From Candidatus Woesearchaeota archaeon (lineage in GTDB: Archaea > Nanobdellota > Nanobdellia > Woesearchaeales > JAFGLG01): DNA of 64,000 nt. Shown piece by piece: positions 1-64,000 of this stretch. The stretch lies in assembly GCA_016928155.1 (NCBI GenBank), contig JAFGLG010000002.1, forward strand, positions 135,118 through 199,117, written 5' to 3'. The notes below the pieces were generated by a model. It made no database searches, had not been told where the DNA came from, and worked only from the letters and a program-made list of their open reading frames with translations. Both the position numbers and the translations under genes were made by a program. Every line of letters begins with the position of its first letter. The stretch's first letter is position 1.

Positions 1-152
1 ATGACATCGAGATGGATATCGGAGGAGAACCGAGATATGTCATCATGAGGCATGAGAAAGACTTCCTAGGCACAGGAAGATACAAAGAAGGCAAGATACT
101 GAACTTCGTGCCGAAGGCAAGAAGGCTTGACTACAAATATGCGGAAGATTAG
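1..152 (+). CDS. C-terminal end of an unidentified protein (cut by window edge)
   Basis: A reading frame enters from the left edge (codons begin at base 3) and runs 49 codons to a TAG. The visible tail contains GGEPRYVIMRHEKDF and ends in a basic stretch (NFVPKARRLDYKYAED). I do not recognise the family. The stop overlaps the stop of the convergent PUA gene by 4 bases, which is consistent with a compact genome. The missing upstream part prevents any functional call. Confidence 0.55.
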   Translation, partial: DIEMDIGGEPRYVIMRHEKDFLGTGRYKEGKILNFVPKARRLDYKYAED

Positions 153-592
153 GAATTCCAGATCCTGTCGCCGACATAATGGATGTTCCTGATGACCTTC
201 CCCTTATCGATCCGCTTCATCTCTCCGGAAGAATACTTCGCCTGGCCGACCGCAAGCGGCTTGCCGTGCTTCTCATCAACAACCAATACCAAAGCGCCAT
301 CATGGAAATCATCAAAAGATACGATGCCTGGACGCATGATGTCAGCGCCGGAAGCGACAAATTTCACAGCACCCATGTCGACGACAACCCGGGACATCCG
401 GATGCCCCTGCTGATTATGGCCTTCAGGGTAGGCAGGATGATATCCCCTGACACAAGACAGACAGGCGCACCATCAAGCAGGATAAAATCATCAACCTGC
501 TCAACCTTATCCTTCTTAGAAAATGAAAGGCCAAAAGGAGACAGCCTCTGACCCAGCTCTCTCTTCTCGGAATTGCTGAAAACCTTCCTCAT
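149..592 (-). CDS. PUA-domain RNA-binding protein (MCT-1/Tma20-like)
   Basis: A 147-aa protein whose C-terminal two thirds read as a PUA domain: a hydrophobic strand (VVVDMGAVKFVASGADIMRPGI) followed by a D-x-G-x-x-V-x-V-V-D-E strand, and GKPLAVGQ, the usual PUA signature of a pseudouridine synthase/archaeosine-type RNA-binding fold. The length and the short N-terminal extension match the archaeal MCT-1/Tma20-like family, which in eukaryotes works with 40S subunits in initiation and recycling. The start ATG overlaps the stop of the upstream small gene (ATGA), so the two are probably translationally coupled. The role on ribosomes is inferred from the family; the exact subfamily is not certain. 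Confidence 0.8.
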   Translation of the reverse strand: MRKVFSNSEKRELGQRLSPFGLSFSKKDKVEQVDDFILLDGAPVCLVSGDIILPTLKAIISRGIRMSRVVVDMGAVKFVASGADIMRPGIVSFDDFHDGALVLVVDEKHGKPLAVGQAKYSSGEMKRIDKGKVIRNIHYVGDRIWNS

Positions 593-807
593 TTAAGGGA
601 GTCCTCTAAAGGCTTCTTCTTCTCCTGCTGCATCCTCTGAGCCTCCTTCTCCAGATCAACACCAAGATTCTTGAGCTCCTTGATGTGCATCTGCATGAGC
701 TGCTCAACAATGCCGACAATCTTCAGAAGCTCCTCGCGCTCCTTCGCCAGAGTGCTCAGAGAGCCCTTATGAAACCCAATCTGCTCATCTTTTGAAATAT
801 CAGCCAT
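589..807 (-). CDS. Small charged coiled-coil protein
   Basis: A 72-aa hydrophilic protein, mostly helical by composition, with heptad-like leucines (LAKEREELLKIVGIVEQLMQ) and a Lys/Gln-rich C-terminus. No catalytic or metal motif is visible. It is directly upstream of, and overlaps by four bases, the PUA-domain gene, so it is probably its cotranscribed partner. A GGAGAAGGTGATAAT ribosome binding region precedes the ATG. I do not recognise a named family; a role in translation is only suggested by the neighbour. Confidence 0.6.
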   Translation of the reverse strand: MADISKDEQIGFHKGSLSTLAKEREELLKIVGIVEQLMQMHIKELKNLGVDLEKEAQRMQQEKKKPLEDSLK

Positions 808-844
808 ATTATCACCTTCTCCTTGGATTCATCCAGGGTTTATA

Positions 845-3397
845 TTATTTCTCCTTCCTCATAAGCTCTTCAAGACGCTTGTGGATATTCATTATCGATT
901 CCTGGGCAACACTCCTGTATGAATAGATATAATTGCCCAGCATGCCCACAATGACAACCAATGCTACTGTAGCCATCAGGACCTGATTCTTTGTCTTGTG
1001 GTCAATGCCACTGAACCATTCCTTTATCTCTGCACGGCCCTGCTCTGAGAAAAGCATCCCGAGATTCGGGAACTTCCTTGCAGTCGGCCTAGGAGCCTCC
1101 TGCTCAGGAACAGGTTCAGGCTGCTTCACAGGAGGAGGAGCACCTGTATCAACACGCTTGGCAGGAGCGGATTCCTTTATGATAGATTTATCAGCATCTT
1201 CTGTATCATCTTCTTCATAACTTTTTGGACAGTCCTCAGGACAGGTAGTTGAATCCTCATTACTATCACATGTCCCATCACCGCAAGTCCCTATCCCTGG
1301 TTCGTAATCGCCACCGCCACCGCTACTGCAATCTGCAGGACATGAGCTTGAAGTCTCTCCTGAACCACAATAATTGTTTCCGCATACCTCAGTGAAACTC
1401 CTTGTCTCACTATTCCCTGAATGACCACCCTGCGCAATGCACCTTATGTCCCAGTAACGGTCTACTATTGTCGGGGTATAAGTTATGAGTGTCGTGACAT
1501 CCTCCTGTGTTGAGACATTTGTGGCCTTCTTGACGCCATTGACATACAAGCTGCAATTTGTCTCATCCAGCCTATCAGAAATGCTGAAGACAAATTTATT
1601 AGTCGTGGTATTCCAGAGCACATCATCATCGGGCCAATCCAGGTACACACAGAATCTGTCTCCCAGCAGGCTATATGAATTATTCACCCCTCCCTCAGAT
1701 ATGTACTTCGTATTATGGCAGATCAGATTGTCGCTGACAGTCGTGTTATAAGAATCACGCGTCAAGATCGCAGTTGATGAATTCTGGATCGTATTTGATG
1801 TTATGGATGCGAATGTCGAGTTCTGCAGATAGACACCCTGATTCACATCAATTATATTCTCAGAAATCTCCAGATGATCAGTCCTATTAAGGAAAAAACC
1901 AAATGTATAATTATGCAGTGCACAGTCATGCAAGGATATATTCGTCAGATTGATAATATGGAATGCAGAGCCTGAACCGTCACCTGTCAAGGATGCGCCA
2001 TTGCATTCCACGGTGATTCCTGACAAGGTGATGTTGAATATCCCGTCAAGATTCTTGTCAACCAGACTATAAGACCCAAGACAGAGAGTGATGCTCCTGT
2101 TGACAAGCAGATCATCATATGGCGAGAGGGTGTCAGAATCATAAGGGGCACAGTCTGTCGGATCAGGGTCGCCGTCACTGTCTGAATCAAGGGCGGTCAA
2201 GGAGATATCCAATGAGTAATCTGAAATGTTAAATCCGGCAGAATTCATGGCATAACCACCTGCAGTTGTATTCATGGTATATAAACCCACATACAACGCG
2301 TCAGATACATTCACAAAAAATCCGGTCAAGAAAGGCACATCCACATACCCATTTGAATCTGATATCTTGGAAAATGCCACTCTTCCCAATCCATCCCATG
2401 CAACCACATTTGCATCCCCGACAGGCAATCCTTCTGTGTCATTCACATGAATATCAACATATTCTTTTACATGCACCTCATAATCCCCCTGTTCTATATC
2501 AATTTTGGAATTATTCACTGATGTGTTCACCAATGAAAGCACATGGGTTCTTGCGAACGAATTCGGATTTGTGATATAGACATCCTTAGTGGCACCACTG
2601 AATGAACTATCAAATGCAGATATATTGCCGAATTGCCCTATACCATTCAGGCCATACCTACTTCCTGCAGCCTGAATATTATGCATCTGCATTGAATTGA
2701 ACCTACTGATCGGATTTGATGATGCACTAATGGCTATATTGATCCCGTCTCCGACATTCGCTATCGCCACAGAATTCTTAAATACAACATCACTTATCAC
2801 ATATCCGAATTGGATTGCTGCATAAGCAACATGAATCCCACTATATATGGAGGTAAGGTTGTCACCATAAAAGTTATTAGTGCCAATAATAATGGGATAA
2901 TTATTGCCAGAGGAATTCACAAAGACATTTGACATGTTCAGGCTGTTGTTTAGGTCAGTACCCAAAAACTCCATTGTGCTGTCTGTCCTTATGCCAGAAA
3001 CAAAGAAATCAATAGGCTTATACACATAAATGCTTTTGCTGTAATTGTATATATCACAATCAAGTATTGTCACATTATCTGAACCAGATTCTGAATAGAT
3101 CGCATATCCTGACATATTGCCCCGAATCAGAGAACCATTGCAGTCGAGCACTATGTCGCTTGCATTGATTATCATAACACCATTGTTGCCGGTGTCATTC
3201 ACCTGATAGACAAGGCCGCAGAGGACTGTGTCATCGTTTATGTAGGTGTCATCATCGGTAATATTAATGCATGCCAAGGCAGAGGTCGAGAATACAAGAG
3301 TGAATACCATTGCAGCAATCAACAGTGCAAATCTTGACATGCTTCTCATCTTCTTCAACCTCTTTTTCGAATAATCCTGCATCATCATCTTCTCCAT
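845..3397 (-). CDS. Secreted, membrane-anchored beta-helix protein with Cys-rich repeats
   Basis: An 850-aa envelope protein. After a basic N-terminus comes a signal peptide (RFALLIAAMVFTLVFSTSALA). The body has two blocks of right-handed parallel beta-helix (NosD/PbH1-type) repeats rich in N, S, T and I, each opening with a short strand ending in a Cys (ITLCLGSY, DTVLCGLVY) and D-C-x-G steps. Between them lies an acidic calcium-type linker (DSDSDGDPDPTDC). Near residues 675-725 are two CGxxxCxxxExxxxCPxDC modules, then a Pro-rich stalk and one C-terminal membrane helix (about residues 805-825) with a short basic cytoplasmic tail. Such proteins usually display on the cell surface; carbohydrate binding or adhesion is the likely class of function. 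The ATG has GGAG eight bases upstream and overlaps the preceding giant gene by 13 bases, indicating an operon. ATG codons a few residues later are alternative starts. Confidence 0.85.
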   Translation of the reverse strand: MEKMMMQDYSKKRLKKMRSMSRFALLIAAMVFTLVFSTSALACINITDDDTYINDDTVLCGLVYQVNDTGNNGVMIINASDIVLDCNGSLIRGNMSGYAIYSESGSDNVTILDCDIYNYSKSIYVYKPIDFFVSGIRTDSTMEFLGTDLNNSLNMSNVFVNSSGNNYPIIIGTNNFYGDNLTSIYSGIHVAYAAIQFGYVISDVVFKNSVAIANVGDGINIAISASSNPISRFNSMQMHNIQAAGSRYGLNGIGQFGNISAFDSSFSGATKDVYITNPNSFARTHVLSLVNTSVNNSKIDIEQGDYEVHVKEYVDIHVNDTEGLPVGDANVVAWDGLGRVAFSKISDSNGYVDVPFLTGFFVNVSDALYVGLYTMNTTAGGYAMNSAGFNISDYSLDISLTALDSDSDGDPDPTDCAPYDSDTLSPYDDLLVNRSITLCLGSYSLVDKNLDGIFNITLSGITVECNGASLTGDGSGSAFHIINLTNISLHDCALHNYTFGFFLNRTDHLEISENIIDVNQGVYLQNSTFASITSNTIQNSSTAILTRDSYNTTVSDNLICHNTKYISEGGVNNSYSLLGDRFCVYLDWPDDDVLWNTTTNKFVFSISDRLDETNCSLYVNGVKKATNVSTQEDVTTLITYTPTIVDRYWDIRCIAQGGHSGNSETRSFTEVCGNNYCGSGETSSSCPADCSSGGGGDYEPGIGTCGDGTCDSNEDSTTCPEDCPKSYEEDDTEDADKSIIKESAPAKRVDTGAPPPVKQPEPVPEQEAPRPTARKFPNLGMLFSEQGRAEIKEWFSGIDHKTKNQVLMATVALVVIVGMLGNYIYSYRSVAQESIMNIHKRLEELMRKEK

Positions 3398-6300
3398 CTT
3401 GTGCTCCAGGAGATCTTACCATCAGGCCCTATCTTCATGAAGTACTTTATCCTCTTCATCTCCTTCTTCAGCTCAAACGGAATCTCCTTCTTGGTATAGA
3501 CCCTCGGCCTGAAATGCTTACTTGCAGCAACAAGAAGGTCAGATGTCTCCCTGCTTATGCTGTGCTTCTTCGACAGCTCATGGGATATCCTGCTCTGCTC
3601 AGGCGTGAGCTTATCAACTCCCAAATTCTTTATGCCTTTATGAGGACGCACAACACGGACTTTAGGCACCCAAGCAAGCTTCTTGAGCTTCAGCAGAGCA
3701 TCAAATGAGGCCACATCCATGAATGCCTTAGGCGCCATGACACCAGGGGACAGGATGAACAGCAGAATCGCTATCGTGAGAAGCACTGTGCCCATGAACC
3801 TGTTAGGGAGAGGAGTAGGCTCTTCTATCACAAAGCCCCTGTCAGCCTCATGCCCTCCATCTTTGGTCTCTGGCTCCTCGCGGATCCCTGAATCAAAGAA
3901 ACCGCCCTGCTTATGCTCTGGCTCATGACCAGGGCAATAACCGCAATCCTGAGGACAGGACTCACATGTCTCTCCGTCATTGCATATCTCATCAGGGCAT
4001 TCAGGGAAATAAGTCAGATGCACGCCGCCACCGCCCTGGCAAACACCGCAGTCCTGAGGACAGTTCGAACATGTCTCAGAGCCGAAACATATCCCGTTCC
4101 CGCAGTGCTGGACAGGCCTGGGGCCAAGATCATTGACTGTGCCTGTGACATCAGCACCATTTGTGAAATTATAAGGATAATCCAGACCGGAATCACCATA
4201 GCCATCTGAATCTGAATCAGAAATATCCAGCGGAGCCGCAAGGATGTCGCTCCAATAGTTGCCTCTCGGCGTCCCTGTCGAATTATCATAGAACAGATTA
4301 GAGCTGTTGTCTGCAGAGGCCTGCAGGGTGTTTCCCTGGAAAGTGTTTGCGTGAATAATATTATCTACTGACAATGATGTTATGTTAATGCCCACAAGGT
4401 TCTCAATCATCAGATTGCCCCTGATGATGTTGAGATCAGAATCCTCAAGCAGGATGCCCTCTGCGTCATTATACCTCACAGTGTTGTTGGTGACATTATT
4501 AGAATCAGCGCTGTCAAGATGGATGCCCGGTCCTACGCTGTATTCCACAATATTATCGCTGATATCATTGCCTGAAGAAGCCACATAGATGCCTGAATCA
4601 GCCCCCTGGCTCAGGATGACACTGTTGCCTGTCACAGCATTCCCGCTAGAATAGAGCACAATGCCATCATTAGAGCAATTCATGAAAGTGTTATCCTCGA
4701 TCACTGCGCCGTCCATATACACAATGACTCCATCACCGGCATTCTCAATGTAATTGCCCTGAAGCACAAAATCAGAGGTGTACACCTCAAGGTTGGCCAT
4801 CAAAGAGCCGCCAAAATCATAGCCGCCGTCGATAAGTCTGGAATTCTTTATCAATAAGCTCGAGCCATCATCTGCGGTTATCACAAAGCCAGTCTTATGA
4901 TACCCTCCGGGAGTGCCCGGATTCCAATTGCATCCACTGACAGACAGGCAATTCAGCTCGTTCCTAAGCTCATTACATGATAATGGCCGACATGGAACTT
5001 GCCCGATGGGACAGAACCCACTTGTCTGGACACATCCCAGAGGACATGACCTGGCACAACCTGGACATAATGCTGTACTTAAACCGCTGCAAAAACCATC
5101 TGTCCCCGGGACATAGACTGTAGGATTCAGAGTTGTGATTATGGATGCATCATCCTCTGTGAGCGGATCATTGTCTGCATCATCAAGAATCAAAGTGCCT
5201 CCGCTCTGGACAGTCACACCGAATTCTCCTGGATAAGAGCTGTCGATATAAATCGTGGTGTTGCTCAGATTGAGCGTCCCGCCGGATTGTATCACAATAT
5301 CATAATCCGCAGTACATATCCCATGACTGATGCTGCAGACACCATCGATAATTCCCGAGTTGTTGTAAAGGCAGAAACAATTATCTGTGATGACAAGATC
5401 TATGACAGTGCCCTCAGAGATGGTCATGACAGAGTCAATACCGACGAGGCTGACATTCGGCTGGAAACCCGCCTTTGACGCGACTATCCTGTGGGGATTC
5501 ATATCAGAGAAAGAACCGTCATTCTCCACCATGTATTCATAAGACATGAATTCAGATGTGATCCCTGCAATTGAGGTCAGACCTGAATATTTCTGAACAA
5601 CAGATGAATCAGGCTCATATACCTCGACTGAAGCGTCTACGATGTAATTGCTAGACTGATCCATGACACGCACCTGCGAGGTCCACTCCTGGAGCTGCTG
5701 GCCAATGATGTTCGAGCCTGAACAGAAATCATTTGAGGCATTCATATCGGACCATGCAGTGACCGGCTCTGCGTCCAATGAATGGACGGCATATTCCTGA
5801 TTATGGCAGATAGTGTTGTCCAGCACCACAATATTCGGAGCCAGCAGATAATCATGATTGAATATTCCGCTGCCTCCATTGGAATTGAGGGTGCTGTTGG
5901 TCAGATTTGCCAATGAACCAAGTGAGAAAACACCATGACCTGTGCTGTGAGAGACGGAATTCATGACAAAAGAGGCGCTGGAATTCTCCAGATAAACACC
6001 GTCCAATCCGCTCCTGTTGATATCATTATCAGTCAGGTTCGAATATGAATCCACGAGAACAACACCATAAAACAAATTACCCAGGATCATGTTGCCTGTA
6101 AGATTGAAATCCGAATCCAACAGATATACACCATACCGCACATTTCCGGAGATGTTATTTCCTATCAGATAATGGCCTGATCCCACTGCATACACGCCAT
6201 CGGCACCATTAACAGTGATATTATTATCTTCCAGACTCGAAGAAGAGCCTGTCAGCCTGACACCGCTGACATCATTAGAATAGATGAGATTACCTGAAAG

Positions 6301-8385
6301 ATTGCACCTGGAATCAGCAGAATCCACACCATCCCCTGTGTTGTCAATGATATGATTGCCTATTAAAGAGGCATTTGATACTGAAAGCGACACACCATCT
6401 CCAGCATTCCAAATAATATGATTATCAGTGAGGTTGAAATATGAATCAAGAAGACTTACCCCAGCCCCATCGTTATGAGAGATGGTATTCCCTGAAAGAT
6501 TGCACCTTGATCCGGCCGAATTAATCCCAATCGCGCCATTAGAAGAGACATTATTATCCTTGAACACCAATCCAGAGACTTCAATATAGATGCCATGGAT
6601 ACCACCGCCGATTATTGAATTGCCATCAAACACAGCACCCTCTGTCGAGGACACAAACAAGGAATAACTCACCCCGCCCACCAGAGTATTATTCCTGAAG
6701 ATGCTGTCATCACCGGAATACACCCTCATGTTCATCTGGTTATCGCTGAAACTGTTATGGGCAAACAAATCCCCGAGAGTACTGTTCACATCCATCCCAG
6801 ACAATGAGCTTCCTTTCAGCGTGTTGCCCAGGAACGATGAATTGCTGTGCATGAGATTGTTATCCATTAAGATGCCTATGGAATTATTTTCAGCTGTGTT
6901 ATCCGATACTGTCAGATTCCAGACATCCCTGAAAGAAAAGCCTGAATAATCATTCTCATATGCAGAATTCCCTGAGATGAGGCTGTCATTGCATCCGGAA
7001 AGAAAGAACCCATCTGCTGTATGATCATAAAATGAATTGCCTGATATCTCCATATCCACCAAGCCAGATCCGTACAAGCCTCCCCTATTATTCGAGAATA
7101 TCTCGTTATCGATGATACTCCCGGACGAATCAAACACCTTCAGACCATAAAATTCATCATCCCATAACCGGTTATTAATCACTGAAATGTTATCTGAAAT
7201 GTTTATATAAACGCCGCTTGAACCCAAAGATAGATGACCATCTTCTGAATTGCTGTATATATCATTGGATGAAATGACTGAATCATCAAAATTAATAAAA
7301 TGCATCCCAAAAAAGCGGTTATCCCACACATCATTATCATGGATATAGGTCTGCGAGGAACCAGTCCCACGTATCCCATATTGTGAGTTACTAAAAATAT
7401 TGTTTCGGGTTATATTTGTGTTATCGGCATAATCAAGGTTAATCCCATTATTGCAGTCTGAAATATTATTCTCAATTAAGGCATTATGGTGAATAGTATT
7501 AGTTATTCTGATCCCAGAATTAACACCATATATTGTGTTTGATCTTATTGTCACATTGTTTGAATTTATCCCAAATTGCATACCCTCTCCTGTCCCATTA
7601 TGGATCCTGTTCCCGGAAACAAGGCTATCTGTCACATTAGATACAAAGATACCAAAACCGACAAAACTTGATATGTTATTATCAATTAAATTCAGATCAG
7701 GGCAGTTGTGTATCTGCACTCCCCCCCCAGACAGATTATATAACCTGTTGCCTTCTATTATTGGATTATCCGAATCATGTAGGATAAAAGCATAAACGAC
7801 ATCGAATATCTCATTCCTCTTAAGCACAACAGAATCAACATACCTGGCATATAATCCATGGTAAGGCGCTTGTGTCTGATTACCCATCCTGCTCAAAAAG
7901 GAATCCTCCATCCTGAGATTACCATACCACACCTGCATATAAGCAGAGTAATCCTGATCATATGTCGATATGAAAGAACCATCCAGTATTGTCAGATTGC
8001 CACCATTGGAATACATACCATATTCACAGTCAAATGAGTTGTTGAAAAGTATGGTCGTGTTTGACATCCCCAGTATGCTGCTGGATACTCTGAGATCACC
8101 ATTCAGGATTATCCCTGTATCCTCACAAAAGGTGTCAGAATTGACAATCCAGTCTCCGGAAGCAGGTGGCTCGATGCCTGTGCAGTCACCTGCATCATAC
8201 AATACAGTGAAACCACTGCCTGATGCAGAAGAGCCTGTCATGATGGACCTGCCTGTATGGAGGTTTGCAGGCCTCTCCACGACAATGGTCTGATCGGCTG
8301 CATTGCGGTCTGAATCGAACATGAAAGGTGCGCTGAATGCAAGAACTGCAAGGACAACCAGGAGAATCATGCTTAAAGTCCTCAT
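3385..8385 (-). CDS. Giant secreted beta-helix surface protein
   Basis: About 1666 aa. A signal peptide (MILLVVLAVLAFSAPFMF) leads into a very long array of PbH1-type parallel beta-helix turns, seen as dozens of repeated N-x-I/L-x-x-N and SGNxI steps (roughly residues 110-900), a second shorter helix domain around 1180-1370, then two Cys modules of the CGNGxCxxxExCxxCPxDC type, a linker, one membrane helix near residue 1530 (VLLTIAILLFILSPGVMA) and a basic cytoplasmic tail of about 110 aa. The tail is unusually long for a simple anchor. I chose the ATG that gives ATGA overlap with the RHH gene and has AGAGGTT upstream; a TTG nine bases earlier is less likely. The gene is cotranscribed with the smaller beta-helix protein downstream. 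Adhesion, S-layer or polysaccharide interaction is inferred only from the fold. Confidence 0.88.
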   Translation of the reverse strand: MRTLSMILLVVLAVLAFSAPFMFDSDRNAADQTIVVERPANLHTGRSIMTGSSASGSGFTVLYDAGDCTGIEPPASGDWIVNSDTFCEDTGIILNGDLRVSSSILGMSNTTILFNNSFDCEYGMYSNGGNLTILDGSFISTYDQDYSAYMQVWYGNLRMEDSFLSRMGNQTQAPYHGLYARYVDSVVLKRNEIFDVVYAFILHDSDNPIIEGNRLYNLSGGGVQIHNCPDLNLIDNNISSFVGFGIFVSNVTDSLVSGNRIHNGTGEGMQFGINSNNVTIRSNTIYGVNSGIRITNTIHHNALIENNISDCNNGINLDYADNTNITRNNIFSNSQYGIRGTGSSQTYIHDNDVWDNRFFGMHFINFDDSVISSNDIYSNSEDGHLSLGSSGVYINISDNISVINNRLWDDEFYGLKVFDSSGSIIDNEIFSNNRGGLYGSGLVDMEISGNSFYDHTADGFFLSGCNDSLISGNSAYENDYSGFSFRDVWNLTVSDNTAENNSIGILMDNNLMHSNSSFLGNTLKGSSLSGMDVNSTLGDLFAHNSFSDNQMNMRVYSGDDSIFRNNTLVGGVSYSLFVSSTEGAVFDGNSIIGGGIHGIYIEVSGLVFKDNNVSSNGAIGINSAGSRCNLSGNTISHNDGAGVSLLDSYFNLTDNHIIWNAGDGVSLSVSNASLIGNHIIDNTGDGVDSADSRCNLSGNLIYSNDVSGVRLTGSSSSLEDNNITVNGADGVYAVGSGHYLIGNNISGNVRYGVYLLDSDFNLTGNMILGNLFYGVVLVDSYSNLTDNDINRSGLDGVYLENSSASFVMNSVSHSTGHGVFSLGSLANLTNSTLNSNGGSGIFNHDYLLAPNIVVLDNTICHNQEYAVHSLDAEPVTAWSDMNASNDFCSGSNIIGQQLQEWTSQVRVMDQSSNYIVDASVEVYEPDSSVVQKYSGLTSIAGITSEFMSYEYMVENDGSFSDMNPHRIVASKAGFQPNVSLVGIDSVMTISEGTVIDLVITDNCFCLYNNSGIIDGVCSISHGICTADYDIVIQSGGTLNLSNTTIYIDSSYPGEFGVTVQSGGTLILDDADNDPLTEDDASIITTLNPTVYVPGTDGFCSGLSTALCPGCARSCPLGCVQTSGFCPIGQVPCRPLSCNELRNELNCLSVSGCNWNPGTPGGYHKTGFVITADDGSSLLIKNSRLIDGGYDFGGSLMANLEVYTSDFVLQGNYIENAGDGVIVYMDGAVIEDNTFMNCSNDGIVLYSSGNAVTGNSVILSQGADSGIYVASSGNDISDNIVEYSVGPGIHLDSADSNNVTNNTVRYNDAEGILLEDSDLNIIRGNLMIENLVGINITSLSVDNIIHANTFQGNTLQASADNSSNLFYDNSTGTPRGNYWSDILAAPLDISDSDSDGYGDSGLDYPYNFTNGADVTGTVNDLGPRPVQHCGNGICFGSETCSNCPQDCGVCQGGGGVHLTYFPECPDEICNDGETCESCPQDCGYCPGHEPEHKQGGFFDSGIREEPETKDGGHEADRGFVIEEPTPLPNRFMGTVLLTIAILLFILSPGVMAPKAFMDVASFDALLKLKKLAWVPKVRVVRPHKGIKNLGVDKLTPEQSRISHELSKKHSISRETSDLLVAASKHFRPRVYTKKEIPFELKKEMKRIKYFMKIGPDGKISWSTRWRR

Positions 8386-8531
8386 TTTATCCAACCTCTG
8401 CCCTCATCTTTCTTCTGCTTGATGAGGAACTCAAATCCATGGGAGCGGTTCGCGAATATCTTCTCAGAGATCCTCTTGTCCAGCCACTCGAGAAGCTCCC
8501 TGTCAATCGACACTGTTATGCGTTCTTTCAT
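8382..8531 (-). CDS. Ribbon-helix-helix DNA-binding regulator
   Basis: A 49-aa protein beginning MKERITVSIDRELLEWLDK, the typical RHH pattern: an alternating beta strand (RITVSID) followed by two short helices (RELLEWLDKRI, NRSHGFEFLIKQ). It is likely a dimeric DNA-binding protein. Its stop overlaps the start of the giant beta-helix gene (ATGA), so regulator and surface protein are translationally coupled. The upstream AT-rich DNA contains palindromic TACTAATTAGTA and inverted TATGTACTA copies that could be its operators, suggesting autoregulation of the surface-protein operon (inference). It is shorter than most CopG proteins but contains the complete fold. Confidence 0.8.
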   Translation of the reverse strand: MKERITVSIDRELLEWLDKRISEKIFANRSHGFEFLIKQKKDEGRGWIK

Positions 8532-8700
8532 TTTTTAGACCAGTATAGGCTAGTGCATACTAATACTTAATTATGTAGTTTTTGTATTAAGTAATATTTA
8601 AATGTATCTATTTGTATAATTATGTACTAATTAGTAATAGATAATAAGAATAATACATATTAGTACATACTTAAATATCATTATCTATCTTTTTAGAAGG
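8532..8700 (-). promoter_or_regulatory. AT-rich promoter with repeated palindromic operators
   Basis: The intergenic DNA upstream of the RHH/beta-helix operon contains a perfect 12-bp palindrome TACTAATTAGTA (8625-8636), two inverted 9-mers TATGTACTA (8621-8629) and TAGTACATA (8661-8669), and an 8-bp inverted repeat TACTTAAT / ATTAAGTA (about 8563-8592). TATA-like TATTTAAAT lies between. Repeated short palindromes are what RHH dimers usually bind, so these are probable operators. Confidence 0.55.
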
Positions 8701-8774
8701 AAACAGGAAAACAGGGGCATATAGAGAAAGAAGGGGAAGAGAAAATAGGAGGAATAAATGAAAAAACCGCAGAA

Positions 8775-9140
8775 TCAGCCAAAAACCGATTTAGCCCTCC
8801 TAAGAAGGTCTTCAGGATCAAACGGCTTTGTTATGTAATCAGCGCTGCCGCCCAAAGAGAGGGCCTTCATCTTGTCAGACCATTCTCCCTTTGCTGTAAG
8901 GAATATTATCGGGATGCTTTTCATGGCCTCATCGCGCTTCATGACCCGCATTGTATCATAACCATCCATCTGAGGCATCATCACATCAAGGAGGACAAGA
9001 CTGGGCTTATGCTTCCTTATCACATCAAGCGCCTCCTCCCCTGAAAGGGCGCCATGAACCTCAAAGTCATCCTGCAGCGTCATCTTCACCAGATTCAGGA
9101 TATGCTGCTCATCATCCACAACCACAATCTTTCTCTTCAT
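8775..9140 (-). CDS. Single-domain response regulator (CheY-like receiver)
   Basis: A 121-aa stand-alone receiver domain with the acidic pair DDE after the first strand (KIVVVDDE), the phosphoacceptor Asp in LVLLDVMMPQMDG, a switch Thr (IIFLTAKG) and the conserved Lys in ITKPFDPEDL. There is no output domain, so it should work by protein-protein contact or as a phosphorelay intermediate. The start is set by GGAGGTG six bases upstream of ATGAAG; an upstream in-frame ATG lacks a site. It is the last gene of the cluster, just downstream of the histidine kinase, its likely partner. Confidence 0.92.
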   Translation of the reverse strand: MKRKIVVVDDEQHILNLVKMTLQDDFEVHGALSGEEALDVIRKHKPSLVLLDVMMPQMDGYDTMRVMKRDEAMKSIPIIFLTAKGEWSDKMKALSLGGSADYITKPFDPEDLLRRAKSVFG

Positions 9141-9193
9141 AACAACACCTCCTACTTCTTGATCATCCATCATTCACTCAAATCAAAAAAACA

Positions 9194-11491
9194 TCATATC
9201 TCCGGCGGGCAGAAGACATGCCAGCCCATGCTATCATTCCCCTTAACAAAAGGGCAGTCATCATGGCTGCAGTCGATATGCTCCCAGCAAATCTTCTCCT
9301 CAGGCATCTTATCAGTCTTCCTCAGAGGCAGGGCAAAGCTTATCATGGTGCCGACACCGACCTTGGACTTGACTGCAATGAAGCCATTATGCAATCCGAC
9401 AAGCTCCTTGAATATCGCAAGACCCAGGCCTGTGCCTCCCTGAGACCTGGTGAGCTTCGAGTCGACCTGATAGAACCTCTGGAACAGCTTGGGTATCTCA
9501 GAGCCCTCGATGCCAATGCCTGTATCTGACACGCTTGTGACCAGAAACTTAGAGGTCGGCTTCACTGATATCTTGACAGTGCCTCCTTCATCAGTGAATT
9601 TGATTGCATTTGAAACCAGATTCGTGAGCATCTGGTCTGCCTTGTGCTTGTCTGCATAAACCTTCGGAAGAGCAGGCGGCAAATCCTTCTTTATCACAAT
9701 ATTCTTCTTCAGGGCCTGATGGATCATCCTGTTGTTCACAGAATGGATCACCTTGGCCATGTCTATCTTCTCCCTGTTGAGAGACATCTTCCCTGACTCG
9801 AGCTTCGAGAGGTCGAGTATGTCATTTATGAGAGCGGCGAGCTTGTCAGACTCTGTGTTGATGATCGAGAGGCATTTCCTCTGCACAGCATTGTTCTTTA
9901 TCCTGCCCTGGAGCATGAGCGATGCATAACCCTTTATGCTGGTCAGGGGCGTCTTGAGCTCATGGGAGACAATGCTCACAAAATCAGACTTCAGCCTGTC
10001 AAGCTCCATGAGCTTCTTGTTCTTCTCCTCAAGCTCCTTTGTCTTGGCCTCGAGCTCCTTTGTCGCCTGGAAAATCTCCTCCTGAAGCGTCTTGTTGAAA
10101 TTATCGACCTTATGGTAAAGACGGGCGTTCTCTATGGACATAGCGACACTGTTTCCGAGCACCTGCAGCTCAGAAAGCTTGCCCTCAAACTCATTCAGCC
10201 TGTCGCTCTCGACATTCAGTACACCTATAAGCTTGTTATGGACAAAAAGGGGAACAGCAGCCTCTGACTTCGTATCAGGAGAAGCACGGATATATCTCTT
10301 GTCCTTATCCACATCATTGATCACCAGCGGAAGGCCCTTCTTGGCGACCCAGCCTGTGATGCCCTCACCTATCCTGAGCCTTATCCTGCTCATGACAGAT
10401 GTATCATAACCGTCTGATGCGACAGTCATCAGATAACTCCCTTTCCTGAGCAGGATGGCAGTCCTCCTGCCGCCCAGAAGCCTCAGGGCCCTGTCAAGGA
10501 TTATATTGAGCACCTTGTCAAGACGCAATGTGGAGCTCATAGCATGACTGATCTCCAGCAGGCTCTTGAGCCGCTCGGTGTCCCTCTTGACAGTCGAATA
10601 GAGCTTCGCATTCTCTATGGCAACTGCAGCCTGGCTGGCCAGGATAGTCAGCAGAGATTTCTCGTCATCATTGAACCTCCTACTGCGCTTCGTGTAGATG
10701 TTCAGGGCGCCGAGGGGAGCTGTCTTGGAGACAAGAGGGACAGAAAGGAAAGATGTCAGGCCTGCCTTCTTCGCAATAGCCCTGTGCTGGAACCTGTTAT
10801 CATTCTGCACATCAGGGGATTCCTGTATCCCCCTTGTCATTATCGCCTTACCTGTAAGGCTTCCCTGCAACAGGACCGGATCCTTCTGGATATACTCCTC
10901 TCCAAGATTATAGACTGACTCGACCTTCAGATTCTTCTGGGACTCATCCAGGAGGAGTATAGAACAGACATCCACCCTGAAAAGCTTGACAATCTTTATT
11001 ATTATCAGGTTCAGGACCTTCTCAATATCAAGAGTGGCAGCGAGGGTGGATGACACATCCTGGACAGCAGATATCCTCCTCAACTTCCTCTCATTCTCCC
11101 AGAGAAGATTCTTCTCCTCAGTCACATTGTTCCATTCAATCAGCACACCCTGATAGGCCCTGCTGACAAAAATAGGATTGAAACAGCACTTGAAGAAAAA
11201 ATCCCTGCCACCCGCAGACAGGGTCAGCTGGGTGGTGAGCGTTTTCCTCTTCTTCGAGAATTCCCTGAACGACTTCATGAAATTCTCATCATCTATGCTG
11301 ATCCCCGGATTCCCGATGAAATCAGAACCGAGCACATCCTTCCTCGACAGCTTCAGAATCCTGAGCGCAGAGCTGTTGATGTTAGAGACCCTGTCCCTGC
11401 TGTCCAATATTATGACAGGATGGCTCATATTCCTGATCAGGATATCGTCAGGGATGTTCATCATGCCACCCTTCCTTGATCTGGCCGCCAT
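9194..11491 (-). CDS. Soluble PAS-GAF-GAF sensor histidine kinase
   Basis: A 765-aa hybrid-free histidine kinase. Order: PAS-like domain (about 10-130), two GAF domains (about 150-290 and 310-460), a short coiled coil, HisKA with H510 in HELKTP, and HATPase with N box (NLVSNAIKF), G1 (DTGIGI) and G2 (GGTGLGLAI). There are no membrane segments, so it senses a cytoplasmic signal. A C-terminal 35-residue tail holds four Cys and several His (CWEHIDCSHDDCPF...FC), a small putative metal or redox site that is not part of standard kinases. It starts one base from the stop of the upstream receiver gene; ATG codons 9-10 residues in, behind GGGTGG, are alternative starts. Four receiver genes surround it, so one kinase may feed several regulators. 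Confidence 0.93.
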   Translation of the reverse strand: MAARSRKGGMMNIPDDILIRNMSHPVIILDSRDRVSNINSSALRILKLSRKDVLGSDFIGNPGISIDDENFMKSFREFSKKRKTLTTQLTLSAGGRDFFFKCCFNPIFVSRAYQGVLIEWNNVTEEKNLLWENERKLRRISAVQDVSSTLAATLDIEKVLNLIIIKIVKLFRVDVCSILLLDESQKNLKVESVYNLGEEYIQKDPVLLQGSLTGKAIMTRGIQESPDVQNDNRFQHRAIAKKAGLTSFLSVPLVSKTAPLGALNIYTKRSRRFNDDEKSLLTILASQAAVAIENAKLYSTVKRDTERLKSLLEISHAMSSTLRLDKVLNIILDRALRLLGGRRTAILLRKGSYLMTVASDGYDTSVMSRIRLRIGEGITGWVAKKGLPLVINDVDKDKRYIRASPDTKSEAAVPLFVHNKLIGVLNVESDRLNEFEGKLSELQVLGNSVAMSIENARLYHKVDNFNKTLQEEIFQATKELEAKTKELEEKNKKLMELDRLKSDFVSIVSHELKTPLTSIKGYASLMLQGRIKNNAVQRKCLSIINTESDKLAALINDILDLSKLESGKMSLNREKIDMAKVIHSVNNRMIHQALKKNIVIKKDLPPALPKVYADKHKADQMLTNLVSNAIKFTDEGGTVKISVKPTSKFLVTSVSDTGIGIEGSEIPKLFQRFYQVDSKLTRSQGGTGLGLAIFKELVGLHNGFIAVKSKVGVGTMISFALPLRKTDKMPEEKICWEHIDCSHDDCPFVKGNDSMGWHVFCPPEI

Positions 11492-11492
11492 C

Positions 11493-12479
11493 TTATCCCA
11501 TCGCCTCGATCGCCTTCATTATCCCTGAGCCGCTGAACTTCTTCATACCGAGGGCAATCCTATCCCTCACTGCAGAGACATCCTGGCCATTGTACACGAA
11601 AGGAATGAAGCTCTCGAAATCCTCCATGATGCCCTCCACAAACCGCTCTTCCCTACCTGTCAGGACACAGAACCTATTCCTGCCCATGGCTCCTGCGAAA
11701 GCTATGCTGCCCTTGTGGCCGTCAGTCCTGTGCGTGAAGAGATTAGAGACAAGCCTCTGCACCTCATTCGACCTCTTGTAGCCGAAGCTCTCCTGGAACT
11801 TGCCGATATTATTGAGAGTGAACACATAAAGCCTGGCATCCTCCAGCGGCACCCTGCCCAATAAGGAGATGAGCTCCTTCCTGGGATCGACACCTATGGA
11901 CCTCCCAAGATCCGAAGAATCGAACACAGACCTCACCATGGCCCTCAGCTCTCCAGGATCAAAAGGCTTGACAATATAATCCTCAGCACCGACATCAATG
12001 CCGTCCATCTTCTCCGCAAGCTTCCCTTTGGCTGACAGGAACAGGACAGGGATGTGGGCAGTCGCCTTGTTAGACTTGATCTTACGGCAGACCTCATATC
12101 CGTCTATGCCAGGCATCATGATATCAAGGATGACAAGATCCGGAGACCCGAGATAGACCTTCTCCATGGCATCAAGCCCTGAGAAGGCTTCCAGGACATC
12201 ATGATCATCGCCGATCGTGAGCTTCACCAGGTCCACAATATGGGGTTCATCATCAACAACAAGCACCTTCTTCCTGCCGCCTGACCTTAGCTTCCATATC
12301 TTAGCCTGCGCAACAACAGAAAAATCTATCTTGCCCTCTGACCTCAGCACCTGGAGATATTTGGAGACAGTCAGCCTGTTGTGGCCGATGCCCTTCGACA
12401 GCTCAAGGCTGGAAGCGCCCGGATTCTCATTCAGGTACCTCAAAACCTTCCCCTTTATGCCTTCATCCAAATTTATCAC
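11493..12479 (-). CDS. Winged-helix + receiver + degenerate GGDEF-like protein
   Basis: A 328-aa three-part regulator. Residues 5-65 form a winged helix (ASSLELSKGIGHNRLTVSKYL) that could bind DNA. Residues 70-190 form a receiver with DDE, phosphoacceptor D119 (LVILDIMMPGIDG) and K171 (VKPFDPGEL). Residues 200-315 resemble a GGDEF fold: FTLNNIGKFQESFGY matches the substrate-binding strand-helix, and GRNRF (266-270) sits where GGDEF should be, so catalysis is not expected. It may be a c-di-nucleotide-like sensor or a structural relic. The start is GTG inside AGGTGA, overlapping the stop of the upstream receiver gene. It is the only member of the cluster with an apparent DNA-binding domain and so the likely transcriptional output. 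Confidence 0.85.
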   Translation of the reverse strand: MINLDEGIKGKVLRYLNENPGASSLELSKGIGHNRLTVSKYLQVLRSEGKIDFSVVAQAKIWKLRSGGRKKVLVVDDEPHIVDLVKLTIGDDHDVLEAFSGLDAMEKVYLGSPDLVILDIMMPGIDGYEVCRKIKSNKATAHIPVLFLSAKGKLAEKMDGIDVGAEDYIVKPFDPGELRAMVRSVFDSSDLGRSIGVDPRKELISLLGRVPLEDARLYVFTLNNIGKFQESFGYKRSNEVQRLVSNLFTHRTDGHKGSIAFAGAMGRNRFCVLTGREERFVEGIMEDFESFIPFVYNGQDVSAVRDRIALGMKKFSGSGIMKAIEAMG

Positions 12480-12859
12480 CTTTTGACATCCAATCTCCCT
12501 GCAAAAAATGAATCCACCTTATTCCTGAGAAGCTCAGGCTCAAACGGCTTGGGGACATAATCAATCACTCCAAGCCTTCTCGCCCTGTCGACGTCATCCT
12601 TGGAATGCTTTGCACTCAGGATGATGACAGGCATATCCTTTGTCCTGAGGCTGGACCTCAGCTTCTCGAGAAACGCGAACCCGTCGATCTTCGGCATCAT
12701 CAGATCAAGTATCACCAGGTCAATATCATCTGACATCCTCTCTATGGCTTCCATGCCGTCCTTTGCAGTGACAAGATCATACGACTCCTTCAGCACCATC
12801 TCCAGCAGAAAATTTATCGCGAACTCGTCATCCACGACCAATATCTTCTTCCTTAGCAA
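12476..12859 (-). CDS. Single-domain response regulator (receiver)
   Basis: A 127-aa receiver domain: KKILVVDDEFAINFLLEM, phosphoacceptor Asp in LVILDLMMPKIDGF, switch Ser (VIILSAKH) and Lys in VPKPFEPELL. There is no output domain. The start is a TTG with GAGGT at proper spacing; no ATG is available without losing the first strand. It overlaps the next gene by 4 bases (GTGA), so the two are translationally coupled. Its partner is probably the histidine kinase two genes downstream. Confidence 0.9.
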   Translation of the reverse strand: MLRKKILVVDDEFAINFLLEMVLKESYDLVTAKDGMEAIERMSDDIDLVILDLMMPKIDGFAFLEKLRSSLRTKDMPVIILSAKHSKDDVDRARRLGVIDYVPKPFEPELLRNKVDSFFAGRLDVKR

Positions 12860-12870
12860 GCTGGTTTACC

Positions 12871-13380
12871 TCAGATCAGATTCTGCTGGATCTTCTCGAT
12901 AAGCTCGGAAGGCTCGAAAGGCTTTGTCACATAATCTATAGCGCCTGAATCGATGCCCTCGAACTTGTCTACAAGCTGGTCCTTCGCAGACAGCATGATT
13001 ATAGGTATGTTCCGTGTCGCCGGGATGTCCTTCAGCCTCCTGGTGACCTCGAAGCCGTCAAGGCCGGGCATCATGATGTCCATGGTTATCAGGTCCGGCT
13101 GCTCTCTGATTGCCATCTCTACAGCCTCCTCGCCGGTATAAGCGCCGAGGATCGTGTACTGATCGCTCAGGCTCATCTTTATGAGATCAACTATGTGCGG
13201 CTCATCATCCACGACCAATATCTTCTGCTTGTGCGATCCCACCCTGATGTTCTCCTTCTGCCTGTCAAAAATCTCACTGATGCTCTCGGGCTCATACATC
13301 ATCGCCGACAGCTCATTGAGTGTCCTGCTCCTCATCTTCTTCCTGTAGAGCTTCTTTGCCTCATTAACCGAAATCTTCAT
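12871..13380 (-). CDS. Receiver protein with short basic helical N-terminus
   Basis: A 169-aa protein. Residues 1-50 form a basic helical segment (VNEAKKLYRKKMRSRT) followed by a receiver with DDE, phosphoacceptor Asp in LITMDIMMPGLDGF, switch Ser (IIMLSAKD) and Lys in VTKPFEPSEL. The N-terminal extension is too short for a winged helix but could be a small interaction or DNA-contact module. The start ATGAAGATTTCG follows GGTGGTGGAG; an upstream in-frame ATG would lie within a palindrome and is less likely. It is the first gene of the two-component operon. Confidence 0.88.
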   Translation of the reverse strand: MKISVNEAKKLYRKKMRSRTLNELSAMMYEPESISEIFDRQKENIRVGSHKQKILVVDDEPHIVDLIKMSLSDQYTILGAYTGEEAVEMAIREQPDLITMDIMMPGLDGFEVTRRLKDIPATRNIPIIMLSAKDQLVDKFEGIDSGAIDYVTKPFEPSELIEKIQQNLI

Positions 13381-13399
13381 CTCCACCACCCCTTTCAGC

Positions 13400-13437
13400 A
13401 TACTGATCATTTCAGTATACAGTTATGATAATCATAA
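13400..13437 (-). promoter_or_regulatory. Two palindromic operators upstream of two-component operon
   Basis: Two palindromes lie 20-57 bases upstream of the first receiver start: ATACTGA-TCATT-TCAGTAT (13400-13418) and TTATGAT-A-ATCATAA (13423-13437). Both arms are perfect. A TATA-like stretch (TATACAAT on the minus strand) follows. They are probable binding sites for a dimeric regulator, perhaps the winged-helix receiver of the same operon (inference). Confidence 0.55.
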
Positions 13438-13527
13438 TTGTATATGAACTTAAAAAGGCTTTGGCAAATTTTTTGTATATGAAAAAAAATAAAACTTTTT
13501 CCACTCTGAAGTTAACACATTATTAAG

Positions 13528-13620
13528 TGTATAAACAAACTAGATATGAAGCATATAAACAGACTATGAAACATAAACAAACAAAACAAACCTTGTGCAT
13601 ATAACCAAACTTAGATATGC
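13528..13620. repeat. Imperfect direct repeats, about 20-23 bp, four copies
   Basis: The spacer between the divergent two-component and MscS genes carries related units: GTATAAACAAACTAGATATG (13529), CATATAAACAGACTATGAA (13552), CATAAACAAACAAAAC (13572) and CATATAACCAAACTTAGATATG (13599). They share TATAAACAAACTWGATATG. Iteron-like spacing suggests multiple protein-binding sites, but no replication gene is near. Confidence 0.5.
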
Positions 13621-13680
13621 CACAAACAAAGAGAAGAACAGAGGGCGAAACAGCCTGATAATTGATAACACTTATAACTT

Positions 13681-14274
13681 ATGACATCCCCGGGTGATGC
13701 AATGGGGGTCTTTGAAACACTTGAGAATGCACTGAATGGTTCAGTGGAATTCATAAGGGAACATTTCGGAAACCATCTCATAGCCATACTCATACTGTTC
13801 ATCGGCTTATTCATAGGAAGATTCTTCGAGAGGCTCATACACAAGAGCCTTTCAGAGATAGAGCTCAACAAGATAATCAGGAAAATCATAATAACAGAAT
13901 CAGATTTCGAGAACCTGATAGCAAAATCCGTGAGCTACCTGATATACCTTGTCAGCGTGATCCTGTTCCTCGTCAAGATAGGGGTTGTGAAGACACTGTT
14001 TTGGATAATCGTGGTGATAGCAGCCCTGCTCGCCATATCATCCCTGCTGTTCGGGGTAAGAGACATGATCCCGAATCTCTGGGCAGGATTCTTCATCGGC
14101 AGAGGAAAGAGGCACAAGACAGGAGACAGGATAAGCATAGGCGATGTCGAAGGCACCATAAAAAAATTCTCGATAACAGACGTCGTCGTGGAGACCTATG
14201 ATGGAAACCTCATGCACTTCGCAAACTCCAAGATAGGCAAGGAATTCAAGATAAAGAAGCTAAAGAAGAGTTAG
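13681..14274 (+). CDS. Small MscS-like mechanosensitive channel
   Basis: A 197-aa membrane protein with about three membrane helices (HLIAILILFIGLFIGRF, SYLIYLVSVILFLV, FWIIVVIAALLAISSLL) followed by the MscS beta domain: DMIPNLWAGFFIGRG corresponds to the TM3b/beta boundary and GDRISIGDVEGTIKKFSITDVVVETYDG to the Sm-like fold. It lacks the long C-terminal vestibule of E. coli MscS, as many archaeal members do. The expected role is a pressure-relief channel. An ATG seven codons downstream has GGGTGA just upstream and is an alternative start. It is divergent from the two-component operon and convergent, with 15-base overlap, with the next minus-strand gene. Confidence 0.85.
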   Translation: MTSPGDAMGVFETLENALNGSVEFIREHFGNHLIAILILFIGLFIGRFFERLIHKSLSEIELNKIIRKIIITESDFENLIAKSVSYLIYLVSVILFLVKIGVVKTLFWIIVVIAALLAISSLLFGVRDMIPNLWAGFFIGRGKRHKTGDRISIGDVEGTIKKFSITDVVVETYDGNLMHFANSKIGKEFKIKKLKKS

Positions 14275-14604
14275 GCTTGCGACCGGCGTATATGTGACTG
14301 TACCAGGCTTCCTGTAGGCGAGCCTATAACCTGACATACCATCACCAGTGACTGAAAGCGCATCCACACCTGCCAATTTGGCCATGGCCAGAGCAACAAT
14401 CCCATGGAAAGGATCCCCCTTACTCGGGGAGAAACCGAGGGCCTGCTCAAGATGGGAAATATTATCATATTCCCCTGAAAGAGGCTTCAACTTTGGGTCA
14501 GCCGGCAAAAAATACAGGGGCCGATTAGCCGGAATCCCAGCCTCATTCCTTATCCTCAATATACCACCCCAATGCAAGAATTCAATAATCCAATCCGGAT
14601 TCAA
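14260..14604 (-). CDS. Hypothetical 114-aa protein downstream of UPF0147
   Basis: An open frame with reasonable codon use and composition and a C-terminal region ALAMAKLAGVDALSVTGDGMSGYRLAYRK. I do not recognise the family. The best start is a TTG whose last two bases overlap the TGA of the UPF0147 gene (TTGA); longer starts would overlap that gene by more than 40 bases. It uses some CGG Arg codons, which are uncommon in the neighbours. It ends inside the convergent MscS gene. Probably real but poorly supported. Confidence 0.45.
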   Translation of the reverse strand: MNPDWIIEFLHWGGILRIRNEAGIPANRPLYFLPADPKLKPLSGEYDNISHLEQALGFSPSKGDPFHGIVALAMAKLAGVDALSVTGDGMSGYRLAYRKPGTVTYTPVASLTLL

Positions 14605-14855
14605 TTCCCGTTGCCGAGCATCTCGAGCATAGAAACAAGATTCCATATCTGGGTCCGGGTATAAGACTGGAGGTTAGTGTCGTCAGCGACCTCCTCGATC
14701 TCTGTCAGGGCCTTGTTTATCCTTATCGAGAGCTCAAGATCCTCCTTCAGTATATCTATGATGGTCTCAAGCTTTGATTTGACGTTCTTAGGGACAGTAT
14801 TATCCTCAAGAAGCTCGTGAATGACCTCGACAATGCCGCTTATCTCCTCTTCCAT
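14601..14855 (-). CDS. UPF0147 family protein
   Basis: An 84-aa all-helical acidic protein. The segments VIHELLEDNTVPKNVKSKLE and YTRTQIWNLVSMLEML are the characteristic ends of the archaeal UPF0147 family, whose function is unknown. The ATG is preceded by an in-frame GTG overlapping the prefoldin stop; either may be used. It sits at the end of the eL43-rpoP-pcc1-pfdB run, an arrangement common in archaea, so a link to translation or folding is plausible but unproven. Confidence 0.88.
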   Translation of the reverse strand: MEEEISGIVEVIHELLEDNTVPKNVKSKLETIIDILKEDLELSIRINKALTEIEEVADDTNLQSYTRTQIWNLVSMLEMLGNGN

Positions 14856-14860
14856 ATTAA

Positions 14861-15193
14861 TCACTTCTTCTCCTTCCTGATGGTCTCCATCACTTCAGTC
14901 TGGACAGACTTAGCCTTGTCTTTCAGAGAATTCTCCTGCTTCTCGATGTTCTTGATCCTCAGATTCAAAATATCCTGCTTCGACCCAAGCTCCTCCTTAA
15001 GGGGCTTCTTGTCAGCAGCAACCATGATGTTGCCCACGATCCTGTATGCCTTATCGGTCCTGTCAAGCTCGCTCAGCGCTGACTCGACCTCCATGAGCTG
15101 GGCCTGAAAACCCTGCTTCTGAGAAAGGAGCTGATGCATGCTCTGCTCGATCATGGTCAGCTGGTTTATCTTCTGTTCTGTCTCCTTGTCCAT
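14861..15193 (-). CDS. pfdB: Prefoldin subunit beta
   Basis: A 110-aa protein with two long coiled-coil helices separated by a short beta-hairpin region: LLSQKQGFQAQLMEVESALSEL, then AYRIVGNIMVAADKKPLKEEL (the hairpin with the typical VGxxMV pattern), then a second helix. This is the usual beta-type prefoldin length. It forms the alpha2beta4 holdase that passes unfolded proteins to the group II chaperonin. Its start overlaps the end of pcc1 by 28 bases. The alpha subunit is not in the window. Confidence 0.93.
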   Translation of the reverse strand: MDKETEQKINQLTMIEQSMHQLLSQKQGFQAQLMEVESALSELDRTDKAYRIVGNIMVAADKKPLKEELGSKQDILNLRIKNIEKQENSLKDKAKSVQTEVMETIRKEKK

Positions 15194-15411
15194 GTCAAAG
15201 CACCCATCTTCTCATAAACTATGATATATTTGCAAATCGTGTTGAGCGTAATCCTGAGGGCAGTCGCATCCTCGGCGGTTATCCTGAACTTCAGGAGGCT
15301 TCCCTTCATCTCCACCCTGACAGATGACCTGTCCTTGTCCCTCAGCTCCTTCTCCAAAACCTTCCAAAGCCCGTCTACTTCCCCACGCACCTCAATCTGG
15401 GCAGAGTACAT
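15166..15411 (-). CDS. pcc1: KEOPS complex subunit Pcc1
   Basis: An 81-aa protein matching the Pcc1/CTAG dimerisation fold: AQIEVRGEVDGLWKVLEKEL, RSSVRVEMKGSLLKFRITAED, then ALRITLNTICKYIIVYEKM, the conserved C-terminal helix. Pcc1 dimerises the KEOPS complex that makes N6-threonylcarbamoyladenosine at tRNA position 37. The start follows AGGTAAG. Neighbours (Rpo12, prefoldin beta) are the standard archaeal context. Kae1 and Bud32 are not present here. Confidence 0.9.
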   Translation of the reverse strand: MYSAQIEVRGEVDGLWKVLEKELRDKDRSSVRVEMKGSLLKFRITAEDATALRITLNTICKYIIVYEKMGALTWTRRQNRR

Positions 15412-15421
15412 CTTATCTTGC

Positions 15422-15559
15422 TTACCTTGCCTTGACCTTCGTGAGCGAAGTGCGAGGCTTGAACAGGATCTTGCTTCCGCAATAAGGGCATCTCACCTTC
15501 TTCCTCAGAAGCTCAGTCGAGATCTCCTTGTGGCACTGGAAGCATTTGTAGAGAACCAT
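15422..15559 (-). CDS. rpoP: DNA-directed RNA polymerase subunit Rpo12 (P)
   Basis: A 45-aa zinc protein: MVLYKCFQCHKEI and VRCPYCGSKILFKPR hold the CxxC...CxxC ribbon of RPABC4/Rpo12, and the basic tail is typical. It bridges Rpo3 and Rpo10 in the archaeal RNA polymerase. The start is the ATG one base downstream of the eL43 stop. An upstream extension of the frame would run into the eL43 gene and is rejected. Confidence 0.95.
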   Translation of the reverse strand: MVLYKCFQCHKEISTELLRKKVRCPYCGSKILFKPRTSLTKVKAR

Positions 15560-15560
15560 T

Positions 15561-15815
15561 TTATTCTTCAATCTCCTCCAAAGATCTGAGAGCCGGAACC
15601 TTTGTGACAAAATAAGCCTTGCTCGTGAACTTAGAGAGGCACTTGGAGCAGAAGAATATGCCTGCCGCCTCCCTCTTCACCTTCAGAGAATTGCAGTAAG
15701 GGCATTTCTGCCTGGCCTTCTGAACCTTCTCAACATCAGCCACCTTGGCCCTGATCTTCCTTCCATACCTCGGACCAAATCTCCTAACTGACCCGAAACC
15801 TTTCTTTGAAGCCAT
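15561..15815 (-). CDS. rpl37ae: Large ribosomal subunit protein eL43 (L37Ae)
   Basis: An 84-aa protein with the L37Ae pattern: GSVRRFGPRYGRKIRAKVADVE, then the zinc ribbon CPYC...FFCSKCLSKFTSKAY. Length is close to the family. It opens the eL43-rpo12-pcc1-pfdB run. The upstream 140 bases are AT-rich with TTTATAAAT-like promoter sequence on the minus strand, and no other gene. Confidence 0.95.
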   Translation of the reverse strand: MASKKGFGSVRRFGPRYGRKIRAKVADVEKVQKARQKCPYCNSLKVKREAAGIFFCSKCLSKFTSKAYFVTKVPALRSLEEIEE

Positions 15816-15956
15816 CTCGATTCTCCCTCAGTCCACAGCATGCATATATAACAATGAATTATTATGGACCTTGGAAAAAAGGCACCCCTTTATAAATATT
15901 ATGAAATAATGAATCATTTTTAAATACATCTAAAACGCGTCCAAAAGGCTCCAGAC

Positions 15957-17069
15957 CTAGAAATTCGCCTCATATCTCAGGATTGCGGCAATCTTGCCAA
16001 GATCCCTGAGCTGAACACCCTCCCTTGTGTCAGTGCTGATGATCTTCACCTCAGAAGAGAACTTCCCGGCAATCTGAGAGAGCTCCTCGATCATCCCCTC
16101 CTCCAGTTCCTCAGACAAAAGCAATGTAGCCACAGCACCTGCCTCAAGCATCCTCTTGGTCTCATCATACCCATAAGCCACAGACTTCTGGGATGTGGCA
16201 AGAAGCTCAAGGAACTTCGTGACTATCTGCTTCTCCTCTGCGACCTCCTCCTTGGCAAGCACATCCTGGCACTTGTCAAGCAGCTCCTGCAGGCCGAACT
16301 CTTCGGTATAAGAAAGATCCTTTATCGCGAGGATCTTCTTCTTGAGATCATTCGTTATGAAATCACCGTCGACAAACTCATACTTAGTCGGACCGGGGCC
16401 GCCGATCAGGATCCCTTTTATCTCAGTCAGCTTCGGAAGGAACTGGTCCTTCATGTAATCGCCGACCCTCCTGTAGAAATCCCTTGCAGAGAGCTCCCTG
16501 TTGGCTGCAAACCTCGCAGCAGACTGCCCGCCCGCCCTGAATTTCCCAGGAACCTCAGAATGAGTCTTCACCAGGGGGATTATCGCCTTGCCTTTCAACA
16601 ATGCTACAATGCCGTCACGCCTGTCCATCACAACCATGCCATAGATCTCTTTCTCCTCAACCATCTCCCTGAGCGGATCAAGAACAAATTCCTTGTCACA
16701 GCGATAGACCCTGATGTTGAGCGGAACCGGAGGCTCAATGGACCAGACCTGCACATTAGGCTGGCCTTCTTTCTCAGAAATATTGCCTGCAAATGCTGCA
16801 AGGCCATGCTCCGGAGTCTGCTTGAAAAGCTTGAGATGCTGGATCATCCTCTCAAGAGCGCTGATGACATTCTTCCTTGTGCCGGCAGATTTGATATTTG
16901 TGGCAGTACCCTGCTCCTGGAAGACATGATTTATGATCTTATTGAGATCATAGCCGGCAGGAATATAGACTGTGACAAGCTCAGTATGCCTGCCCCTATA
17001 ACGTTCTATCTCCTTAATGAGTTTCTTCAGCCTGAAGCGCTGTTCAGGGGTTATCTTTAATTCTGCCAT
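15957..17069 (-). CDS. prf1: Peptide chain release factor aRF1
   Basis: A 370-aa class I release factor. Domain 1 has NIKS (58-61) and YRCDKEF (122-128), the stop-codon reading motifs; domain 2 has the hydrolysis motif GGQ (180-182) in FRAGGQSAARF; domain 3 is the eL30-like C-terminus. It recognises all three stops and releases the peptide, and is recycled with ABCE1. The chosen ATG begins MAELKITPEQ; a TTG four codons earlier is less likely. A TATA box (TTATATATGG) lies 20-30 bases upstream, suggesting a short leader. Confidence 0.97.
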   Translation of the reverse strand: MAELKITPEQRFRLKKLIKEIERYRGRHTELVTVYIPAGYDLNKIINHVFQEQGTATNIKSAGTRKNVISALERMIQHLKLFKQTPEHGLAAFAGNISEKEGQPNVQVWSIEPPVPLNIRVYRCDKEFVLDPLREMVEEKEIYGMVVMDRRDGIVALLKGKAIIPLVKTHSEVPGKFRAGGQSAARFAANRELSARDFYRRVGDYMKDQFLPKLTEIKGILIGGPGPTKYEFVDGDFITNDLKKKILAIKDLSYTEEFGLQELLDKCQDVLAKEEVAEEKQIVTKFLELLATSQKSVAYGYDETKRMLEAGAVATLLLSEELEEGMIEELSQIAGKFSSEVKIISTDTREGVQLRDLGKIAAILRYEANF

Positions 17070-17111
17070 ACCATAAACCAAAAACCAGCCATATATAAAT
17101 TTTAGTGTGTT

Positions 17112-17534
17112 TTATAAAGTCTTGATAAGTCTGTCTAACCGCTTATTGAACTCTCTGGCCACATCCAGAATATGCTGAGCAATCTCTTCAGAATAAATAT
17201 AATGATAATCAGCACCTTCCCTGCTGTCAACAGCCGCGTTGAAATCATTTACGAAACGGGATTCAAGCTTCCCTTTTTTATTCAAATCTTCCAGAACAAC
17301 TCCGATTGCGAAATGCCTTCTTTCCTTATACCCTAACCTGAAAAGCAGAGCCCTGCCAGAATGAAACATCGAGTAATAACTCTGGATGATGCTCCACTTG
17401 AAATCGAGTTCAGTGAATGCCTTGCCTGCTTTCTTCATGTCATAACCTGCTTCAACCAATTCTTTCTTTATCAGATTTGGATCTATACCTATCCTGACTA
17501 AGAATCCTTGCTCCAGACACTCTTTGATGTTCAT
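17112..17534 (-). CDS. HEPN-domain protein of an MNT/HEPN pair
   Basis: A 140-aa helical protein with the HEPN core IIQSYYSMFHSGRALLFRLGYKERRHFAIG; the R-x-x-x-x-x-H-like residues fall in GYKERRHF, near but not identical to the RX4-6H RNase motif. It pairs with the nucleotidyltransferase gene directly upstream (4-base overlap, ATGA). In MNT/HEPN systems the HEPN protein is usually the toxin (RNase) and the MNT partner AMPylates it. The weak RNase motif leaves room for a non-catalytic role such as supporting the MNT enzyme. Confidence 0.85.
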   Translation of the reverse strand: MNIKECLEQGFLVRIGIDPNLIKKELVEAGYDMKKAGKAFTELDFKWSIIQSYYSMFHSGRALLFRLGYKERRHFAIGVVLEDLNKKGKLESRFVNDFNAAVDSREGADYHYIYSEEIAQHILDVAREFNKRLDRLIKTL

Positions 17535-18070
17535 TGCAGCAAAATCTTGTCCTTTTCCACTCTCTCATAAAACGCAGGATCTTTCCTTGCGACAAAGGAC
17601 CAATCCAATGACGTGAAAACAGAAATATTAATCTTTCTCCTGATTTTTGATGAAATTTTCGAGAAATCTGAAATAATTCCTTCTTTTCGCTTATTGCCGA
17701 TGATCAAAATGTCAATATCACTATCCTCTGTGTCTTCTCCTCTTGCGCAGCTTCCATACAGATAAGCGGTTATTTCATGTTTTCTGCTAATGATTCTTAT
17801 TTTTTCAAGGAGAAGGAGGTTATGCAGGATCTTCAGCTGCTTCACAATAATATTCTCTCTGTTAAGCCAATGAAGATTAGTGACTCCTATCTTTTTTATT
17901 CTTATCATGTCTTTTCTTATCAACAACCCAAGCCATTTGATCATAGTAGCTTTTGAAATCTTTATCTTTACCCTCAATTCTTTCTGAGAATATTGGGCTG
18001 TGGGATTCTCAAGCAAGAAAACAAGTATTCTCATTGCATTCTTTTCACCTAATATCTCAGCCATGCCCAT
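17531..18070 (-). CDS. Winged-helix + minimal nucleotidyltransferase (MNT) protein
   Basis: A 179-aa fusion. Residues 10-75 are a winged helix (QYSQKELRVKIKISKATMIKWLGLL), and residues 85-179 are an MNT-type nucleotidyltransferase with GSCARGEDTEDSDIDILI (GSxxRG then DxD). The usual antitoxin in MNT/HEPN modules lacks the DNA-binding domain, so this fusion may let the same protein repress its own operon. A perfect 6-bp-arm inverted repeat (GGTTCA/TGAACC) 40 bases upstream is a likely operator. The start may also be the second ATG two codons later. Confidence 0.88.
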   Translation of the reverse strand: MGMAEILGEKNAMRILVFLLENPTAQYSQKELRVKIKISKATMIKWLGLLIRKDMIRIKKIGVTNLHWLNRENIIVKQLKILHNLLLLEKIRIISRKHEITAYLYGSCARGEDTEDSDIDILIIGNKRKEGIISDFSKISSKIRRKINISVFTSLDWSFVARKDPAFYERVEKDKILLQ

Positions 18071-18091
18071 AATTTGATATAGGAATAGGTA

Positions 18092-18127
18092 TAATTATTT
18101 AAACCTTTTGGTTCAATTTGATGAACC
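18092..18127 (-). promoter_or_regulatory. TATA box and operator of MNT/HEPN operon
   Basis: The inverted repeat GGTTCA-ATTTGA-TGAACC (18110-18127) stands just upstream of a TATA-like TTTAAATAAT (about 18093-18102, minus strand). Its position suits a repressor site for the winged-helix MNT protein (inference). Confidence 0.5.
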
Positions 18128-18220
18128 TATGTTGCAAGGGATGTGAAGTTTGCAAACAGTATTAAGAGCATTAAAGAAGAAGAGAAAAAAAGGAAAATAA
18201 TTATTTCTTACGCTACAAGC

Positions 18221-18631
18221 CTAGAGTGGATTATAATACGCCATACAAGTATCATAGGAACCACCCATATACCAACAGTATACATATTTCTTGTAGCAAT
18301 CCCAAAATCCAGTGCAACTATGTCCTCGATAAAGAGGAGCAGAACATCCATAACATTGATTATAACATGCATCATAGTATTCTGGACTGTATTCACCATC
18401 ACAAGTTTCAACACAGTCTGAACAAGCCATCCCAGATGCTACAACCTTAGGTATATAATTAACTTGCCCTAATACATCTCCACCTAGATCATCAGTGACT
18501 GGAGCCTGAATATAGCTGACTGTCGGGGTTGCTGCTGGCCCTTTACCTGTAATCAGCACAACCAATGCAACAATTGCAACTATTGCAACAATCGCAAGAT
18601 ATGCAAAACTGCCTTTTGATTCAACTTCCAT
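18221..18631 (-). CDS. Membrane-anchored Cys-rich small protein
   Basis: A 136-aa protein with one N-terminal membrane helix (FAYLAIVAIVAIVALVVLI) and an outside domain with about a dozen Cys and many Tyr (CSDCVETCDGEYSPEYYDAC, CYNQCYGC). The spacing suggests several disulfides or metal sites; no known family is recognised. GAGGTG lies five bases before the ATG, giving a clear start. No neighbour is obviously linked; it lies between the MNT/HEPN operon and the broken lipoprotein. Confidence 0.75.
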   Translation of the reverse strand: MEVESKGSFAYLAIVAIVAIVALVVLITGKGPAATPTVSYIQAPVTDDLGGDVLGQVNYIPKVVASGMACSDCVETCDGEYSPEYYDACYNQCYGCSAPLYRGHSCTGFWDCYKKYVYCWYMGGSYDTCMAYYNPL

Positions 18632-18758
18632 CTTTTCACCTCTTTTGGTAATCTGAATAGATTATTCTACCCTAAATGTATACTAATATATAAAGATGAT
18701 TGTTGCTACATAGGAAAATAAACATTTATTAATCAGCTTTCCAGCAAATCATCAAGAG

Positions 18759-19297
18759 GTGACCATCATAAACAAAATATTCATTCTGCTTTGCCTTACA
18801 ATCCTGATAGCGGGCTGCGGAAAGCAGACACCGCCAACAGAGCAGAAAGAGACAACAGAGGACATAACACCACCCAGCCAGCCAAGCATATCCAGCGATC
18901 TGCTTGACATCGCTGATTTCGAAGCAGCAGGATTCGACATGACAGGCCTGGATAAAGGCAGGGGCGCAGCAGGCAGCACAGTATTCAGGACAACAGGAGA
19001 TTATCCCTTAATAAGGCACTCTGTATTTTATTTCAAATCTCCGGGATTGCCTTCAAGAACACAAAAGACAAATCCGTGGATAAATGCACTGTACCAGGGC
19101 TTGTCGAAGACGGACAATATAAAGTTGTGAGAGAATTCAGCGATGGATCATATGTGTTCTCATGCAAGGTCCCAGCCAACACACTGACATTGTGCGTTGC
19201 AAAGGGAGAGCATGCATTCCAGGTCACATTCCCGAAGGATGATGCAAACCTGCCGAAAGCAGAGAAACTTGCAGGCATCATCGCAGGCAAGATCTGA
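18759..19297 (+). pseudogene. Frameshifted lipoprotein gene
   Basis: The first frame gives a lipoprotein signal with lipobox LTILIAGC, then a Thr/Pro-rich linker and a domain that reads well to about base 19035. The downstream part (VDKCTVPGLVEDGQYKVVREF...) continues in the frame one base back, preceded by in-frame SGIAFKNTKDKS. The shift lies within 19022-19042, near runs of T and A. Joined, the protein would be about 180 aa with paired Cys in the second half, resembling small archaeal lipoproteins of unknown role. It could be a genuine pseudogene, a sequencing error or programmed frameshifting. The start is GTG within AGAGGTG. Confidence 0.7.
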
Positions 19298-19433
19298 ATG
19301 TGCAGTGACCAGAAGGCTGAGAATTCAATCATGCAAAATTCTGAACCTCTATAGACAACAATCTGTGCTTTCTCATAGGTTGAACTTCCTATCTGATTAT
19401 CAGATTCCTATCATCGATAGCTTTAAATATGTG

Positions 19434-19448
19434 TATACATGATGTATA
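19434..19448 (+). promoter_or_regulatory. Palindromic operator of AbrB/PIN module
   Basis: A perfect palindrome TATACAT-G-ATGTATA ends four bases before the antitoxin ATG; a TATA-like TTTAAATATG is just upstream (19422-19431). The position is typical for autoregulation by an AbrB-type antitoxin (inference). Confidence 0.6.
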
Positions 19449-19452
19449 TACT

Positions 19453-19653
19453 ATGGAAGTCAAGGCACAGATCAAGGAATGGGGAAACAGCTATGGCATC
19501 AGGATATCAAAAAGCGATGTCAGGAAATTAGGCATTGTGAAAGGAGAGACTGTCCACCTAAAGATAAGCAAAAATGAATATGATATCGACCAGTTTATCG
19601 GCATATGCAGAGGAGCAAAACCATTCATAAGGGAAAAAGAGGACAGATATTGA
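19453..19653 (+). CDS. AbrB/MazE-like antitoxin
   Basis: A 66-aa protein beginning MEVKAQIKEWGNSYGIRISK, the swapped-hairpin AbrB pattern (KEWGNSxGIRI), followed by a linker that would wrap the toxin (DIDQFIGICRGAKPFI). It binds DNA as a dimer and neutralises the partner PIN nuclease. The start is the second in-frame ATG, right after the palindrome. Its TGA overlaps the TTG start of the PIN gene. Confidence 0.85.
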   Translation: MEVKAQIKEWGNSYGIRISKSDVRKLGIVKGETVHLKISKNEYDIDQFIGICRGAKPFIREKEDRY

Positions 19654-20033
19654 AATATGTCATTGATTCTTCAGCGTGGATCGAATTGTTTCTGGGGAGT
19701 GCTGAAGGCAAGAAAGCTGCAAAAGTAATCAAGAACCCAAAAAATGTCATAATAACAAGCGATGTAACATTTGGTGAAATATACAGCTGGGCTATGAAGA
19801 ATGGTTTTGATGCTGGCAAATTAATGGGATGCATAAGACAAAATTCTGAAGTGTTTGAAACATATGTCAACATCTGGATCGAAGCAGCTGATCTGCGCGA
19901 CAGGAGGAGAGAGAAAGCGAAGAAGTTCTCATTGATCGATGCCATCATCTACAGGATCTCGCAGATGACCAAGGCAAGGCTGGTTACAAAGGACAAGGAT
20001 TTCAAGGGACTGAAGAATGTGATCCTGTTGTAA
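19650..20033 (+). CDS. vapC: PIN-domain RNase toxin (VapC-like)
   Basis: A 127-aa PIN domain: KYVIDSSAWIELF supplies the first catalytic Asp, VTFGEIYSW the Glu, and SLIDAIIYRISQ with LVTKDKDF the later acidic residues. VapC toxins cut specific tRNA or rRNA sites. A TTG start overlaps the antitoxin stop (TTGA), giving coupled translation; a longer start would overlap the antitoxin by 45 bases. Confidence 0.9.
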   Translation: MKYVIDSSAWIELFLGSAEGKKAAKVIKNPKNVIITSDVTFGEIYSWAMKNGFDAGKLMGCIRQNSEVFETYVNIWIEAADLRDRRREKAKKFSLIDAIIYRISQMTKARLVTKDKDFKGLKNVILL

Positions 20034-20045
20034 TATTTCTAAACC

Positions 20046-20055
20046 TTTATAAATA
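20046..20055 (+). promoter_or_regulatory. TATA box upstream of tRNA-Pro locus
   Basis: TTTATAAATA stands 28-37 bases before the first GGGGCTGTGGGG copy (20083), the same spacing that TATTTAAATA has to tRNA-Val at 42 kb. It is 113 bases from the tRNA-Pro body itself, so transcription should begin at the upstream copy. Confidence 0.6.
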
Positions 20056-20079
20056 ACGAGTTTTGCTTATCTGATACTC

Positions 20080-20156
20080 CTTGGGGCTGTGGGGCAACTG
20101 TTTCGTCAGTTGAGTGCGTTAGCGACTCCTAGTCGCTTCGCGTCCGGAGTCCCTAG
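20080..20156 (+). ncRNA. Structured leader or small RNA sharing the 5' end of tRNA-Pro
   Basis: This segment begins TTGGGGCTGTGGGG, identical for 14 bases to the start of the tRNA-Pro 85 bases later. It folds as a three-way junction: CTTGGGGCT (20080-20088) with AGTCCCTAG (20148-20156, one mismatch), hairpin CAACTG-TTTCGT-CAGTTG (20095-20112), and hairpin GCGACT-CCT-AGTCGC (20122-20136) extended by GCG/CGC (20116-20118 with 20139-20141). It cannot make a tRNA by itself because no T arm or 3' acceptor strand is present. It may be a tRNA leader, a separate sRNA, or the remnant of an insertion that duplicated the tRNA 5' end. Confidence 0.45.
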
Positions 20157-20167
20157 AAAACCTTATT

Positions 20168-20289
20168 GGGGCTGTGGGGTAGCTTGGATGGCAGGGCTCT
20201 TGCTTTGCCAGAGCAACTATCCTCTCTGGTTTGGGGCCAGATGACCCCGGTTCGAAACCGCTTATGCGGCGAATGTCCGGGCAGCCCCA
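20168..20289 (+). tRNA. tRNA-Pro(TGG) with D-loop insertion and T-loop intron
   Basis: Acceptor GGGGCTG pairs with CAGCCCC, discriminator A. D stem GGGT (20177) pairs with ATCC (20219); anticodon arm TCTGG-TTTGGGG-CCAGA has anticodon TGG at 20232-20234. Two insertions interrupt it. In the T loop, bases 20257-20275 (19 nt) form a textbook bulge-helix-bulge: outer helix CCCGG/CCGGG, 3-nt bulge TGT, central helix TTCG/CGAA, 3-nt bulge AAA, inner helix CCGC/GCGG; cutting between the second and third bulge bases restores the loop TTCGAAT. In the D loop about 30 nt (20188-20217, boundary uncertain by a few bases) separate AGCTTGG from TATCC; they fold as a hairpin but I cannot draw a canonical bulge-helix-bulge. 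The spliced RNA is 73 nt. CCA is not encoded. Confidence 0.88.
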
Positions 20290-20322
20290 GTTTTTAATTC
20301 TGGGTTGCGTATAATATCTTAC

Positions 20323-20361
20323 GGGCACATCTTAACGAAATATTTATATATTGATGTGCCC
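20323..20361 (+). promoter_or_regulatory. Inverted-repeat operator around the fic promoter
   Basis: Perfect 9-bp arms GGGCACATC (20323-20331) and GATGTGCCC (20353-20361) bracket a TATA-like TATTTATATATT, 12 bases before the fic ATG. A repressor bound here would block the promoter. Related GGGCACA sequences occur again at the 3' end of fic (21294-21300 and 21325-21331). Confidence 0.55.
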
Positions 20362-20372
20362 ATACATATCAT

Positions 20373-21317
20373 ATGACATACATTGAGACTATCAGAAGAG
20401 GGAATAAAAAATATTATTATATCACAAAGAACATTAGAGCAGATATTAACAGATGGAAGAAAATCAGAATTTATGTCGGAGATAAGAAGCCAACTAAAGC
20501 AGAAATCAAGAAGCACGCAGAAGAGATTGAGAAAAGAGCAGAAAAAGAAGGCCTGACCAAATCAGAATATGTCTATTTGTCAATTAGAGATGCTGAAACA
20601 CTGCAGGATTTAAAAGAAAGCTATAAAGAGTGGGTGAAGAAAACACCTGAAAGCATCAGGAAAAAGTTTTATGATGATTTTGTTATCAGATTTACTTACA
20701 ACACCAATGCCATAGAAGGAAATAGGCTTACTTTGCGACAAACTGCACTTATTCTCAAAGATAGAGTGCTTCCCTCTGGTGTGCGAGCATCTGATTACCA
20801 TGAAGCTGTCAACGGGAAGGAGTGTCTAGAATACTTGAAATCATACAAAGGAGGATTAAACAACAAGCTTCTAGAGAAAGTGAATGGTATTCTGACAAAA
20901 AATACTGATGTTAGTTATAGCGGGAGAATACGATTTTTTGATGTTAAGATTGAGGGTTCTAAACACACCCCACTTTCAAACGAGAAAGTGAAAAAACACT
21001 TATTGAATATGTATAAATGGTATAGTGCCAATAAGAATAAACTCCACCCATTTGAGCTGGCAACCCTGATTCATGCCAAAATCGCCTGGATCCATCCGTT
21101 TGAGGATGGCAACGGAAGAACTGCTCGTGCGATCATGAATTGGCTTTTAATCAAAAATGGCTATCCAATGTTCTTTATTCCATTTTGGAGAAGAGAAGAA
21201 TATTACATGACCCTGGAGGAAGCTGATAAAGAGAATTTTAAAGATTATGTAGCCAGAATGTTACGGTTGATTATTGACCAAGTAAGATATTACGGGCACA
21301 AAAGGGAGAAAAAATAA
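20373..21317 (+). CDS. Fic-family AMPylase
   Basis: A 314-aa Fic protein. The catalytic loop HPFEDGNGR begins at H241 and matches HPFx(D/E)GNGR fully, so AMP transfer is expected. An inhibitory helix lies upstream with TNAIEG (111-116), fitting (S/T)xxxE(G/N), so it is the self-inhibited class II type. The N-terminal 100 residues are basic and helical and may dictate the target. No separate antitoxin is adjacent. The gene is bounded by repeats of TTACGGGCACA and lies directly after tRNA-Pro, hinting at acquisition with an accessory island. Confidence 0.92.
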   Translation: MTYIETIRRGNKKYYYITKNIRADINRWKKIRIYVGDKKPTKAEIKKHAEEIEKRAEKEGLTKSEYVYLSIRDAETLQDLKESYKEWVKKTPESIRKKFYDDFVIRFTYNTNAIEGNRLTLRQTALILKDRVLPSGVRASDYHEAVNGKECLEYLKSYKGGLNNKLLEKVNGILTKNTDVSYSGRIRFFDVKIEGSKHTPLSNEKVKKHLLNMYKWYSANKNKLHPFELATLIHAKIAWIHPFEDGNGRTARAIMNWLLIKNGYPMFFIPFWRREEYYMTLEEADKENFKDYVARMLRLIIDQVRYYGHKREKK

Positions 21318-21361
21318 GGTGTATGGGCACAGGGTGGATTGCGCATAATTGCTGTTATGTG

Positions 21362-21380
21362 TTTTTTCTGCAAGAAAAAA
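21362..21380 (+). terminator. Hairpin after fic
   Basis: TTTTTTCT-GCA-AGAAAAAA forms an 8-bp stem about 45 bases after the fic stop, with a T run in the ascending arm. It could act as a terminator; a second small hairpin GTGC-GAA-GCAC lies near 21432. Confidence 0.35.
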
Positions 21381-21450
21381 TCGCGAAGTGAAACGTGGCG
21401 ATAGTATGATGCAGAGAAACCCGTTCATCGAGTGCGAAGCACAATCCTAA

Positions 21451-21711
21451 TATATAATTAAACCAAGACTTGATAAGGAACCAATAAAATTATCAAAAAA
21501 AGACAAAATCACATTCGAGAAAGTGATGAAGAAAATTGAAGAGATCCTCTCCTGTGATATTGACCATTATAAAAATCTGAGATATGATATGAAAGAATCC
21601 AAAAGAGTCCATATCAATCATTTTGTCTTGATCTTTAGTTATAATAAAGAGAAAGATCTTGTATCATTTGAAGATTTTGACCATCATGACAAAATCTACA
21701 AGAACAAATAG
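21451..21711 (+). pseudogene. 5'-truncated RelE/ParE-type toxin gene
   Basis: The frame encodes a RelE-like toxin: IIKPRLDKEPIKLSKKDK, MKKIEEIL, HYKNLRYDMKESKRVHINHFVLIFSY and the C-terminal DLVSFEDFDHHDKIYK. The N-terminal strand is present in translation (codons from 21451) but no ATG, GTG or TTG occurs between the in-frame TAA at 21448 and the family N-terminus. Internal ATG/GTG codons at 21523-21528 would make a 60-62-aa protein lacking the first strand and helix. No antitoxin is adjacent. It is probably a decayed toxin. Confidence 0.65.
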
Positions 21712-21845
21712 ATCATGATAATCGCTCCATGAGCTGAAGGATCCTGAGAATCAAGAGAAAATGACAATGAAGAATCGTCTTGATTAATTTTCATATACGA
21801 TTTCTGGGATCAATCAAAAGGTTTTAATAATCCCTTTTCTGGCAT

Positions 21846-22583
21846 ATGTTCAATCGGGGTGCTAAACTAGTGTCGATATGGAAGATGGTGGAGGAGATCA
21901 AGGGATTCAAGGTGGCAGATCCCTCGATGGTGAAAGAATCATATGAACTGCTGTTCGAGAAGCAGCTGCCCTACAAGGCAGTCCTGCGATACATCAACAA
22001 TTTCTCGCCCTACGGCGGAAACATCAGGATGAACTTCAGCACAATTGAAGTCAGGCTCAGCAAGAGATGGAAGAATGTCAGCAGGGAGATACAGATGGGC
22101 ATCATACAGGAGCTCATGACAAAGCTCTTCAAGAAGCCGCGAAGGACAATGCACATCGACCTCTACAACAACTTCGTCAAGAACCTCCACATCGCGATAC
22201 CCAAGACAAAGATCGATCCGCTCCTGAAGGAATCATTCGACAGGGTCAATGACAAGCACTTCAGCGGCATGATAGAGATGCCCAACCTTGTCTTCGGGAG
22301 ATTCTCGACCCACAAGATGGGAAGCTATGACTACAAGAAAGACACGATATCGATCTCGCGCATCCTAATAGAGGACCCTGAACTGCTTGACTATGTGATG
22401 TATCATGAGATACTGCACAAGAAGCACAAGTTCCACAGATGGAACGGCAAGAATGTATACCATAATTCCACATTCAGGAGAGATGAGAGAGCGTATCCTG
22501 GCCATGAAGAGATGGAAAGCAGACTGAACAGACACATCAGGAAGAACATGTGGAAAAGGGCATTTTTCGGCAACAGGGGATAA
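21846..22583 (+). CDS. SprT-like zinc metalloprotease-domain protein
   Basis: A 245-aa protein whose C-terminal part contains YVMYHEILHKKHKF (HExxH) followed about 25 residues later by a third His/Glu region (FRRDERAYPGHEEME), the arrangement of SprT/M48-like minimal metallopeptidases. The N-terminal half is helical without clear motifs. It may act as a cytosolic peptidase or a DNA-protein crosslink protease; substrate is unknown. The start may instead be a GTG eight codons in, which has GGGGTG at good spacing. Confidence 0.75.
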   Translation: MFNRGAKLVSIWKMVEEIKGFKVADPSMVKESYELLFEKQLPYKAVLRYINNFSPYGGNIRMNFSTIEVRLSKRWKNVSREIQMGIIQELMTKLFKKPRRTMHIDLYNNFVKNLHIAIPKTKIDPLLKESFDRVNDKHFSGMIEMPNLVFGRFSTHKMGSYDYKKDTISISRILIEDPELLDYVMYHEILHKKHKFHRWNGKNVYHNSTFRRDERAYPGHEEMESRLNRHIRKNMWKRAFFGNRG

Positions 22584-22684
22584 AAAGTCCCAAAAAGGCA
22601 GAATTCAGGCACTACAAAGGCTGGGAAGCGTCATCCATCTTTCAAAATCTATATATATTACCTGTTTTCTTCTAGCGATATCAT

Positions 22685-22834
22685 ATCAAAAACCACCAGT
22701 CAATTGATGGGTGAAATCTTATAACTTCAAAACACAAATTGAAGTGGTTTTTGATGCTCAAAATACCATGACTGATGGTTTTTGGAACAACAAAACACCA
22801 TACTGATTTAAAACCAAATAGTGGTATTTTGTTG
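22685..22834. repeat. Three successive inverted repeats upstream of aIF5A
   Basis: IR1 has 12-bp perfect arms ATCAAAAACCAC (22685) / GTGGTTTTTGAT (22744-22755). IR2 is a hairpin AAATACCAT-gactg-ATGGTTTTT (22761-22783). IR3 has 13-base arms CAACAAAACACCA (22788) / TGGTATTTTGTTG (22822-22834) with one mismatch. All share ACCA(Y)...ACTGAT / ATGGT elements. They fill the spacer before the aIF5A ATG and may be operators, RNA hairpins, or remnants of a small mobile element. Confidence 0.55.
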
Positions 22835-22851
22835 TATAAAAAGGTGGAATC

Positions 22852-23250
22852 ATGGAAAAGAAGGTCTCACATGTCGGTGCGTTGCAGAAAGGAAGCCTGG
22901 TAATAATAGACGGCGAAGCATGCAAAGTCATGAGCACACAGGTATCAAGGCCCGGAAAGCACGGCCATGCAAAAGTCAGATTCGATGCAGTAGGGATAAT
23001 AGACGGCAAGAAAAGGAACATCGTGCTGCCGGCACACGACAACATCGAAGTGCCGCTGATAGACAAGAGGAATGCCCAAGTCCTCTCGATTGCAGGCAAC
23101 AAGGCCAATGTGATGGACAATGAGACATTCGAGACATTCGACATGGAGATACCTGAAGAAGTCAAGGATGTCACAGAAGGATGCAATATCCTCTACTGGG
23201 TCATACTCGGAACAAAGATCATGAAACAGGTAGTCAAAGGAGATGAATGA
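22852..23250 (+). CDS. eif5a: Translation initiation factor aIF5A
   Basis: A 132-aa protein with the KOW-like domain and hypusination loop SRPGKHGHAK (K36), then the OB fold (IDKRNAQVLSIAGNKANVMDNETFETFDMEIPEE). In archaea K36 is modified to deoxyhypusine or hypusine; the factor relieves ribosome stalling. GGTGG six bases before the ATG is the ribosome site. It overlaps eL40 by one base. Confidence 0.96.
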   Translation: MEKKVSHVGALQKGSLVIIDGEACKVMSTQVSRPGKHGHAKVRFDAVGIIDGKKRNIVLPAHDNIEVPLIDKRNAQVLSIAGNKANVMDNETFETFDMEIPEEVKDVTEGCNILYWVILGTKIMKQVVKGDE

Positions 23251-23411
23251 TGACAAAATTCCCAGAAGTAATCAAAAGGAGATATACAAATGTGTTTGTC
23301 TGCAGGAGATGCAAATCCAAGATAAGGGCGCCGAGCATGAAGGTGGCAAGAGGAGAGGTCAGCTGCAGGAAATGCAACAGCAAACAGCTAAGAGCCATAA
23401 AGAAGAAATAA
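23250..23411 (+). CDS. rpl40e: Large ribosomal subunit protein eL40
   Basis: A 53-aa basic zinc protein: TKFPEVIKRRYTNVFVCRRC, then CRKCNSKQLRAIKKK, giving the CxxC...CxxC ribbon and C-terminal LRxxKK of archaeal L40e. It follows aIF5A directly; two consecutive ATG codons overlap the aIF5A stop. Its stop is one base before the site-2 protease start, so three genes form one operon. Confidence 0.93.
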   Translation: MTKFPEVIKRRYTNVFVCRRCKSKIRAPSMKVARGEVSCRKCNSKQLRAIKKK

Positions 23412-23412
23412 A

Positions 23413-24600
23413 ATGGATTTTAACATAATACTGGCGATCGCTTTCATCCTTTTTCTTATCATCTTCACAATCATCAAGAGGAAGAGCGTAGTCCTCCAGA
23501 AAGTCCTCTGGCCTGTTGTCTATGTGATCATGTGGAAGACAGGATTCGGGCTCAAGCTGATGGACAGATGGGGCAAGAAATACAAGGGCCTGATACAGCT
23601 CCTCGGGCAGGCCAGCATCGGACTGGCTTTCCTGGGCATGGCCTACATCTCAATCTCAATATTGATAGTCATCTTCAAGATGATAACAGCACCTGAAAGC
23701 ATCCAAGGAGGATTTGCCCTTGTGCTTCCATTCACCAACATACCAGGAGTCGGATATCTGCCGTTCACATACTGGATCATAGCAATATTCGTCCTCGCTG
23801 TCGTGCATGAGTTCAGCCACGGAGTGATGGCAAGGGCATATGATGTGCCTGTGCAGAGCTCAGGATTCGCAATATTCTCAATAATAGCGCCGATCATACC
23901 TGCTGCATTCGTGGAGCCGGACGAGAAAGTGCTGCAGAAGAGGGATGAGGTGACGCAGAACTCAGTATTCGCAGCAGGACCGATATCAAATGTCGCGCTC
24001 GGATTCGTGTTCCTCCTAATAATGATGTTCGTGTTCGCGCCGATAGAGGCCAGGATAACAGAACCCACAGGGTTCATAATGACACCGAATGATCCAGAGA
24101 TGCCGGCAGCTAAAGCAGGCATGCCAGACAAGTTCCTTGTGACAAACTTCAACGGCGAAGAGACAGCCGACGCGAACAAGTTCATGGAACAGATGTATTA
24201 CTGCACAGCTCCCGGCGATGAGATAACAGTCGGCAACAAAAACCAATCCTTCACATTCACCGCAGTGCCAAGGCCAGAGGACCCGAACAAAGGGATAATA
24301 GGCGTGAGCACCTTCGAGAACCAGAGAGATGTAAAACCCCAATATGCCATGTGGAAAGCGCCATTCTACTGGTTCAAGGGACTGTTCAAATGGCTGTTCC
24401 TGCTCAACCTCTTCATAGGGCTGGCAAACCTATTGCCTCTCGGAATCGTGGATGGGGGAAGGATGCTCCAGATAGCACTGAAGAAGATAATGAAGAATGA
24501 GAAGCACGCAAACAAGATTTGGGGGATGATAAGCTTCCTCTTCATAGGGCTGATTGTATTGGGGCTGGTCCTGCAGTATGTAGGGAATCCATTCGGCTGA
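23413..24600 (+). CDS. Site-2 protease-type membrane metalloprotease (M50)
   Basis: A 395-aa polytopic membrane protein. HEFSH (H132) in the third or fourth helix and NLLPLGIVDGG (from N339) are the two halves of the M50 zinc site. Between them is a PDZ-like region (NSVFAAGPISNVALGF, then MPDKFLVTNFNGEETADANKF). S2P enzymes cut membrane-spanning regulators or signal peptides after a first cleavage. The substrate is not evident here. It is the third gene of the aIF5A-eL40 run. Confidence 0.92.
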   Translation: MDFNIILAIAFILFLIIFTIIKRKSVVLQKVLWPVVYVIMWKTGFGLKLMDRWGKKYKGLIQLLGQASIGLAFLGMAYISISILIVIFKMITAPESIQGGFALVLPFTNIPGVGYLPFTYWIIAIFVLAVVHEFSHGVMARAYDVPVQSSGFAIFSIIAPIIPAAFVEPDEKVLQKRDEVTQNSVFAAGPISNVALGFVFLLIMMFVFAPIEARITEPTGFIMTPNDPEMPAAKAGMPDKFLVTNFNGEETADANKFMEQMYYCTAPGDEITVGNKNQSFTFTAVPRPEDPNKGIIGVSTFENQRDVKPQYAMWKAPFYWFKGLFKWLFLLNLFIGLANLLPLGIVDGGRMLQIALKKIMKNEKHANKIWGMISFLFIGLIVLGLVLQYVGNPFG

Positions 24601-24642
24601 TTTCTGACAAAATTTAAATAGGATGCTTGGATACAGGCATAT

Positions 24643-25323
24643 ATGAAAAAAGAGGCACAGGAGATTCTCAGAGAGCTGAAGAAGCACGGCTCAAAGCGCA
24701 ATATAGATGGGATGGCGAGGTTCGGCATAGATTCAAGCTCTGCATATGGAGTGAGCATGCCGATCATAAGAAGCATTGCGAAGAAGCTCGGCAAGAACCA
24801 TGAACTCGGGCTTGAGCTCTGGAAACATGATGTGCATGAAGCAAAGATCATGAGCTGCCTTGTCCTTGAGCCTGAAAAGCTGACTGACAAGGAGACTGAG
24901 AGATTTGTCAAAGGATTCTACTCATGGGACCTAGTGGACCAATTCTGCCTGAACCTGCTTGACAAGTTGCCTGATGCCCGCAAGAAAGCGATAGAATGGA
25001 GCAAACGCGAGAGAGAGTTCGAAAAAAGGACAGGATATGCCCTAATGGCAGTGCTTGCAGTGCATGACAAGAAGACAGGAGACAAGGGATTCATCAAATT
25101 CCTGCCGCACATTGCCAGAGGAGCGACTGATGAGAGGAATTTCGTCAAGAAAGCAGTCAACTGGGCGCTCAGACAGATAGGCAAGAGGAGCAGGATGCTC
25201 AACAAGGAAGCAATCCAATGCGCATCAAGAATCCAGAAGATCAACAATAGAGCAGCTAAATGGATAGCAAATGATGCACTGCGAGAACTGAAGAGCGATG
25301 CTGTCAAGAAGAGGCTGAAATGA
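24643..25323 (+). CDS. AlkD-like DNA alkylation repair protein
   Basis: A 226-aa all-helical protein matching the AlkD HEAT-like fold: GSKRNIDGMARFGIDSSSAYGVSMP, SWDLVDQF (with the conserved W-D near the lesion pocket), RTGYALMAVLAVH and NFVKKAVNWALRQIGKRS. AlkD excises N3- and N7-alkylpurines without flipping the base. The stop overlaps the next gene's ATG (ATGA), which is an unrelated secreted lipase, so the coupling is probably only positional. Confidence 0.9.
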   Translation: MKKEAQEILRELKKHGSKRNIDGMARFGIDSSSAYGVSMPIIRSIAKKLGKNHELGLELWKHDVHEAKIMSCLVLEPEKLTDKETERFVKGFYSWDLVDQFCLNLLDKLPDARKKAIEWSKREREFEKRTGYALMAVLAVHDKKTGDKGFIKFLPHIARGATDERNFVKKAVNWALRQIGKRSRMLNKEAIQCASRIQKINNRAAKWIANDALRELKSDAVKKRLK

Positions 25324-27833
25324 AAAAGCCGGCAAAAAGAAAGAAAGCGAGGAGAGCCCAAAAAAGGGAGAAGACACTGGCAGATGAAGTCGCAGACGAG
25401 GTCAAGAAAGCGCCGAAGCACAGGAAGATAATATGGGCAGCGGCAATACTGATCCTTCTATTGACACTATTCTCAGTCGCCAAATACAAGACATCGTACA
25501 TAATCGGAGAGGATCTTGTCCTTGTCCTGAAACCAGAGACAATAAACCTTGAACTTTTCAACTCGCAGCAATACAATATCCGATTTGAAGTCAGCACAAA
25601 CAACAAGATAAGCTGCAGAGCAAGCTGTGAAGCAGCACTCGATGACCTGAGCACAGGAAAAAAAGAGCTTGCAGATGCAAGAACCCTCGAGCCAAGAGAA
25701 CCATTTGTCCTGAATTGGAGCTCAAAAGCGCCAAAATACGGAAAAGGGCAGACATTATACCAATTCACAGTAAAATGCCACAACATAAAGCAATTCGGAT
25801 GCCCGACAGGAGAGGAAGAAGTCCAGAGGACTGCACTTGCATCAATCAACTACGGGCCGAGCGAGGAGCTGCAGGGCATGATAACAAGACTGGGAGAAAG
25901 GCTTACAGCGAAGATAAAAGAATCCAACAAAGCAATGCTATACTTCTCAAGCCTGGAAAATGCAAACAGACAAGAAAAACTCCTCCAGAGAAACATTAGC
26001 GCCCACCAAGAGATGCTTGAGAAGCTCGGATCTGACTCCATAGAGATGATAAGACTGTGGGATCTCCTACTTTTTGACGAACTCAATGAGGAGATAGGCC
26101 AATATGAGCTGGACATCCTCGGATTCAGCCATGCACTGGATGAACTCAATAAGACACTCCAATCTGAAGCCAGAGCACACAATGAAATCGTCCAGAGGAT
26201 ATCGGGATTCGACCTCACAGACCTTGCAGACTATTACAGGATAGGGAAATATGAGAATGAACAGGAGATCATCGAAGATGCGAACCAGACAGCAGCCAAC
26301 CTCAGGGAGGTCATCAGGAGAATAAGAGAAAAGACATACAACACAAGCAAAACAAAAGATGAAGTGCTCATGATCGAAAGCGACCTGAAAGAGATACATG
26401 ATGATATGGGCAGATACCATGAAGAGATCGACAAAGAACTGAAAGCGATCGATCTTGAGAACCATATGCTCTGCAAGCTGAGAGAATCATGCACAGCAAG
26501 CATTGTCAGGCAGGCAAACACCAGCATGACAGAGAAATGCAAAGATGCATTCCAACTGTCAGAAGAAAGGGATGACAGGGAAAAAATATTCTTCCTTCAA
26601 TTCTCCAATGAAAGCAACAAGAGCCTAACTGAACTGCAGCAGAAGGCGATATATTCAGCCGGGATACAGGACATGACCAATATGACAGACTTCCTGAAGA
26701 GAGCAGACTATCTTGTGAACAGGACATATGCAGAATTCCATGGGCAGACAGCAAACCAGCCGATAATACTTAACCAGACAATAGCAAACCTCAGCGAAAG
26801 GATGATAAAAATCGGGCTCAAGCTTGATGAGACAATGAATTTCACATACCTGCACAATAAATGCGCCATATCCAACAATACAGAGGACATCACAGAAGGG
26901 ATAAACCTGATGCTGCCACTGGCAGAGCTGAACATGACACCCGTCAACATAACCCTGACAGACCCGACACTCAAGGAGCATAAGGCAGTGTGCTGCGTGT
27001 TCGGAGAATGCAAGGAATGCTGCCAATATCCGGACTGCGAAGATGATGAAGCCTCATTCCCACTGATAATACTGCATGGGCATGCATTCAACATGAAGAC
27101 AAGCCCGGACTATTCCCTCAACAGCTTTGTCAAGATAGAGAACAAGCTTCAGGGAGACGGCTACATAAATGCAGGCTTCATAAGCCCGAAAGTTGTGTTC
27201 GACGAGGAATCAAAAGGAAGGCTCGGTCTTACAGGCAATCCGGTGTTCCTGACAACCACATATTATTATGACGTATACAACGAAGAAGGGGAATATCTCC
27301 TGGCGCCGCAGAAGAGCGAGAACATCGACACCTATGCACTGAGGCTGAAAGATATCGTCGACAATGTCATCTACAAGACAGGAAGGGCAGAAGTCAACAT
27401 ACTAGCGCACTCCATGGGCGGGCTTGTTACACGAAGGTACATGCAGATATTCGGAGACGACAAGGTCAACAAGCTCATCATGCTCGGCACACCAAACAAG
27501 GGAATAACAGGATCGACGCAGACAGCATGCGGGCTTTTCGGCGGGAACAAAGAATGCGGGGACATGACAGCAGGATCCATATTCATAAAGAAAGTCAATG
27601 ACGAGAACCTGCAGCCAGATGATGCTGAGCTCTATACAGTGACAGGATGGGGGTGCGACATGGATGGCAGGAACGGGGACGGGGTCGTGCTTGCAGAGAA
27701 TGTCATGATATATCATGCCCGAAATTTCAACATGACAGGCAACTGCTCATTCTTCACAACACTGCACACAGAAATGCTTGACATAGACAAGTACCCCCAG
27801 GTGTATGAGGACATAAGGGAAGCGCTTGATTAA
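25320..27833 (+). CDS. Membrane-anchored coiled-coil protein with C-terminal lipase domain
   Basis: An 837-aa protein: basic cytoplasmic N-terminus, one membrane helix (IIWAAAILILLLTLFSVA, about 39-56), a beta domain with paired Cys, a long coiled coil (about 190-510), a Cys cluster (CCVFGECKECCQYPDC), and an alpha/beta hydrolase from about 580: oxyanion FPLIILHGHAF, nucleophile elbow AHSMGG, and later acid (GDGVV) and His (TLHTEM) candidates. The hydrolase resembles PGAP1/lipase-type enzymes. It is likely extracytoplasmic and held away from the membrane by the coiled coil. The substrate could be lipid or ester-linked glycan; unproven. Confidence 0.82.
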   Translation: MKKPAKRKKARRAQKREKTLADEVADEVKKAPKHRKIIWAAAILILLLTLFSVAKYKTSYIIGEDLVLVLKPETINLELFNSQQYNIRFEVSTNNKISCRASCEAALDDLSTGKKELADARTLEPREPFVLNWSSKAPKYGKGQTLYQFTVKCHNIKQFGCPTGEEEVQRTALASINYGPSEELQGMITRLGERLTAKIKESNKAMLYFSSLENANRQEKLLQRNISAHQEMLEKLGSDSIEMIRLWDLLLFDELNEEIGQYELDILGFSHALDELNKTLQSEARAHNEIVQRISGFDLTDLADYYRIGKYENEQEIIEDANQTAANLREVIRRIREKTYNTSKTKDEVLMIESDLKEIHDDMGRYHEEIDKELKAIDLENHMLCKLRESCTASIVRQANTSMTEKCKDAFQLSEERDDREKIFFLQFSNESNKSLTELQQKAIYSAGIQDMTNMTDFLKRADYLVNRTYAEFHGQTANQPIILNQTIANLSERMIKIGLKLDETMNFTYLHNKCAISNNTEDITEGINLMLPLAELNMTPVNITLTDPTLKEHKAVCCVFGECKECCQYPDCEDDEASFPLIILHGHAFNMKTSPDYSLNSFVKIENKLQGDGYINAGFISPKVVFDEESKGRLGLTGNPVFLTTTYYYDVYNEEGEYLLAPQKSENIDTYALRLKDIVDNVIYKTGRAEVNILAHSMGGLVTRRYMQIFGDDKVNKLIMLGTPNKGITGSTQTACGLFGGNKECGDMTAGSIFIKKVNDENLQPDDAELYTVTGWGCDMDGRNGDGVVLAENVMIYHARNFNMTGNCSFFTTLHTEMLDIDKYPQVYEDIREALD

Positions 27834-29296
27834 TCATCCACCGGGCCGAAGAAAAGGCCATAGATGAAATCCACAATCGCGACCTTTATCTTATTCTTGA
27901 AAGTTGCACCCTCATAAGAGATCAATCCCTGCTCCAGGGCCTCTTCAATGCCCATCTCCTTGGAAAGCAATGAGTTGACAGTGTTAGCATCAGTGAAGAT
28001 GAGCATTGTGGGATCAGGAGAAGGTTCAGGGATGATGTCGATGATAAGCCCATCTTGTGTGAGGATGAAGAAGCTGCCATCATCCATTATTTGGAGATTG
28101 ATACGCTCATCAGCAAAGAGCTTAGCGAATCCAGGGATCTGGCCGAGATTGTTGTTGTAGAGCTGCTTGATCTCTTCCAAATCAATGCCGGGAAGCGGAT
28201 CAGGAAAATATCCGCAGTCATCAACATGATCCCGGCATCCATGAACAACAGGAATATCAGACATCTTCACACATTGCCACTCAAGAACCTCATAGTTGAA
28301 CAAGCATGCCTCGTCAGCAGCACAGTCCTTATCGCATTGAGCCGGGATCTGCTTATCACTATCTCCTGCCTGTACTGTCGGAAGATTGGCGCAGCCCACA
28401 GGTGGTGCAGGAGACGAGCACACAGCCGGGTGAGGGATGACTATCAGCTTCACGCAGTTCCAGCACTTTGTCTGATAATTATAATAACATCTTGAACCCT
28501 CTTCACATCTCTTATTGCAGTCCTCCATAGAAAAATATTCTCCTGTGCTCGGATTGCAGGAGCCATGGCACTGACAGCATACTTCACAACAGTACATATT
28601 GTCAGCGCAGACAAGATCAGATTTCGGGTCACAGCCCTCTCCCGGATCAAGCTGGCCGTTGCCGCAGCAGCATCTATCCGGACACGCATCATCACCGCAG
28701 ATGTTCTCGACAACAGAATCAATGTGATCCTGATTCACAGTCGCATTAGGCCCGAAAGTATGGGTCATCAAGCCCCCATGCTGAGTATCATTCAGGCCCA
28801 TCATGTGGCCTGCCTCATGGGCTGCATCAAGATAAGTATTGCCTGTACCATCACCGATAGGCCTTGACATCAGATTGGACCACCAGCCCTGAGTATCCCC
28901 ACCAGTCCTCGAGACATTGTACATGTAACCCATGTAGAACTCGGCACCGGTCCAGTTGGTCTGGTTCCTCGGTGGGTTATTATTATAATCAGTGACCATA
29001 ATGCAATGCCAGCCCTGAGGCGGAGAGTTCTTGCAGTCAGCAGAGGTGTTAGTGATGACCTCAAAACGCACAGGGCATCTGCAGTCACCGTATGCAGGGC
29101 TGCCTTTGTTCCATACATCCTCTATCTCCTTCTCCATCCGGTTCATGTAATCCTGGGTAGCACCCTGGAATGCTATTTTTATCGTTATGACAAGTGTGCA
29201 ATCATCCAATTCGCAAGTGGTCCCTGCAGATGACAAAATGGGGAAAATGAGAAGCAATAAGATGGATATGAATACGAGCCTTTTCGTGACAATCAC
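27830..29296 (-). CDS. Secreted metzincin-type metalloprotease with Cys-rich and SCP2-like regions
   Basis: A 488-aa secreted protein: signal peptide (LVFISILLLLIFPILSSAG), then a catalytic domain with HEAGHMMGLND (HExGHxxGxxD) and a Met-turn candidate GLMTHTFG, placing it among metzincins. Next come Cys-dense modules (CCCGNGQLDPGEGCDP, CCEVCCQCHGSC), and the C-terminal 110 residues resemble the SCP2-like lipid-binding fold (LQIMDDGSFFILTQDG, YEGATFKNKIKVAIVDF). It converges on the lipase gene with a 4-base overlap. The start is GTG within AGAGGTG; no ATG is available near the signal peptide. Confidence 0.82.
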   Translation of the reverse strand: MIVTKRLVFISILLLLIFPILSSAGTTCELDDCTLVITIKIAFQGATQDYMNRMEKEIEDVWNKGSPAYGDCRCPVRFEVITNTSADCKNSPPQGWHCIMVTDYNNNPPRNQTNWTGAEFYMGYMYNVSRTGGDTQGWWSNLMSRPIGDGTGNTYLDAAHEAGHMMGLNDTQHGGLMTHTFGPNATVNQDHIDSVVENICGDDACPDRCCCGNGQLDPGEGCDPKSDLVCADNMYCCEVCCQCHGSCNPSTGEYFSMEDCNKRCEEGSRCYYNYQTKCWNCVKLIVIPHPAVCSSPAPPVGCANLPTVQAGDSDKQIPAQCDKDCAADEACLFNYEVLEWQCVKMSDIPVVHGCRDHVDDCGYFPDPLPGIDLEEIKQLYNNNLGQIPGFAKLFADERINLQIMDDGSFFILTQDGLIIDIIPEPSPDPTMLIFTDANTVNSLLSKEMGIEEALEQGLISYEGATFKNKIKVAIVDFIYGLFFGPVDD

Positions 29297-29446
29297 CTCT
29301 TGGAGATGCTTAATAGGAATGTTGTTTATAAAGGTTATGTGATAACATAAGGTATGGCGGATAACTGACAACTAACAATAATCCGGACAATGCATTCCAA
29401 AAGATTAATAAATTTTGAGCGAAAAAAAGGATTACGAGGTGGGAAC

Positions 29447-30022
29447 ATGACCAATCTAAAAGGAAGCAAAACAGAGAAGAATCTCCTGAAAGCATTTGCC
29501 GGCGAAAGCCAGGCGAGGAACAGGTACACTTATTTCGCATCAGCTGCAAAGAAAGAAGGGTTTGAGCAGATAAGCGCGATCTTCCTTGAGACTGCAGAGA
29601 ATGAGAAAGAGCATGCAAAGATATTCTTCAAGTATCTCCAAGGTGGCATGACAGAGATAACAGCGACATATCCTGCAGGGAAGATAGGAACAACAGCAGA
29701 GAACCTGCTCTCTGCAGCAGAAGGAGAGAAAGAGGAGTGGGGCATATTGTATCCGGAATCCGAGAAGACAGCAAGAGAAGAAGGATTCGATGAGATCGCA
29801 GACTCATTCAAGGAGATAGCAGAAGTGGAAGAAGAGCATGAGAAGAGATACAGGAAGCTGCTTGAGAATGTGAAGAACGGGACTGTGTTCAAGAAAGACA
29901 GGATAGTCAGGTGGAAATGCAGGAACTGCGGATATGTCCATGAAGGCAAGGAAGCGCCGGACAAATGCCCTGCATGCAGGCACCCCCAGGCATACTACGA
30001 GATAAAGGAAGAGAATTACTGA
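29447..30022 (+). CDS. rbr: Rubrerythrin
   Basis: A 191-aa protein with an N-terminal four-helix diiron domain (KAFAGESQARNRYTYFASAAKKEG, ETAENEKEH, EIAEVEEEHEKRY: the paired E...ExxH ligands) and a C-terminal rubredoxin-like zinc/iron ribbon (WKCRNCGYVHEGKEAPDKCPAC). It reduces peroxide in anaerobes using rubredoxin-type donors, pointing to an anaerobic, oxygen-exposed lifestyle. GAGGTGG precedes the ATG; a further upstream in-frame ATG lacks such a site. Confidence 0.96.
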   Translation: MTNLKGSKTEKNLLKAFAGESQARNRYTYFASAAKKEGFEQISAIFLETAENEKEHAKIFFKYLQGGMTEITATYPAGKIGTTAENLLSAAEGEKEEWGILYPESEKTAREEGFDEIADSFKEIAEVEEEHEKRYRKLLENVKNGTVFKKDRIVRWKCRNCGYVHEGKEAPDKCPACRHPQAYYEIKEENY

Positions 30023-30199
30023 TTTATTTTTGTTTTGTTATTGATAATGGACTTCAGCTGAGTAATATTGAAGCAGAGTCAGGTTCCATCCTTTTCCCAT
30101 AAGAAATTTGGGAAATCTAAGTCCACAGAGTTGATTTTGAGTCCGTCCAATAAATTGAACGAATAGCGACTATTGAGAAAAAGATTTAAGAGACAACCC
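30023..30199. other. Intergenic spacer, no gene seen
   Basis: AT-rich spacer between the convergent rubrerythrin and ACT-protein genes. No ORF, tRNA or strong hairpin is visible. Confidence 0.6.
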
Positions 30200-30841
30200 C
30201 TATTGAAATCTCAGAAAATTTATCGACTTATTCAGGTCTTTTGGGTCTATAATAAAAATTGTGTCTGTCCAGCAGGATAGAAATTCATAAATATTAACTC
30301 CGTTCTCAGCAAACAAGGATGTAAGATAGGATACCACTCCAGGAATTGTCTCAATATTTTTTGGTGATTTTATATTGATAAGCACCATGCCCTTATTGGA
30401 CTTTATGATTGCTGTCTTAACATTTTTTTCAATCAAATGAATGTATTTCTCTTGGGTGATCACAGTATAATTATCAGAACCTTCAAGGATATAAGAAAAA
30501 CCCGACTCATTCTTTATTTTCAGCTGTATTTTTTCAAGTAGGTCAAAGTCAATCTTTTTTTCCAGAATAAATACAACCACCTTGTTCTTTATCTCAATCT
30601 CTGAATCAAAAAGAAGCTTTGAAATCTCTCTTTCCTGGCTGAATTCTTTCTTTAGGCTTTCTTGTTTTCTTCTGGCGGCGATCAATATGGCCTCTTTAGA
30701 GCTTTTTTTCTCAATGCTCAATTCTTTAGCTATGTGCCTTGCCAATGCCGAATAGTTGATTAGCCCTTTTTTTAGGCAGTTCTTAATGTAGGGGTGATTA
30801 TCGATGTATTCGTTTGTTATATCAGTTGTATTTTTCTTCAT
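30200..30841 (-). CDS. HTH-like + ACT-domain protein, probable arginine regulator
   Basis: A 213-aa protein. The N-terminal 75 residues (YIKNCLKKGLINYSALARHIAKEL) are helical and HTH-like. The C-terminal part has one clear ACT-type unit (IETIPGVVSYLTSLFAENGVNIYEFLSCWTDTIFII), like the regulatory domains of aspartokinase, preceded by a second more divergent one. ACT domains usually bind amino acids. It is divergent from argG/argH, so an arginine- or aspartate-sensing regulator is plausible (inference). Its base composition is AT-rich like argGH, unlike the flanking genes. Confidence 0.7.
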   Translation of the reverse strand: MKKNTTDITNEYIDNHPYIKNCLKKGLINYSALARHIAKELSIEKKSSKEAILIAARRKQESLKKEFSQEREISKLLFDSEIEIKNKVVVFILEKKIDFDLLEKIQLKIKNESGFSYILEGSDNYTVITQEKYIHLIEKNVKTAIIKSNKGMVLINIKSPKNIETIPGVVSYLTSLFAENGVNIYEFLSCWTDTIFIIDPKDLNKSINFLRFQ

Positions 30842-30971
30842 AATTAAGCTTATATAGTCCGGACTATATAAAATTTACTAATTTGTTCCATTTAAAACAT
30901 AGTTGTTTATTTCTGTCCAATTTAGGTCACTAAACATAAAAGATCCTTACACACACATATCTTTGATTAAA

Positions 30972-32195
30972 ATGAAGAATAAAGTGATACTAGCGTATTC
31001 AGGAGGGCTTGATACATCAGTAATCCTCAAATGGCTAATAGACAAAGGATATGAAGTTATTTGCTATATCGCAGATGTAGGACAGCATGAAGATTTTGAT
31101 AAAGCCAAATCCAAAGCCTTTTCCATTGGAGCAAGCAAGGTATATGTTGAGGATTTAAAAGAAGAATTTGTCCAGAAATATATTTTCCAGGCACTGAAAG
31201 CAAATGCAGTATATGAAGGTAAGTATCTTCTCGGGACTTCTTTAGCGAGGCCATTAATAGCAAAAAAACAGATAGAAATAGCCAAAAAGGAAGGGACAAA
31301 CATAGTTGCGCATGGAGCTACGGGCAAGGGAAATGATCAAGTGAGGTTTGAACTGGCTTTTATGAAACTCATGCCTAATGCAAAAATAATCAGTCCCTGG
31401 AAAGACAAAGAGTTTTTATCACAATTTGAGGGAAGGACTGCCCTGATTAATTATGCAAAAGAGAAGCGGATCCCAATAGATTCAACTCTACAGAAGCCCT
31501 ATAGTATGGATGATAATCTTATGCACATAAGTTATGAGGCTGGATTGCTTGAAGATCCTAAGTATGAAGCAACAGAAGATATGTATAAGAAGACAGTTTC
31601 ACCAAAAAATGCACCTGATGAAGAAACCAGGATCATTATAGAATTCAAAAAAGGCGTTCCGATTAAAGTCACTAATCTCACTGAAAACAAGACGGCTGAT
31701 GGAGCATTGCAATTATTCCAATATCTTAATGAATTGGCCTCTAAGAATGGCATTGGAAGGATAGATCTTGTAGAAAATCGTTTTGTAGGCATAAAATCGC
31801 GCGGGGTATACGAAACTCCGGCAGGCACTATTTTAATAAAAGCGCATCTTGATATAGAAGGCATTACATTAGACAAAGAAGTATGCCATATAAAAGATAT
31901 GCTTATGCCAAAGATAGCGGAATTAATATATAACGGATTTTGGTTCAGTCCGGAATTTGAGTTTCTGATGGCTGCAATCGATAAAAGCCAAGAAAATATA
32001 GATGGCAAAGTATATCTCACTCTCTACAAAGGAAATGCATTAGTTACAGGACGTGAATCAGCAAAATCATTATACGATCAAAACATCGCAAGCATGGATA
32101 AATCAGGAGGGTATAACCAAACTGATGCAATAGGCTTCATAAAACTTAATGCATTAAGGCTTAAATTAGGTGCTCACAATGAAAATATGGGATAA
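30972..32195 (+). CDS. argG: Argininosuccinate synthase
   Basis: A 407-aa enzyme: ATP-pyrophosphatase P loop [17 protein letters not shown], then [29 protein letters not shown] and the citrulline/aspartate-binding segments, complete over the usual length. It condenses citrulline and aspartate. An in-frame ATG further upstream lacks support; the chosen ATG gives the family N-terminus. Its frequent ATA, TTA and AAA codons set it apart from the GC-richer neighbours. It overlaps argH by 17 bases. Confidence 0.97.
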
Positions 32196-33363
32196 GGGCA
32201 TTAATCTGAAAAAAGAAATCGAGAAGTTCACTGTTGGAAATGATCATGAGCTGGATAAAAAACTGGTGAAATTTGATTGTTTAGCATCAATAGCCCATGC
32301 AAAAATGCTGAAAAGCATAAATCTGCTTTCGGATGAAGAACTTGAAAAATTAGTCAATGGCTTAAATGAGATTATTGAGCTTGATTCAAAAAACCAGTTT
32401 CTGATTAAACAAGATGATGAAGATTGCCATACAGCAATAGAAAATTACCTAGTAAAAAAATGCGGCGGGGCGGGGGGAAAAATCCAGACTGCAAGATCCA
32501 GAAACGACCAGGTCATAACGGCTTTGCGTTTATATGAGAAAGATAAACTGGGTAAAATAAAAAACCTGATTCAAAATTTTTCAGATTCAATAGAATTTAT
32601 CATAAAAAATAATGGCTCAGTAAAAATTCCTGGTTATACCCACATGCAAAAAGCGATGCCAACAGATATAAAAACATGGCTTGGAGGCTTCAATGCATCA
32701 ATGCAGGACAATCTGCATATAGTTGATGCGGTCATTCAATTAATTGATCAAAATCCTTTAGGAAGCGCTGCTGGATTTGGTGTTCCTGAATTTGAAATCA
32801 ATAAAGAGATGACAGCAAAAGAATTGAATTTTTCAGAAGTAATGAAAAATCCCTTATATTGTCAATTAAGCAGAGGGAAATTTGAAGCCCAAATCTTGAA
32901 TGCAGTGTCAGCAGTTATGTTTGATCTGAATAAATTAGCGACCGATCTGATACTATTTAATATGAAGGAATTCGGGTATGTTGAATTACCCGCAGAATTT
33001 TGTACCGGAAGCTCTATCATGCCCCAGAAGAAGAACCCGGATGTTCTTGAGTTGATTAGGGCCAAATATCATGTTGTTCTAGGTGACGAATTCAAGGTCA
33101 AAAGCATTATTGGAAATCTTATATCTGGGTATAACAGAGATATGCAACTCACAAAAGGGCCACTAATAGATTCCTTAGAAATATTGATCGACAGCTTGAC
33201 AATAATCTCATTAGTGATTGTTAACATGAAAATAAACAAGGAAAAATGCGAAAAAGCAATAACCAAAGAGATGTATGCAACTCAAGAAGCCTATAAGTTA
33301 GTAAAACAAGGCATACCATTTAGGGAAGCGTATAAAGAGATTGGAAAGAAGTATCAAGAATAG
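32179..33363 (+). CDS. argH: Argininosuccinate lyase
   Basis: A 394-aa fumarase/aspartase superfamily enzyme: [27 protein letters not shown] and the signature [18 protein letters not shown] are all present. It splits argininosuccinate to arginine and fumarate. It is shorter than bacterial ArgH (about 460 aa), mainly at the C-terminus, where the last helix bundle is reduced. The start follows GGTG and lies inside the end of argG. No argF or argB is nearby, so citrulline must come from elsewhere. Confidence 0.95.
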
Positions 33364-33651
33364 AAATTGCGCCTATCAAAATAAATCTCTTTTCCAAAGA
33401 GAAAGGCAAAATGCCCGAAGGACAAGGAATCAACATTCTCTAAAAAGGAACTCAAATCTCATTGATTTTAAAGATGAATCCTGAGACCCATAATCAAAAA
33501 ATCTGTATTTGGAGAAAATATTATTGGAGATGTTCATGCTATTCTTAGTGAGTACATATCTTATTGAGTACCTATTATGATTTAATATTGGATCCAGCTT
33601 GGATATCATGAGCGCAATCTTTATATATTACATATGTATTACAAATGTATC
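33364..33651. other. Spacer with TATA box, no gene
   Basis: No ORF is supported. The end contains TTTATATATTA (about 33621) followed by direct repeats TTACATATGTAT and TTACAAATGTAT overlapping the next gene's start, a likely operator. The rest is AT-rich without clear structure. Confidence 0.5.
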
Positions 33652-33936
33652 ATGAGCATGAGTGTTGTTCCGATAAGGCTGCCAGAAGGTCTGGTGAAGG
33701 ATATTGACATGCTTGTTAAGAAAGGAGACTATGCAAGCAGGTCTGATGTAGTGAGATATGCTGTGCGGAAGCTTGTGAAGAAAGTAGAACTCAAGGACCT
33801 GATCGGGATCATACCAAACACAGGGGATTCTGTCAAGGAAGTCAGGGAGATAAGGAAGAGACTGTCAAGGGAAATAAAGAGCTGGGAAGATGTCGAGAGG
33901 ATCAATAAGGAGTTTGAGCATCTATCAGACAAGTAA
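33652..33936 (+). CDS. RHH (CopG-type) antitoxin-like protein
   Basis: A 94-aa protein: VVPIRLPEGLVKDIDMLVK is the RHH strand plus first helix, and YASRSDVVRYAVRKLVKK the second helix. The C-terminal tail is charged and could wrap a toxin. It lies tail-to-tail with a PIN gene on the other strand, overlapping by 12 bases, an unusual arrangement for a toxin-antitoxin pair. The start is one of several clustered ATGs; the one after the TATA box and repeats was chosen. Confidence 0.8.
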   Translation: MSMSVVPIRLPEGLVKDIDMLVKKGDYASRSDVVRYAVRKLVKKVELKDLIGIIPNTGDSVKEVREIRKRLSREIKSWEDVERINKEFEHLSDK

Positions 33937-34353
33937 CTCTTCAGGTCTGTGAGCTGAGATAAATCTTCTGGAGAAAATAAGCAATTTTCTGTCTCTTGTT
34001 ATCAGAAGAAGTTCATATCTTTTAGATATGGCCATGTGCATGCAGTCTCCAAAACTGAGCCTGTAATCTGATAATCTTTCATAGAACCTGGCAAGAGAAT
34101 AATCATGCTGATCCGGCTCAATGAGCTTCAATTTCATGTGATTCAGTCTCTTTGTCAAAACGACAAAATCTTCCTTAAGCACATATTTTAGTTCTTTCAG
34201 AACAAATGTTGAGATGACAACTTCATCCTTCCTGGTTTCAGCCAAGTTCAAGAATTCCTCAGCAAGCTCATGATAAGGTTTTCCCCTGGTTTCATCGCCT
34301 TCTTTCTTGAAAAGATTCAGCCAGATGCAGGAATCAATGTAGTATCTACTCAT
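33925..34353 (-). CDS. PIN-domain protein (VapC-like), convergent with RHH gene
   Basis: A 142-aa PIN domain: YYIDSCIWLNLF (first Asp), VISTFVLKELKYVL (Glu), LSFGDCMHMAISKRYELLLITRDRKL (later acids). It should be a single-strand RNase. It does not share a transcript with the RHH gene; each has its own promoter side. The pair may still be cognate, with antisense overlap at the 3' ends. Confidence 0.85.
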   Translation of the reverse strand: MSRYYIDSCIWLNLFKKEGDETRGKPYHELAEEFLNLAETRKDEVVISTFVLKELKYVLKEDFVVLTKRLNHMKLKLIEPDQHDYSLARFYERLSDYRLSFGDCMHMAISKRYELLLITRDRKLLIFSRRFISAHRPEELLV

Positions 34354-34581
34354 GGAATTTCATTGGTTACGGCATTCAAATTGATATCATGATATCTTTC
34401 GGAAGAAAACAGAATGAATCCGAAGGAATCCTGCATTCTACGAAAATCGATGCCCTATCCAAGAGTTAAGCAAAAAATCTCCGAGTCCTCCGGATTCCGG
34501 ATATGTCAAACATATGGATATCATAACGATCCTGAATAATGGAAATCTACAAGTATACCCTGCACTGCATCAATTGACAGA

Positions 34582-34800
34582 TCAATAAATACGGAGATAA
34601 TACTGGAAAGAACTCTCTTCATCCTCCACTTCCATATGCTCTATATCCCTCAGATGATAGTACCCATGTTTTATTTCCTGCACTATCTCATTCAGCATAT
34701 AAGAAGAAACAAACAATGCAGCAAATGATCTGCATTTCAATCCCTCAGACAGGAGTCTTGCACGATTCTCCAAAGAAGCCCTATCCGGCACTTTATCCAT
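34582..34800 (-). CDS. Hypothetical 72-aa protein
   Basis: A small helical frame (SLENRARLLSEGLKCRSFAALFVSSYMLNEIVQEIKHGYYHL) without a recognised family. Codon use resembles genuine genes, but there is no strong ribosome site or conserved neighbour. The 228 bases downstream hold no gene. Low-confidence call. Confidence 0.4.
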   Translation of the reverse strand: MDKVPDRASLENRARLLSEGLKCRSFAALFVSSYMLNEIVQEIKHGYYHLRDIEHMEVEDEESSFQYYLRIY

Positions 34801-34905
34801 AAGGCAGGATATGCTTATTGATTATATAATACTTATCCATGGCATTAATATCACTGCCAGATTTTTTAGAAATAATTAATAAATAACCCCCAGTATATTG
34901 CAGAC

Positions 34906-35622
34906 ATGATATCAGTCATACTCATTGAACCAGAGAATCCTGGCAACATAGGAGCGATTGCGCGCATCATGAAGAATTTCGATTCCTCTCATCTTGTGCT
35001 GATCGACCCAAAGGCTGATCCGAATTCAGATGAAGCAAGGGCCCGTGCCATGCATGGGAGGGATGTGCTTGCAAGCGCTGAAATCTGCGGCGTCGAGAAG
35101 CTGGATGAGTTCGATCTTCTGGTTGCGACGACTGCACAATTGGGGACTGATTACAATCTGCCGAGATGCGTGCTGAATCCATCTGAACTGGCTGAGAAAT
35201 TGGCTTCTGTTGATGCGAAATCGAAGATCGGGATCGTGTTCGGCAGGGAGAGCAACGGACTTACCAATAATGAGATATCACGATGTGATTTCTCGGTGAG
35301 CATACAAAGCTCAAAGAAATATCCTGTGCTGAATCTCTCAGTCTCTGCGGCGATCGTGCTCTATGAGATATTCCTGAAGACCGGCGAGGACAAATCTGAA
35401 GGCAGGATAAGGCTCATGGATGCAGATGAGAAGAAAGCGCTGCAGAAGACGCTGAATGAAGCCCTTGACGAGATGATCTTCAGCACAGAAGAGAAAAGAG
35501 AGACACAGGAGATACTGTGGAAGAGGCTTTTCGGCAAGGCGATGATAACAAGAAGGGAATACAATGCGCTCATGGGATTCCTCAAGAAGATAACACAGAG
35601 AAGACTGAAAGAGAAAAAATGA
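34906..35622 (+). CDS. trmJ: TrmJ-like tRNA 2'-O-methyltransferase
   Basis: A 238-aa SPOUT enzyme: EPENPGNIGAIARIMKNF, then the knot: IGIVFGRESNGLTNNEISRCD and PVLNLSVSAAIVLYEIF. These match TrmJ, which methylates the ribose of nucleotide 32 of tRNAs. Its C-terminal helical tail (about 70 aa) is the dimer-supporting part. A TATA-like TTAATAAATAA lies 25-35 bases before the start. Confidence 0.93.
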   Translation: MISVILIEPENPGNIGAIARIMKNFDSSHLVLIDPKADPNSDEARARAMHGRDVLASAEICGVEKLDEFDLLVATTAQLGTDYNLPRCVLNPSELAEKLASVDAKSKIGIVFGRESNGLTNNEISRCDFSVSIQSSKKYPVLNLSVSAAIVLYEIFLKTGEDKSEGRIRLMDADEKKALQKTLNEALDEMIFSTEEKRETQEILWKRLFGKAMITRREYNALMGFLKKITQRRLKEKK

Positions 35623-35686
35623 CAGTTCTTGGCATAAAAATCACTTGCTCATCAATAAAATAGTACTTCTTCTGCTGATCCTGTGC

Positions 35687-35788
35687 CAGGCTGTTCATCC
35701 TGATGAAAAATTCAGGAGGCCCTGCCCAGATTTGCAGAGCAAATCTGGATAAGACAAGATTTTATCTTCTGAATTTTTCCAGTGCCTG
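35687..35788 (+). ncRNA. Candidate structured RNA downstream of trmJ
   Basis: Nested perfect helices: CAGGC (35687) / GCCTG (35784-35788); GAAAAATTCAG (35705) / CTGAATTTTTC (35769-35779); and a 10-bp hairpin CCAGATTTGC-AGA-GCAAATCTGG (35726-35748). The sequence also holds TGATGA and CTGA, box C/D-like strings. It could be a small RNA, a 3' UTR structure or a terminator. Strand is assigned by the neighbour only. Confidence 0.4.
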
Positions 35789-35866
35789 AAAGAAGCAAGG
35801 CAGAGGAACAAAGAAAAAAAGAACAAATTATTTCATGAATGCAAAACATACTGCTGTCAACTTTCT

Positions 35867-36013
35867 CTAAAGCACCCAGCCGACCAAACCCAAGATGCCG
35901 ATGATTATGAAATATAGACCGAGCAGCAGCCTGAGCATCTTAGGGAATGCAAGAATGAGCACTCCGAGCAGCAATGCAAGCAATGATCCGATAAAACCAA
36001 CACCTAATGCCAT
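35867..36013 (-). CDS. DUF3096-like two-helix membrane protein
   Basis: A 48-aa protein, VGFIGSLLALLLGVLILAFP then LRLLLGLYFIIIGILGLVGW: two membrane helices joined by a short loop with P-x-x-L-R. The pattern and size fit the DUF3096 family of tiny membrane proteins. It was found from the sequence directly; it is below common size cut-offs. Function unknown. Confidence 0.75.
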   Translation of the reverse strand: MALGVGFIGSLLALLLGVLILAFPKMLRLLLGLYFIIIGILGLVGWVL

Positions 36014-36179
36014 TGAAAACCCCCCATGACTATTTTTGAGATAGGAAGAAGGGGTTGTTTATATTATTTATTTATTTTCAATATAGCCAATAAGCTTAAT
36101 AAAGGTTGTTACTTTATAGTAGTCAAAAATCGAAAGATTTAAATATGCGCCTGATAGCCCCATGCATGAGGTCATTGAT

Positions 36180-37199
36180 ATGAAATCAAAAAACACACTT
36201 GCCCTATTGTTCGGATTAGAAATAGTACTCGTGATACTGACATACGCTTTCAGCCTCTTCTCAGAGAGCATAAGCGCATTCAGCTATGTCTCAAAGCTAA
36301 TCTTCGTCCTGCTGCTGATATTGGCAAACTTCGGGGTCTTCATGGCACTGATCGGACAGAAGAGATGGAACCACATATCATGGTTCATGTATTTCGGATT
36401 CGTTATCATAAACATCTATGCAATCCTGATAAACAACTATGGGATAAGCGCACTGACATCTGTCGCTGCGCTAGGCTCAGCGCTCATGCTTGTGCTCGAG
36501 ATGATAATGGTGCTCTCATACCAGGCACCGAGATCAATGAAATACAAGACAGGGCACGACATCAAGCAGGACATGACCATCAAGTATCTCCAGAAAGAGA
36601 ACGAAGCACTGAAGCAGATGGAAGAGCAGACAAACAAGAAACTGAGCTACACAGCAGGAGCCCTCAAGGCACAGAACAGGAAGCTCGGAGAGGACATGGA
36701 GAAGATGAAGAAGAGCGTCAGCAGGAAGGCAGGCGCAAAGACAAAGAAGCTGGAGGAAGAGCTCGACAAGATGAAGAAAGCCAGCAAGGCATCAACAGAA
36801 AAGCTCAAGAAAGAGCTTGCGAGCGTCAAGAAAAGAGCGAAGAGAGCGCCTGCAATGAAAGCAGACTCGCACTTTGTCGCATCAAAGACAGGCAACACAT
36901 TCCACAGGCCGCACTGCGTAGCTGTCAACAAGATAGCGAAGGAACAAGTTGTCTGGTATGACACAGCAAAGAAGGCACAGAAAGCTAAATACAAGGCATG
37001 CAAGGTGTGCAATCCCCTCTCCTCGAACGGAAAGAAGAGATACTTTGTCGCCAACAAGGACGGCAACAAGGTGCACAGGGCAAGCTGCGTCGTCGCAGAC
37101 AAGATACCGAAGAAGAAGCGGATAGTCTTCAGGCAGGAGAATGCAGCCCTCAAGAAGGGATACAAGCCGTGCAAGCTATGCTTCCCATTATCCAAATAA
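36180..37199 (+). CDS. Four-helix membrane protein with coiled coil and two Ada-like zinc modules
   Basis: A 339-aa protein: about four N-terminal membrane helices (1-115), a basic cytoplasmic coiled coil (about 120-220), then two tandem copies of a module FVASK-x-GNxFH-x-x-x-C...C-x-x-C, (HFVASKTGNTFHRPHCV...CKVCNP and YFVANKDGNKVHRASCV...CKLCFP). These resemble the metal-binding fold of Ada and of some nuclease C-termini, each with one His and three Cys. The modules probably bind zinc and perhaps nucleic acid near the membrane. GAGGT precedes the ATG. Confidence 0.75.
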   Translation: MKSKNTLALLFGLEIVLVILTYAFSLFSESISAFSYVSKLIFVLLLILANFGVFMALIGQKRWNHISWFMYFGFVIINIYAILINNYGISALTSVAALGSALMLVLEMIMVLSYQAPRSMKYKTGHDIKQDMTIKYLQKENEALKQMEEQTNKKLSYTAGALKAQNRKLGEDMEKMKKSVSRKAGAKTKKLEEELDKMKKASKASTEKLKKELASVKKRAKRAPAMKADSHFVASKTGNTFHRPHCVAVNKIAKEQVVWYDTAKKAQKAKYKACKVCNPLSSNGKKRYFVANKDGNKVHRASCVVADKIPKKKRIVFRQENAALKKGYKPCKLCFPLSK

Positions 37200-37256
37200 T
37201 TTTATACCTTTTCTTTTCCCACTTTTATCTCCTACCTATGACAACCTGTGAAAACC

Positions 37257-38174
37257 ATGTCTGAGATATATGTCCCGCCGATGCAGATACCGCTCTTCCC
37301 TGAAGACAGAATCCTCATCTCGAAGCATGACATCCTGAAAGCAGTGTCTGCAGACATCAGAGACCTATGGAAAGAGCAAAGCGGAATCGAGCAGGATGTC
37401 TATCTCATCATAGAGCCAAGAACAGAGAACGGGCTGTGGGAAAGGAAAGGGGTGTATGCGGAGACAAGAGCGCCGACAAAACTCAGGAACCGCTGGACAG
37501 TCGTCTCGTCAGCAAAATCAGCGATGCAGCTGAGCGATGAAGCATTCTACGGCCTCAATGCAAGAGGCCTCGCAGGGATAATATACTCGGAGATCGAGAG
37601 GGAGAACACAAGAGACCTCGCGATATTCTACATGCCGGTCATCAAGGCATACATGCAGCTCTCGCTCAGAGAGGAAGGCGAAAGATATTTCACAAACCTA
37701 TATGAACGGGCCGTCGGGAAAGGGCATATGAAAGCAGCAGAACATATACTCAGAAAGAAAGGGAACTGGCTGCCAGACGAAGTATGGGAGACAGGATTCA
37801 CAGACTTCCCGGCGCTGTTCTGCTATGTGTTCGGAGTGAAGGAGACAAGAAAGCTGGCGCACTATGAAAGCAGGAACCACAGGGCAGACGATGCAGCGAG
37901 CCTGAGACAGTTCCTCAGATCAGACAAAAATGACAGCAGAAGAGAGGCAGAGATCGAGAACACGATAGACGCGATCGCAAGAGAATGCGGAGCAGACCCC
38001 ACACCATATCATGCAGAAAGGATATTCCACGACACAAGATGCTGGACGCAGATAGGATGGGAACATGTCCAATACCTCAACCATCTCAGGAACAGATCAA
38101 TGATCGAACAGGAGAGACTGCTAAGGCTATTGAGAGAAATGGGCACTAACTCCTCTTCTCAAGAAAAAGCTTGA
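37257..38174 (+). CDS. Hypothetical 305-aa protein
   Basis: A soluble, charged protein without a recognised domain. It begins MSEIYVPPMQIPLFPEDR and is mostly helical, Arg-rich in the second half (NHRADDAASLRQFLRSDKND). No catalytic motif stands out. It overlaps the convergent winged-helix gene by 29 bases. Codon use is consistent with the chromosome core. Function unknown. Confidence 0.7.
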   Translation: MSEIYVPPMQIPLFPEDRILISKHDILKAVSADIRDLWKEQSGIEQDVYLIIEPRTENGLWERKGVYAETRAPTKLRNRWTVVSSAKSAMQLSDEAFYGLNARGLAGIIYSEIERENTRDLAIFYMPVIKAYMQLSLREEGERYFTNLYERAVGKGHMKAAEHILRKKGNWLPDEVWETGFTDFPALFCYVFGVKETRKLAHYESRNHRADDAASLRQFLRSDKNDSRREAEIENTIDAIARECGADPTPYHAERIFHDTRCWTQIGWEHVQYLNHLRNRSMIEQERLLRLLREMGTNSSSQEKA

Positions 38175-38460
38175 CCTTCTCATCGATCCTCGGCTTAGCG
38201 CCAGGACCGAGAGCATAATAAGTCTTCTCAGCCTCATTGCCCCAAGAGTAATCCCCTTTCTCCTTCTCAACCTTGGAGACCTTGAACTCGCCCAGGGAAA
38301 CACCCTTCTTGAGATGATAATATATCGACCTCATGGTGACCTTAGGGAAGATCGCCTTGTAGACCTTGTAAATCTCGTAGGCATAACCCTCTTTCAGGAA
38401 GTAAAGAATCTCGACAATGTTCTGTCTTATCTCAGATCTTATGGGTCTTCCTCTTGGCAT
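38146..38460 (-). CDS. Winged-helix protein, PadR-like
   Basis: A 104-aa DNA-binding protein: RPIRSEIRQNIVEILYFLKEGYAYEIYKVYKAIFP is helix 1-2, and VTMRSIYYHLKKGVSLGEF the recognition helix and wing. PadR/ArsR-like. The C-terminal tail is basic. It is probably a local repressor; its target is unclear. It converges on the hypothetical gene. Confidence 0.75.
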   Translation of the reverse strand: MPRGRPIRSEIRQNIVEILYFLKEGYAYEIYKVYKAIFPKVTMRSIYYHLKKGVSLGEFKVSKVEKEKGDYSWGNEAEKTYYALGPGAKPRIDEKVKLFLEKRS

Positions 38461-38558
38461 AGTATGAAATAAAATATTCTTGCTTTATAAAGGTTTCCAT
38501 ATTGCAAATAAGTTATGGGTTGAACCAATATGACAGAAATTGAAACAATATAACAGGA

Positions 38559-39437
38559 TCAGACCCTGCCCTGCTTCTCAGCAAGGGCTAATGCGCCATA
38601 TATGCCAGAAGAATCCCCAAGCTTAGACTTAAGGACCTTCACTTTCTGGCCCTGGATATTCTTGGACATGACCTTCCTGATCCTCGGATAAAGCATAGTC
38701 AGATTGGACATGCCGCCACCCAAGGCAATCACCTCAGGGTCATAGAACTGCACAACATTGGCCAAGCCCAAGCCCATATGATAAGCGACCTGATCCAATG
38801 CTTTCCTTGAAGCAGAATCATTCTTCTTCACAATCTCAACAGGAGGGATAGCCTTTGATGATCCCTTGAACCTCTGATATGCACCAACAAGAGCCCGTGC
38901 TGCAACATACTGCTCAAAATGGCCTCTCTTCCCACAGGTGCACATCTCTCCATCAGCAACAAGGACATGATGGCCGATCTCTCCAGCAAGATTTGAGCCT
39001 CCATGCACAAGCCTGCCATCAATGATGATGCCAGAACCGACACCAGTACCCCAGATCAGGCCCACAAAATTCCCGGCCCCTTTCCCCACACCATAATGAT
39101 ATTCAGAAAGCGCAAAACACTTCGAGTCATTAAGGACAAAGACAGGGAGATCCAGCTTCCTGCTGAGGACCTTGCCCAGATCCACGCCTTCAATGCCCTT
39201 GATGTTGGGAGAATGAGACATGACACCATTCCTATCAAGAAAACCTGCAATGCCGATTCCGACAGCGCTGACTTTTCTCCCTGAACTGACATCTTCGACA
39301 GCATGCAGGATATTCGATATCACATCTTTCCTGCCAGAACCTGTAGTGAACCTCTTCCTCAATACCTGACTGCGGCTGCCGGCGAGCATGGCCTCAATCT
39401 TTGTACCGCCTATATCAAGGGCAACAAACCTATCCAT
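38559..39437 (-). CDS. ROK-family sugar kinase (glucokinase-like)
   Basis: A 292-aa kinase: VALDIGGTKIEAML (phosphate 1), GVGSGIIIDGRLVHGGSNLAGEIGHH (ROK signature with the zinc His), CTCGKRGHFEQYVAARAL (CxCGxxGCxE-like zinc loop with one Cys replaced by His/Phe). It likely phosphorylates glucose or a related hexose. It lies in an operon with PGI/PMI, so the two probably feed glycolysis. The start used is the second of two ATGs behind GAGG. Confidence 0.92.
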   Translation of the reverse strand: MDRFVALDIGGTKIEAMLAGSRSQVLRKRFTTGSGRKDVISNILHAVEDVSSGRKVSAVGIGIAGFLDRNGVMSHSPNIKGIEGVDLGKVLSRKLDLPVFVLNDSKCFALSEYHYGVGKGAGNFVGLIWGTGVGSGIIIDGRLVHGGSNLAGEIGHHVLVADGEMCTCGKRGHFEQYVAARALVGAYQRFKGSSKAIPPVEIVKKNDSASRKALDQVAYHMGLGLANVVQFYDPEVIALGGGMSNLTMLYPRIRKVMSKNIQGQKVKVLKSKLGDSSGIYGALALAEKQGRV

Positions 39438-39627
39438 CATGATCCTCTTCCTCTTCAGGCAAGGGCACCTCATCAACAGTCTTGGATGCGGTCTTGTAGT
39501 CGAGCTTCTCCAGAATGCCAAGGTCAGAGAACTGCTCTTTTGCGCATTCCTCACAGTAGCACTGGTTCGGCATGCCCTTTATGCAGTAGACCGCCTCCTC
39601 CTCCTCACAGATGATGCATTTCTTCAT
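39430..39627 (-). CDS. Small zinc-finger protein between sugar genes
   Basis: A 65-aa acidic protein with CIIC (residue 4), then a second pair CYCEEC, giving a CxxC...CxxC site, followed by an Asp/Glu tail. It overlaps PGI/PMI upstream (ATGA) and the ROK kinase downstream, so the three form one operon. A structural or regulatory role for the sugar enzymes is possible but no family is recognised. Confidence 0.7.
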   Translation of the reverse strand: MKKCIICEEEEAVYCIKGMPNQCYCEECAKEQFSDLGILEKLDYKTASKTVDEVPLPEEEEDHDG

Positions 39628-40586
39628 AATGAGAGATAACCTGACCCGAGCTGCTTCTTGAAATCCTCAACAAGGCTGATGTCTGTAGGATCAACACCCA
39701 TGGATTCAGCTAGATAGAAGCTTATGAGATCACCGAGAAAAATCGATGAAACTATCTTTGCAAGACGGCCCTTGCCTGAAAGCCTTATCTCAGTCACATG
39801 GGCTGTCCTTGAAATGAGCTTCTTGGTGAGCTTCATCCTGTCCTTTATCCGCCTGTAATCATCCTCGTCATGCAGTATCATCACATGAAAAGGCAGGCGG
39901 GGATTCGCATATGCGAGAAGCTCATTATGGTCAATCTCTGGGAACACTCCCACAGCAGCAAAGATCTTGCAGTTCTCAAGAAAAGCTATCCTCCATCTGT
40001 TCGCCACGCCGAACATGCGCTCAGAAGAATAGATGATGGGCAATTTGCCGACGAGAAGAGCAGCAAGCTGTCTTGCATGGCCGGTGAAATCAGCGTTCTT
40101 CACAAGATCAACAGCCTCATCAATATCAGGGGCTGATGACACAAGACCGAGATTCTCAAGGACATTCAGGATTGGAAAGAGCTGAAGGGGATAAGCAATC
40201 CTCGGCTGATAACCCTTCGGGACATCGACATGCGGGACACGATACTGCCTGCACAGCTCCTGGAGCTTCCCGCCAGAAGAGATGCCGACCATCTGGCAGC
40301 CAACCCTGAGACCCTGCCTAAAGCAGCTGAGAGTCTCCTCAGTATTGCCAGAATAGGACACCAAGAACATCAAGGTCCTCTTATCAACAGATCTTGGGAT
40401 GAAATAATTCTTGACAACATCAACATCCATATCAGAGGCATAGGCCTTGAGAAGATCGCCCGGAACACCGCTCCCACCCATGCCGCACACAACAACCCTA
40501 TTGAAATGGCCAGCCAGATGAATATCCCTACCAAGCTTCTTAGCTTCCATCAGCTGGATAGCAAAACCATCCAGCGCCTCCTTCAT
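39624..40586 (-). CDS. Bifunctional phosphoglucose/phosphomannose isomerase
   Basis: A 320-aa SIS-domain enzyme: VVVCGMGGSGVPGDLL, SYSGNTEETL and the second SIS domain with NRWRIAFLENCK, PEIDHNEL are the bifunctional PGI/PMI signature (catalytic E in EIDHNE). It interconverts glucose-6-P, mannose-6-P and fructose-6-P. The start was set at MKEALDGF behind GGTGGGGATATCG; an earlier frame extension lacks a site. Promoter is TATATAAAT on the minus strand (about 40636). Confidence 0.93.
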   Translation of the reverse strand: MKEALDGFAIQLMEAKKLGRDIHLAGHFNRVVVCGMGGSGVPGDLLKAYASDMDVDVVKNYFIPRSVDKRTLMFLVSYSGNTEETLSCFRQGLRVGCQMVGISSGGKLQELCRQYRVPHVDVPKGYQPRIAYPLQLFPILNVLENLGLVSSAPDIDEAVDLVKNADFTGHARQLAALLVGKLPIIYSSERMFGVANRWRIAFLENCKIFAAVGVFPEIDHNELLAYANPRLPFHVMILHDEDDYRRIKDRMKLTKKLISRTAHVTEIRLSGKGRLAKIVSSIFLGDLISFYLAESMGVDPTDISLVEDFKKQLGSGYLSL

Positions 40587-40769
40587 CGATATCCCCACCA
40601 GACCACCTGACAGGAAATTGGCCAGGTGGCTTATATAAATCTTTCCCAAATATTCCGGGAGAAAGGTTGGAAAGCTGTTTTAATGCACTCTGGGAAGGAA
40701 TCAATCAATTGGGGGGTCACAGCCCTGCAGAAAGTCTGACATCTGACATCGGCAACTTCAAAATGCGAG

Positions 40770-40888
40770 ATACCAACAAAACTCAAAGTATCAACAATAC
40801 TTAAAGTATAAAAAACTCAAAGAATAAACAAAACTCAAAATACCAACAAAACTCAAATATCAACAAAAATCAAATATCAACAAAAAAC
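40770..40888. repeat. Degenerate AT-rich tandem repeat, about 16-17 bp, seven copies
   Basis: Successive units read ACCAACAAAACTCAAAG, ATCAACAATACTTAAAG, ATAAAAAACTCAAAG, ATAAACAAAACTCAAA, ACCAACAAAACTCAA, ATCAACAAAAATCAA and ATCAACAAAAAACG. No gene lies here. Slippage or protein binding may explain it. Confidence 0.7.
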
Positions 40889-40973
40889 GCGTCGCATCCG
40901 CTCAGCCTACCAGTCAACCGGCATGTCTTAAGCCTTTGATCTTCAGAGATCCAAAAACAGAATTTCAACACAC

Positions 40974-41090
40974 CTTGCTCAAGTGGGACATGAATTCCTG
41001 CAAACTGCCCATAATCGACAAGATATCCTCTGGGAGCAACCCCCTGAAATGCATTTAAAGCACGCTAGCAGGCGTTTTGACCTAAAGGTG
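40974..41090 (+). ncRNA. Dispersed structured element, copy C (upstream of eL15)
   Basis: Contains CTTGCTCAAGTGGG (40974-40987), the hairpin GGG-AGCAA-CCC (41032-41043) and GCGTTTTGACCTAA (41072-41085). The last two match, with nearly the same spacing, element A at 45.6 kb, and the first matches the sequence at the window's right edge. It ends about 70 bases before the eL15 start, so it could be a leader element or an independent RNA. Reported as a candidate only. Confidence 0.4.
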
Positions 41091-41156
41091 CAAATATTCT
41101 ACAGAGCTAAAAATATCCAAAACCTTTTTAAATGGGGCTCAAATCCAAACACTAAA

Positions 41157-41729
41157 ATGGGATTACATGCAAGATTAAGGAAACTCTGGAAGCATCCCAA
41201 GAAGATAGAAGGCTACCAGGCAAAACTGATCCAATACAGGAGAGAGCCTGCCACAGTAAGGCTAGAGAAGCCCACAAGACTTGACAGGGCAAGATCACTC
41301 GGCTACAAAGCAAAGCAAGGCTACATAGTGGCCAGGCAGAGAGTGATGAGAGGAGGCAGGAAGAGGGAGCATTTTGCAGGAGGAAGAAGACCCAAGACAT
41401 ACAGATTCGCCCAGGTCGTATCGCAGAACTACAGGTGGGTGGCTGAGATAAGGGCACAGAAGAAATTCCCTAACTGCGAAGTCCTCAACTCATATGAGGT
41501 CGGCAGGGACGGCATCTACTTCTGGTACGAAGTCATACTTCTCGACAGATCACACCCATCAATCAAGAGCAGCAAAGAGACAGCATGGGTATCAGAAAGG
41601 ACAAATAAAGGAAGAGTATACAGGGGACTCACAGGAGCAGGCAAGAAATCAAGAGGCCTGTACAGAAAAGGGAGGGGCGCTGAGAAGATAAGGCCCAGCC
41701 TGAGAGCCAACAAGAGAAGAAGCAAGTAA
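41157..41729 (+). CDS. rpl15e: Large ribosomal subunit protein eL15
   Basis: A 190-aa very basic protein: the ends GLHARLRKLWKHPKK and RPSLRANKRRSK, and the middle RLDRARSLGYKAKQGYIVARQRVMRGGRKR match archaeal L15e. The ATG with TTTTTAAAT promoter-like sequence about 30 bases upstream is supported by the family N-terminus; a longer frame is not. No ribosomal neighbour is adjacent. Confidence 0.96.
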   Translation: MGLHARLRKLWKHPKKIEGYQAKLIQYRREPATVRLEKPTRLDRARSLGYKAKQGYIVARQRVMRGGRKREHFAGGRRPKTYRFAQVVSQNYRWVAEIRAQKKFPNCEVLNSYEVGRDGIYFWYEVILLDRSHPSIKSSKETAWVSERTNKGRVYRGLTGAGKKSRGLYRKGRGAEKIRPSLRANKRRSK

Positions 41730-41740
41730 GCCCTGGTTTT

Positions 41741-41917
41741 CTAACCCAATATGCCGCTGATCATGAAAAGAGTCAGCGCCAGCAAGACGAGACCGAACAC
41801 TATCAAGCCGAACATGAGCCTGTAACTCTTCTTCACAATGCCCATATAGAAGCCTGAGAGTATAAGCAGGCAGATCACTCCAATCGTAATGTTGAAAAAA
41901 AGGTCAATAATGTCCAT
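41741..41917 (-). CDS. Small two-helix membrane protein
   Basis: A 58-aa protein: FFNITIGVICLLILSGFYMG then YRLMFGLIVFGLVLLALTLFMI, two membrane helices with a KKSYR turn. The frame ends eleven bases after the eL15 stop on the other strand. Family unknown. Its promoter faces the tRNA-Val promoter. Confidence 0.65.
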   Translation of the reverse strand: MDIIDLFFNITIGVICLLILSGFYMGIVKKSYRLMFGLIVFGLVLLALTLFMISGILG

Positions 41918-41963
41918 GAAAAGGACATTCCATGAGAGGATTTAAATAATTTACTACCCACAA

Positions 41964-41973
41964 TATTTAAATA
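41964..41973 (+). promoter_or_regulatory. TATA box of tRNA-Val
   Basis: TATTTAAATA is 27-36 bases upstream of the tRNA 5' end, the standard archaeal distance. Confidence 0.65.
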
Positions 41974-41999
41974 ATATAGGCAACTTCAGCAAAGCATAC

Positions 42000-42102
42000 G
42001 GGTCCATGGTCTAGTTGGTTATGACGTCGCCTCGACATACACAGCAACAGGTTGCTGGATTCGGTACGGCGGAGATCCCCGGTTCGAATCCGGGTGGACC
42101 CA
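42000..42102 (+). tRNA. tRNA-Val(GAC) with canonical anticodon-loop intron
   Basis: Acceptor GGGTCCA pairs with TGGACCC, discriminator A; T arm CCCGG-TTCGAAT-CCGGG. Anticodon stem TCGCC/GGCGG. The intron is 42038-42066 (29 nt) after position 37: central helix TCGA/TCGG, bulges CAT and TAC, inner hairpin CAGCAA/TTGCTG. Splicing gives anticodon loop TCGACAC, anticodon GAC at 42034-42036. Position 33 is C rather than the near-universal U. CCA is not encoded. Confidence 0.92.
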
Positions 42103-42111
42103 TCCAAAGAG

Positions 42112-43185
42112 GTGAGAGGAATCACAAAAAAGGATCAGGACACATACACAAAGTATCTCCTGATTGCAGTATTCCTCATTATCGCATTCCTCTCATTCCT
42201 CATAATCAAGCCATTCCTCGTGACCCTCATCACAGGATGCCTGATAGCATACATATTCTTCCCTTTCTACAGATGGACAAACAACAGGATAAAGAGACCT
42301 GCAGTCTCATCACTGATAGTCTCGATCCTGCTGATACTCATTATCGCGGTGCCTGCGCTGTTCATAGCAAACAGCCTGAGCAGAGAGGCATATGTATCAT
42401 ACACAGTGCTCAAGCAGAAGTTCGTAGGGAGCTCTGCAGTGCAGTACAGCTGCGAATCAGACAACTATCTCTGCCAGAAGACAAACATGCTGAAAAAGTT
42501 CATGTCAGAGCCGAAAGTCAAGTTCTATATCGAGGACTGGCTGACAAAACTCACAAACTGGTTCGTAGACAACATAACAAACTTCATAGTATCCCTGCCA
42601 CAGAAGATACTTAACCTGTTCATAATGTTCTTCGTAATCTACTACATGTTCATAGACGGGGAGATATTCGTCAGTAAGATGAGAGACATGCTCCCGTTCG
42701 CAAAGGGAGATAAGAGGATCATATTCAAACAGTTCTCAGAGATAACATCAGCAGTGATATACGGATCCATCGTGACTGCAATCGCGCAGGGCATAATCGG
42801 AGGCATAGGGCTGTGGATATTCAGGGTGGAATCCCCAATAATGTGGGGGTCCATAATGATAATAGCTGCACTTCTGCCATATGTTGGATCCGCAGTGATC
42901 TGGGCACCGATCGGGATATACAGGGCAGTTATGGGCTACCTCAACAATGACACCACACTAATGTGGCTTGGCATAGGGCTGCTCATCTACGGCCTGTTAA
43001 TAATCAGCACAATCGACAACATAATCAGGCCGAAGCTCATCGGAAACAAGGCAAGGCTCCACCCTGTGATCGTGCTGCTCGGAGTCATCGGCGGGATATC
43101 CATATTCGGCATGGCAGGGCTGGTCATAGGGCCGGTAGTACTCTCGCTCTCAATAACAGTGCTGAAGATCTACACAAGCAGGTGA
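42112..43185 (+). CDS. AI-2E/PerM family membrane transporter
   Basis: A 357-aa protein with about eight membrane helices: LLIAVFLIIAFLSFLIIKPFL at the N-terminus and the C-terminal block GIIGGIGLWIFRVESPIMWGSIMIIAALLPYVGSA with family signature PKLIGNKARLHPVIVLLGVIGG. AI-2E proteins include exporters of autoinducer-2, Na+/H+ antiporters and uncharacterised members, so the substrate cannot be told. The start is GTG in AAGAGGTG; no ATG is in range. The stop overlaps the AMP phosphorylase start. Confidence 0.9.
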   Translation: MRGITKKDQDTYTKYLLIAVFLIIAFLSFLIIKPFLVTLITGCLIAYIFFPFYRWTNNRIKRPAVSSLIVSILLILIIAVPALFIANSLSREAYVSYTVLKQKFVGSSAVQYSCESDNYLCQKTNMLKKFMSEPKVKFYIEDWLTKLTNWFVDNITNFIVSLPQKILNLFIMFFVIYYMFIDGEIFVSKMRDMLPFAKGDKRIIFKQFSEITSAVIYGSIVTAIAQGIIGGIGLWIFRVESPIMWGSIMIIAALLPYVGSAVIWAPIGIYRAVMGYLNNDTTLMWLGIGLLIYGLLIISTIDNIIRPKLIGNKARLHPVIVLLGVIGGISIFGMAGLVIGPVVLSLSITVLKIYTSR

Positions 43186-44684
43186 TCCAAATAAAACTGC
43201 GAATAAAAGACATGGACATATCCACAGGCGGGGTTCAGGTGGTCATACTAAACCAGGAAGATGCAAGGATGTATGACCTGAAGGTGGAAGACAGGGTTAA
43301 GATAAGGAACAACGGAAGGACGACAATTGCAGTCGTCGACATTGCAGAGTCTGACAAAATAGTGAAGCCCGGACACATCGGAATGTTCGAAGAGAGCCTC
43401 AGGGCAATAAAGGCGAGGAATGGGAACATCATCGATGTCCAGCTCGATGACAAACCACTCTCTGTCAGGCTGATAAGGAAGAAGCTGGACAAGAAAGAGC
43501 TGAGCTACGATGAGATGGACCAGATAGTCAAGGACATCATCAACAACGAGCTCGACGAGATAGAGCTCACATACTTCATCGCGGCATGCTACAACAACGG
43601 CATGTCATACCAGGAGATACTCGCGCTCACAAAATCAATGGTCAAGAACTCAGACACGCTCACTTTCGACAGGAAACCTGTGATGGACCTGCACTGCATA
43701 GGCGGCGTGCCGGGGAACAGGACAACGATGATAGTGATACCGATCATCGCAGCAGCAGGACTGCTCATACCGAAGACAAGCTCAAGAGCGATAACAAGCC
43801 CTGCAGGGACAGCAGACACCATGGAAGTGCTCTGCAATGTGAGCTTCAACACAAGGAAACTCATGAGCATAATAAAGAAAACAAACGGGTGCATAGTCTG
43901 GGGAGGAGCACTGAACCTTGCGAGCGCAGACGACAAGCTCATAAAACTCCGTTATCCTCTGAGCCTTGATCCCATGGGCATGCTCATAGCGAGCATAGTG
44001 GCTAAGAAGCATTCAGTCGGCTCTACACACATCCTCCTAGAGATACCCATCGGGCACCAGACAAAGCTCGCCACAAAGGAAGAGGCACTGCATCTCGAGA
44101 GGGAATTCATAAACGTTGGAAAAAGGCTCGGGATGAGATTCAAGATACTGATCACAGACGGAAGCCAGCCAGTAGGCAACGGCATAGGATGCGCACTTGA
44201 AGCAAAAGATGTGCTCTACTGCCTGATGAACCATGAGAATGCGCCCAAGGACCTTCTCCAGAAAAGCATAACAATAGCAGGGATGATGCTAGAGATGGCA
44301 GGAAAAGCGAAGAAGGGGCGCGGACACCTGATGGCACAAGAGCTCGTAGAGAGCGGGATAGCATTCCAGAAGATGCAGGAGATAATCAAGCTCCAGGGCG
44401 GCAAAGGAAAACTGGACCCTGACAGGATAAAGGTCGGAAAGTATGAGCATGATGTCGTTGCTGAAAACAGCGGCATAATAAAAGGCATAAACAACAAGGA
44501 CATAAACAAGATATCAAGGATAGCAGGCTCGCCGAAAGACCTCGGCGCAGGGATCTACCTGCACCATCATGTCGGAGACATGGTAAAGAAAGGAGAAGCG
44601 CTATTCACGATACATTCAGACTCGAAGAAAAGGATGGATTATGCAAAGAACTTCCTTGAATTCGCAGAGCCATTCTTCATATGA
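43182..44684 (+). CDS. deoA: AMP phosphorylase
   Basis: A 500-aa enzyme of the thymidine/pyrimidine nucleoside phosphorylase fold: N-terminal barrel-like domain (IKDMDISTGGVQVVILN), glycine-rich phosphate region HCIGGVPGNRTTMIVIPIIAAAG, SSRAITSPAGTADTMEVLCNV and the C-terminal barrel (AGSPKDLGAGIYLHHHVGDMVKKGE). It releases adenine from AMP to give ribose-1,5-bisphosphate, which is normally fed via R15P isomerase to type III RuBisCO. Those partners are not in the window. The start is GTG within AGGTGA, coupled to the transporter. Confidence 0.93.
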   Translation: MIQIKLRIKDMDISTGGVQVVILNQEDARMYDLKVEDRVKIRNNGRTTIAVVDIAESDKIVKPGHIGMFEESLRAIKARNGNIIDVQLDDKPLSVRLIRKKLDKKELSYDEMDQIVKDIINNELDEIELTYFIAACYNNGMSYQEILALTKSMVKNSDTLTFDRKPVMDLHCIGGVPGNRTTMIVIPIIAAAGLLIPKTSSRAITSPAGTADTMEVLCNVSFNTRKLMSIIKKTNGCIVWGGALNLASADDKLIKLRYPLSLDPMGMLIASIVAKKHSVGSTHILLEIPIGHQTKLATKEEALHLEREFINVGKRLGMRFKILITDGSQPVGNGIGCALEAKDVLYCLMNHENAPKDLLQKSITIAGMMLEMAGKAKKGRGHLMAQELVESGIAFQKMQEIIKLQGGKGKLDPDRIKVGKYEHDVVAENSGIIKGINNKDINKISRIAGSPKDLGAGIYLHHHVGDMVKKGEALFTIHSDSKKRMDYAKNFLEFAEPFFI

Positions 44685-44847
44685 AGAAATCCTTCTTGTG
44701 GTTCCTGATAAAATTCTCAGCCTCAAGGTCAGAATTGAACTCCTTGATGACCTTCATGAAGAGAGAACTGCACTGATGGCAGACATCCGGCATGGACTGC
44801 ACATTATCACACTTCAGACACAGATACACCTTTGCGATCCTACACAC
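44677..44847 (-). CDS. Small zinc-ribbon protein
   Basis: A 56-aa protein: VYLCLKCDNVQSMPDVCHQCSSLFMKVI, a CxxC...CxxC site, then a charged helix. It converges with deoA (8-base overlap) and follows the second small zinc gene by 2 bases, starting at GTG. Small zinc pairs of this kind are frequent near archaeal pilus genes; the role is unknown. Confidence 0.65.
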   Translation of the reverse strand: MCRIAKVYLCLKCDNVQSMPDVCHQCSSLFMKVIKEFNSDLEAENFIRNHKKDFFI

Positions 44848-44849
44848 CC

Positions 44850-45011
44850 TTATCTTGGAAGACCTATCCTATAACCGCACTTACTGCAGAGAAGAGCGCC
44901 AGTGAATGCATCAAAATGCAAACTCAGGGAATTGCACCTGGGACATCTCTTCACGAACTTGAGCAGTATATCTGGGTGCATATTTTCCTGCTTATTAATC
45001 TTTGGGTGCAT
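44850..45011 (-). CDS. Small zinc-ribbon protein
   Basis: A 53-aa protein: FVKRCPRCNSLSLHFDAFTGALLCSKCGYRIGLPR, a CPxC...CxKC ribbon with a short N-terminus. It may be a nucleic-acid or protein adaptor. A second in-frame ATG ten codons in is an alternative start. It precedes the 56-aa zinc gene in the same direction, probably one transcript. Confidence 0.65.
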   Translation of the reverse strand: MHPKINKQENMHPDILLKFVKRCPRCNSLSLHFDAFTGALLCSKCGYRIGLPR

Positions 45012-45041
45012 CTTGATATTAAAAAAAAGAAAAAGAAGGCC

Positions 45042-45470
45042 TTATTCGACCTGAGCCACTAACTTACCGGTCTTGCTGTGATCAAAGCCGCCGACTTCTG
45101 AATAGCTGTATGTCAGATCTGCCTTGACCTTTGAACCTACTGTCCATGCATTACCATCGCAGTCTGTCAATGTTATGTCTATTGTAGCACCATCAGACAT
45201 CGCCTGGCCTGCCGGACTTGTACAGCCGCTGATTGCAACTGTAAAATTTGTCAGATCCTTGCCAAGACCATTGGTGACCCTCAACTGAACATCGGTTGGT
45301 GTGACCTTGTGGACGCACGAGAAGCCTGGACCGAACTGGCATGCTTCAGGCAAGAAATTGCTCTGATTAAAGACGCCAAAATAAGCCAAGGCTGCGATTG
45401 CTGCAAGAACAACCAAGATCGCCCAACCATAAGTCATCAGGAACTCCATTGCTGCCTGACCTTTCTTCAT
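45042..45470 (-). CDS. Archaeal type IV pilin, class III signal peptide
   Basis: A 142-aa pilin: KKGQAAMEFLMTYGWAILVVL holds the class III signal, with QxxxEF at the cleavage point (before Q) and a hydrophobic helix that would be the assembly core. The C-terminal domain has two Cys pairs and beta-rich segments (VQLRVTNGLGKDLTNFTVAI). It is processed by a preflagellin/EppA-like peptidase. It is separated from the main pilus operon by the structured element at 45.6 kb, so it may be a highly expressed major pilin with its own promoter. Confidence 0.93.
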   Translation of the reverse strand: MKKGQAAMEFLMTYGWAILVVLAAIAALAYFGVFNQSNFLPEACQFGPGFSCVHKVTPTDVQLRVTNGLGKDLTNFTVAISGCTSPAGQAMSDGATIDITLTDCDGNAWTVGSKVKADLTYSYSEVGGFDHSKTGKLVAQVE

Positions 45471-45573
45471 TATACCACCTCAAAGTTTTTTTAGGTTAAG
45501 TGTGTTAGTATACAAAATAATATACTAATGTATGGATTAAATCATCTTTCATATATAAAGGTTGCGGTTTTTG

Positions 45574-45740
45574 CGGCTCTGTCCGGAATCTCGCTAACGC
45601 TCGATACCATTGCCTTCAAAATGCTCAATTGATAATAGGAAAGTGCTATGTTCCCACAGGGAGCAACCCCTCATAACGCACTTTCTTTTACATAATGAGA
45701 GCATTTTGACCTTACGCCAATGACTTTCCGGACAGAGCCG
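45574..45740 (+). ncRNA. Dispersed structured element, copy A (long nested hairpin)
   Basis: A fully nested fold: 15-bp perfect outer stem CGGCTCTGTCCGGAA (45574-45588) / TTCCGGACAGAGCCG (45726-45740); CATTG/CAATG (45608-45612 with 45718-45722); CAAAATGCTC (45617-45626) / GAGCATTTTG (45699-45708); GAAAGTGC (45639) / GCACTTTC (45678-45685); TATG/CATA; and a tip GGG-AGCAA-CCC (45659-45669). A T run follows the outer stem. No ORF is possible. Shared motifs link it to the elements at 41.0 and 63.8 kb. It may be an independent RNA or a transposon-related palindromic element. Confidence 0.6.
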
Positions 45741-45847
45741 GTTTTTGTCAGATAAAACCAGATAAAGACTCCAAAATATCTTCTGATCATGAACAGCAAA
45801 TTTTCTCAAAAGGAGCATAAGCCAGCAAATCCTCCAATCAAAAAATT

Positions 45848-47095
45848 CTAGACAAAAATCCCGCTCAGGAAAAGCTTGAGCAATGACATGGCCACGAAGT
45901 AGATCACAAGAGCGACCAGGATGTACACCGGAAGGAAGTTGATGCCTTCCTTCACAGTGCCCTTCCTGATGGTTGAGATTATCATAGCAGAGAAAAGGCT
46001 TGTGATCGCCAGATACACCGCTGAAAAAACCCTGAAATCTGAAAGATCTATTGTCTTGTAAAAGACCATGGGAGCATTAGGTATGAAAGTGAAGTCGCCA
46101 GAACTTATTATGCTCTGCACAATAGAGATGAGCTGATAAGAAAGAGCGAACATGACAGGGGCTATCATGATCGAAGCAAAGGTTATGAATATGACATAAG
46201 TCGCAACGCTCGCTGCCATCTCCTTCTTCAGAAGACGCATCTTATTGATGCCGTCAGCGATCCTGAGCAGGAGCTCTGAGACATTGCCGCCGGACTCAAT
46301 GCCCTCGATGATCAGATCAATGGACCTCTGCAAGATGTTGGAATCATATTTCAATGCAAAATCATGCAAGGCATCAGTCAGGTCCTCGCCGGTCAAGGTC
46401 TGCTTGGCGACAAGCTCAATCTCCTTTGCAAGGACACCGAACTGGGGGCGCACAGCAAACCAGAGAGCCTTGTCGATAGGCATGCCGGCCTTCATGTTGG
46501 ATGAAGCGAGCTGGAGGAAATCAGGCAGGACATTCTCGACCTCAAGCTTCCTCCTGAAAGCCCTGATATCTAGATAGAGCAGATAGATGATCCAGACCAG
46601 CATCAAAGCCAAAGGGAGCATCAATACCATGAAAAAGAACAGTATGAAAAGGACATAACCCAGATTGACTGCAATGCCCTGATAGAGGCCGGAGTAAGTG
46701 ATGAAGATGATGAATGAAGCGATGTCGAGGAAAAAAGCCATATTGAAGAGCACTGCCCTTATCCTCTTGGGCTCCTTGTCGATGCCGGCCTTGAGCATGT
46801 AGTTCTTGAGCCTGAGATGACGCTCCTGCCTCTTCCTTGCCCTGACAGCTTTCCTGTCAACCTTGGGGCTGGGCTTCTCTGGCGACTGGGCCTTATGCCC
46901 TCCTTTAGCACCATGTCCTTCTTTAGCATTTTGCCCTTCTTTGGCATCATGCCCTGGAACCTTTGCACTCTCAAGAAGCTTCTTATCCACCTTGGGCTTG
47001 TGCAGCCTGCCTATCCTATGATGCCTCCTCTCGGTGCGTGACTTGAGCCTATCAAGCCTTGATTCAATATTCCCGTGGATCTTTGTCTTCTTCAT
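45848..47095 (-). CDS. Pilus assembly membrane protein (TadC/GspF family)
   Basis: A 415-aa protein: an N-terminal basic region with AKEGHGAKGGHKA-type repeats, then two T2SSF-like domains with membrane helices (FFLDIASFIIFITYSGLYQG, FILFFFMVLMLPLALMLVW, SVATYVIFITFASIMIAPVM, INFLPVYILVALVIYFVAM) and cytoplasmic helix NVLPDFLQLASSNMKAGMPIDKALWFA. It is the platform on which the ATPase drives pilus assembly. The N-terminal basic extension is unusual. It overlaps the upstream paralog by 4 bases. Confidence 0.9.
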   Translation of the reverse strand: MKKTKIHGNIESRLDRLKSRTERRHHRIGRLHKPKVDKKLLESAKVPGHDAKEGQNAKEGHGAKGGHKAQSPEKPSPKVDRKAVRARKRQERHLRLKNYMLKAGIDKEPKRIRAVLFNMAFFLDIASFIIFITYSGLYQGIAVNLGYVLFILFFFMVLMLPLALMLVWIIYLLYLDIRAFRRKLEVENVLPDFLQLASSNMKAGMPIDKALWFAVRPQFGVLAKEIELVAKQTLTGEDLTDALHDFALKYDSNILQRSIDLIIEGIESGGNVSELLLRIADGINKMRLLKKEMAASVATYVIFITFASIMIAPVMFALSYQLISIVQSIISSGDFTFIPNAPMVFYKTIDLSDFRVFSAVYLAITSLFSAMIISTIRKGTVKEGINFLPVYILVALVIYFVAMSLLKLFLSGIFV

Positions 47096-47919
47096 AGTTC
47101 AACAGCAGGCCTCTGAGACCTTATCATGGAAAGGAACATGAACTGGAGGAAAGCCATCACAGCAGTCAGGATCATCAAGATCGGGAGAGAGATGCGAAAA
47201 CCGATGAACAAGGACATGACAACAATCATGGTCATGCCCAAAGATGGGAATATTATGGCGACAAGCATGTAGAACATGGCGATGGGATTGAGCTTGCGCC
47301 CATATTCCTTGACCTCGATATACTGCTCCTGGACAATCTGCTCAAGAGTGGTGTTGAGAGCCTTGGAGATGTCAGAACCTGTCTCAGTCGCATTAAGGAT
47401 CTGGAAGAATATCTTCTGGAGCGACTCAGAAGGAATCGTATCGATAGTCTCCTTCAAGGCAAGCTCAAGAGAAGTCCCCAGGTTTATCTTGTCCAATATC
47501 TCCTTAGTGTAAAATCCTATTGCCCTGTAATTCTTGGTGATGTTCAGGAAAGCAGTGTAGATAGGGATGCCTGACTGCAGCTCAATTATCAGGAAACGCA
47601 TAGCAAAAACAATCTCACGATCGATCTCCTTCCTCTTACGTATTATCTTTATGTCAGGAAGGCGGATGAAATAAGAATATGAGAGGAACAGGAATACAGG
47701 GAAGAGAACAAAAAGCCAGTAAGGAGAAAACTTATTATGCAAAAGGAAGAACAGATAAACAGACATCAGGACAGAGAAAACCAGGGTGTTCATGATGACC
47801 TTCAACATGAATCTCTCCTTCTCAGAAGAGATATTCGCCTGCCTGAGCTTATAATCCAGATTCGGAATCTTATCTGCCAGATACTTCAAAAATGTGCTCT
47901 TGATTTTCCCCACCCTCAT
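47092..47919 (-). CDS. Pilus assembly membrane protein (TadC/GspF family), second copy
   Basis: A 275-aa protein: LKVIMNTLVFSVLMSVYLFFLLH, then the cytoplasmic FAMRFLIIELQSGIPIYTAFLNIT and terminal helices. It has the reverse arrangement of membrane and cytoplasmic parts to the other copy, and the two probably make the heteromeric platform of archaeal pili. The start may be the ATG or the GTG two codons in. Confidence 0.88.
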   Translation of the reverse strand: MRVGKIKSTFLKYLADKIPNLDYKLRQANISSEKERFMLKVIMNTLVFSVLMSVYLFFLLHNKFSPYWLFVLFPVFLFLSYSYFIRLPDIKIIRKRKEIDREIVFAMRFLIIELQSGIPIYTAFLNITKNYRAIGFYTKEILDKINLGTSLELALKETIDTIPSESLQKIFFQILNATETGSDISKALNTTLEQIVQEQYIEVKEYGRKLNPIAMFYMLVAIIFPSLGMTMIVVMSLFIGFRISLPILMILTAVMAFLQFMFLSMIRSQRPAVEL

Positions 47920-47956
47920 GAATCATTTATGAATCATTTATGAATTATTTATGGAT
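47918..47956. repeat. Short tandem repeat ATGAATCATTT x3-4
   Basis: Units ATGAATCATTT, ATGAATCATTT, ATGAATTATTT, ATGGATTATTCC follow the platform gene start between it and the ATPase gene. Possibly slippage; may include its ribosome region. Confidence 0.5.
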
Positions 47957-48007
47957 TATTCCAACTTATCTGTGACTTTGGCTTCTTCAAACTTCCTTAT
48001 GATCACT

Positions 48008-49849
48008 TCATAACTTCCTGTTCTGCGAGACAAGCTTCAAAAGCTTATCCTTCCCAGAGTAATACTCGGCTATGACCCTGCCGACATCATCAACATTATG
48101 TATGTTGTGCTTCACAAGATAAGACAAGACCTTCTCCTTCTCAGCAAGATCCTTCCTGATCCTTGCATCTGAAAGACCAGAGAAGAGCCTGATCTGCTGC
48201 ATCAGATGAAGAGGCTTGGCAACCTCAATCAGCCTATCCTTACGGGCATCATACTTCATGATTACCTTATGCGTCGAGTCAGGCAACACCTCTGCGATCT
48301 CCAAAGTCCTCCTGATGCCGGTCCTCCTGTTACGGAACTGGGTTATGATCAATGATAATGATGGAAGCATGGTCTTAGGGACCTCGATAGGAGGATTAGT
48401 CAGCCTGACAATCACCTCATTCGCATTATTTGCATGGAAAGTGGCATACACGCTATGGCCGGTATGGATGGCTTCGAAAAGCGTCTCAGCCTCGAATTTT
48501 CTCCTGACTTCACCCACAATGACCCGATCAGGCCTCATCCTCAGAGAATTCGTGAGGAGATCCTCCATTGAAATTAGCCCGCGACCCTCTGCATTAGGCT
48601 GCCTTGTCGAAAGAGGGACCCAGTGCAGGAACTTCGGAAGGGCGATCTCCCTCGTGTCCTCGATAGAGATGATCCTCTGGTTCGGAGGGAAAAAAGATGC
48701 AAGGACATTAAGAGCAGAGGTCTTGCCAGAAGCAGTGCCTCCAGTCACTATTGCAGACATCTCATACTGCATAGCAAGCCAGATCATCGCTGCGGCCCTG
48801 ATGGAAAGAGTCTTTGCCTGAAGGAACTTGGTTATTGTCCAGGGATCCCTGGAGAACTTCCTGATTGTGAGAGTGTTGCCTTTGGTCGAGATGGGAGCAA
48901 GAGTCGCATTCACCCTGTCACCAGTCGACAGATGGGCATCCAGAAGAGGGGCGAGAGCAGATATGTTCCTGCCGACCTTCCTGCCGATCATCGTGGCATA
49001 ATGCTTGATGATGCCCTCATTGCCGACAGTGATGTTAGTCTTGAGCCAGGTGAACTCCTTGTGATAGACCCAGACAGGATCATTCATGCCATTGATGGCG
49101 ATCTCCTCAAGAGCATCATCATTCATGAGGACCTCAATGTTACCCATCCCAAGGCTCTTCTGGACAAGATAAGAGATAAGGAACTTCCGGATGTCCTCAG
49201 TGACATCAGGGAAATACTTGGAGATGAGAAGCGTAATTGTCTCTTTGAACTTGTCCTCCACAACGGACTCTTTCTTGATATCGGTTATGTCAACGATACC
49301 AAGCGTGACCTCATTGATAAGCTCTTTCCTGATGCGCTCGAGCATGGCCATGGTGGTGTCTGAGATCCTGGAGATATTCACCTCATACAATGGAGTGGAT
49401 TTGCCGTACTCCTTCCAAATCCTGACAGTCACAGGTATGTTGCTCGAGACAAAATGATACTGCTTGAGAAGCTTCTTCTGATGGGACTGATCCTTGTTTG
49501 CAGACCTCTTTGCAGCCTTCCTGGCCCGCCTTGCGGACTTTGCCTTCTTTCCCTTCATACCAGTAATCTTCCTGGATGATTTCTTGACTTTCAATGATTT
49601 AACATTATTATTTGATTTCATGTTATGTGATTTAACCTTTTTATGTGATTTAACCTTTTTATGTGATTTCACCCTATCATGTGATACTGATCCCTTATGA
49701 GATCCTGACATCTTATGAAATCCTTCTTTCTTTTGTAATCCTAGCATCCTGTGAGATCCTGAATTCTTATGAGACCCAGCCTTTGACTTCTTATGCCCTG
49801 CCTTCTTCGCCGTACTCTTCACTTTCCTTTTGATCTTGACCTTCCTCAT
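48008..49849 (-). CDS. Pilus assembly ATPase (TadA/GspE family) with basic repeat tail
   Basis: A 613-aa ATPase. Walker A TGGTASGKTSALN, Asp box SIEDTREIALP, Walker B region RMRPDRVIVGEVR, and His box HSVYATFHANNA are all intact. The N-terminal 140 residues are a Lys/His/Ser repeat (units like SHKKVKSHK) encoded by tandem 18-bp units (49614-49680), unknown in typical GspE proteins. It powers pilin extraction or assembly and may bind the lipid surface or RNA/DNA through its basic tail (inference). The start overlaps the upstream coiled-coil gene. Confidence 0.93.
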   Translation of the reverse strand: MRKVKIKRKVKSTAKKAGHKKSKAGSHKNSGSHRMLGLQKKEGFHKMSGSHKGSVSHDRVKSHKKVKSHKKVKSHNMKSNNNVKSLKVKKSSRKITGMKGKKAKSARRARKAAKRSANKDQSHQKKLLKQYHFVSSNIPVTVRIWKEYGKSTPLYEVNISRISDTTMAMLERIRKELINEVTLGIVDITDIKKESVVEDKFKETITLLISKYFPDVTEDIRKFLISYLVQKSLGMGNIEVLMNDDALEEIAINGMNDPVWVYHKEFTWLKTNITVGNEGIIKHYATMIGRKVGRNISALAPLLDAHLSTGDRVNATLAPISTKGNTLTIRKFSRDPWTITKFLQAKTLSIRAAAMIWLAMQYEMSAIVTGGTASGKTSALNVLASFFPPNQRIISIEDTREIALPKFLHWVPLSTRQPNAEGRGLISMEDLLTNSLRMRPDRVIVGEVRRKFEAETLFEAIHTGHSVYATFHANNANEVIVRLTNPPIEVPKTMLPSLSLIITQFRNRRTGIRRTLEIAEVLPDSTHKVIMKYDARKDRLIEVAKPLHLMQQIRLFSGLSDARIRKDLAEKEKVLSYLVKHNIHNVDDVGRVIAEYYSGKDKLLKLVSQNRKL

Positions 49850-50811
49850 AACATCTTATCCAGCTTCAGCATATCATTCTTCATCACTTTCCTCTTCTGC
49901 TCAAGCCTCTCAAACCTCTCATTGAACTCTTTCAAGTCATTCTCATAGGTCTCCTTCATCTCGATCGACCTGGACTGCTCAAGCAGCTTCCTCATCTCAG
50001 CCTTCAGCTCATCCTTCTCAAAAGTGATCTCCTGCAAAAGGGTGTTGACCTTGTTCTTCTTGTCAAAGAAAGACTGGAACTTCTGGATTATCTCCTGCTT
50101 GGCCTTCGATGTCGTGGCTGAGTGCTTCCTGGTCTCAAGCGCAGCAAGGATCAGCTTCTCCTTGTCCTTGATGGCCCTCTCCTTCTTCATTGTGCTGTCG
50201 ACAAGCTCAGCAATCTTCAGCTTCTCATGCTCGGCAAGATGCTGGACCTTCTTCTTGTCCTTCACATGGGATGAACCAAGGATCTTCAGGAGCTTGCTGT
50301 AATCCCTCAGCTCCTTCCTCAGCTCGTCATCAATATCATGGCTGTGCTTCTCAAAATCAGACTTGACCTGAAGCAGCTTGTCATCAAGATCACGCTTCAT
50401 GGCTTCATACTTCTCGAGCTCTGCCAGATGCCCCTTAATCTCCTCTATCTCGCCAGAGACCTGCTTCTTCAGATTATAGAAAGAATTCCTGAATTTCTGG
50501 ATCGTGACATCATCACGGTCAAGGTTCTTGAGAGTAGACTCGACCTTCCTCAGGAAAGCCTCTTTCTTTATGGTGAACTCCCTCGTACGCCTCCTGACCT
50601 CAGACCTGCTCATCTTCTGCTCAACCAGGAAAGGCTTGAGCAACAGATATTCAACAGACAGGATCTTCTCATCCTCCAAGAAATCAGCCCAGTCCTCAAT
50701 CACTTTCCTAGAAACACCAAGCTCCTGAGCAGCCTCAGAGAAGCCTATCTTCTTCTTGAACTTCACAAGATCAACTAGTTTATCAACTCCTGTACGTATC
50801 TCCTCAACCAT
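49846..50811 (-). CDS. HTH-headed coiled-coil protein upstream of pilus ATPase
   Basis: A 321-aa protein: an N-terminal HTH-like segment (IGFSEAAQELGVSRKVIEDWADFL) and a long alpha-helical coiled coil that covers nearly all the rest (LEKYEAMKRDLDDKLLQVKSDF, ...), no membrane helix. It overlaps the ATPase start by 4 bases. Such accessory proteins are frequently next to archaeal tad-like genes but unnamed. It may link a cytoplasmic or DNA partner to the pilus base. Confidence 0.7.
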   Translation of the reverse strand: MVEEIRTGVDKLVDLVKFKKKIGFSEAAQELGVSRKVIEDWADFLEDEKILSVEYLLLKPFLVEQKMSRSEVRRRTREFTIKKEAFLRKVESTLKNLDRDDVTIQKFRNSFYNLKKQVSGEIEEIKGHLAELEKYEAMKRDLDDKLLQVKSDFEKHSHDIDDELRKELRDYSKLLKILGSSHVKDKKKVQHLAEHEKLKIAELVDSTMKKERAIKDKEKLILAALETRKHSATTSKAKQEIIQKFQSFFDKKNKVNTLLQEITFEKDELKAEMRKLLEQSRSIEMKETYENDLKEFNERFERLEQKRKVMKNDMLKLDKML

Positions 50812-50836
50812 CAGGTACCCCTTTTTTCCATACAAC

Positions 50837-50918
50837 GAAAAAGACAACTATAGTGAAAAATGTCTTTTTCTAGGATGACAAATAACTAATCAGTCCCCAA
50901 ATCTTGATTATTTGTCAT
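50837..50918 (-). promoter_or_regulatory. Two perfect inverted repeats upstream of ATPase operon
   Basis: GAAAAAGAC (50837-50845) / GTCTTTTTC (50862-50870) and ATGACAAATAA (50875-50885) / TTATTTGTCAT (50908-50918). Both could form leader hairpins or repressor sites of the downstream pilus genes. The following 385 bases to the antitoxin gene hold no clear feature. Confidence 0.55.
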
Positions 50919-51283
50919 ATATCCTAACTAATGCGTGTCAATGAAGCCCTATTTATAAATGTTTTCAATGGTCAAAAATTGGCAAGAGGAGCTGAGAGTG
51001 ACGAAAAAGTGATTTTAAAGGCTTCTGGCAACACTGTTAAAGTTTTTAGCAAAACGCGATGACTGAAAAAATGGAACAGTGGTTCTGGCTGTAAAGCATA
51101 TGAACATCTGAAATGATTCGAAAGAAACAAAAATTTTCCAGATATTACGGGTGCAATCATAAGAATTTCTGATCATTAGTGAAATGTATCGGATCCCATG
51201 AAAGATCTTTGATGGAAAAGACAAAAATCCCATTAAGACTGGAGAACAGAAAGACCACATGCAACAGAAACGCTTAAATATTG

Positions 51284-51302
51284 GGTATACTTTTAGTATA
51301 CC
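51284..51302 (+). promoter_or_regulatory. Operator of MazEF-like module
   Basis: GGTATACT-TTT-AGTATACC, perfect 8-bp arms, ends one base before the antitoxin ATG. TTAAATATT (51274-51282) is the TATA-like box. Typical autoregulatory site. Confidence 0.65.
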
Positions 51303-51303
51303 A

Positions 51304-51510
51304 ATGGTCACGACAATAAAGATACATGAGGATACGAAGGCAAGTCTGGACCGGCTGAGAAGAGAAAGAGAGAGCTATGATGACCTTATCAAGAGAGTGA
51401 TCAGTATGATGCGAAGAGAGAACCTCGAGAAAGAGCTGAAAGAGGCATACCTGCGGATGGGAAAAAAGGAACTGGAGATGCTTGAAGAATGGGAAAACGC
51501 ATCGCTGTAA
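51304..51510 (+). CDS. Antitoxin of MazF module
   Basis: A 68-aa protein: TTIKIHEDTKASLDRLRRERESYDDLIKRVI is an RHH-like N-terminus used in archaeal VapB/DUF7557-type antitoxins; the C-terminal charged tail would block the toxin. The stop overlaps the mazF start by 22 bases. The longer in-frame start lacks support because the palindrome ends just before this ATG. Confidence 0.8.
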   Translation: MVTTIKIHEDTKASLDRLRRERESYDDLIKRVISMMRRENLEKELKEAYLRMGKKELEMLEEWENASL

Positions 51511-51842
51511 AAAGAGGAGAGATCTGGCTGGTGAACCTGGATCCGACAATCGGCCATGAGATCCGAAAATCAAGACCTGGTATCATAATACAGAATGACA
51601 TCGGCAACAAATATAGCCCAATCACAATAATTGCTCCGGTGACATCAAGCATAGAGAAAATATATCCTATAGAGGTGCTTCTGACCAAGAAAAATTCAGG
51701 ACTTAAAAAAGAATCAAAAGCAGTCCTTAACCAGATAAGAGCAATTGATAAGAAAAGACTGATCAGGAAGATAGGAAGACTGAAGAACAGCGCCATTGGA
51801 GAAGTGAATGAAGCAATAAAGATAAGCCTTGGACTCTATTGA
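51489..51842 (+). CDS. mazF: MazF/PemK-type endoribonuclease toxin
   Basis: A 117-aa protein: VKRGEIWLVNLDPTIGHEIRKSRPGIIIQND and ITIIAPVTS, plus VLNQIRAIDKKRL, match the PemK/MazF fold with the conserved R in K-S-R-P-G and the T of APVTS. It is an mRNA- or tRNA-cutting RNase. It is on the strand opposite to the pilus genes that surround it, splitting the pilus cluster. Confidence 0.92.
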   Translation: MGKRIAVKRGEIWLVNLDPTIGHEIRKSRPGIIIQNDIGNKYSPITIIAPVTSSIEKIYPIEVLLTKKNSGLKKESKAVLNQIRAIDKKRLIRKIGRLKNSAIGEVNEAIKISLGLY

Positions 51843-52810
51843 ACCAATTCGTCCACCTCATAATAATCAAGCCTGGTTGTCTGGAAAATCGAGCCATCAT
51901 CCAGCCTGAACCAATCAGGCATCCCGGTGATAGCATAGAAGGCAGGGTTCTGATCGCTGAAATAGATGTAATCAATCACTGATTTCTCCTGCGTTGCGAT
52001 ACCCTGATCAGAGAGCTTCTGGAGATCCACCATAGATTCAATGCCGAACATGGAAGCAGAGAAGTCACCCTCAAGCCTCTGCAGATAAGAAGGGGCATGA
52101 TCAGATTCTGTGTACCATGAATTCAAAAGATGGGATCTCAGGTTAGAGACATCAGTGCCCTGCACAAAATCAGTAACATTGGACTCGTGGATTATATTTG
52201 ACACCTTACCGGATGTCTCAATCAGATACAGGGGGTCTTCAAAGCCAGCAATAGGCAATTCTGCAGAAAAATTCCTGGAAAGATTCCAGGAAGCAGTATC
52301 CGCAGAGTCAGTCAAGACATAATCCAATACAATAGAAGCCCTCACGTGCCAAGGATCTGAATGAGAGATGACCACATCACTCACTGTCCACAATATCCGG
52401 ATACCGTTGACAGAAGCCTGCTGATTGAAGCCAGCAAACCAATCATTTATTGTAGAACCCTGCATGGAACTGACAGGTTCGGCCCCAAGAGTCCCATTCA
52501 GGAAAAGGCCTGCAAAAGCTGAATCAATATCCGGGATATAATGACCTGATTTCACAATCCTCTCCTGCATCGCAAGAAAAGAATGGAATGATGAGATATA
52601 GATTGCACGTCCAATATCATGATCAAGATTCCTCAGCAGATTATCCATCTGAAGAACCCTAGTGGAATGAAGCTGGCTCTTCTCCTGATAACGGAAAGCA
52701 CCCTGATAATAGAATACAGAAAGGATTATGATGCCAAGAAAAAGCAATGAAAGGAGCGTGTAGAAGAAGCCTTTCCTGCTCTGCCTGAAGCATGATCCTC
52801 TCACTGCCAA
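51836..52810 (-). CDS. Pilus-locus protein with N-terminal membrane anchor
   Basis: A 324-aa protein: membrane helix LLSLLFLGIIILSVFYYQG at the N-terminus, then an extracytoplasmic domain with beta segments and no clear motif. The location directly after the VWA gene suggests a minor pilin or adhesin subunit. The TTG start has GAGGTGA four bases before it and overlaps the VWA stop; no ATG is in range. It overlaps mazF by 7 bases at the 3' end. Confidence 0.75.
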   Translation of the reverse strand: MAVRGSCFRQSRKGFFYTLLSLLFLGIIILSVFYYQGAFRYQEKSQLHSTRVLQMDNLLRNLDHDIGRAIYISSFHSFLAMQERIVKSGHYIPDIDSAFAGLFLNGTLGAEPVSSMQGSTINDWFAGFNQQASVNGIRILWTVSDVVISHSDPWHVRASIVLDYVLTDSADTASWNLSRNFSAELPIAGFEDPLYLIETSGKVSNIIHESNVTDFVQGTDVSNLRSHLLNSWYTESDHAPSYLQRLEGDFSASMFGIESMVDLQKLSDQGIATQEKSVIDYIYFSDQNPAFYAITGMPDWFRLDDGSIFQTTRLDYYEVDELVQ

Positions 52811-55350
52811 GATCTCACCTCAATCACAGCAGGACCCCAAAGAGAGGGTATCTCAGAGATGGTCAAAGTCGTCATGCCGAGATCGCCTGGGCCGATAATG
52901 ATATCAAGGAGACCATCACCATCAAAATCAAGCATGCCCAGAAGATCAAAGACAGCGACATCAATCGCATCCCCACTATCATATGAATACGAGCCGAAGC
53001 TGCAAGCGTCAGTGCCTGCATAATCTGCCGGGATAGCAATAGTCAGATTGGTGCCATCCTCAAACTCCAAGAACCATACACAGCCATCAGCCTCCGGGAG
53101 AACACTGGTATAATCAGACACAGCAGGAAGGGAATAGGAATAGATGGCCCTGTTGCTCGGGGATCCGCCGCTCTCTGCAGAGATGTTGAAAGAAGTCTTG
53201 AGTATGACATCGTTATCGGATGATGCCAGAGACAGAGGGACCTGCAATACAAATGGATCACCTATCAGGATGTAATCATCGCCGAAACCATCAATATCAA
53301 AGAAATCAACAGAACCAGAACCAGAATCTATCGAGACTCTCGAGGTCCACAATGAACCAGAATATGAAGTCAGATAAGCTTCCCTCAGGGATGCAGCAGC
53401 AGGAATGCCAAAATGACCCTGCGTGACAGAATTCCCGAAATGAGGGGTCTCTTCAGTGATTATTATCTCGCCGAACCCAGGCGGATTGATGTCAGGCACA
53501 TAAGTGAATCTTATGAATGAATCATGCAGATCGCTATGGATATTCGTGACATTAGGGGCCTGGCCTGAAAAACCGAGAGAGGAGATGAGCAACTCATAAG
53601 CCAGGTCAGAATAGATTTCCTTCAGAGCAGTATAATTCTGCCCCCAATAGAAATTGCCATGACCACAATCAGAGATGGCCTTGAGAGTAGCATTGTCAGC
53701 CGAGCTCCCGAAACCGATAGAATGGATGGTGATATTATACAGATCATAAGTCTCGCATGCTGACTGGATGGCCTCAACCTTTGCAGCTTCCTCGCCGCAG
53801 GCAGTCGGAGTATAATAACACCTGTTTGCAGTGCCGTCGCTCATCACAATGATGATCCTGGACCTTGACGGATCTGACTGGGCAAGAAGCTTGCTCCTGG
53901 AATCAATCACAGCAGAAGAGAAGCAAGTATTGGGGCCCTTGGTATGATAATGATCAATCTTGTCATCCAGAATCATCTTAGAATTAGTCAGATCCTCTGA
54001 CTGGCCTGGCTCAATAGATGCATGATATGAGACAAGGCCAAGACGGTTGTAAGATGAATTCAGGAATATGCCGACAAAATCATGATCGACCTCTTTAGCC
54101 ACATCAAGACGCGACATCCCAGGAGCATCAGGCATATCATCACTGTCCATGCTATTCGAGATGTCAGTCGTCAGGATCACATCCACAGGGGTGCCATTGG
54201 ACACAGTCACATTCCCAGGGATGTGGCCAAGACGGAGCGGGATATTAGAACGGGACAAAGAAGCGAAATCAAGGAAGGATGATAAAGTGGAATTAGGGAT
54301 GATGACAGAGACATCACCCAGCTGGGATGAATTGTAGACAGTCTCTGACCCCAAGGTCAGCATAAGAGGAAAATCCGTGGAGTAATCAAGGGATGACTCC
54401 ATACTGACCAGTGAACCAGGGATATAAAAAGAATCATAAATATTTATCAACCCATCGATATTATCAAAATGATAAGTCGAAGTCGCCAAGCCATCTGCAT
54501 ATTCTGTCTCAGAGAAGAAGATATCCTCTGTCCTATAATCCACCTCAAGATAGCCTCCGCCTATAGAGAGCATAGAGGATGAACTAAAGGAAACAATGTT
54601 AAGGCCTGGCTGGAAATTAGAGTAATAAGCAGGATCAATCAGGAATGTATCAGCCTCTTTCTCAGGGGTTGATGGAGAAAATGAACCAGAAAACACCCCA
54701 TTGATAAAAAGATCGAATGAAGACGCGATGTCAAGCTCAAGATAACAGTCTTCAATGATGAAATCAGACGGAAGGGAGAGTTTTGAAGAGATGTTCCCAT
54801 ATCCTATATAGCCCCCATAAAAGATATGCTGGGCCCTTGATACATCCCCGATGATCAAAGAGGCCCTTGATGAGAAACCATATAGGGTCTCATTCTGCTC
54901 AAAGCCAGAGACATAGCTCTTGGCAGAGAGGAGGTCAACCGGCTCAGAATCTGATGTCGAGAAAATATTCTGGCTGTTGATGTAGAGAGCTGTCTCATAA
55001 GGCAAAGGCACCATATCTGAAAATTCCTGGAAGAGCAAAGCAGCAAGATCTGTCCTGCCATAGGAATAGAACTCGCCAATCTGCATCATGACTGACTGGT
55101 TGGGCCTGATAATCGAGCCATTTAGGATCATCTGCCTCACTACACTAGAATTCATCTCATCTATCCTAAGCTCAGACATGACATTGATGAGATCATTCGC
55201 ATTGTTGCTAAGCTGATATGTCGGCCTTGAAGAGATGAAAGAGGTGCTAACAATACCTACTGCGAGCAGCATGATGACCAAAGCCATGAATGCATCTACG
55301 CTGAAGAAGAACCCTTTCTTATCCCCAATAACACCATGCTTCAATCCCAT
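52801..55350 (-). CDS. Pilus-associated VWA-domain adhesin
   Basis: An 849-aa protein: N-terminal pilin-like helix (VDAFMALVIMLLAVGIVSTSF), a beta domain, then a von Willebrand A domain from about residue 385: MIDAS DISNSM, with later Thr/Asp (GLVSYHASIEP, IIVMSDGTANR). The C-terminal 200 residues are beta-rich with FDGDGLLD calcium-like turn. It likely forms a metal-dependent adhesin at the pilus tip or cell surface. The gene overlaps the pilin-like gene upstream and the anchor protein downstream. Confidence 0.88.
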   Translation of the reverse strand: MGLKHGVIGDKKGFFFSVDAFMALVIMLLAVGIVSTSFISSRPTYQLSNNANDLINVMSELRIDEMNSSVVRQMILNGSIIRPNQSVMMQIGEFYSYGRTDLAALLFQEFSDMVPLPYETALYINSQNIFSTSDSEPVDLLSAKSYVSGFEQNETLYGFSSRASLIIGDVSRAQHIFYGGYIGYGNISSKLSLPSDFIIEDCYLELDIASSFDLFINGVFSGSFSPSTPEKEADTFLIDPAYYSNFQPGLNIVSFSSSSMLSIGGGYLEVDYRTEDIFFSETEYADGLATSTYHFDNIDGLINIYDSFYIPGSLVSMESSLDYSTDFPLMLTLGSETVYNSSQLGDVSVIIPNSTLSSFLDFASLSRSNIPLRLGHIPGNVTVSNGTPVDVILTTDISNSMDSDDMPDAPGMSRLDVAKEVDHDFVGIFLNSSYNRLGLVSYHASIEPGQSEDLTNSKMILDDKIDHYHTKGPNTCFSSAVIDSRSKLLAQSDPSRSRIIIVMSDGTANRCYYTPTACGEEAAKVEAIQSACETYDLYNITIHSIGFGSSADNATLKAISDCGHGNFYWGQNYTALKEIYSDLAYELLISSLGFSGQAPNVTNIHSDLHDSFIRFTYVPDINPPGFGEIIITEETPHFGNSVTQGHFGIPAAASLREAYLTSYSGSLWTSRVSIDSGSGSVDFFDIDGFGDDYILIGDPFVLQVPLSLASSDNDVILKTSFNISAESGGSPSNRAIYSYSLPAVSDYTSVLPEADGCVWFLEFEDGTNLTIAIPADYAGTDACSFGSYSYDSGDAIDVAVFDLLGMLDFDGDGLLDIIIGPGDLGMTTLTISEIPSLWGPAVIEVRSWQ

Positions 55351-55802
55351 AAGTACAACACCATGTTCATTACCTTGCCATCAAAAATGACATATCTTGT
55401 GGTCTTGACAACATTCTTCCCATCTGGCTCAACACCGAATGCGTAGGACCTTGCCCCTTCTGCATCCTCAAGGAAGAAATAGAAATCATAAGAGGTCCGG
55501 AAAGAAGACCTTGCCTGGGAGTAGTCCATACCTGTGAATGAATCTAACTTTGCCCGGTTTATCCTCATGTCCCCGTCAGTTATGCCTATGATAGTGAAAT
55601 TATCCTGAGTCCAACCTTCAGGGTATCCCTTTGTCAGGAGGGAGCGGGATATCGAATCAGCATCAATCTCAAGCTCCCGGAACACAAGACTCTTCTCAGA
55701 GACCATAGAATAATACCTGAAGAAAAGCAAAAGGACTATGGCGAATATGAAAAGAGCTATCATGAAATCCAGAGTGATGATCTGGGCCTTATTCGACCTC
55801 AT
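55341..55802 (-). CDS. Type IV pilin-like minor subunit
   Basis: A 153-aa protein beginning MRSNKAQIITLDFMIALFIFAIVLLLFF, a pilin-type N-terminal helix, with an outside domain (AEGARSYAFGVEPDGKNVVKTTRYV). The chosen start gives a normal pilin length; a longer frame would add 47 residues made of 5-residue repeats from the adjacent 15-bp repeat block. Minor pilin of the same apparatus. Confidence 0.8.
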   Translation of the reverse strand: MRSNKAQIITLDFMIALFIFAIVLLLFFRYYSMVSEKSLVFRELEIDADSISRSLLTKGYPEGWTQDNFTIIGITDGDMRINRAKLDSFTGMDYSQARSSFRTSYDFYFFLEDAEGARSYAFGVEPDGKNVVKTTRYVIFDGKVMNMVLYLWD

Positions 55803-55920
55803 CCTGTATCTTCTGCTAGTATACACTCCATCAGTACACCTTCTGCCAACGCCTCTCCCGCCAGCGTATCTTCTTCCAGTGCACATTTCGTTAATGCACA
55901 CTCCACTAATACACATTCCG
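55803..55920. repeat. 15-bp tandem repeats between two pilin genes
   Basis: GTGCACATTTCGTTA, ATGCACACTCCACTA, ATACACATTCCGCTA (15 bp each, about 55879-55923) with a more diverged copy ATACACTCCATCAG near 55820. The block is in frame with the minus-strand pilin gene but translation there would be an unusual Cys repeat (SGMCI, SGVCI, NEMCT). Confidence 0.6.
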
Positions 55921-56334
55921 CTAATTGAGATAGATGATGCCATTCTCCTTCCTTATTGTATTCATGCCTTTCTGAGGCTGGCCTGTGACAGGCGGTATCT
56001 TCAGATAATACTGATGATTACCTGATGAAGCATCAAGAGACCCCTGCGTGAGAGAGATTGAGTAATCATATTCTCCGATAACAAGAGGCATCTTGAACTG
56101 CCTCTCATAGCCATCACTCACAGAATATGCTGTCATTATCTCATTCTTCAAGCCAGAGGACACATCCTTCAGCTCCAGATATTCTTTATGGGACCTGAGA
56201 TCATATGCCTTGTCCAATGCTATCTTCATGAAGAAACCGAAGATGATGACAAGTAATGCGACAAGGATGATGAATTCCACAGAAGCCTGGCCATTTTTCC
56301 TCATTTTATCCCATGATTTGCATGCATATGCCAT
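55921..56334 (-). CDS. Type IV pilin, class III-type signal
   Basis: A 137-aa pilin: KNGQASVEFIILVALLVIIFGFFM, with Q-x-x-x-E-F, then a charged helix and beta-rich C-terminus (YDYSISLTQGS). Its ATG overlaps the TGA of the upstream pilin. An inner ATG ten residues later would still keep the signal. Component of the operon 56753-51836. Confidence 0.9.
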   Translation of the reverse strand: MAYACKSWDKMRKNGQASVEFIILVALLVIIFGFFMKIALDKAYDLRSHKEYLELKDVSSGLKNEIMTAYSVSDGYERQFKMPLVIGEYDYSISLTQGSLDASSGNHQYYLKIPPVTGQPQKGMNTIRKENGIIYLN

Positions 56335-56753
56335 CAGCTGATTATGACATAAGACCCTCTTGACTCGATCGTGATGGTGTGAAGACCGGGAGTTGATGGA
56401 AGAGAACCAGTCATGTTCACCTCTGTGGTCTCATAGACATCAGAGTCGCCTGAGCGCTTCTGGACCAAGAAAAGAACCTCATGATCCCTGACCTGGGCTG
56501 ATGCAACCTTGTCAGGCAGAGTGAACTTCATGGTGACCATGCTAGGCTCCCCATAATAATAGACCTTCTCAACATTGACCACAATATCCTGGGCGATCTG
56601 ATAAAGCTGGTTCTCGATTGCAGATTCGCGGTAATCTTCAGACTGGAAGTAGAAGAACATTATAAGAGGGATGATGATGACTGCAATGAAACCTAGGATC
56701 ATCAGATATTCCATACTGGCCTGTGCGTTCTTATTTCTTTTTATCAACCCCAT
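56334..56753 (-). CDS. Type IV pilin, class III-type signal
   Basis: A 139-aa pilin: KNAQASMEYLMILGFIAVIIIPLIMFFYF is the class III signal and helix with Q-x-x-x-E-Y, followed by a domain of beta strands (MVTMKFTLPDKVASAQVRD, TPGLHTITIESRGSYVII). It is first in the pilus operon. Upstream 280 bases are AT-rich with inverted repeats GATCT-ATTGAC-AGATC (about 56920). Confidence 0.9.
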   Translation of the reverse strand: MGLIKRNKNAQASMEYLMILGFIAVIIIPLIMFFYFQSEDYRESAIENQLYQIAQDIVVNVEKVYYYGEPSMVTMKFTLPDKVASAQVRDHEVLFLVQKRSGDSDVYETTEVNMTGSLPSTPGLHTITIESRGSYVIIS

Positions 56754-57046
56754 GAGGACTTTGAGGCCAGCAATGTATTTAAAGGTGTGTTACTATTATA
56801 TAATAATCACTAAATAATTATTGCGAAATGGAGATTGACAAGTAGAGATTGTAAAGTATATCTATCAGGATACATCTTATGAGAATATTAATGAACATAT
56901 TCATGAACATATTCATGGATCTATTGACAGATCAATTGATGCATATTTGTGACCCACGGACAGGCCAATCGTTCATGCTGTGCAAAGGCTTAATACGGCC
57001 CAAAAGCAGGAAATATTTATATATATAATTTATGACCCATTTTAAA

Positions 57047-57874
57047 ATGAAGCGTTTTGGGGGCATATGGATCTGCTTAGTGATTTTCTTATACTTCGCA
57101 ACCCCCATAAATGCTGAGACAAATGCGACTGTCTTCGTATCAGAGACCGGGAATTCTGTGGTGATGCTCCAGATAACAGGGCAGGATACCACAGAAGTGA
57201 TGCTGCCGCTCGATGTATCCCAGCCAAGCATAAAAGGTGGGCTGTATGTGCTGAGCGAGAACGGCATAAAGGTAGCAGCAAAAGATGTCGCAGTTGTCAT
57301 TTACAAGACAGACCTGTTCACATTCAAGCAAGGAGCGAACTGGACATTCGAAACAGACCTTCTCGGTCATGCCAACACAAAAATCAAGCTGCCGAGCCAT
57401 GCCATCATACTGGAGACAGGGGGCTTGATCGATGCAGACACAAATGAGATATCATTCGATGATTCTGACATAAGGCTGACATACACATTCGGGGAAAAGC
57501 CTGCCGAGAATGAGAAGAAAACCTGGATCTACCTGATAATACTGGCAATAATCCTCTTAGCAATCGCAGGCATCATGATATTCCTAAAGAAATCACAAGA
57601 ACCGACAGGAGAATCAACAGAAGGCACAAACAGACAAGGCAAAGGACAGGCCAATGTCATAAAGACACTGAGCTCACACCAGGCAAAGCTTGTTGAGCTG
57701 ATAATGCAGAACAATGGCGAGATCAAAAGGAACAAGCTAGAAAGGATAAGCGGGTATGCAAAGAGCAGCTTGGCATCATGCCTGAACAGCCTTGAAAGGA
57801 AGAAGATAATCGAGATAGACAAGACAAGCGCTGTGCATTATGTCAGGCTGACAGAATGGTTCAAGGGATTATGA
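57047..57874 (+). CDS. Membrane-anchored winged-helix regulator
   Basis: A 275-aa protein: signal/anchor helix (FGGIWICLVIFLYFATPINA), an extracytoplasmic beta domain (about 25-155), a membrane helix IYLIILAIILLAIAGIMIFL, and a cytoplasmic C-terminal winged helix (LVELIMQNNGEIKRNKLERISGYAKSSLASCLNSLERKKII) of the archaeal TM-HTH type. It may sense an outside signal and control genes directly. TTTATATATATAA ends about 20 bases before the ATG, suggesting a leaderless start. It is next to the duplicated secreted/basic cassette, a probable target (inference). Confidence 0.8.
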   Translation: MKRFGGIWICLVIFLYFATPINAETNATVFVSETGNSVVMLQITGQDTTEVMLPLDVSQPSIKGGLYVLSENGIKVAAKDVAVVIYKTDLFTFKQGANWTFETDLLGHANTKIKLPSHAIILETGGLIDADTNEISFDDSDIRLTYTFGEKPAENEKKTWIYLIILAIILLAIAGIMIFLKKSQEPTGESTEGTNRQGKGQANVIKTLSSHQAKLVELIMQNNGEIKRNKLERISGYAKSSLASCLNSLERKKIIEIDKTSAVHYVRLTEWFKGL

Positions 57875-57930
57875 GACAGATGATGAAAATGATAAAAAAA
57901 GGGATAAGCAAGAAAATAACCTGGATACGT

Positions 57931-57976
57931 GCCTGTTCACAGCTGTACTATATGCCATTTATATCCTGTTCATGCT
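57931..57976 (+). promoter_or_regulatory. Promoter of cassette copy 1
   Basis: GCCTGTTCACAG ... CATTTATATCCTGTTCATGC: TATA-like TTTATATCC with CTGTTCA on both sides. The 45-base region is nearly the same as the one preceding cassette copy 2. Suggests a shared factor. Confidence 0.6.
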
Positions 57977-58007
57977 TAATGAACCACAGACAGGAGAGGT
58001 TATCAAT

Positions 58008-58895
58008 ATGAAGGGACAACTGGCACTAGGACTAACATTGCTGCTATTACTAGTCGGAACAATGTCTGCCCAAGTGCCAGGCTATGTCAATGTGTCATAT
58101 ACAAATGACGGCTCAACAGTGATTGTAGGCACAGGAGGAACACAGACAACACAAACAACAGACGATACACAGAACACAGAGACCCAGGAAAACACACAGG
58201 CAGATACACAGATTCAAGCCGATACATACCAGGAAATAGATACCTGGCAAGAGAAAGACACCCCGGCTGAAATCCCTGCAAAGGACCCTGCTGAAAGACC
58301 ATCAATCACAAAAATAGACAACAAGACAGACAAGAAGCCGAAAGAGAAACCAGAGCCCCAGCAGATACCCACAGACTACATACCTGCAGAGCCAAGCAAA
58401 GAAAAGGCTGATGAGACCATCACAGGCGGGATATTCGAGCTGAAAGTGAGCGACCTCAGGCATGCCGGCTATCAAGGGCTGGTATCAGACTTTGTCAGGG
58501 AGCTCAATGAGCAGACAAAATACATGAGGACAGAGCTCAAGGAAGAGATAAAGCAGAGCAAGCTCGAAGAGAAGATGGCGAAGAACATAGGTAAAAGGAT
58601 GCAGGCAAGGGTGCTGGAGATGACGGCGCAGAGGATAGAGATAAGCAAAACAGAGATCGTCAGGAGAATCAGCGAAATAGATGAAGAGTCTGCGGATGAA
58701 GTGGCAAAAATGCCAGATGACTTCCAGAAACTGGTGTATGTGTCCCTTGAACAGGGATCAGAGGAAGACAAGGCAGGCCTTGAAACGCAGATAAAGGACA
58801 TAGGCAAAGAATTCCATATATGGAGAGTCCCTTTTGAACCAGAAGATTTCGATAACCTCGAACCAGAGCAGATCATGAACATGATCACTGGCTGA
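58008..58895 (+). CDS. Secreted helical protein, cassette copy 1 (A1)
   Basis: A 295-aa protein: signal peptide (LALGLTLLLLLVGTMSAQ), a Thr/Gln-rich linker, then a conserved helical domain: LRHAGYQGLVSDFVRELNEQTKYMRTELKEEI, and a C-terminal segment EEFH-like (GKEFHIWRVPFEPEDFDNL). The domain is the same as in copy 2 (A2): shared VSDFV-x-x-LNEQTK. GAGGTT precedes the ATG. No known family. It may be an extracytoplasmic coiled-coil factor. Confidence 0.75.
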   Translation: MKGQLALGLTLLLLLVGTMSAQVPGYVNVSYTNDGSTVIVGTGGTQTTQTTDDTQNTETQENTQADTQIQADTYQEIDTWQEKDTPAEIPAKDPAERPSITKIDNKTDKKPKEKPEPQQIPTDYIPAEPSKEKADETITGGIFELKVSDLRHAGYQGLVSDFVRELNEQTKYMRTELKEEIKQSKLEEKMAKNIGKRMQARVLEMTAQRIEISKTEIVRRISEIDEESADEVAKMPDDFQKLVYVSLEQGSEEDKAGLETQIKDIGKEFHIWRVPFEPEDFDNLEPEQIMNMITG

Positions 58896-58928
58896 ACCTG
58901 TCACATCCACAATATGGAGGTGGTTCAG

Positions 58929-59105
58929 ATGAGGAAGCATGAAGAGAGATTTTCAGCAGAGAAGTATTTCCAGAGAAGGGAGCGGGCTGAAGCGTACCAC
59001 AGGTTCTTGAAGAATCCGCAGGCAAAGAGGATACAGGAGCATTTCCACAACATCACAATGCTGGGAGAGGACAAGATGCCGCTGACAATCATCATAGCAG
59101 AATAA
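58929..59105 (+). CDS. Basic 58-aa protein, cassette copy 1 (B1)
   Basis: A small basic protein: KHEERFSAEKYFQRRERAEA, YHRFLKNPQAKRIQEHFHNI and GEDKMPL. The same family as B2 at 60.3 kb (K-H-E-E-R-F, R-R-x-x-A-E-A-Y, F-L-K-x-P-Q-A, Q-E-H-F-H-N-I). Probably cytoplasmic. Follows A1 by 33 bases. Function unknown. Confidence 0.75.
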   Translation: MRKHEERFSAEKYFQRRERAEAYHRFLKNPQAKRIQEHFHNITMLGEDKMPLTIIIAE

Positions 59106-59474
59106 CAAAAATCACACTAATCCCCAACCCAAAAGTTAGAGTATCTGATCGTGCGATTTGTCAAAATAGTGGCAAAGGAAAAAAATCATATCTCAGCTCC
59201 AGGTTACACTCGAACCACTATTTTGAGCACCCTGAAATTCCGCCTTAAATCCTGATTTTCGCAGTAAACAGCCAACTCTGATGAGTGGCGAAATCTCATG
59301 GTTTGGAATTGAAAATGACTCCCTGAAAAACGGGTTAAAACCCCTAAAATGACAAGCGTCATTTTCAATAACGAAGAGACCCAAAACACCCAAGACCTGC
59401 AATCCCATCCCTTTTTTCATTTTTTTCTTATATCAAACCAACAATGTTTTAGTCACATATCAATTAGGAAAAAC
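59106..59474. other. Intergenic region with several inverted repeats
   Basis: No ORF is supported. TCAAAATAGTGG (59159) / CCACTATTTTGA (59213) is a 12-bp inverted repeat; TTGAAAATGAC (59306) / GTCATTTTCAA (59360) an 11-bp one, with GGGTT-AA-AACCC inside; ATGAG-tggcgaaat-CTCAT lies between. A structured RNA or terminators of cassette 1 is possible. Confidence 0.5.
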
Positions 59475-59520
59475 AGCCTGTTCACGTCTGTTCACTATGT
59501 CTTTTATATCCTGTTCATGC
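59475..59520 (+). promoter_or_regulatory. Promoter of cassette copy 2
   Basis: CAGCCTGTTCAC-GTCTGTTCAC...TTTTATATCCTGTTCATGC: three CTGTTCA copies around TATA-like TTTATATCC, aligned to the promoter of copy 1. Confidence 0.6.
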
Positions 59521-59534
59521 CCTAAGAACTTCTC

Positions 59535-60365
59535 ATGAGAAACATAAAAATCCGCAAGGCAGCGCTGGCATCATCACTGGCAGCTGTATGCATTGCCTGC
59601 CTATTGATAATCCTGCCTGCCGGAGAGGCGGCAAAAGCATCAGGGGGAAATTCAGGCGGAGGATCACCTGTCCTGATGAAAGGAAGCAGCCCGCTTGTCA
59701 TGAAGAATGACAATTCAAACAACGAAAAGGGACAGAAGGATGATGGCCAGCTAGGAACAGAGGGAAAGAAGGAAGAAAAAAAACAGGATGAGAAAAATCA
59801 GGAACAGAAAGAAAAGGAAACAGGCAAAGACAAACCCGGGATCGAGAACCTTGGCCAGGAGATCAAAGGAATAATGATGGAAAGGAAAGCTGAATGGAAG
59901 ATGACAATAGGCGACCTCAGAGAAACAGGCTACAAAGGGCCAGTGTCAGACTTTGTCCATGCGCTGAATGAGCAGACAAAGATGCTCAAGGATGAGGTCA
60001 TGGCCAAGATGATCGAGAACAACATGACACAGGACATAACAGAATCCATAGCAAAGAGACTTGACGCAAAGTACAGGGAACAGGCAGCAAAGCAGAGGAG
60101 GATCACAAAAGAAGAGAAGAGAATGGCTTTTGGGCAGATAGACCCTGAAGCAGCTGAAATAATCGAAGGATTCGATGAAGAATTCCAGAACCAACTGTAC
60201 ATAAATGTCATTGAAGGGGATCAGGAGCTCATAGATGATATCCGGATCCTTGACCAGAGCTTTGAGATATACCCAGACCTCAATCCTGAGGATCTCGAAG
60301 GCCTCGATGAACGTGGGATAATGGAAAAGATTACCAGAGGTGGTAATAATGAAAAGAAAACATGA
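59535..60365 (+). CDS. Secreted helical protein, cassette copy 2 (A2)
   Basis: A 276-aa paralog of A1: signal peptide (AALASSLAAVCIACLLIILP), a Gly/Lys/Glu-rich linker, then the conserved domain LRETGYKGPVSDFVHALNEQTKMLKDEVMAKM and the acidic end PDLNPEDLEGLDERGIMEKI. It differs in the linker, while the domain is kept, which suggests that the domain is functional. The gene overlaps B2 by 17 bases. Confidence 0.75.
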   Translation: MRNIKIRKAALASSLAAVCIACLLIILPAGEAAKASGGNSGGGSPVLMKGSSPLVMKNDNSNNEKGQKDDGQLGTEGKKEEKKQDEKNQEQKEKETGKDKPGIENLGQEIKGIMMERKAEWKMTIGDLRETGYKGPVSDFVHALNEQTKMLKDEVMAKMIENNMTQDITESIAKRLDAKYREQAAKQRRITKEEKRMAFGQIDPEAAEIIEGFDEEFQNQLYINVIEGDQELIDDIRILDQSFEIYPDLNPEDLEGLDERGIMEKITRGGNNEKKT

Positions 60366-60525
60366 AGAGAGATTCTGCGCAGCAAAATACATAGAGAGGA
60401 GACAGAAGGCAGAGGCATACTTCAGATTCCTGAAGCACCCGCAAGCCAGAAGACTCCAGGAACACTTCCACAACATCGTGGAGTTCGGAGAGGACAGGCA
60501 ATTGTCAAAAATAATCGCAAAATAG
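60349..60525 (+). CDS. Basic 58-aa protein, cassette copy 2 (B2)
   Basis: The B1 paralog: KRKHEERFCAAKYIERRQKA, YFRFLKHPQARRLQEHFHNI and FGEDRQL. GAGGTGG is six bases before the ATG, inside the A2 end. Duplication of the A/B pair indicates A and B act together. Confidence 0.78.
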   Translation: MKRKHEERFCAAKYIERRQKAEAYFRFLKHPQARRLQEHFHNIVEFGEDRQLSKIIAK

Positions 60526-60531
60526 GGATGA

Positions 60532-61068
60532 TCATATCCGCTTCAATCCATCAAGAAGATACCTGAACTCAAAGAACATGAAATGGCCCTGGCCTTCCAG
60601 CACAATCGGGGAAACACCGAGCGATTCGCCCAGCTCATACGCTTTTGACAATGGGACATATGGATCATCATCAGAAGCCATCACATGAAAAGAACCGCAA
60701 GCCTGCTTGATCCTATCCCAATCAAAATCCTTCTCAGCAAAAGTGCTGTTGAATACATCAAAATCAGGGCCCAGCTTACCAATAAAACCTCCGATAAGAT
60801 AAGCTGACCTCACCTTGATACCGAAGGATTCCAGCAGATCAAGGATGAAAGTGGCACCAAGGCTATGGCCGATAAGGATCGAATCTTCCAGCCTGTCCTT
60901 GTACTGCTCCATGACACTGAGCCAGTTATCAAGCTTCTGATCATGCATTATGGGGAATTGGGGGACAATAACAGAATGGCCCCGGGCTTCCAGCTCTCTT
61001 TTCAGCCATGGGAACCAATTAGCATCAGGGCTGCCATTGCAGCCATGGAAGATGAATATGTTTGTCAT
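60532..61068 (-). CDS. RBBP9/YdeN-like serine hydrolase
   Basis: A 178-aa alpha/beta hydrolase: NIFIFHGCNGSPDANWFPWL, nucleophile elbow ILIGHSLGATF, and Asp/His (DDPYVPL; EGQGHFMF) complete the triad. The family includes RBBP9 and YdeN, which may cut small acyl or peptide substrates. Start set by the family N-terminus; the longer frame is not supported. It overlaps nothing and converges with B2. Confidence 0.9.
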   Translation of the reverse strand: MTNIFIFHGCNGSPDANWFPWLKRELEARGHSVIVPQFPIMHDQKLDNWLSVMEQYKDRLEDSILIGHSLGATFILDLLESFGIKVRSAYLIGGFIGKLGPDFDVFNSTFAEKDFDWDRIKQACGSFHVMASDDDPYVPLSKAYELGESLGVSPIVLEGQGHFMFFEFRYLLDGLKRI

Positions 61069-61090
61069 GATAAGAAATTGATATAACCTT

Positions 61091-61112
61091 ATTTTATAGT
61101 TTACTATAAAAT
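61091..61112. promoter_or_regulatory. Perfect 22-bp palindrome between divergent genes
   Basis: ATTTTATAGT-TT-ACTATAAAAT lies 22 bases upstream of the hydrolase start and 60 bases before the divergent membrane gene. It contains a TATA-like core on each strand and may be an operator shared by both. Confidence 0.6.
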
Positions 61113-61171
61113 GAATAATTTCCGGATCAGTCCAGGAAAAATATTTAAATATAAACACTAATATCCATTCT

Positions 61172-61342
61172 ATGAAGCTAAAGCAAAAGACGATACTCGG
61201 AATCGCAGGAGTCATTGGCCTTGTAGTGGGTGTAATGATATCAATACCCTTCTTCATCCGTGGCCAGGAATGGATAGGTACTGCTGGTGTTCTCCTTTCA
61301 ATTATCGGATTGGTGCTGCTTGCAATATCATTTGGTGATTGA
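61172..61342 (+). CDS. Small two-helix membrane protein
   Basis: A 56-aa protein: TILGIAGVIGLVVGVMISIPFF then AGVLLSIIGLVLLAISF, joined by a charged loop (RGQEWIG). ATATTTAAATA is about 25-32 bases upstream of the ATG. Followed two bases later by the next gene. Unknown family. Confidence 0.65.
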   Translation: MKLKQKTILGIAGVIGLVVGVMISIPFFIRGQEWIGTAGVLLSIIGLVLLAISFGD

Positions 61343-61344
61343 AG

Positions 61345-61608
61345 ATGCATCCAGCAGCCCGCAAGAACATCCTTGATCTAACATATACAAAATATCTTAA
61401 TTATTACTCGACAACTATCATAATAATGTTCACATACCTCATTGGTTTACTTTTGGCGCTGCTCACAAAACAAGCTTTAGTCAGCAGCATAACTGGCTTC
61501 ATGGTGATGACAGGTTTATCTCTCATATTCTTCATGAGCGCAGTAATGGCTTTATTGAGATTCAAAGACAAACAAAAGAAGATAATCGAAGAAATCAGAA
61601 ATATCTAG
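61345..61608 (+). CDS. Two-helix membrane protein
   Basis: An 87-aa protein with membrane segments YYSTTIIIMFTYLIGLLLALL and SITGFMVMTGLSLIFFMSAVMALL, ends in a charged tail (RFKDKQKKIIEEI). It follows the small membrane gene directly, overlaps the ahcY stop by 4 bases at its end. Family unknown. Confidence 0.65.
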   Translation: MHPAARKNILDLTYTKYLNYYSTTIIIMFTYLIGLLLALLTKQALVSSITGFMVMTGLSLIFFMSAVMALLRFKDKQKKIIEEIRNI

Positions 61609-62849
61609 GTCCCTTCCTGCCATGTCGACAGATATCTCCTCTGCTCATCAGTGAGCTCATCAATCTCTATGCCCATAGCCTCAAGCTGAAGACGCGCGAC
61701 CTCATCATCCATCTCAGGAGGCAAGGTATAGACCTTGGGCTTGAGCTTCCCCTTATTATCAAGAAGGAACTTGCAGGCAAATGCCTGATTGATGAAAGAC
61801 ATGGCCATGATTGTGGAAGGATGGCCTTCAGCAGCAGCAAGATTTATCAATCTGGCCTGGCCAAGAATGAAAATCCTCTTGCCATCAAGCAAATACTCAT
61901 CCATGAAAGGCCTGATATTCCTTGCAGGAGCAACCTTCTTCAGACCTTTGAGATTGATCTCAGCATCGAAATGACCTGAATTCGCCAAGACGACACCGTC
62001 CTTCATCAGCCCCATATGATGCATGTCAATAATGTTCTTGTTGCCTGTGACAGTCACAAAGATGTCACCTATCTTTGCAGCTTCTGCCATGGGCATAACC
62101 CTATACCCATCCATCACGGCCTGCAATGCCCTGAAAGGATCCACCTCGACAACAATCACATTCGAATCCATGCCCTGAGCCCTCTTTGCAACACCCTTTC
62201 CGCAGGAGCCGTATCCGCAGACGACAAAATTCTTTCCTGCAAGCAGGACATTAGTTGCCCTCAGTATGCCATCTATAGTTGACTGGCCAGTGCCCTTGAT
62301 GTTATCCATAAGATGCTTTGTATTGGAATCATTGACGGCAACAACAGGATACTTCAATGCATCATCCTTCTCCATCGCCCTCAATCTGATGATGCCAGTC
62401 GTGGTCTCCTCAGCACCACCGACGATGCCCTCCAGCAAGTGCTGATATTTAGTGTGAAGCAAGGTCACAAGATCACAACCGTCATCAATAGTTATGTTTG
62501 GGCTGAATTCCACAACCTTCTTAAGATTATCATAGTATTCCTCATCAGACTGGCCTTTCCAGGCATAGACCTTGATGCCCTTCTTTGCAAGATAAGCAGC
62601 GACATCATCCTGGGTGCTGAGCGGATTGCAGGAGCAGATCGCGACATCAGCGCCTCCGGCAACAAGAGTCTCGACAAGCACAGCAGTCTCTTTCGTGACA
62701 TGGAGAGCCATCCCGATCCTGGTGCCCTTGAAAGGCTTCTTCTCCTCAAACCTTCTCCTAATCTCCAGCAGAGCACCCATCTGGATCTCTGCCCACTCAA
62801 CATTCCTCTTACCCTGATCAGCAAGCTTGATATCCTTAACCTTATACAT
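61605..62849 (-). CDS. ahcY: Adenosylhomocysteinase
   Basis: A 414-aa NAD enzyme: DIKLADQGKRNVEWAE, CNPLSTQDDVAAYL, VNDSNTKHLMDN (catalytic region), the Rossmann loop VVCGYGSCGKGVAKRAQG and the C-terminal signature. It splits S-adenosylhomocysteine into adenosine and homocysteine, completing the methyl cycle. It lacks the extension of some bacterial forms. It is 12 bases downstream of the PfkB gene, so they likely form an operon with linked adenosine use. Confidence 0.96.
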   Translation of the reverse strand: MYKVKDIKLADQGKRNVEWAEIQMGALLEIRRRFEEKKPFKGTRIGMALHVTKETAVLVETLVAGGADVAICSCNPLSTQDDVAAYLAKKGIKVYAWKGQSDEEYYDNLKKVVEFSPNITIDDGCDLVTLLHTKYQHLLEGIVGGAEETTTGIIRLRAMEKDDALKYPVVAVNDSNTKHLMDNIKGTGQSTIDGILRATNVLLAGKNFVVCGYGSCGKGVAKRAQGMDSNVIVVEVDPFRALQAVMDGYRVMPMAEAAKIGDIFVTVTGNKNIIDMHHMGLMKDGVVLANSGHFDAEINLKGLKKVAPARNIRPFMDEYLLDGKRIFILGQARLINLAAAEGHPSTIMAMSFINQAFACKFLLDNKGKLKPKVYTLPPEMDDEVARLQLEAMGIEIDELTDEQRRYLSTWQEGT

Positions 62850-62861
62850 ATATATTACCTC

Positions 62862-63761
62862 CTAAAATTCCCTCATATCCTTGAATTCCTGGTATCTCTT
62901 CAATATCATGTCTTCAGTCAGAGCCTTCAGGTTACCAGGACCGAAACCCTCAGCATTGAAGCTGGCAATGGCTGAAGCATAGACAACACCTTTCCTAAGA
63001 TTCTTCTCGTCGTGATCCTTTGTCTTCGCAAGATAACCAATCAAAGAACCTCCGAACGAATCACCGCAGCCAGTAGGATCCCTAATGTCCTCCATGGGAT
63101 AACCAGGAGCATTGAAGTGCTTTGAATCTGTGAATAACAACGCGCCATGCTCGCCTTTCTTTATGATGACTGCCTTAGGGCCCATCTTCAGGGCTTCATT
63201 AGCAGCCTTGACAAGATTAGGTGTGTTGAACAGCTGCCTCGCTTCACCGTCATTAAGGATAAAGACATCAACCTTCCTTATGGCTTCCAGCAATCTATCC
63301 CTCTTGTGCTCGATCCAGAAATTCATGGTGTCAAGCATTATCAACCTGGGGTTTTCAAGCTGGTCAATGACCTGAAGCTGGAGATCAGGATCAATGTTCG
63401 CGAGGAAGACATACTCTGCTTTTTTATATTTGTCTGGGAGCTTCGCATCAAAATTCTCAAGGCAATTCAGCTCAGTCCTCAGAGTCTTAGCCTCATTCAT
63501 GTCAAACTCATAATAGCCAGACCAGCGGAAGGTCTTGTGATTTATCTTGATGCCTTCAGTGCAGATACCTTTCTTCCTGAAATCAGACAAGTGCTTCTCT
63601 GGAAAATCCTTTCCGACAACTGCCACCATGCCAGGCCTCTCAAAGAAGGAAGCAGCGTATGCTGCATAAGTGGCAGAACCTCCTAACAAATCTGACTTCT
63701 TTCCGAATGGGGTCTCCACTTCATCGAGCCCAACTGTACCAACAATCACAAGATTCACCAT
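62862..63761 (-). CDS. PfkB-family (ribokinase-like) kinase, adenosine-type candidate
   Basis: A 299-aa kinase: LGGSATYAAYAASFF, VDVFILNDGEARQL and the catalytic DPTGCGDSFGGSLIGYL (anion hole GCGD). PfkB includes ribokinase, adenosine kinase and archaeal phosphofructokinase; next to ahcY, use of adenosine is a reasonable guess but not shown. The start is the ATG behind TTTATAAATA and AGGGGAAG; the longer frame upstream is excluded by that promoter. Confidence 0.85.
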   Translation of the reverse strand: MVNLVIVGTVGLDEVETPFGKKSDLLGGSATYAAYAASFFERPGMVAVVGKDFPEKHLSDFRKKGICTEGIKINHKTFRWSGYYEFDMNEAKTLRTELNCLENFDAKLPDKYKKAEYVFLANIDPDLQLQVIDQLENPRLIMLDTMNFWIEHKRDRLLEAIRKVDVFILNDGEARQLFNTPNLVKAANEALKMGPKAVIIKKGEHGALLFTDSKHFNAPGYPMEDIRDPTGCGDSFGGSLIGYLAKTKDHDEKNLRKGVVYASAIASFNAEGFGPGNLKALTEDMILKRYQEFKDMREF

Positions 63762-63803
63762 GACTGTCAAAATCTTCCCCTTATTTATAAAATTTAGGGT
63801 CTT

Positions 63804-63936
63804 AGGGACTCTGTCCGGAATCTCGGAGCTGTGAATCCAGCTCGCATCTTGGATCAAGTTGGGCATAAAGCCCAACGGACTAATAGATATAGTGAAATGA
63901 TTGTCTAACGCTAGGGTTAGTGGCTTCAAAGTCCCT
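63804..63936 (+). ncRNA. Dispersed structured element, copy B (right edge)
   Basis: Enclosing stem AGGGACT (63804-63810) / AGTCCCT (63930-63936); GTCCG (63813) / CGGAC (63876); hairpins GAGCT/AGCTC (63826-63843), GTTGGGC-ATAAA-GCCCAAC (63858-63876) and CTAAC/GTTAG (63905-63920). It contains CTCTGTCCGGAATCTCG, identical for 17 bases to element A, and ATCAAGT motifs shared with the edge sequence (63991) and element C. No ORF is supported. Beyond 63936, to the window end, another unit seems to begin. Confidence 0.5.
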
Positions 63937-64000
63937 GTTAAAACCAATCCAAAGCTGACATTCCCCGAGCAGGCCACGCTAACACCCTAGATCAAGTGGG

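Follow-up and report, generated by a model that had tools for sequence, protein, structure and literature searches.

A tRNA-Pro(UGG) gene of a Woesearchaeales archaeon with two predicted BHB introns, in the D loop and the T loop

We identified in a 64,000-nucleotide stretch of a Candidatus Woesearchaeota genome (the window) a tRNA-Pro(UGG) gene interrupted in both the D loop and the T loop by inserts that are, judging from their sequence motifs, very probably BHB introns which an EndA-type endonuclease and the RtcB ligase would splice out of a functional tRNA. The gene spans positions 20168-20289 of the forward strand (122 nt), exactly where a sequence-only reading of the window had placed a twice-interrupted tRNA-Pro(UGG), and both inserts proved real. 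Its three exons lie on the same strand. Exon 1 (20168-20187; tRNA positions 1-19) is a 20-mer that recurs in many relatives, exon 2 (20217-20256) carries the TGG anticodon at 20232-20234 and was delimited from the sequence, relatives and the splicing model, and exon 3 (20276-20289), drawn from the sequence and the splicing model, comprises T60, the T stem, the acceptor stem and the discriminator A. Removal of both introns leaves a standard 74-nt tRNA-Pro that matches relatives without inserts and forms a cloverleaf in which all stems pair (acceptor GGGGCTG/CAGCCCC, anticodon stem TCTGG/CCAGA, T stem CCCGG/CCGGG). Once introns are allowed, the gene is matched best by the tRNA-Pro model, and it is the top match in the genome for a covariance model of the spliced tRNA-Pro (model R1). 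Neither ARAGORN nor the Rfam tRNA model at its gathering cut-off detected a gene at these coordinates. At that cut-off, Rfam recovered a single tRNA in the window, a second interrupted gene, with an anticodon-loop insert, at 42000-42102. A run of five T residues directly 3' of the tRNA-Pro(UGG) gene (20291-20295, forward strand) may act as an archaeal terminator. The gene is flanked by coding sequences for a PIN-domain protein (19605-20033) and a Fic-domain protein (20373-21317), an association seen here in position only; PIN toxins of the VapC kind act on tRNAs.

The T-loop intron (20257-20275, forward strand, 19 nt) separates positions 59 and 60, a placement supported by the fold, motif scoring and the site in relatives. 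Its strict BHB consists of a 4-bp central helix (TTCG/CGAA) between two 3-nt bulges (AAA and TGT), an inner helix (CCGC/GCGG) and an outer helix provided by the T stem itself, and excision restores the TTCGAAT loop exactly (CCCGG-TTCGAAT-CCGGG). This intron, with its central helix, bulges and restored loop, had already been described from the sequence, and motif scoring and folding confirmed it in full. Folded without constraints, the pre-tRNA contains the motif in its minimum-energy structure, with central pair probabilities of 0.78-0.85 in ViennaRNA, and none of 20,000 shuffles of the insert reached the observed BHB score even when the motif was allowed to slide.

The D-loop intron (20188-20216, forward strand, 29 nt) follows directly on G18-G19, with the cuts after GCTTGG and before CTATCC. 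An insertion of about 30 nt had been noted here in the sequence-only reading, and relatives without an insert between the same flanks bear it out; the accompanying statement that it lacks an obvious canonical splice motif did not hold. Motif scoring and the D-loop introns of relatives reveal a strict BHB with a central GCUU/GAGC helix, two 3-nt bulges (GGA and AAC), an inner UGGCA/UGCCA helix and an outer GGGUA/UAUCC helix, which none of 20,000 shuffles of the insert matched in score with sliding allowed. The motif is easily overlooked because its central helix includes one G.U pair. Splicing exactly restores a D arm (GCTTGGCTATCC) that is identical in two relatives lacking the D-loop insert (L040 and L115). 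The nearest-neighbour energies of ViennaRNA favor an alternative fold (UUG/CAA plus AG/CU) over this BHB by about 3 kcal/mol; the BHB has a pair probability of about 0.01 and is not the predicted minimum. The minimum-energy fold instead extends the D arm with a non-BHB structure, as might be expected if the T-loop insert alone were spliced and the D-loop insert were kept as an expanded D arm or removed in some other way. We regard such partial splicing as very unlikely, for relatives without the insert have a normal D loop and removal of the insert restores their sequence. Further, introns occupy the same place in 13 genes of relatives (12 UGG and one GGG), and most of these preserve a BHB register in which either GCTT or CTTG forms a 4-bp helix with the end of the intron and AA precedes the 3' cut; the pattern fits L254, L290 and L306 less well. 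In several relatives (L254, L256 and L294), the intron lacks the CAA partner of the alternative fold at its 3' end, which favors the BHB over that fold.

The sites of both interruptions are conserved in the order. We searched 352 genomes, 117 of which have a tRNA-Pro 5' half within one mismatch, and parsed 103 genes with a TGG anticodon, one per genome and from 46 families, most of them from the 5'-half search and a few from another search. Interruptions were present in 84 of the 103 genes, a sample in which genes with a conserved 5' end are over-represented. The most frequent site was 59/60 (67 introns), followed by the anticodon loop (34), the D loop (12) and 53/54 (4). Introns at 59/60 are spread over 32 of the 46 families, range from 13 to 202 nt and in 59 of 67 cases form the full 4-bp central helix; 24 of them have the strict motif, 27 a central helix with altered inner-helix spacing, and 16 neither. 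Exon base 57 covaries with its partner in the intron (A-T in 43 genes, G-C in 17, other combinations in 7), with a Fisher p of 9e-11 by gene, a value that overstates independence because related genes share ancestry, and of 5e-7 when each family and type is counted once. The tRNA-Pro(UGG) gene of Woesearchaeota SURF_58 (L309/L109) packs three very short introns of 12-13 nt, in the D, anticodon and T loops, into 113 nt. At another locus (L277, G041:C15), the parser joined no 3' half to a tRNA-Pro 5' half within 330 nt, and the gene may have a long intron or be split.

A degenerate tRNA-Pro-like copy (20083-20153, forward strand) starts 85 nt upstream of the gene. Its first 12 nt are identical to those of the gene, it folds stably (z -4.2) and its 3' end (GTCCGGAGTCCC) resembles that of the gene (GTCCGGGCAGCCCC); the TGG anticodon and the T arm are absent from it, and an Rfam search of the copy returned nothing credible. 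Because a TATA-like box (TTTATAAAT; 20046-20054, forward strand), found by pattern match and possibly the promoter of the unit, lies 29 nt before the copy, copy and gene may be co-transcribed. Similar partial 5' copies lie 106 nt upstream of tRNA-Pro(CGG) in the same genome (L006, G000:C7) and just upstream of an intact tRNA-Pro in a Diapherotrites MAG (L201, 4629-4710). When 201 tRNA-Pro loci were checked with one 5' sequence, an upstream copy was found only at the window gene and in the Diapherotrites locus. These partial copies may have arisen by tandem duplication and decay, or they may represent a small structured RNA. The copy at our locus indicates that duplication and decay do occur there, and the interrupted gene might by the same token be a decayed pseudogene with random insertions, tRNA-Pro(UGG) being supplied by another gene. 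This is highly improbable, as the stems are intact, both inserts have a BHB and the genome (1.48 Mb in 17 contigs, rated 99.7% complete) yielded no other UGG gene. An intact second copy, with this one untranscribed, had been named beforehand as counting against the double interruption of a working gene, and neither a full-sequence search of the genome nor the covariance model of the spliced tRNA-Pro found such a copy; besides the UGG gene, the proline tRNAs recovered were CGG (C7:34683) and GGG (C7:176655), one each.

An assembly or binning artefact, conceivable in a genome made up of 17 contigs, has next to no probability, since the two splice motifs are independent of each other, dozens of separate assemblies show these sites, and the genome contains further multi-intron tRNAs. 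One of these (L048, C7:188271-188399) combines a D-loop insert ending in GCAA with an anticodon-loop BHB intron. In another (L324, C15:12120-12240), the intron at 59/60 forms a central helix of 4 bp that includes one G.U, its flanking helices pair well, and an anticodon-loop intron is probably present too. Judged by length, 15 of the 20 recovered tRNA genes not of the Leu/Ser type are interrupted in this genome.

As the genome encodes one EndA and one RtcB, the two inserts are best explained by ordinary BHB splicing. We infer that the gene is transcribed as a pre-tRNA with introns after G19 and at 59/60, both of which would be cut by the single EndA-type endonuclease (G000:C17), and that RtcB (G000:C6) would ligate the exons to yield the standard 74-nt tRNA-Pro(UGG). 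Identification and typing of a splicing endonuclease had been proposed as a check at the outset. The one EndA gene found encodes 174 aa from the ATG used, close to the roughly 180 aa of the alpha4 type, and has both Pfam domains and the catalytic Tyr, His and Lys; the N. equitans alpha subunit and the M. jannaschii alpha4 enzyme are among the solved structures nearest to it. No second PF01974 match that could serve as a beta partner was found in the genome at E values up to 10. The loop at the presumed CSL/ASL location is about one residue longer than that of M. jannaschii and has no conserved Lys among 31 sequences; the Lys of the crenarchaeal specific loop is numbered K44 (PMC6379350). With one PF01974 gene, no beta subunit and no specific loop, EndA is predicted from its sequence to be a narrow-specificity alpha4 homotetramer. 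The second subunit or fusion and the CSL/ASL with a conserved Lys that mark the broad-specificity (alpha-beta)2 and epsilon2 enzymes were not found. Within the order, 57 of 60 members have the endonuclease gene, nearly always in single copy.

Both the 59/60 site and multi-intron tRNA-Pro(UGG) are already known elsewhere. Published sites of archaeal tRNA introns include 59/60 and 20/21, and the same source describes non-canonical introns as abundant in Nanoarchaeota as well as Crenarchaeota (PMC4090602). The introns described here resemble those non-canonical BHB introns in their 4-bp helix, 3-nt bulges, 59/60 site and EndA plus RtcB; they differ in the D-loop site just after G19, which is unnamed in the available part of the list, a list that ends in 'etc.' (PMC4090602). 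In Pyrobaculum islandicum, the same isoacceptor has several introns, non-canonical ones included (three, at 25/26, the canonical site and 56/57), whereas here the positions are others and a single alpha-type gene replaces the alpha2beta2-type endonucleases attributed to Crenarchaeota, Thermoproteales such as P. islandicum among them (PMC4090602). ARMAN-1/2 and Nanoarchaeum equitans are likewise archaea of the DPANN type in which some tRNA genes are split or have several introns (PMC4033280), but their endonucleases are broad-specificity epsilon2 or (alpha-beta)2 enzymes (PMC6379350), and we found here neither a beta partner nor a specific loop. The sequence-only reading had considered two introns in one tRNA notable in this type of archaeon. 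The double interruption stands, and its notability is weakened by the relatives, at least two introns being present in 30 of the 103 tRNA-Pro(UGG) genes of the order (three in 3 genes), by the non-canonical introns, with 59/60 among their sites, already described for Nanoarchaeota and Crenarchaeota (PMC4090602), and by the multi-intron tRNAs listed for ARMAN and Nanoarchaeum (PMC4033280). Our search of the open literature, with subscription papers mostly outside it, found no description of BHB tRNA introns in Woesearchaeota; for tRNA introns in Woesearchaeota and DPANN archaea, this mostly open-access literature returned group I introns and circular wRNAs only. As far as searched, then, an ordinary mechanism at a conserved site is new in this lineage.

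Since standard tools such as ARAGORN and Rfam at its cut-off miss such genes, counts of tRNA genes in these archaea are probably too low. Both introns lie precisely at the contact between the D loop and the T loop and, therefore, the elbow of the tRNA would form only after splicing. The strict motifs of the window gene need no broad-specificity enzyme; relaxed motifs occur in some relatives, as in the T loop of L269. Efficient removal of relaxed motifs has been ascribed only to (alpha-beta)2 and epsilon2 enzymes, and specific loops accompany more introns (PMC6379350). With its intron-rich tRNAs and predicted narrow-specificity enzyme, the order allows a test of this published rule, by which the type of EndA and the placement of introns co-evolve (PMC6379350). 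We tentatively suggest, at somewhat less than even odds, that tRNA-Pro(UGG) is an order-wide hot spot for elbow-loop introns, many with relaxed motifs, served only by an EndA that is alpha4-like and lacks a specific loop. If true, the combination would break the published link between non-canonical introns and broad-specificity endonucleases.
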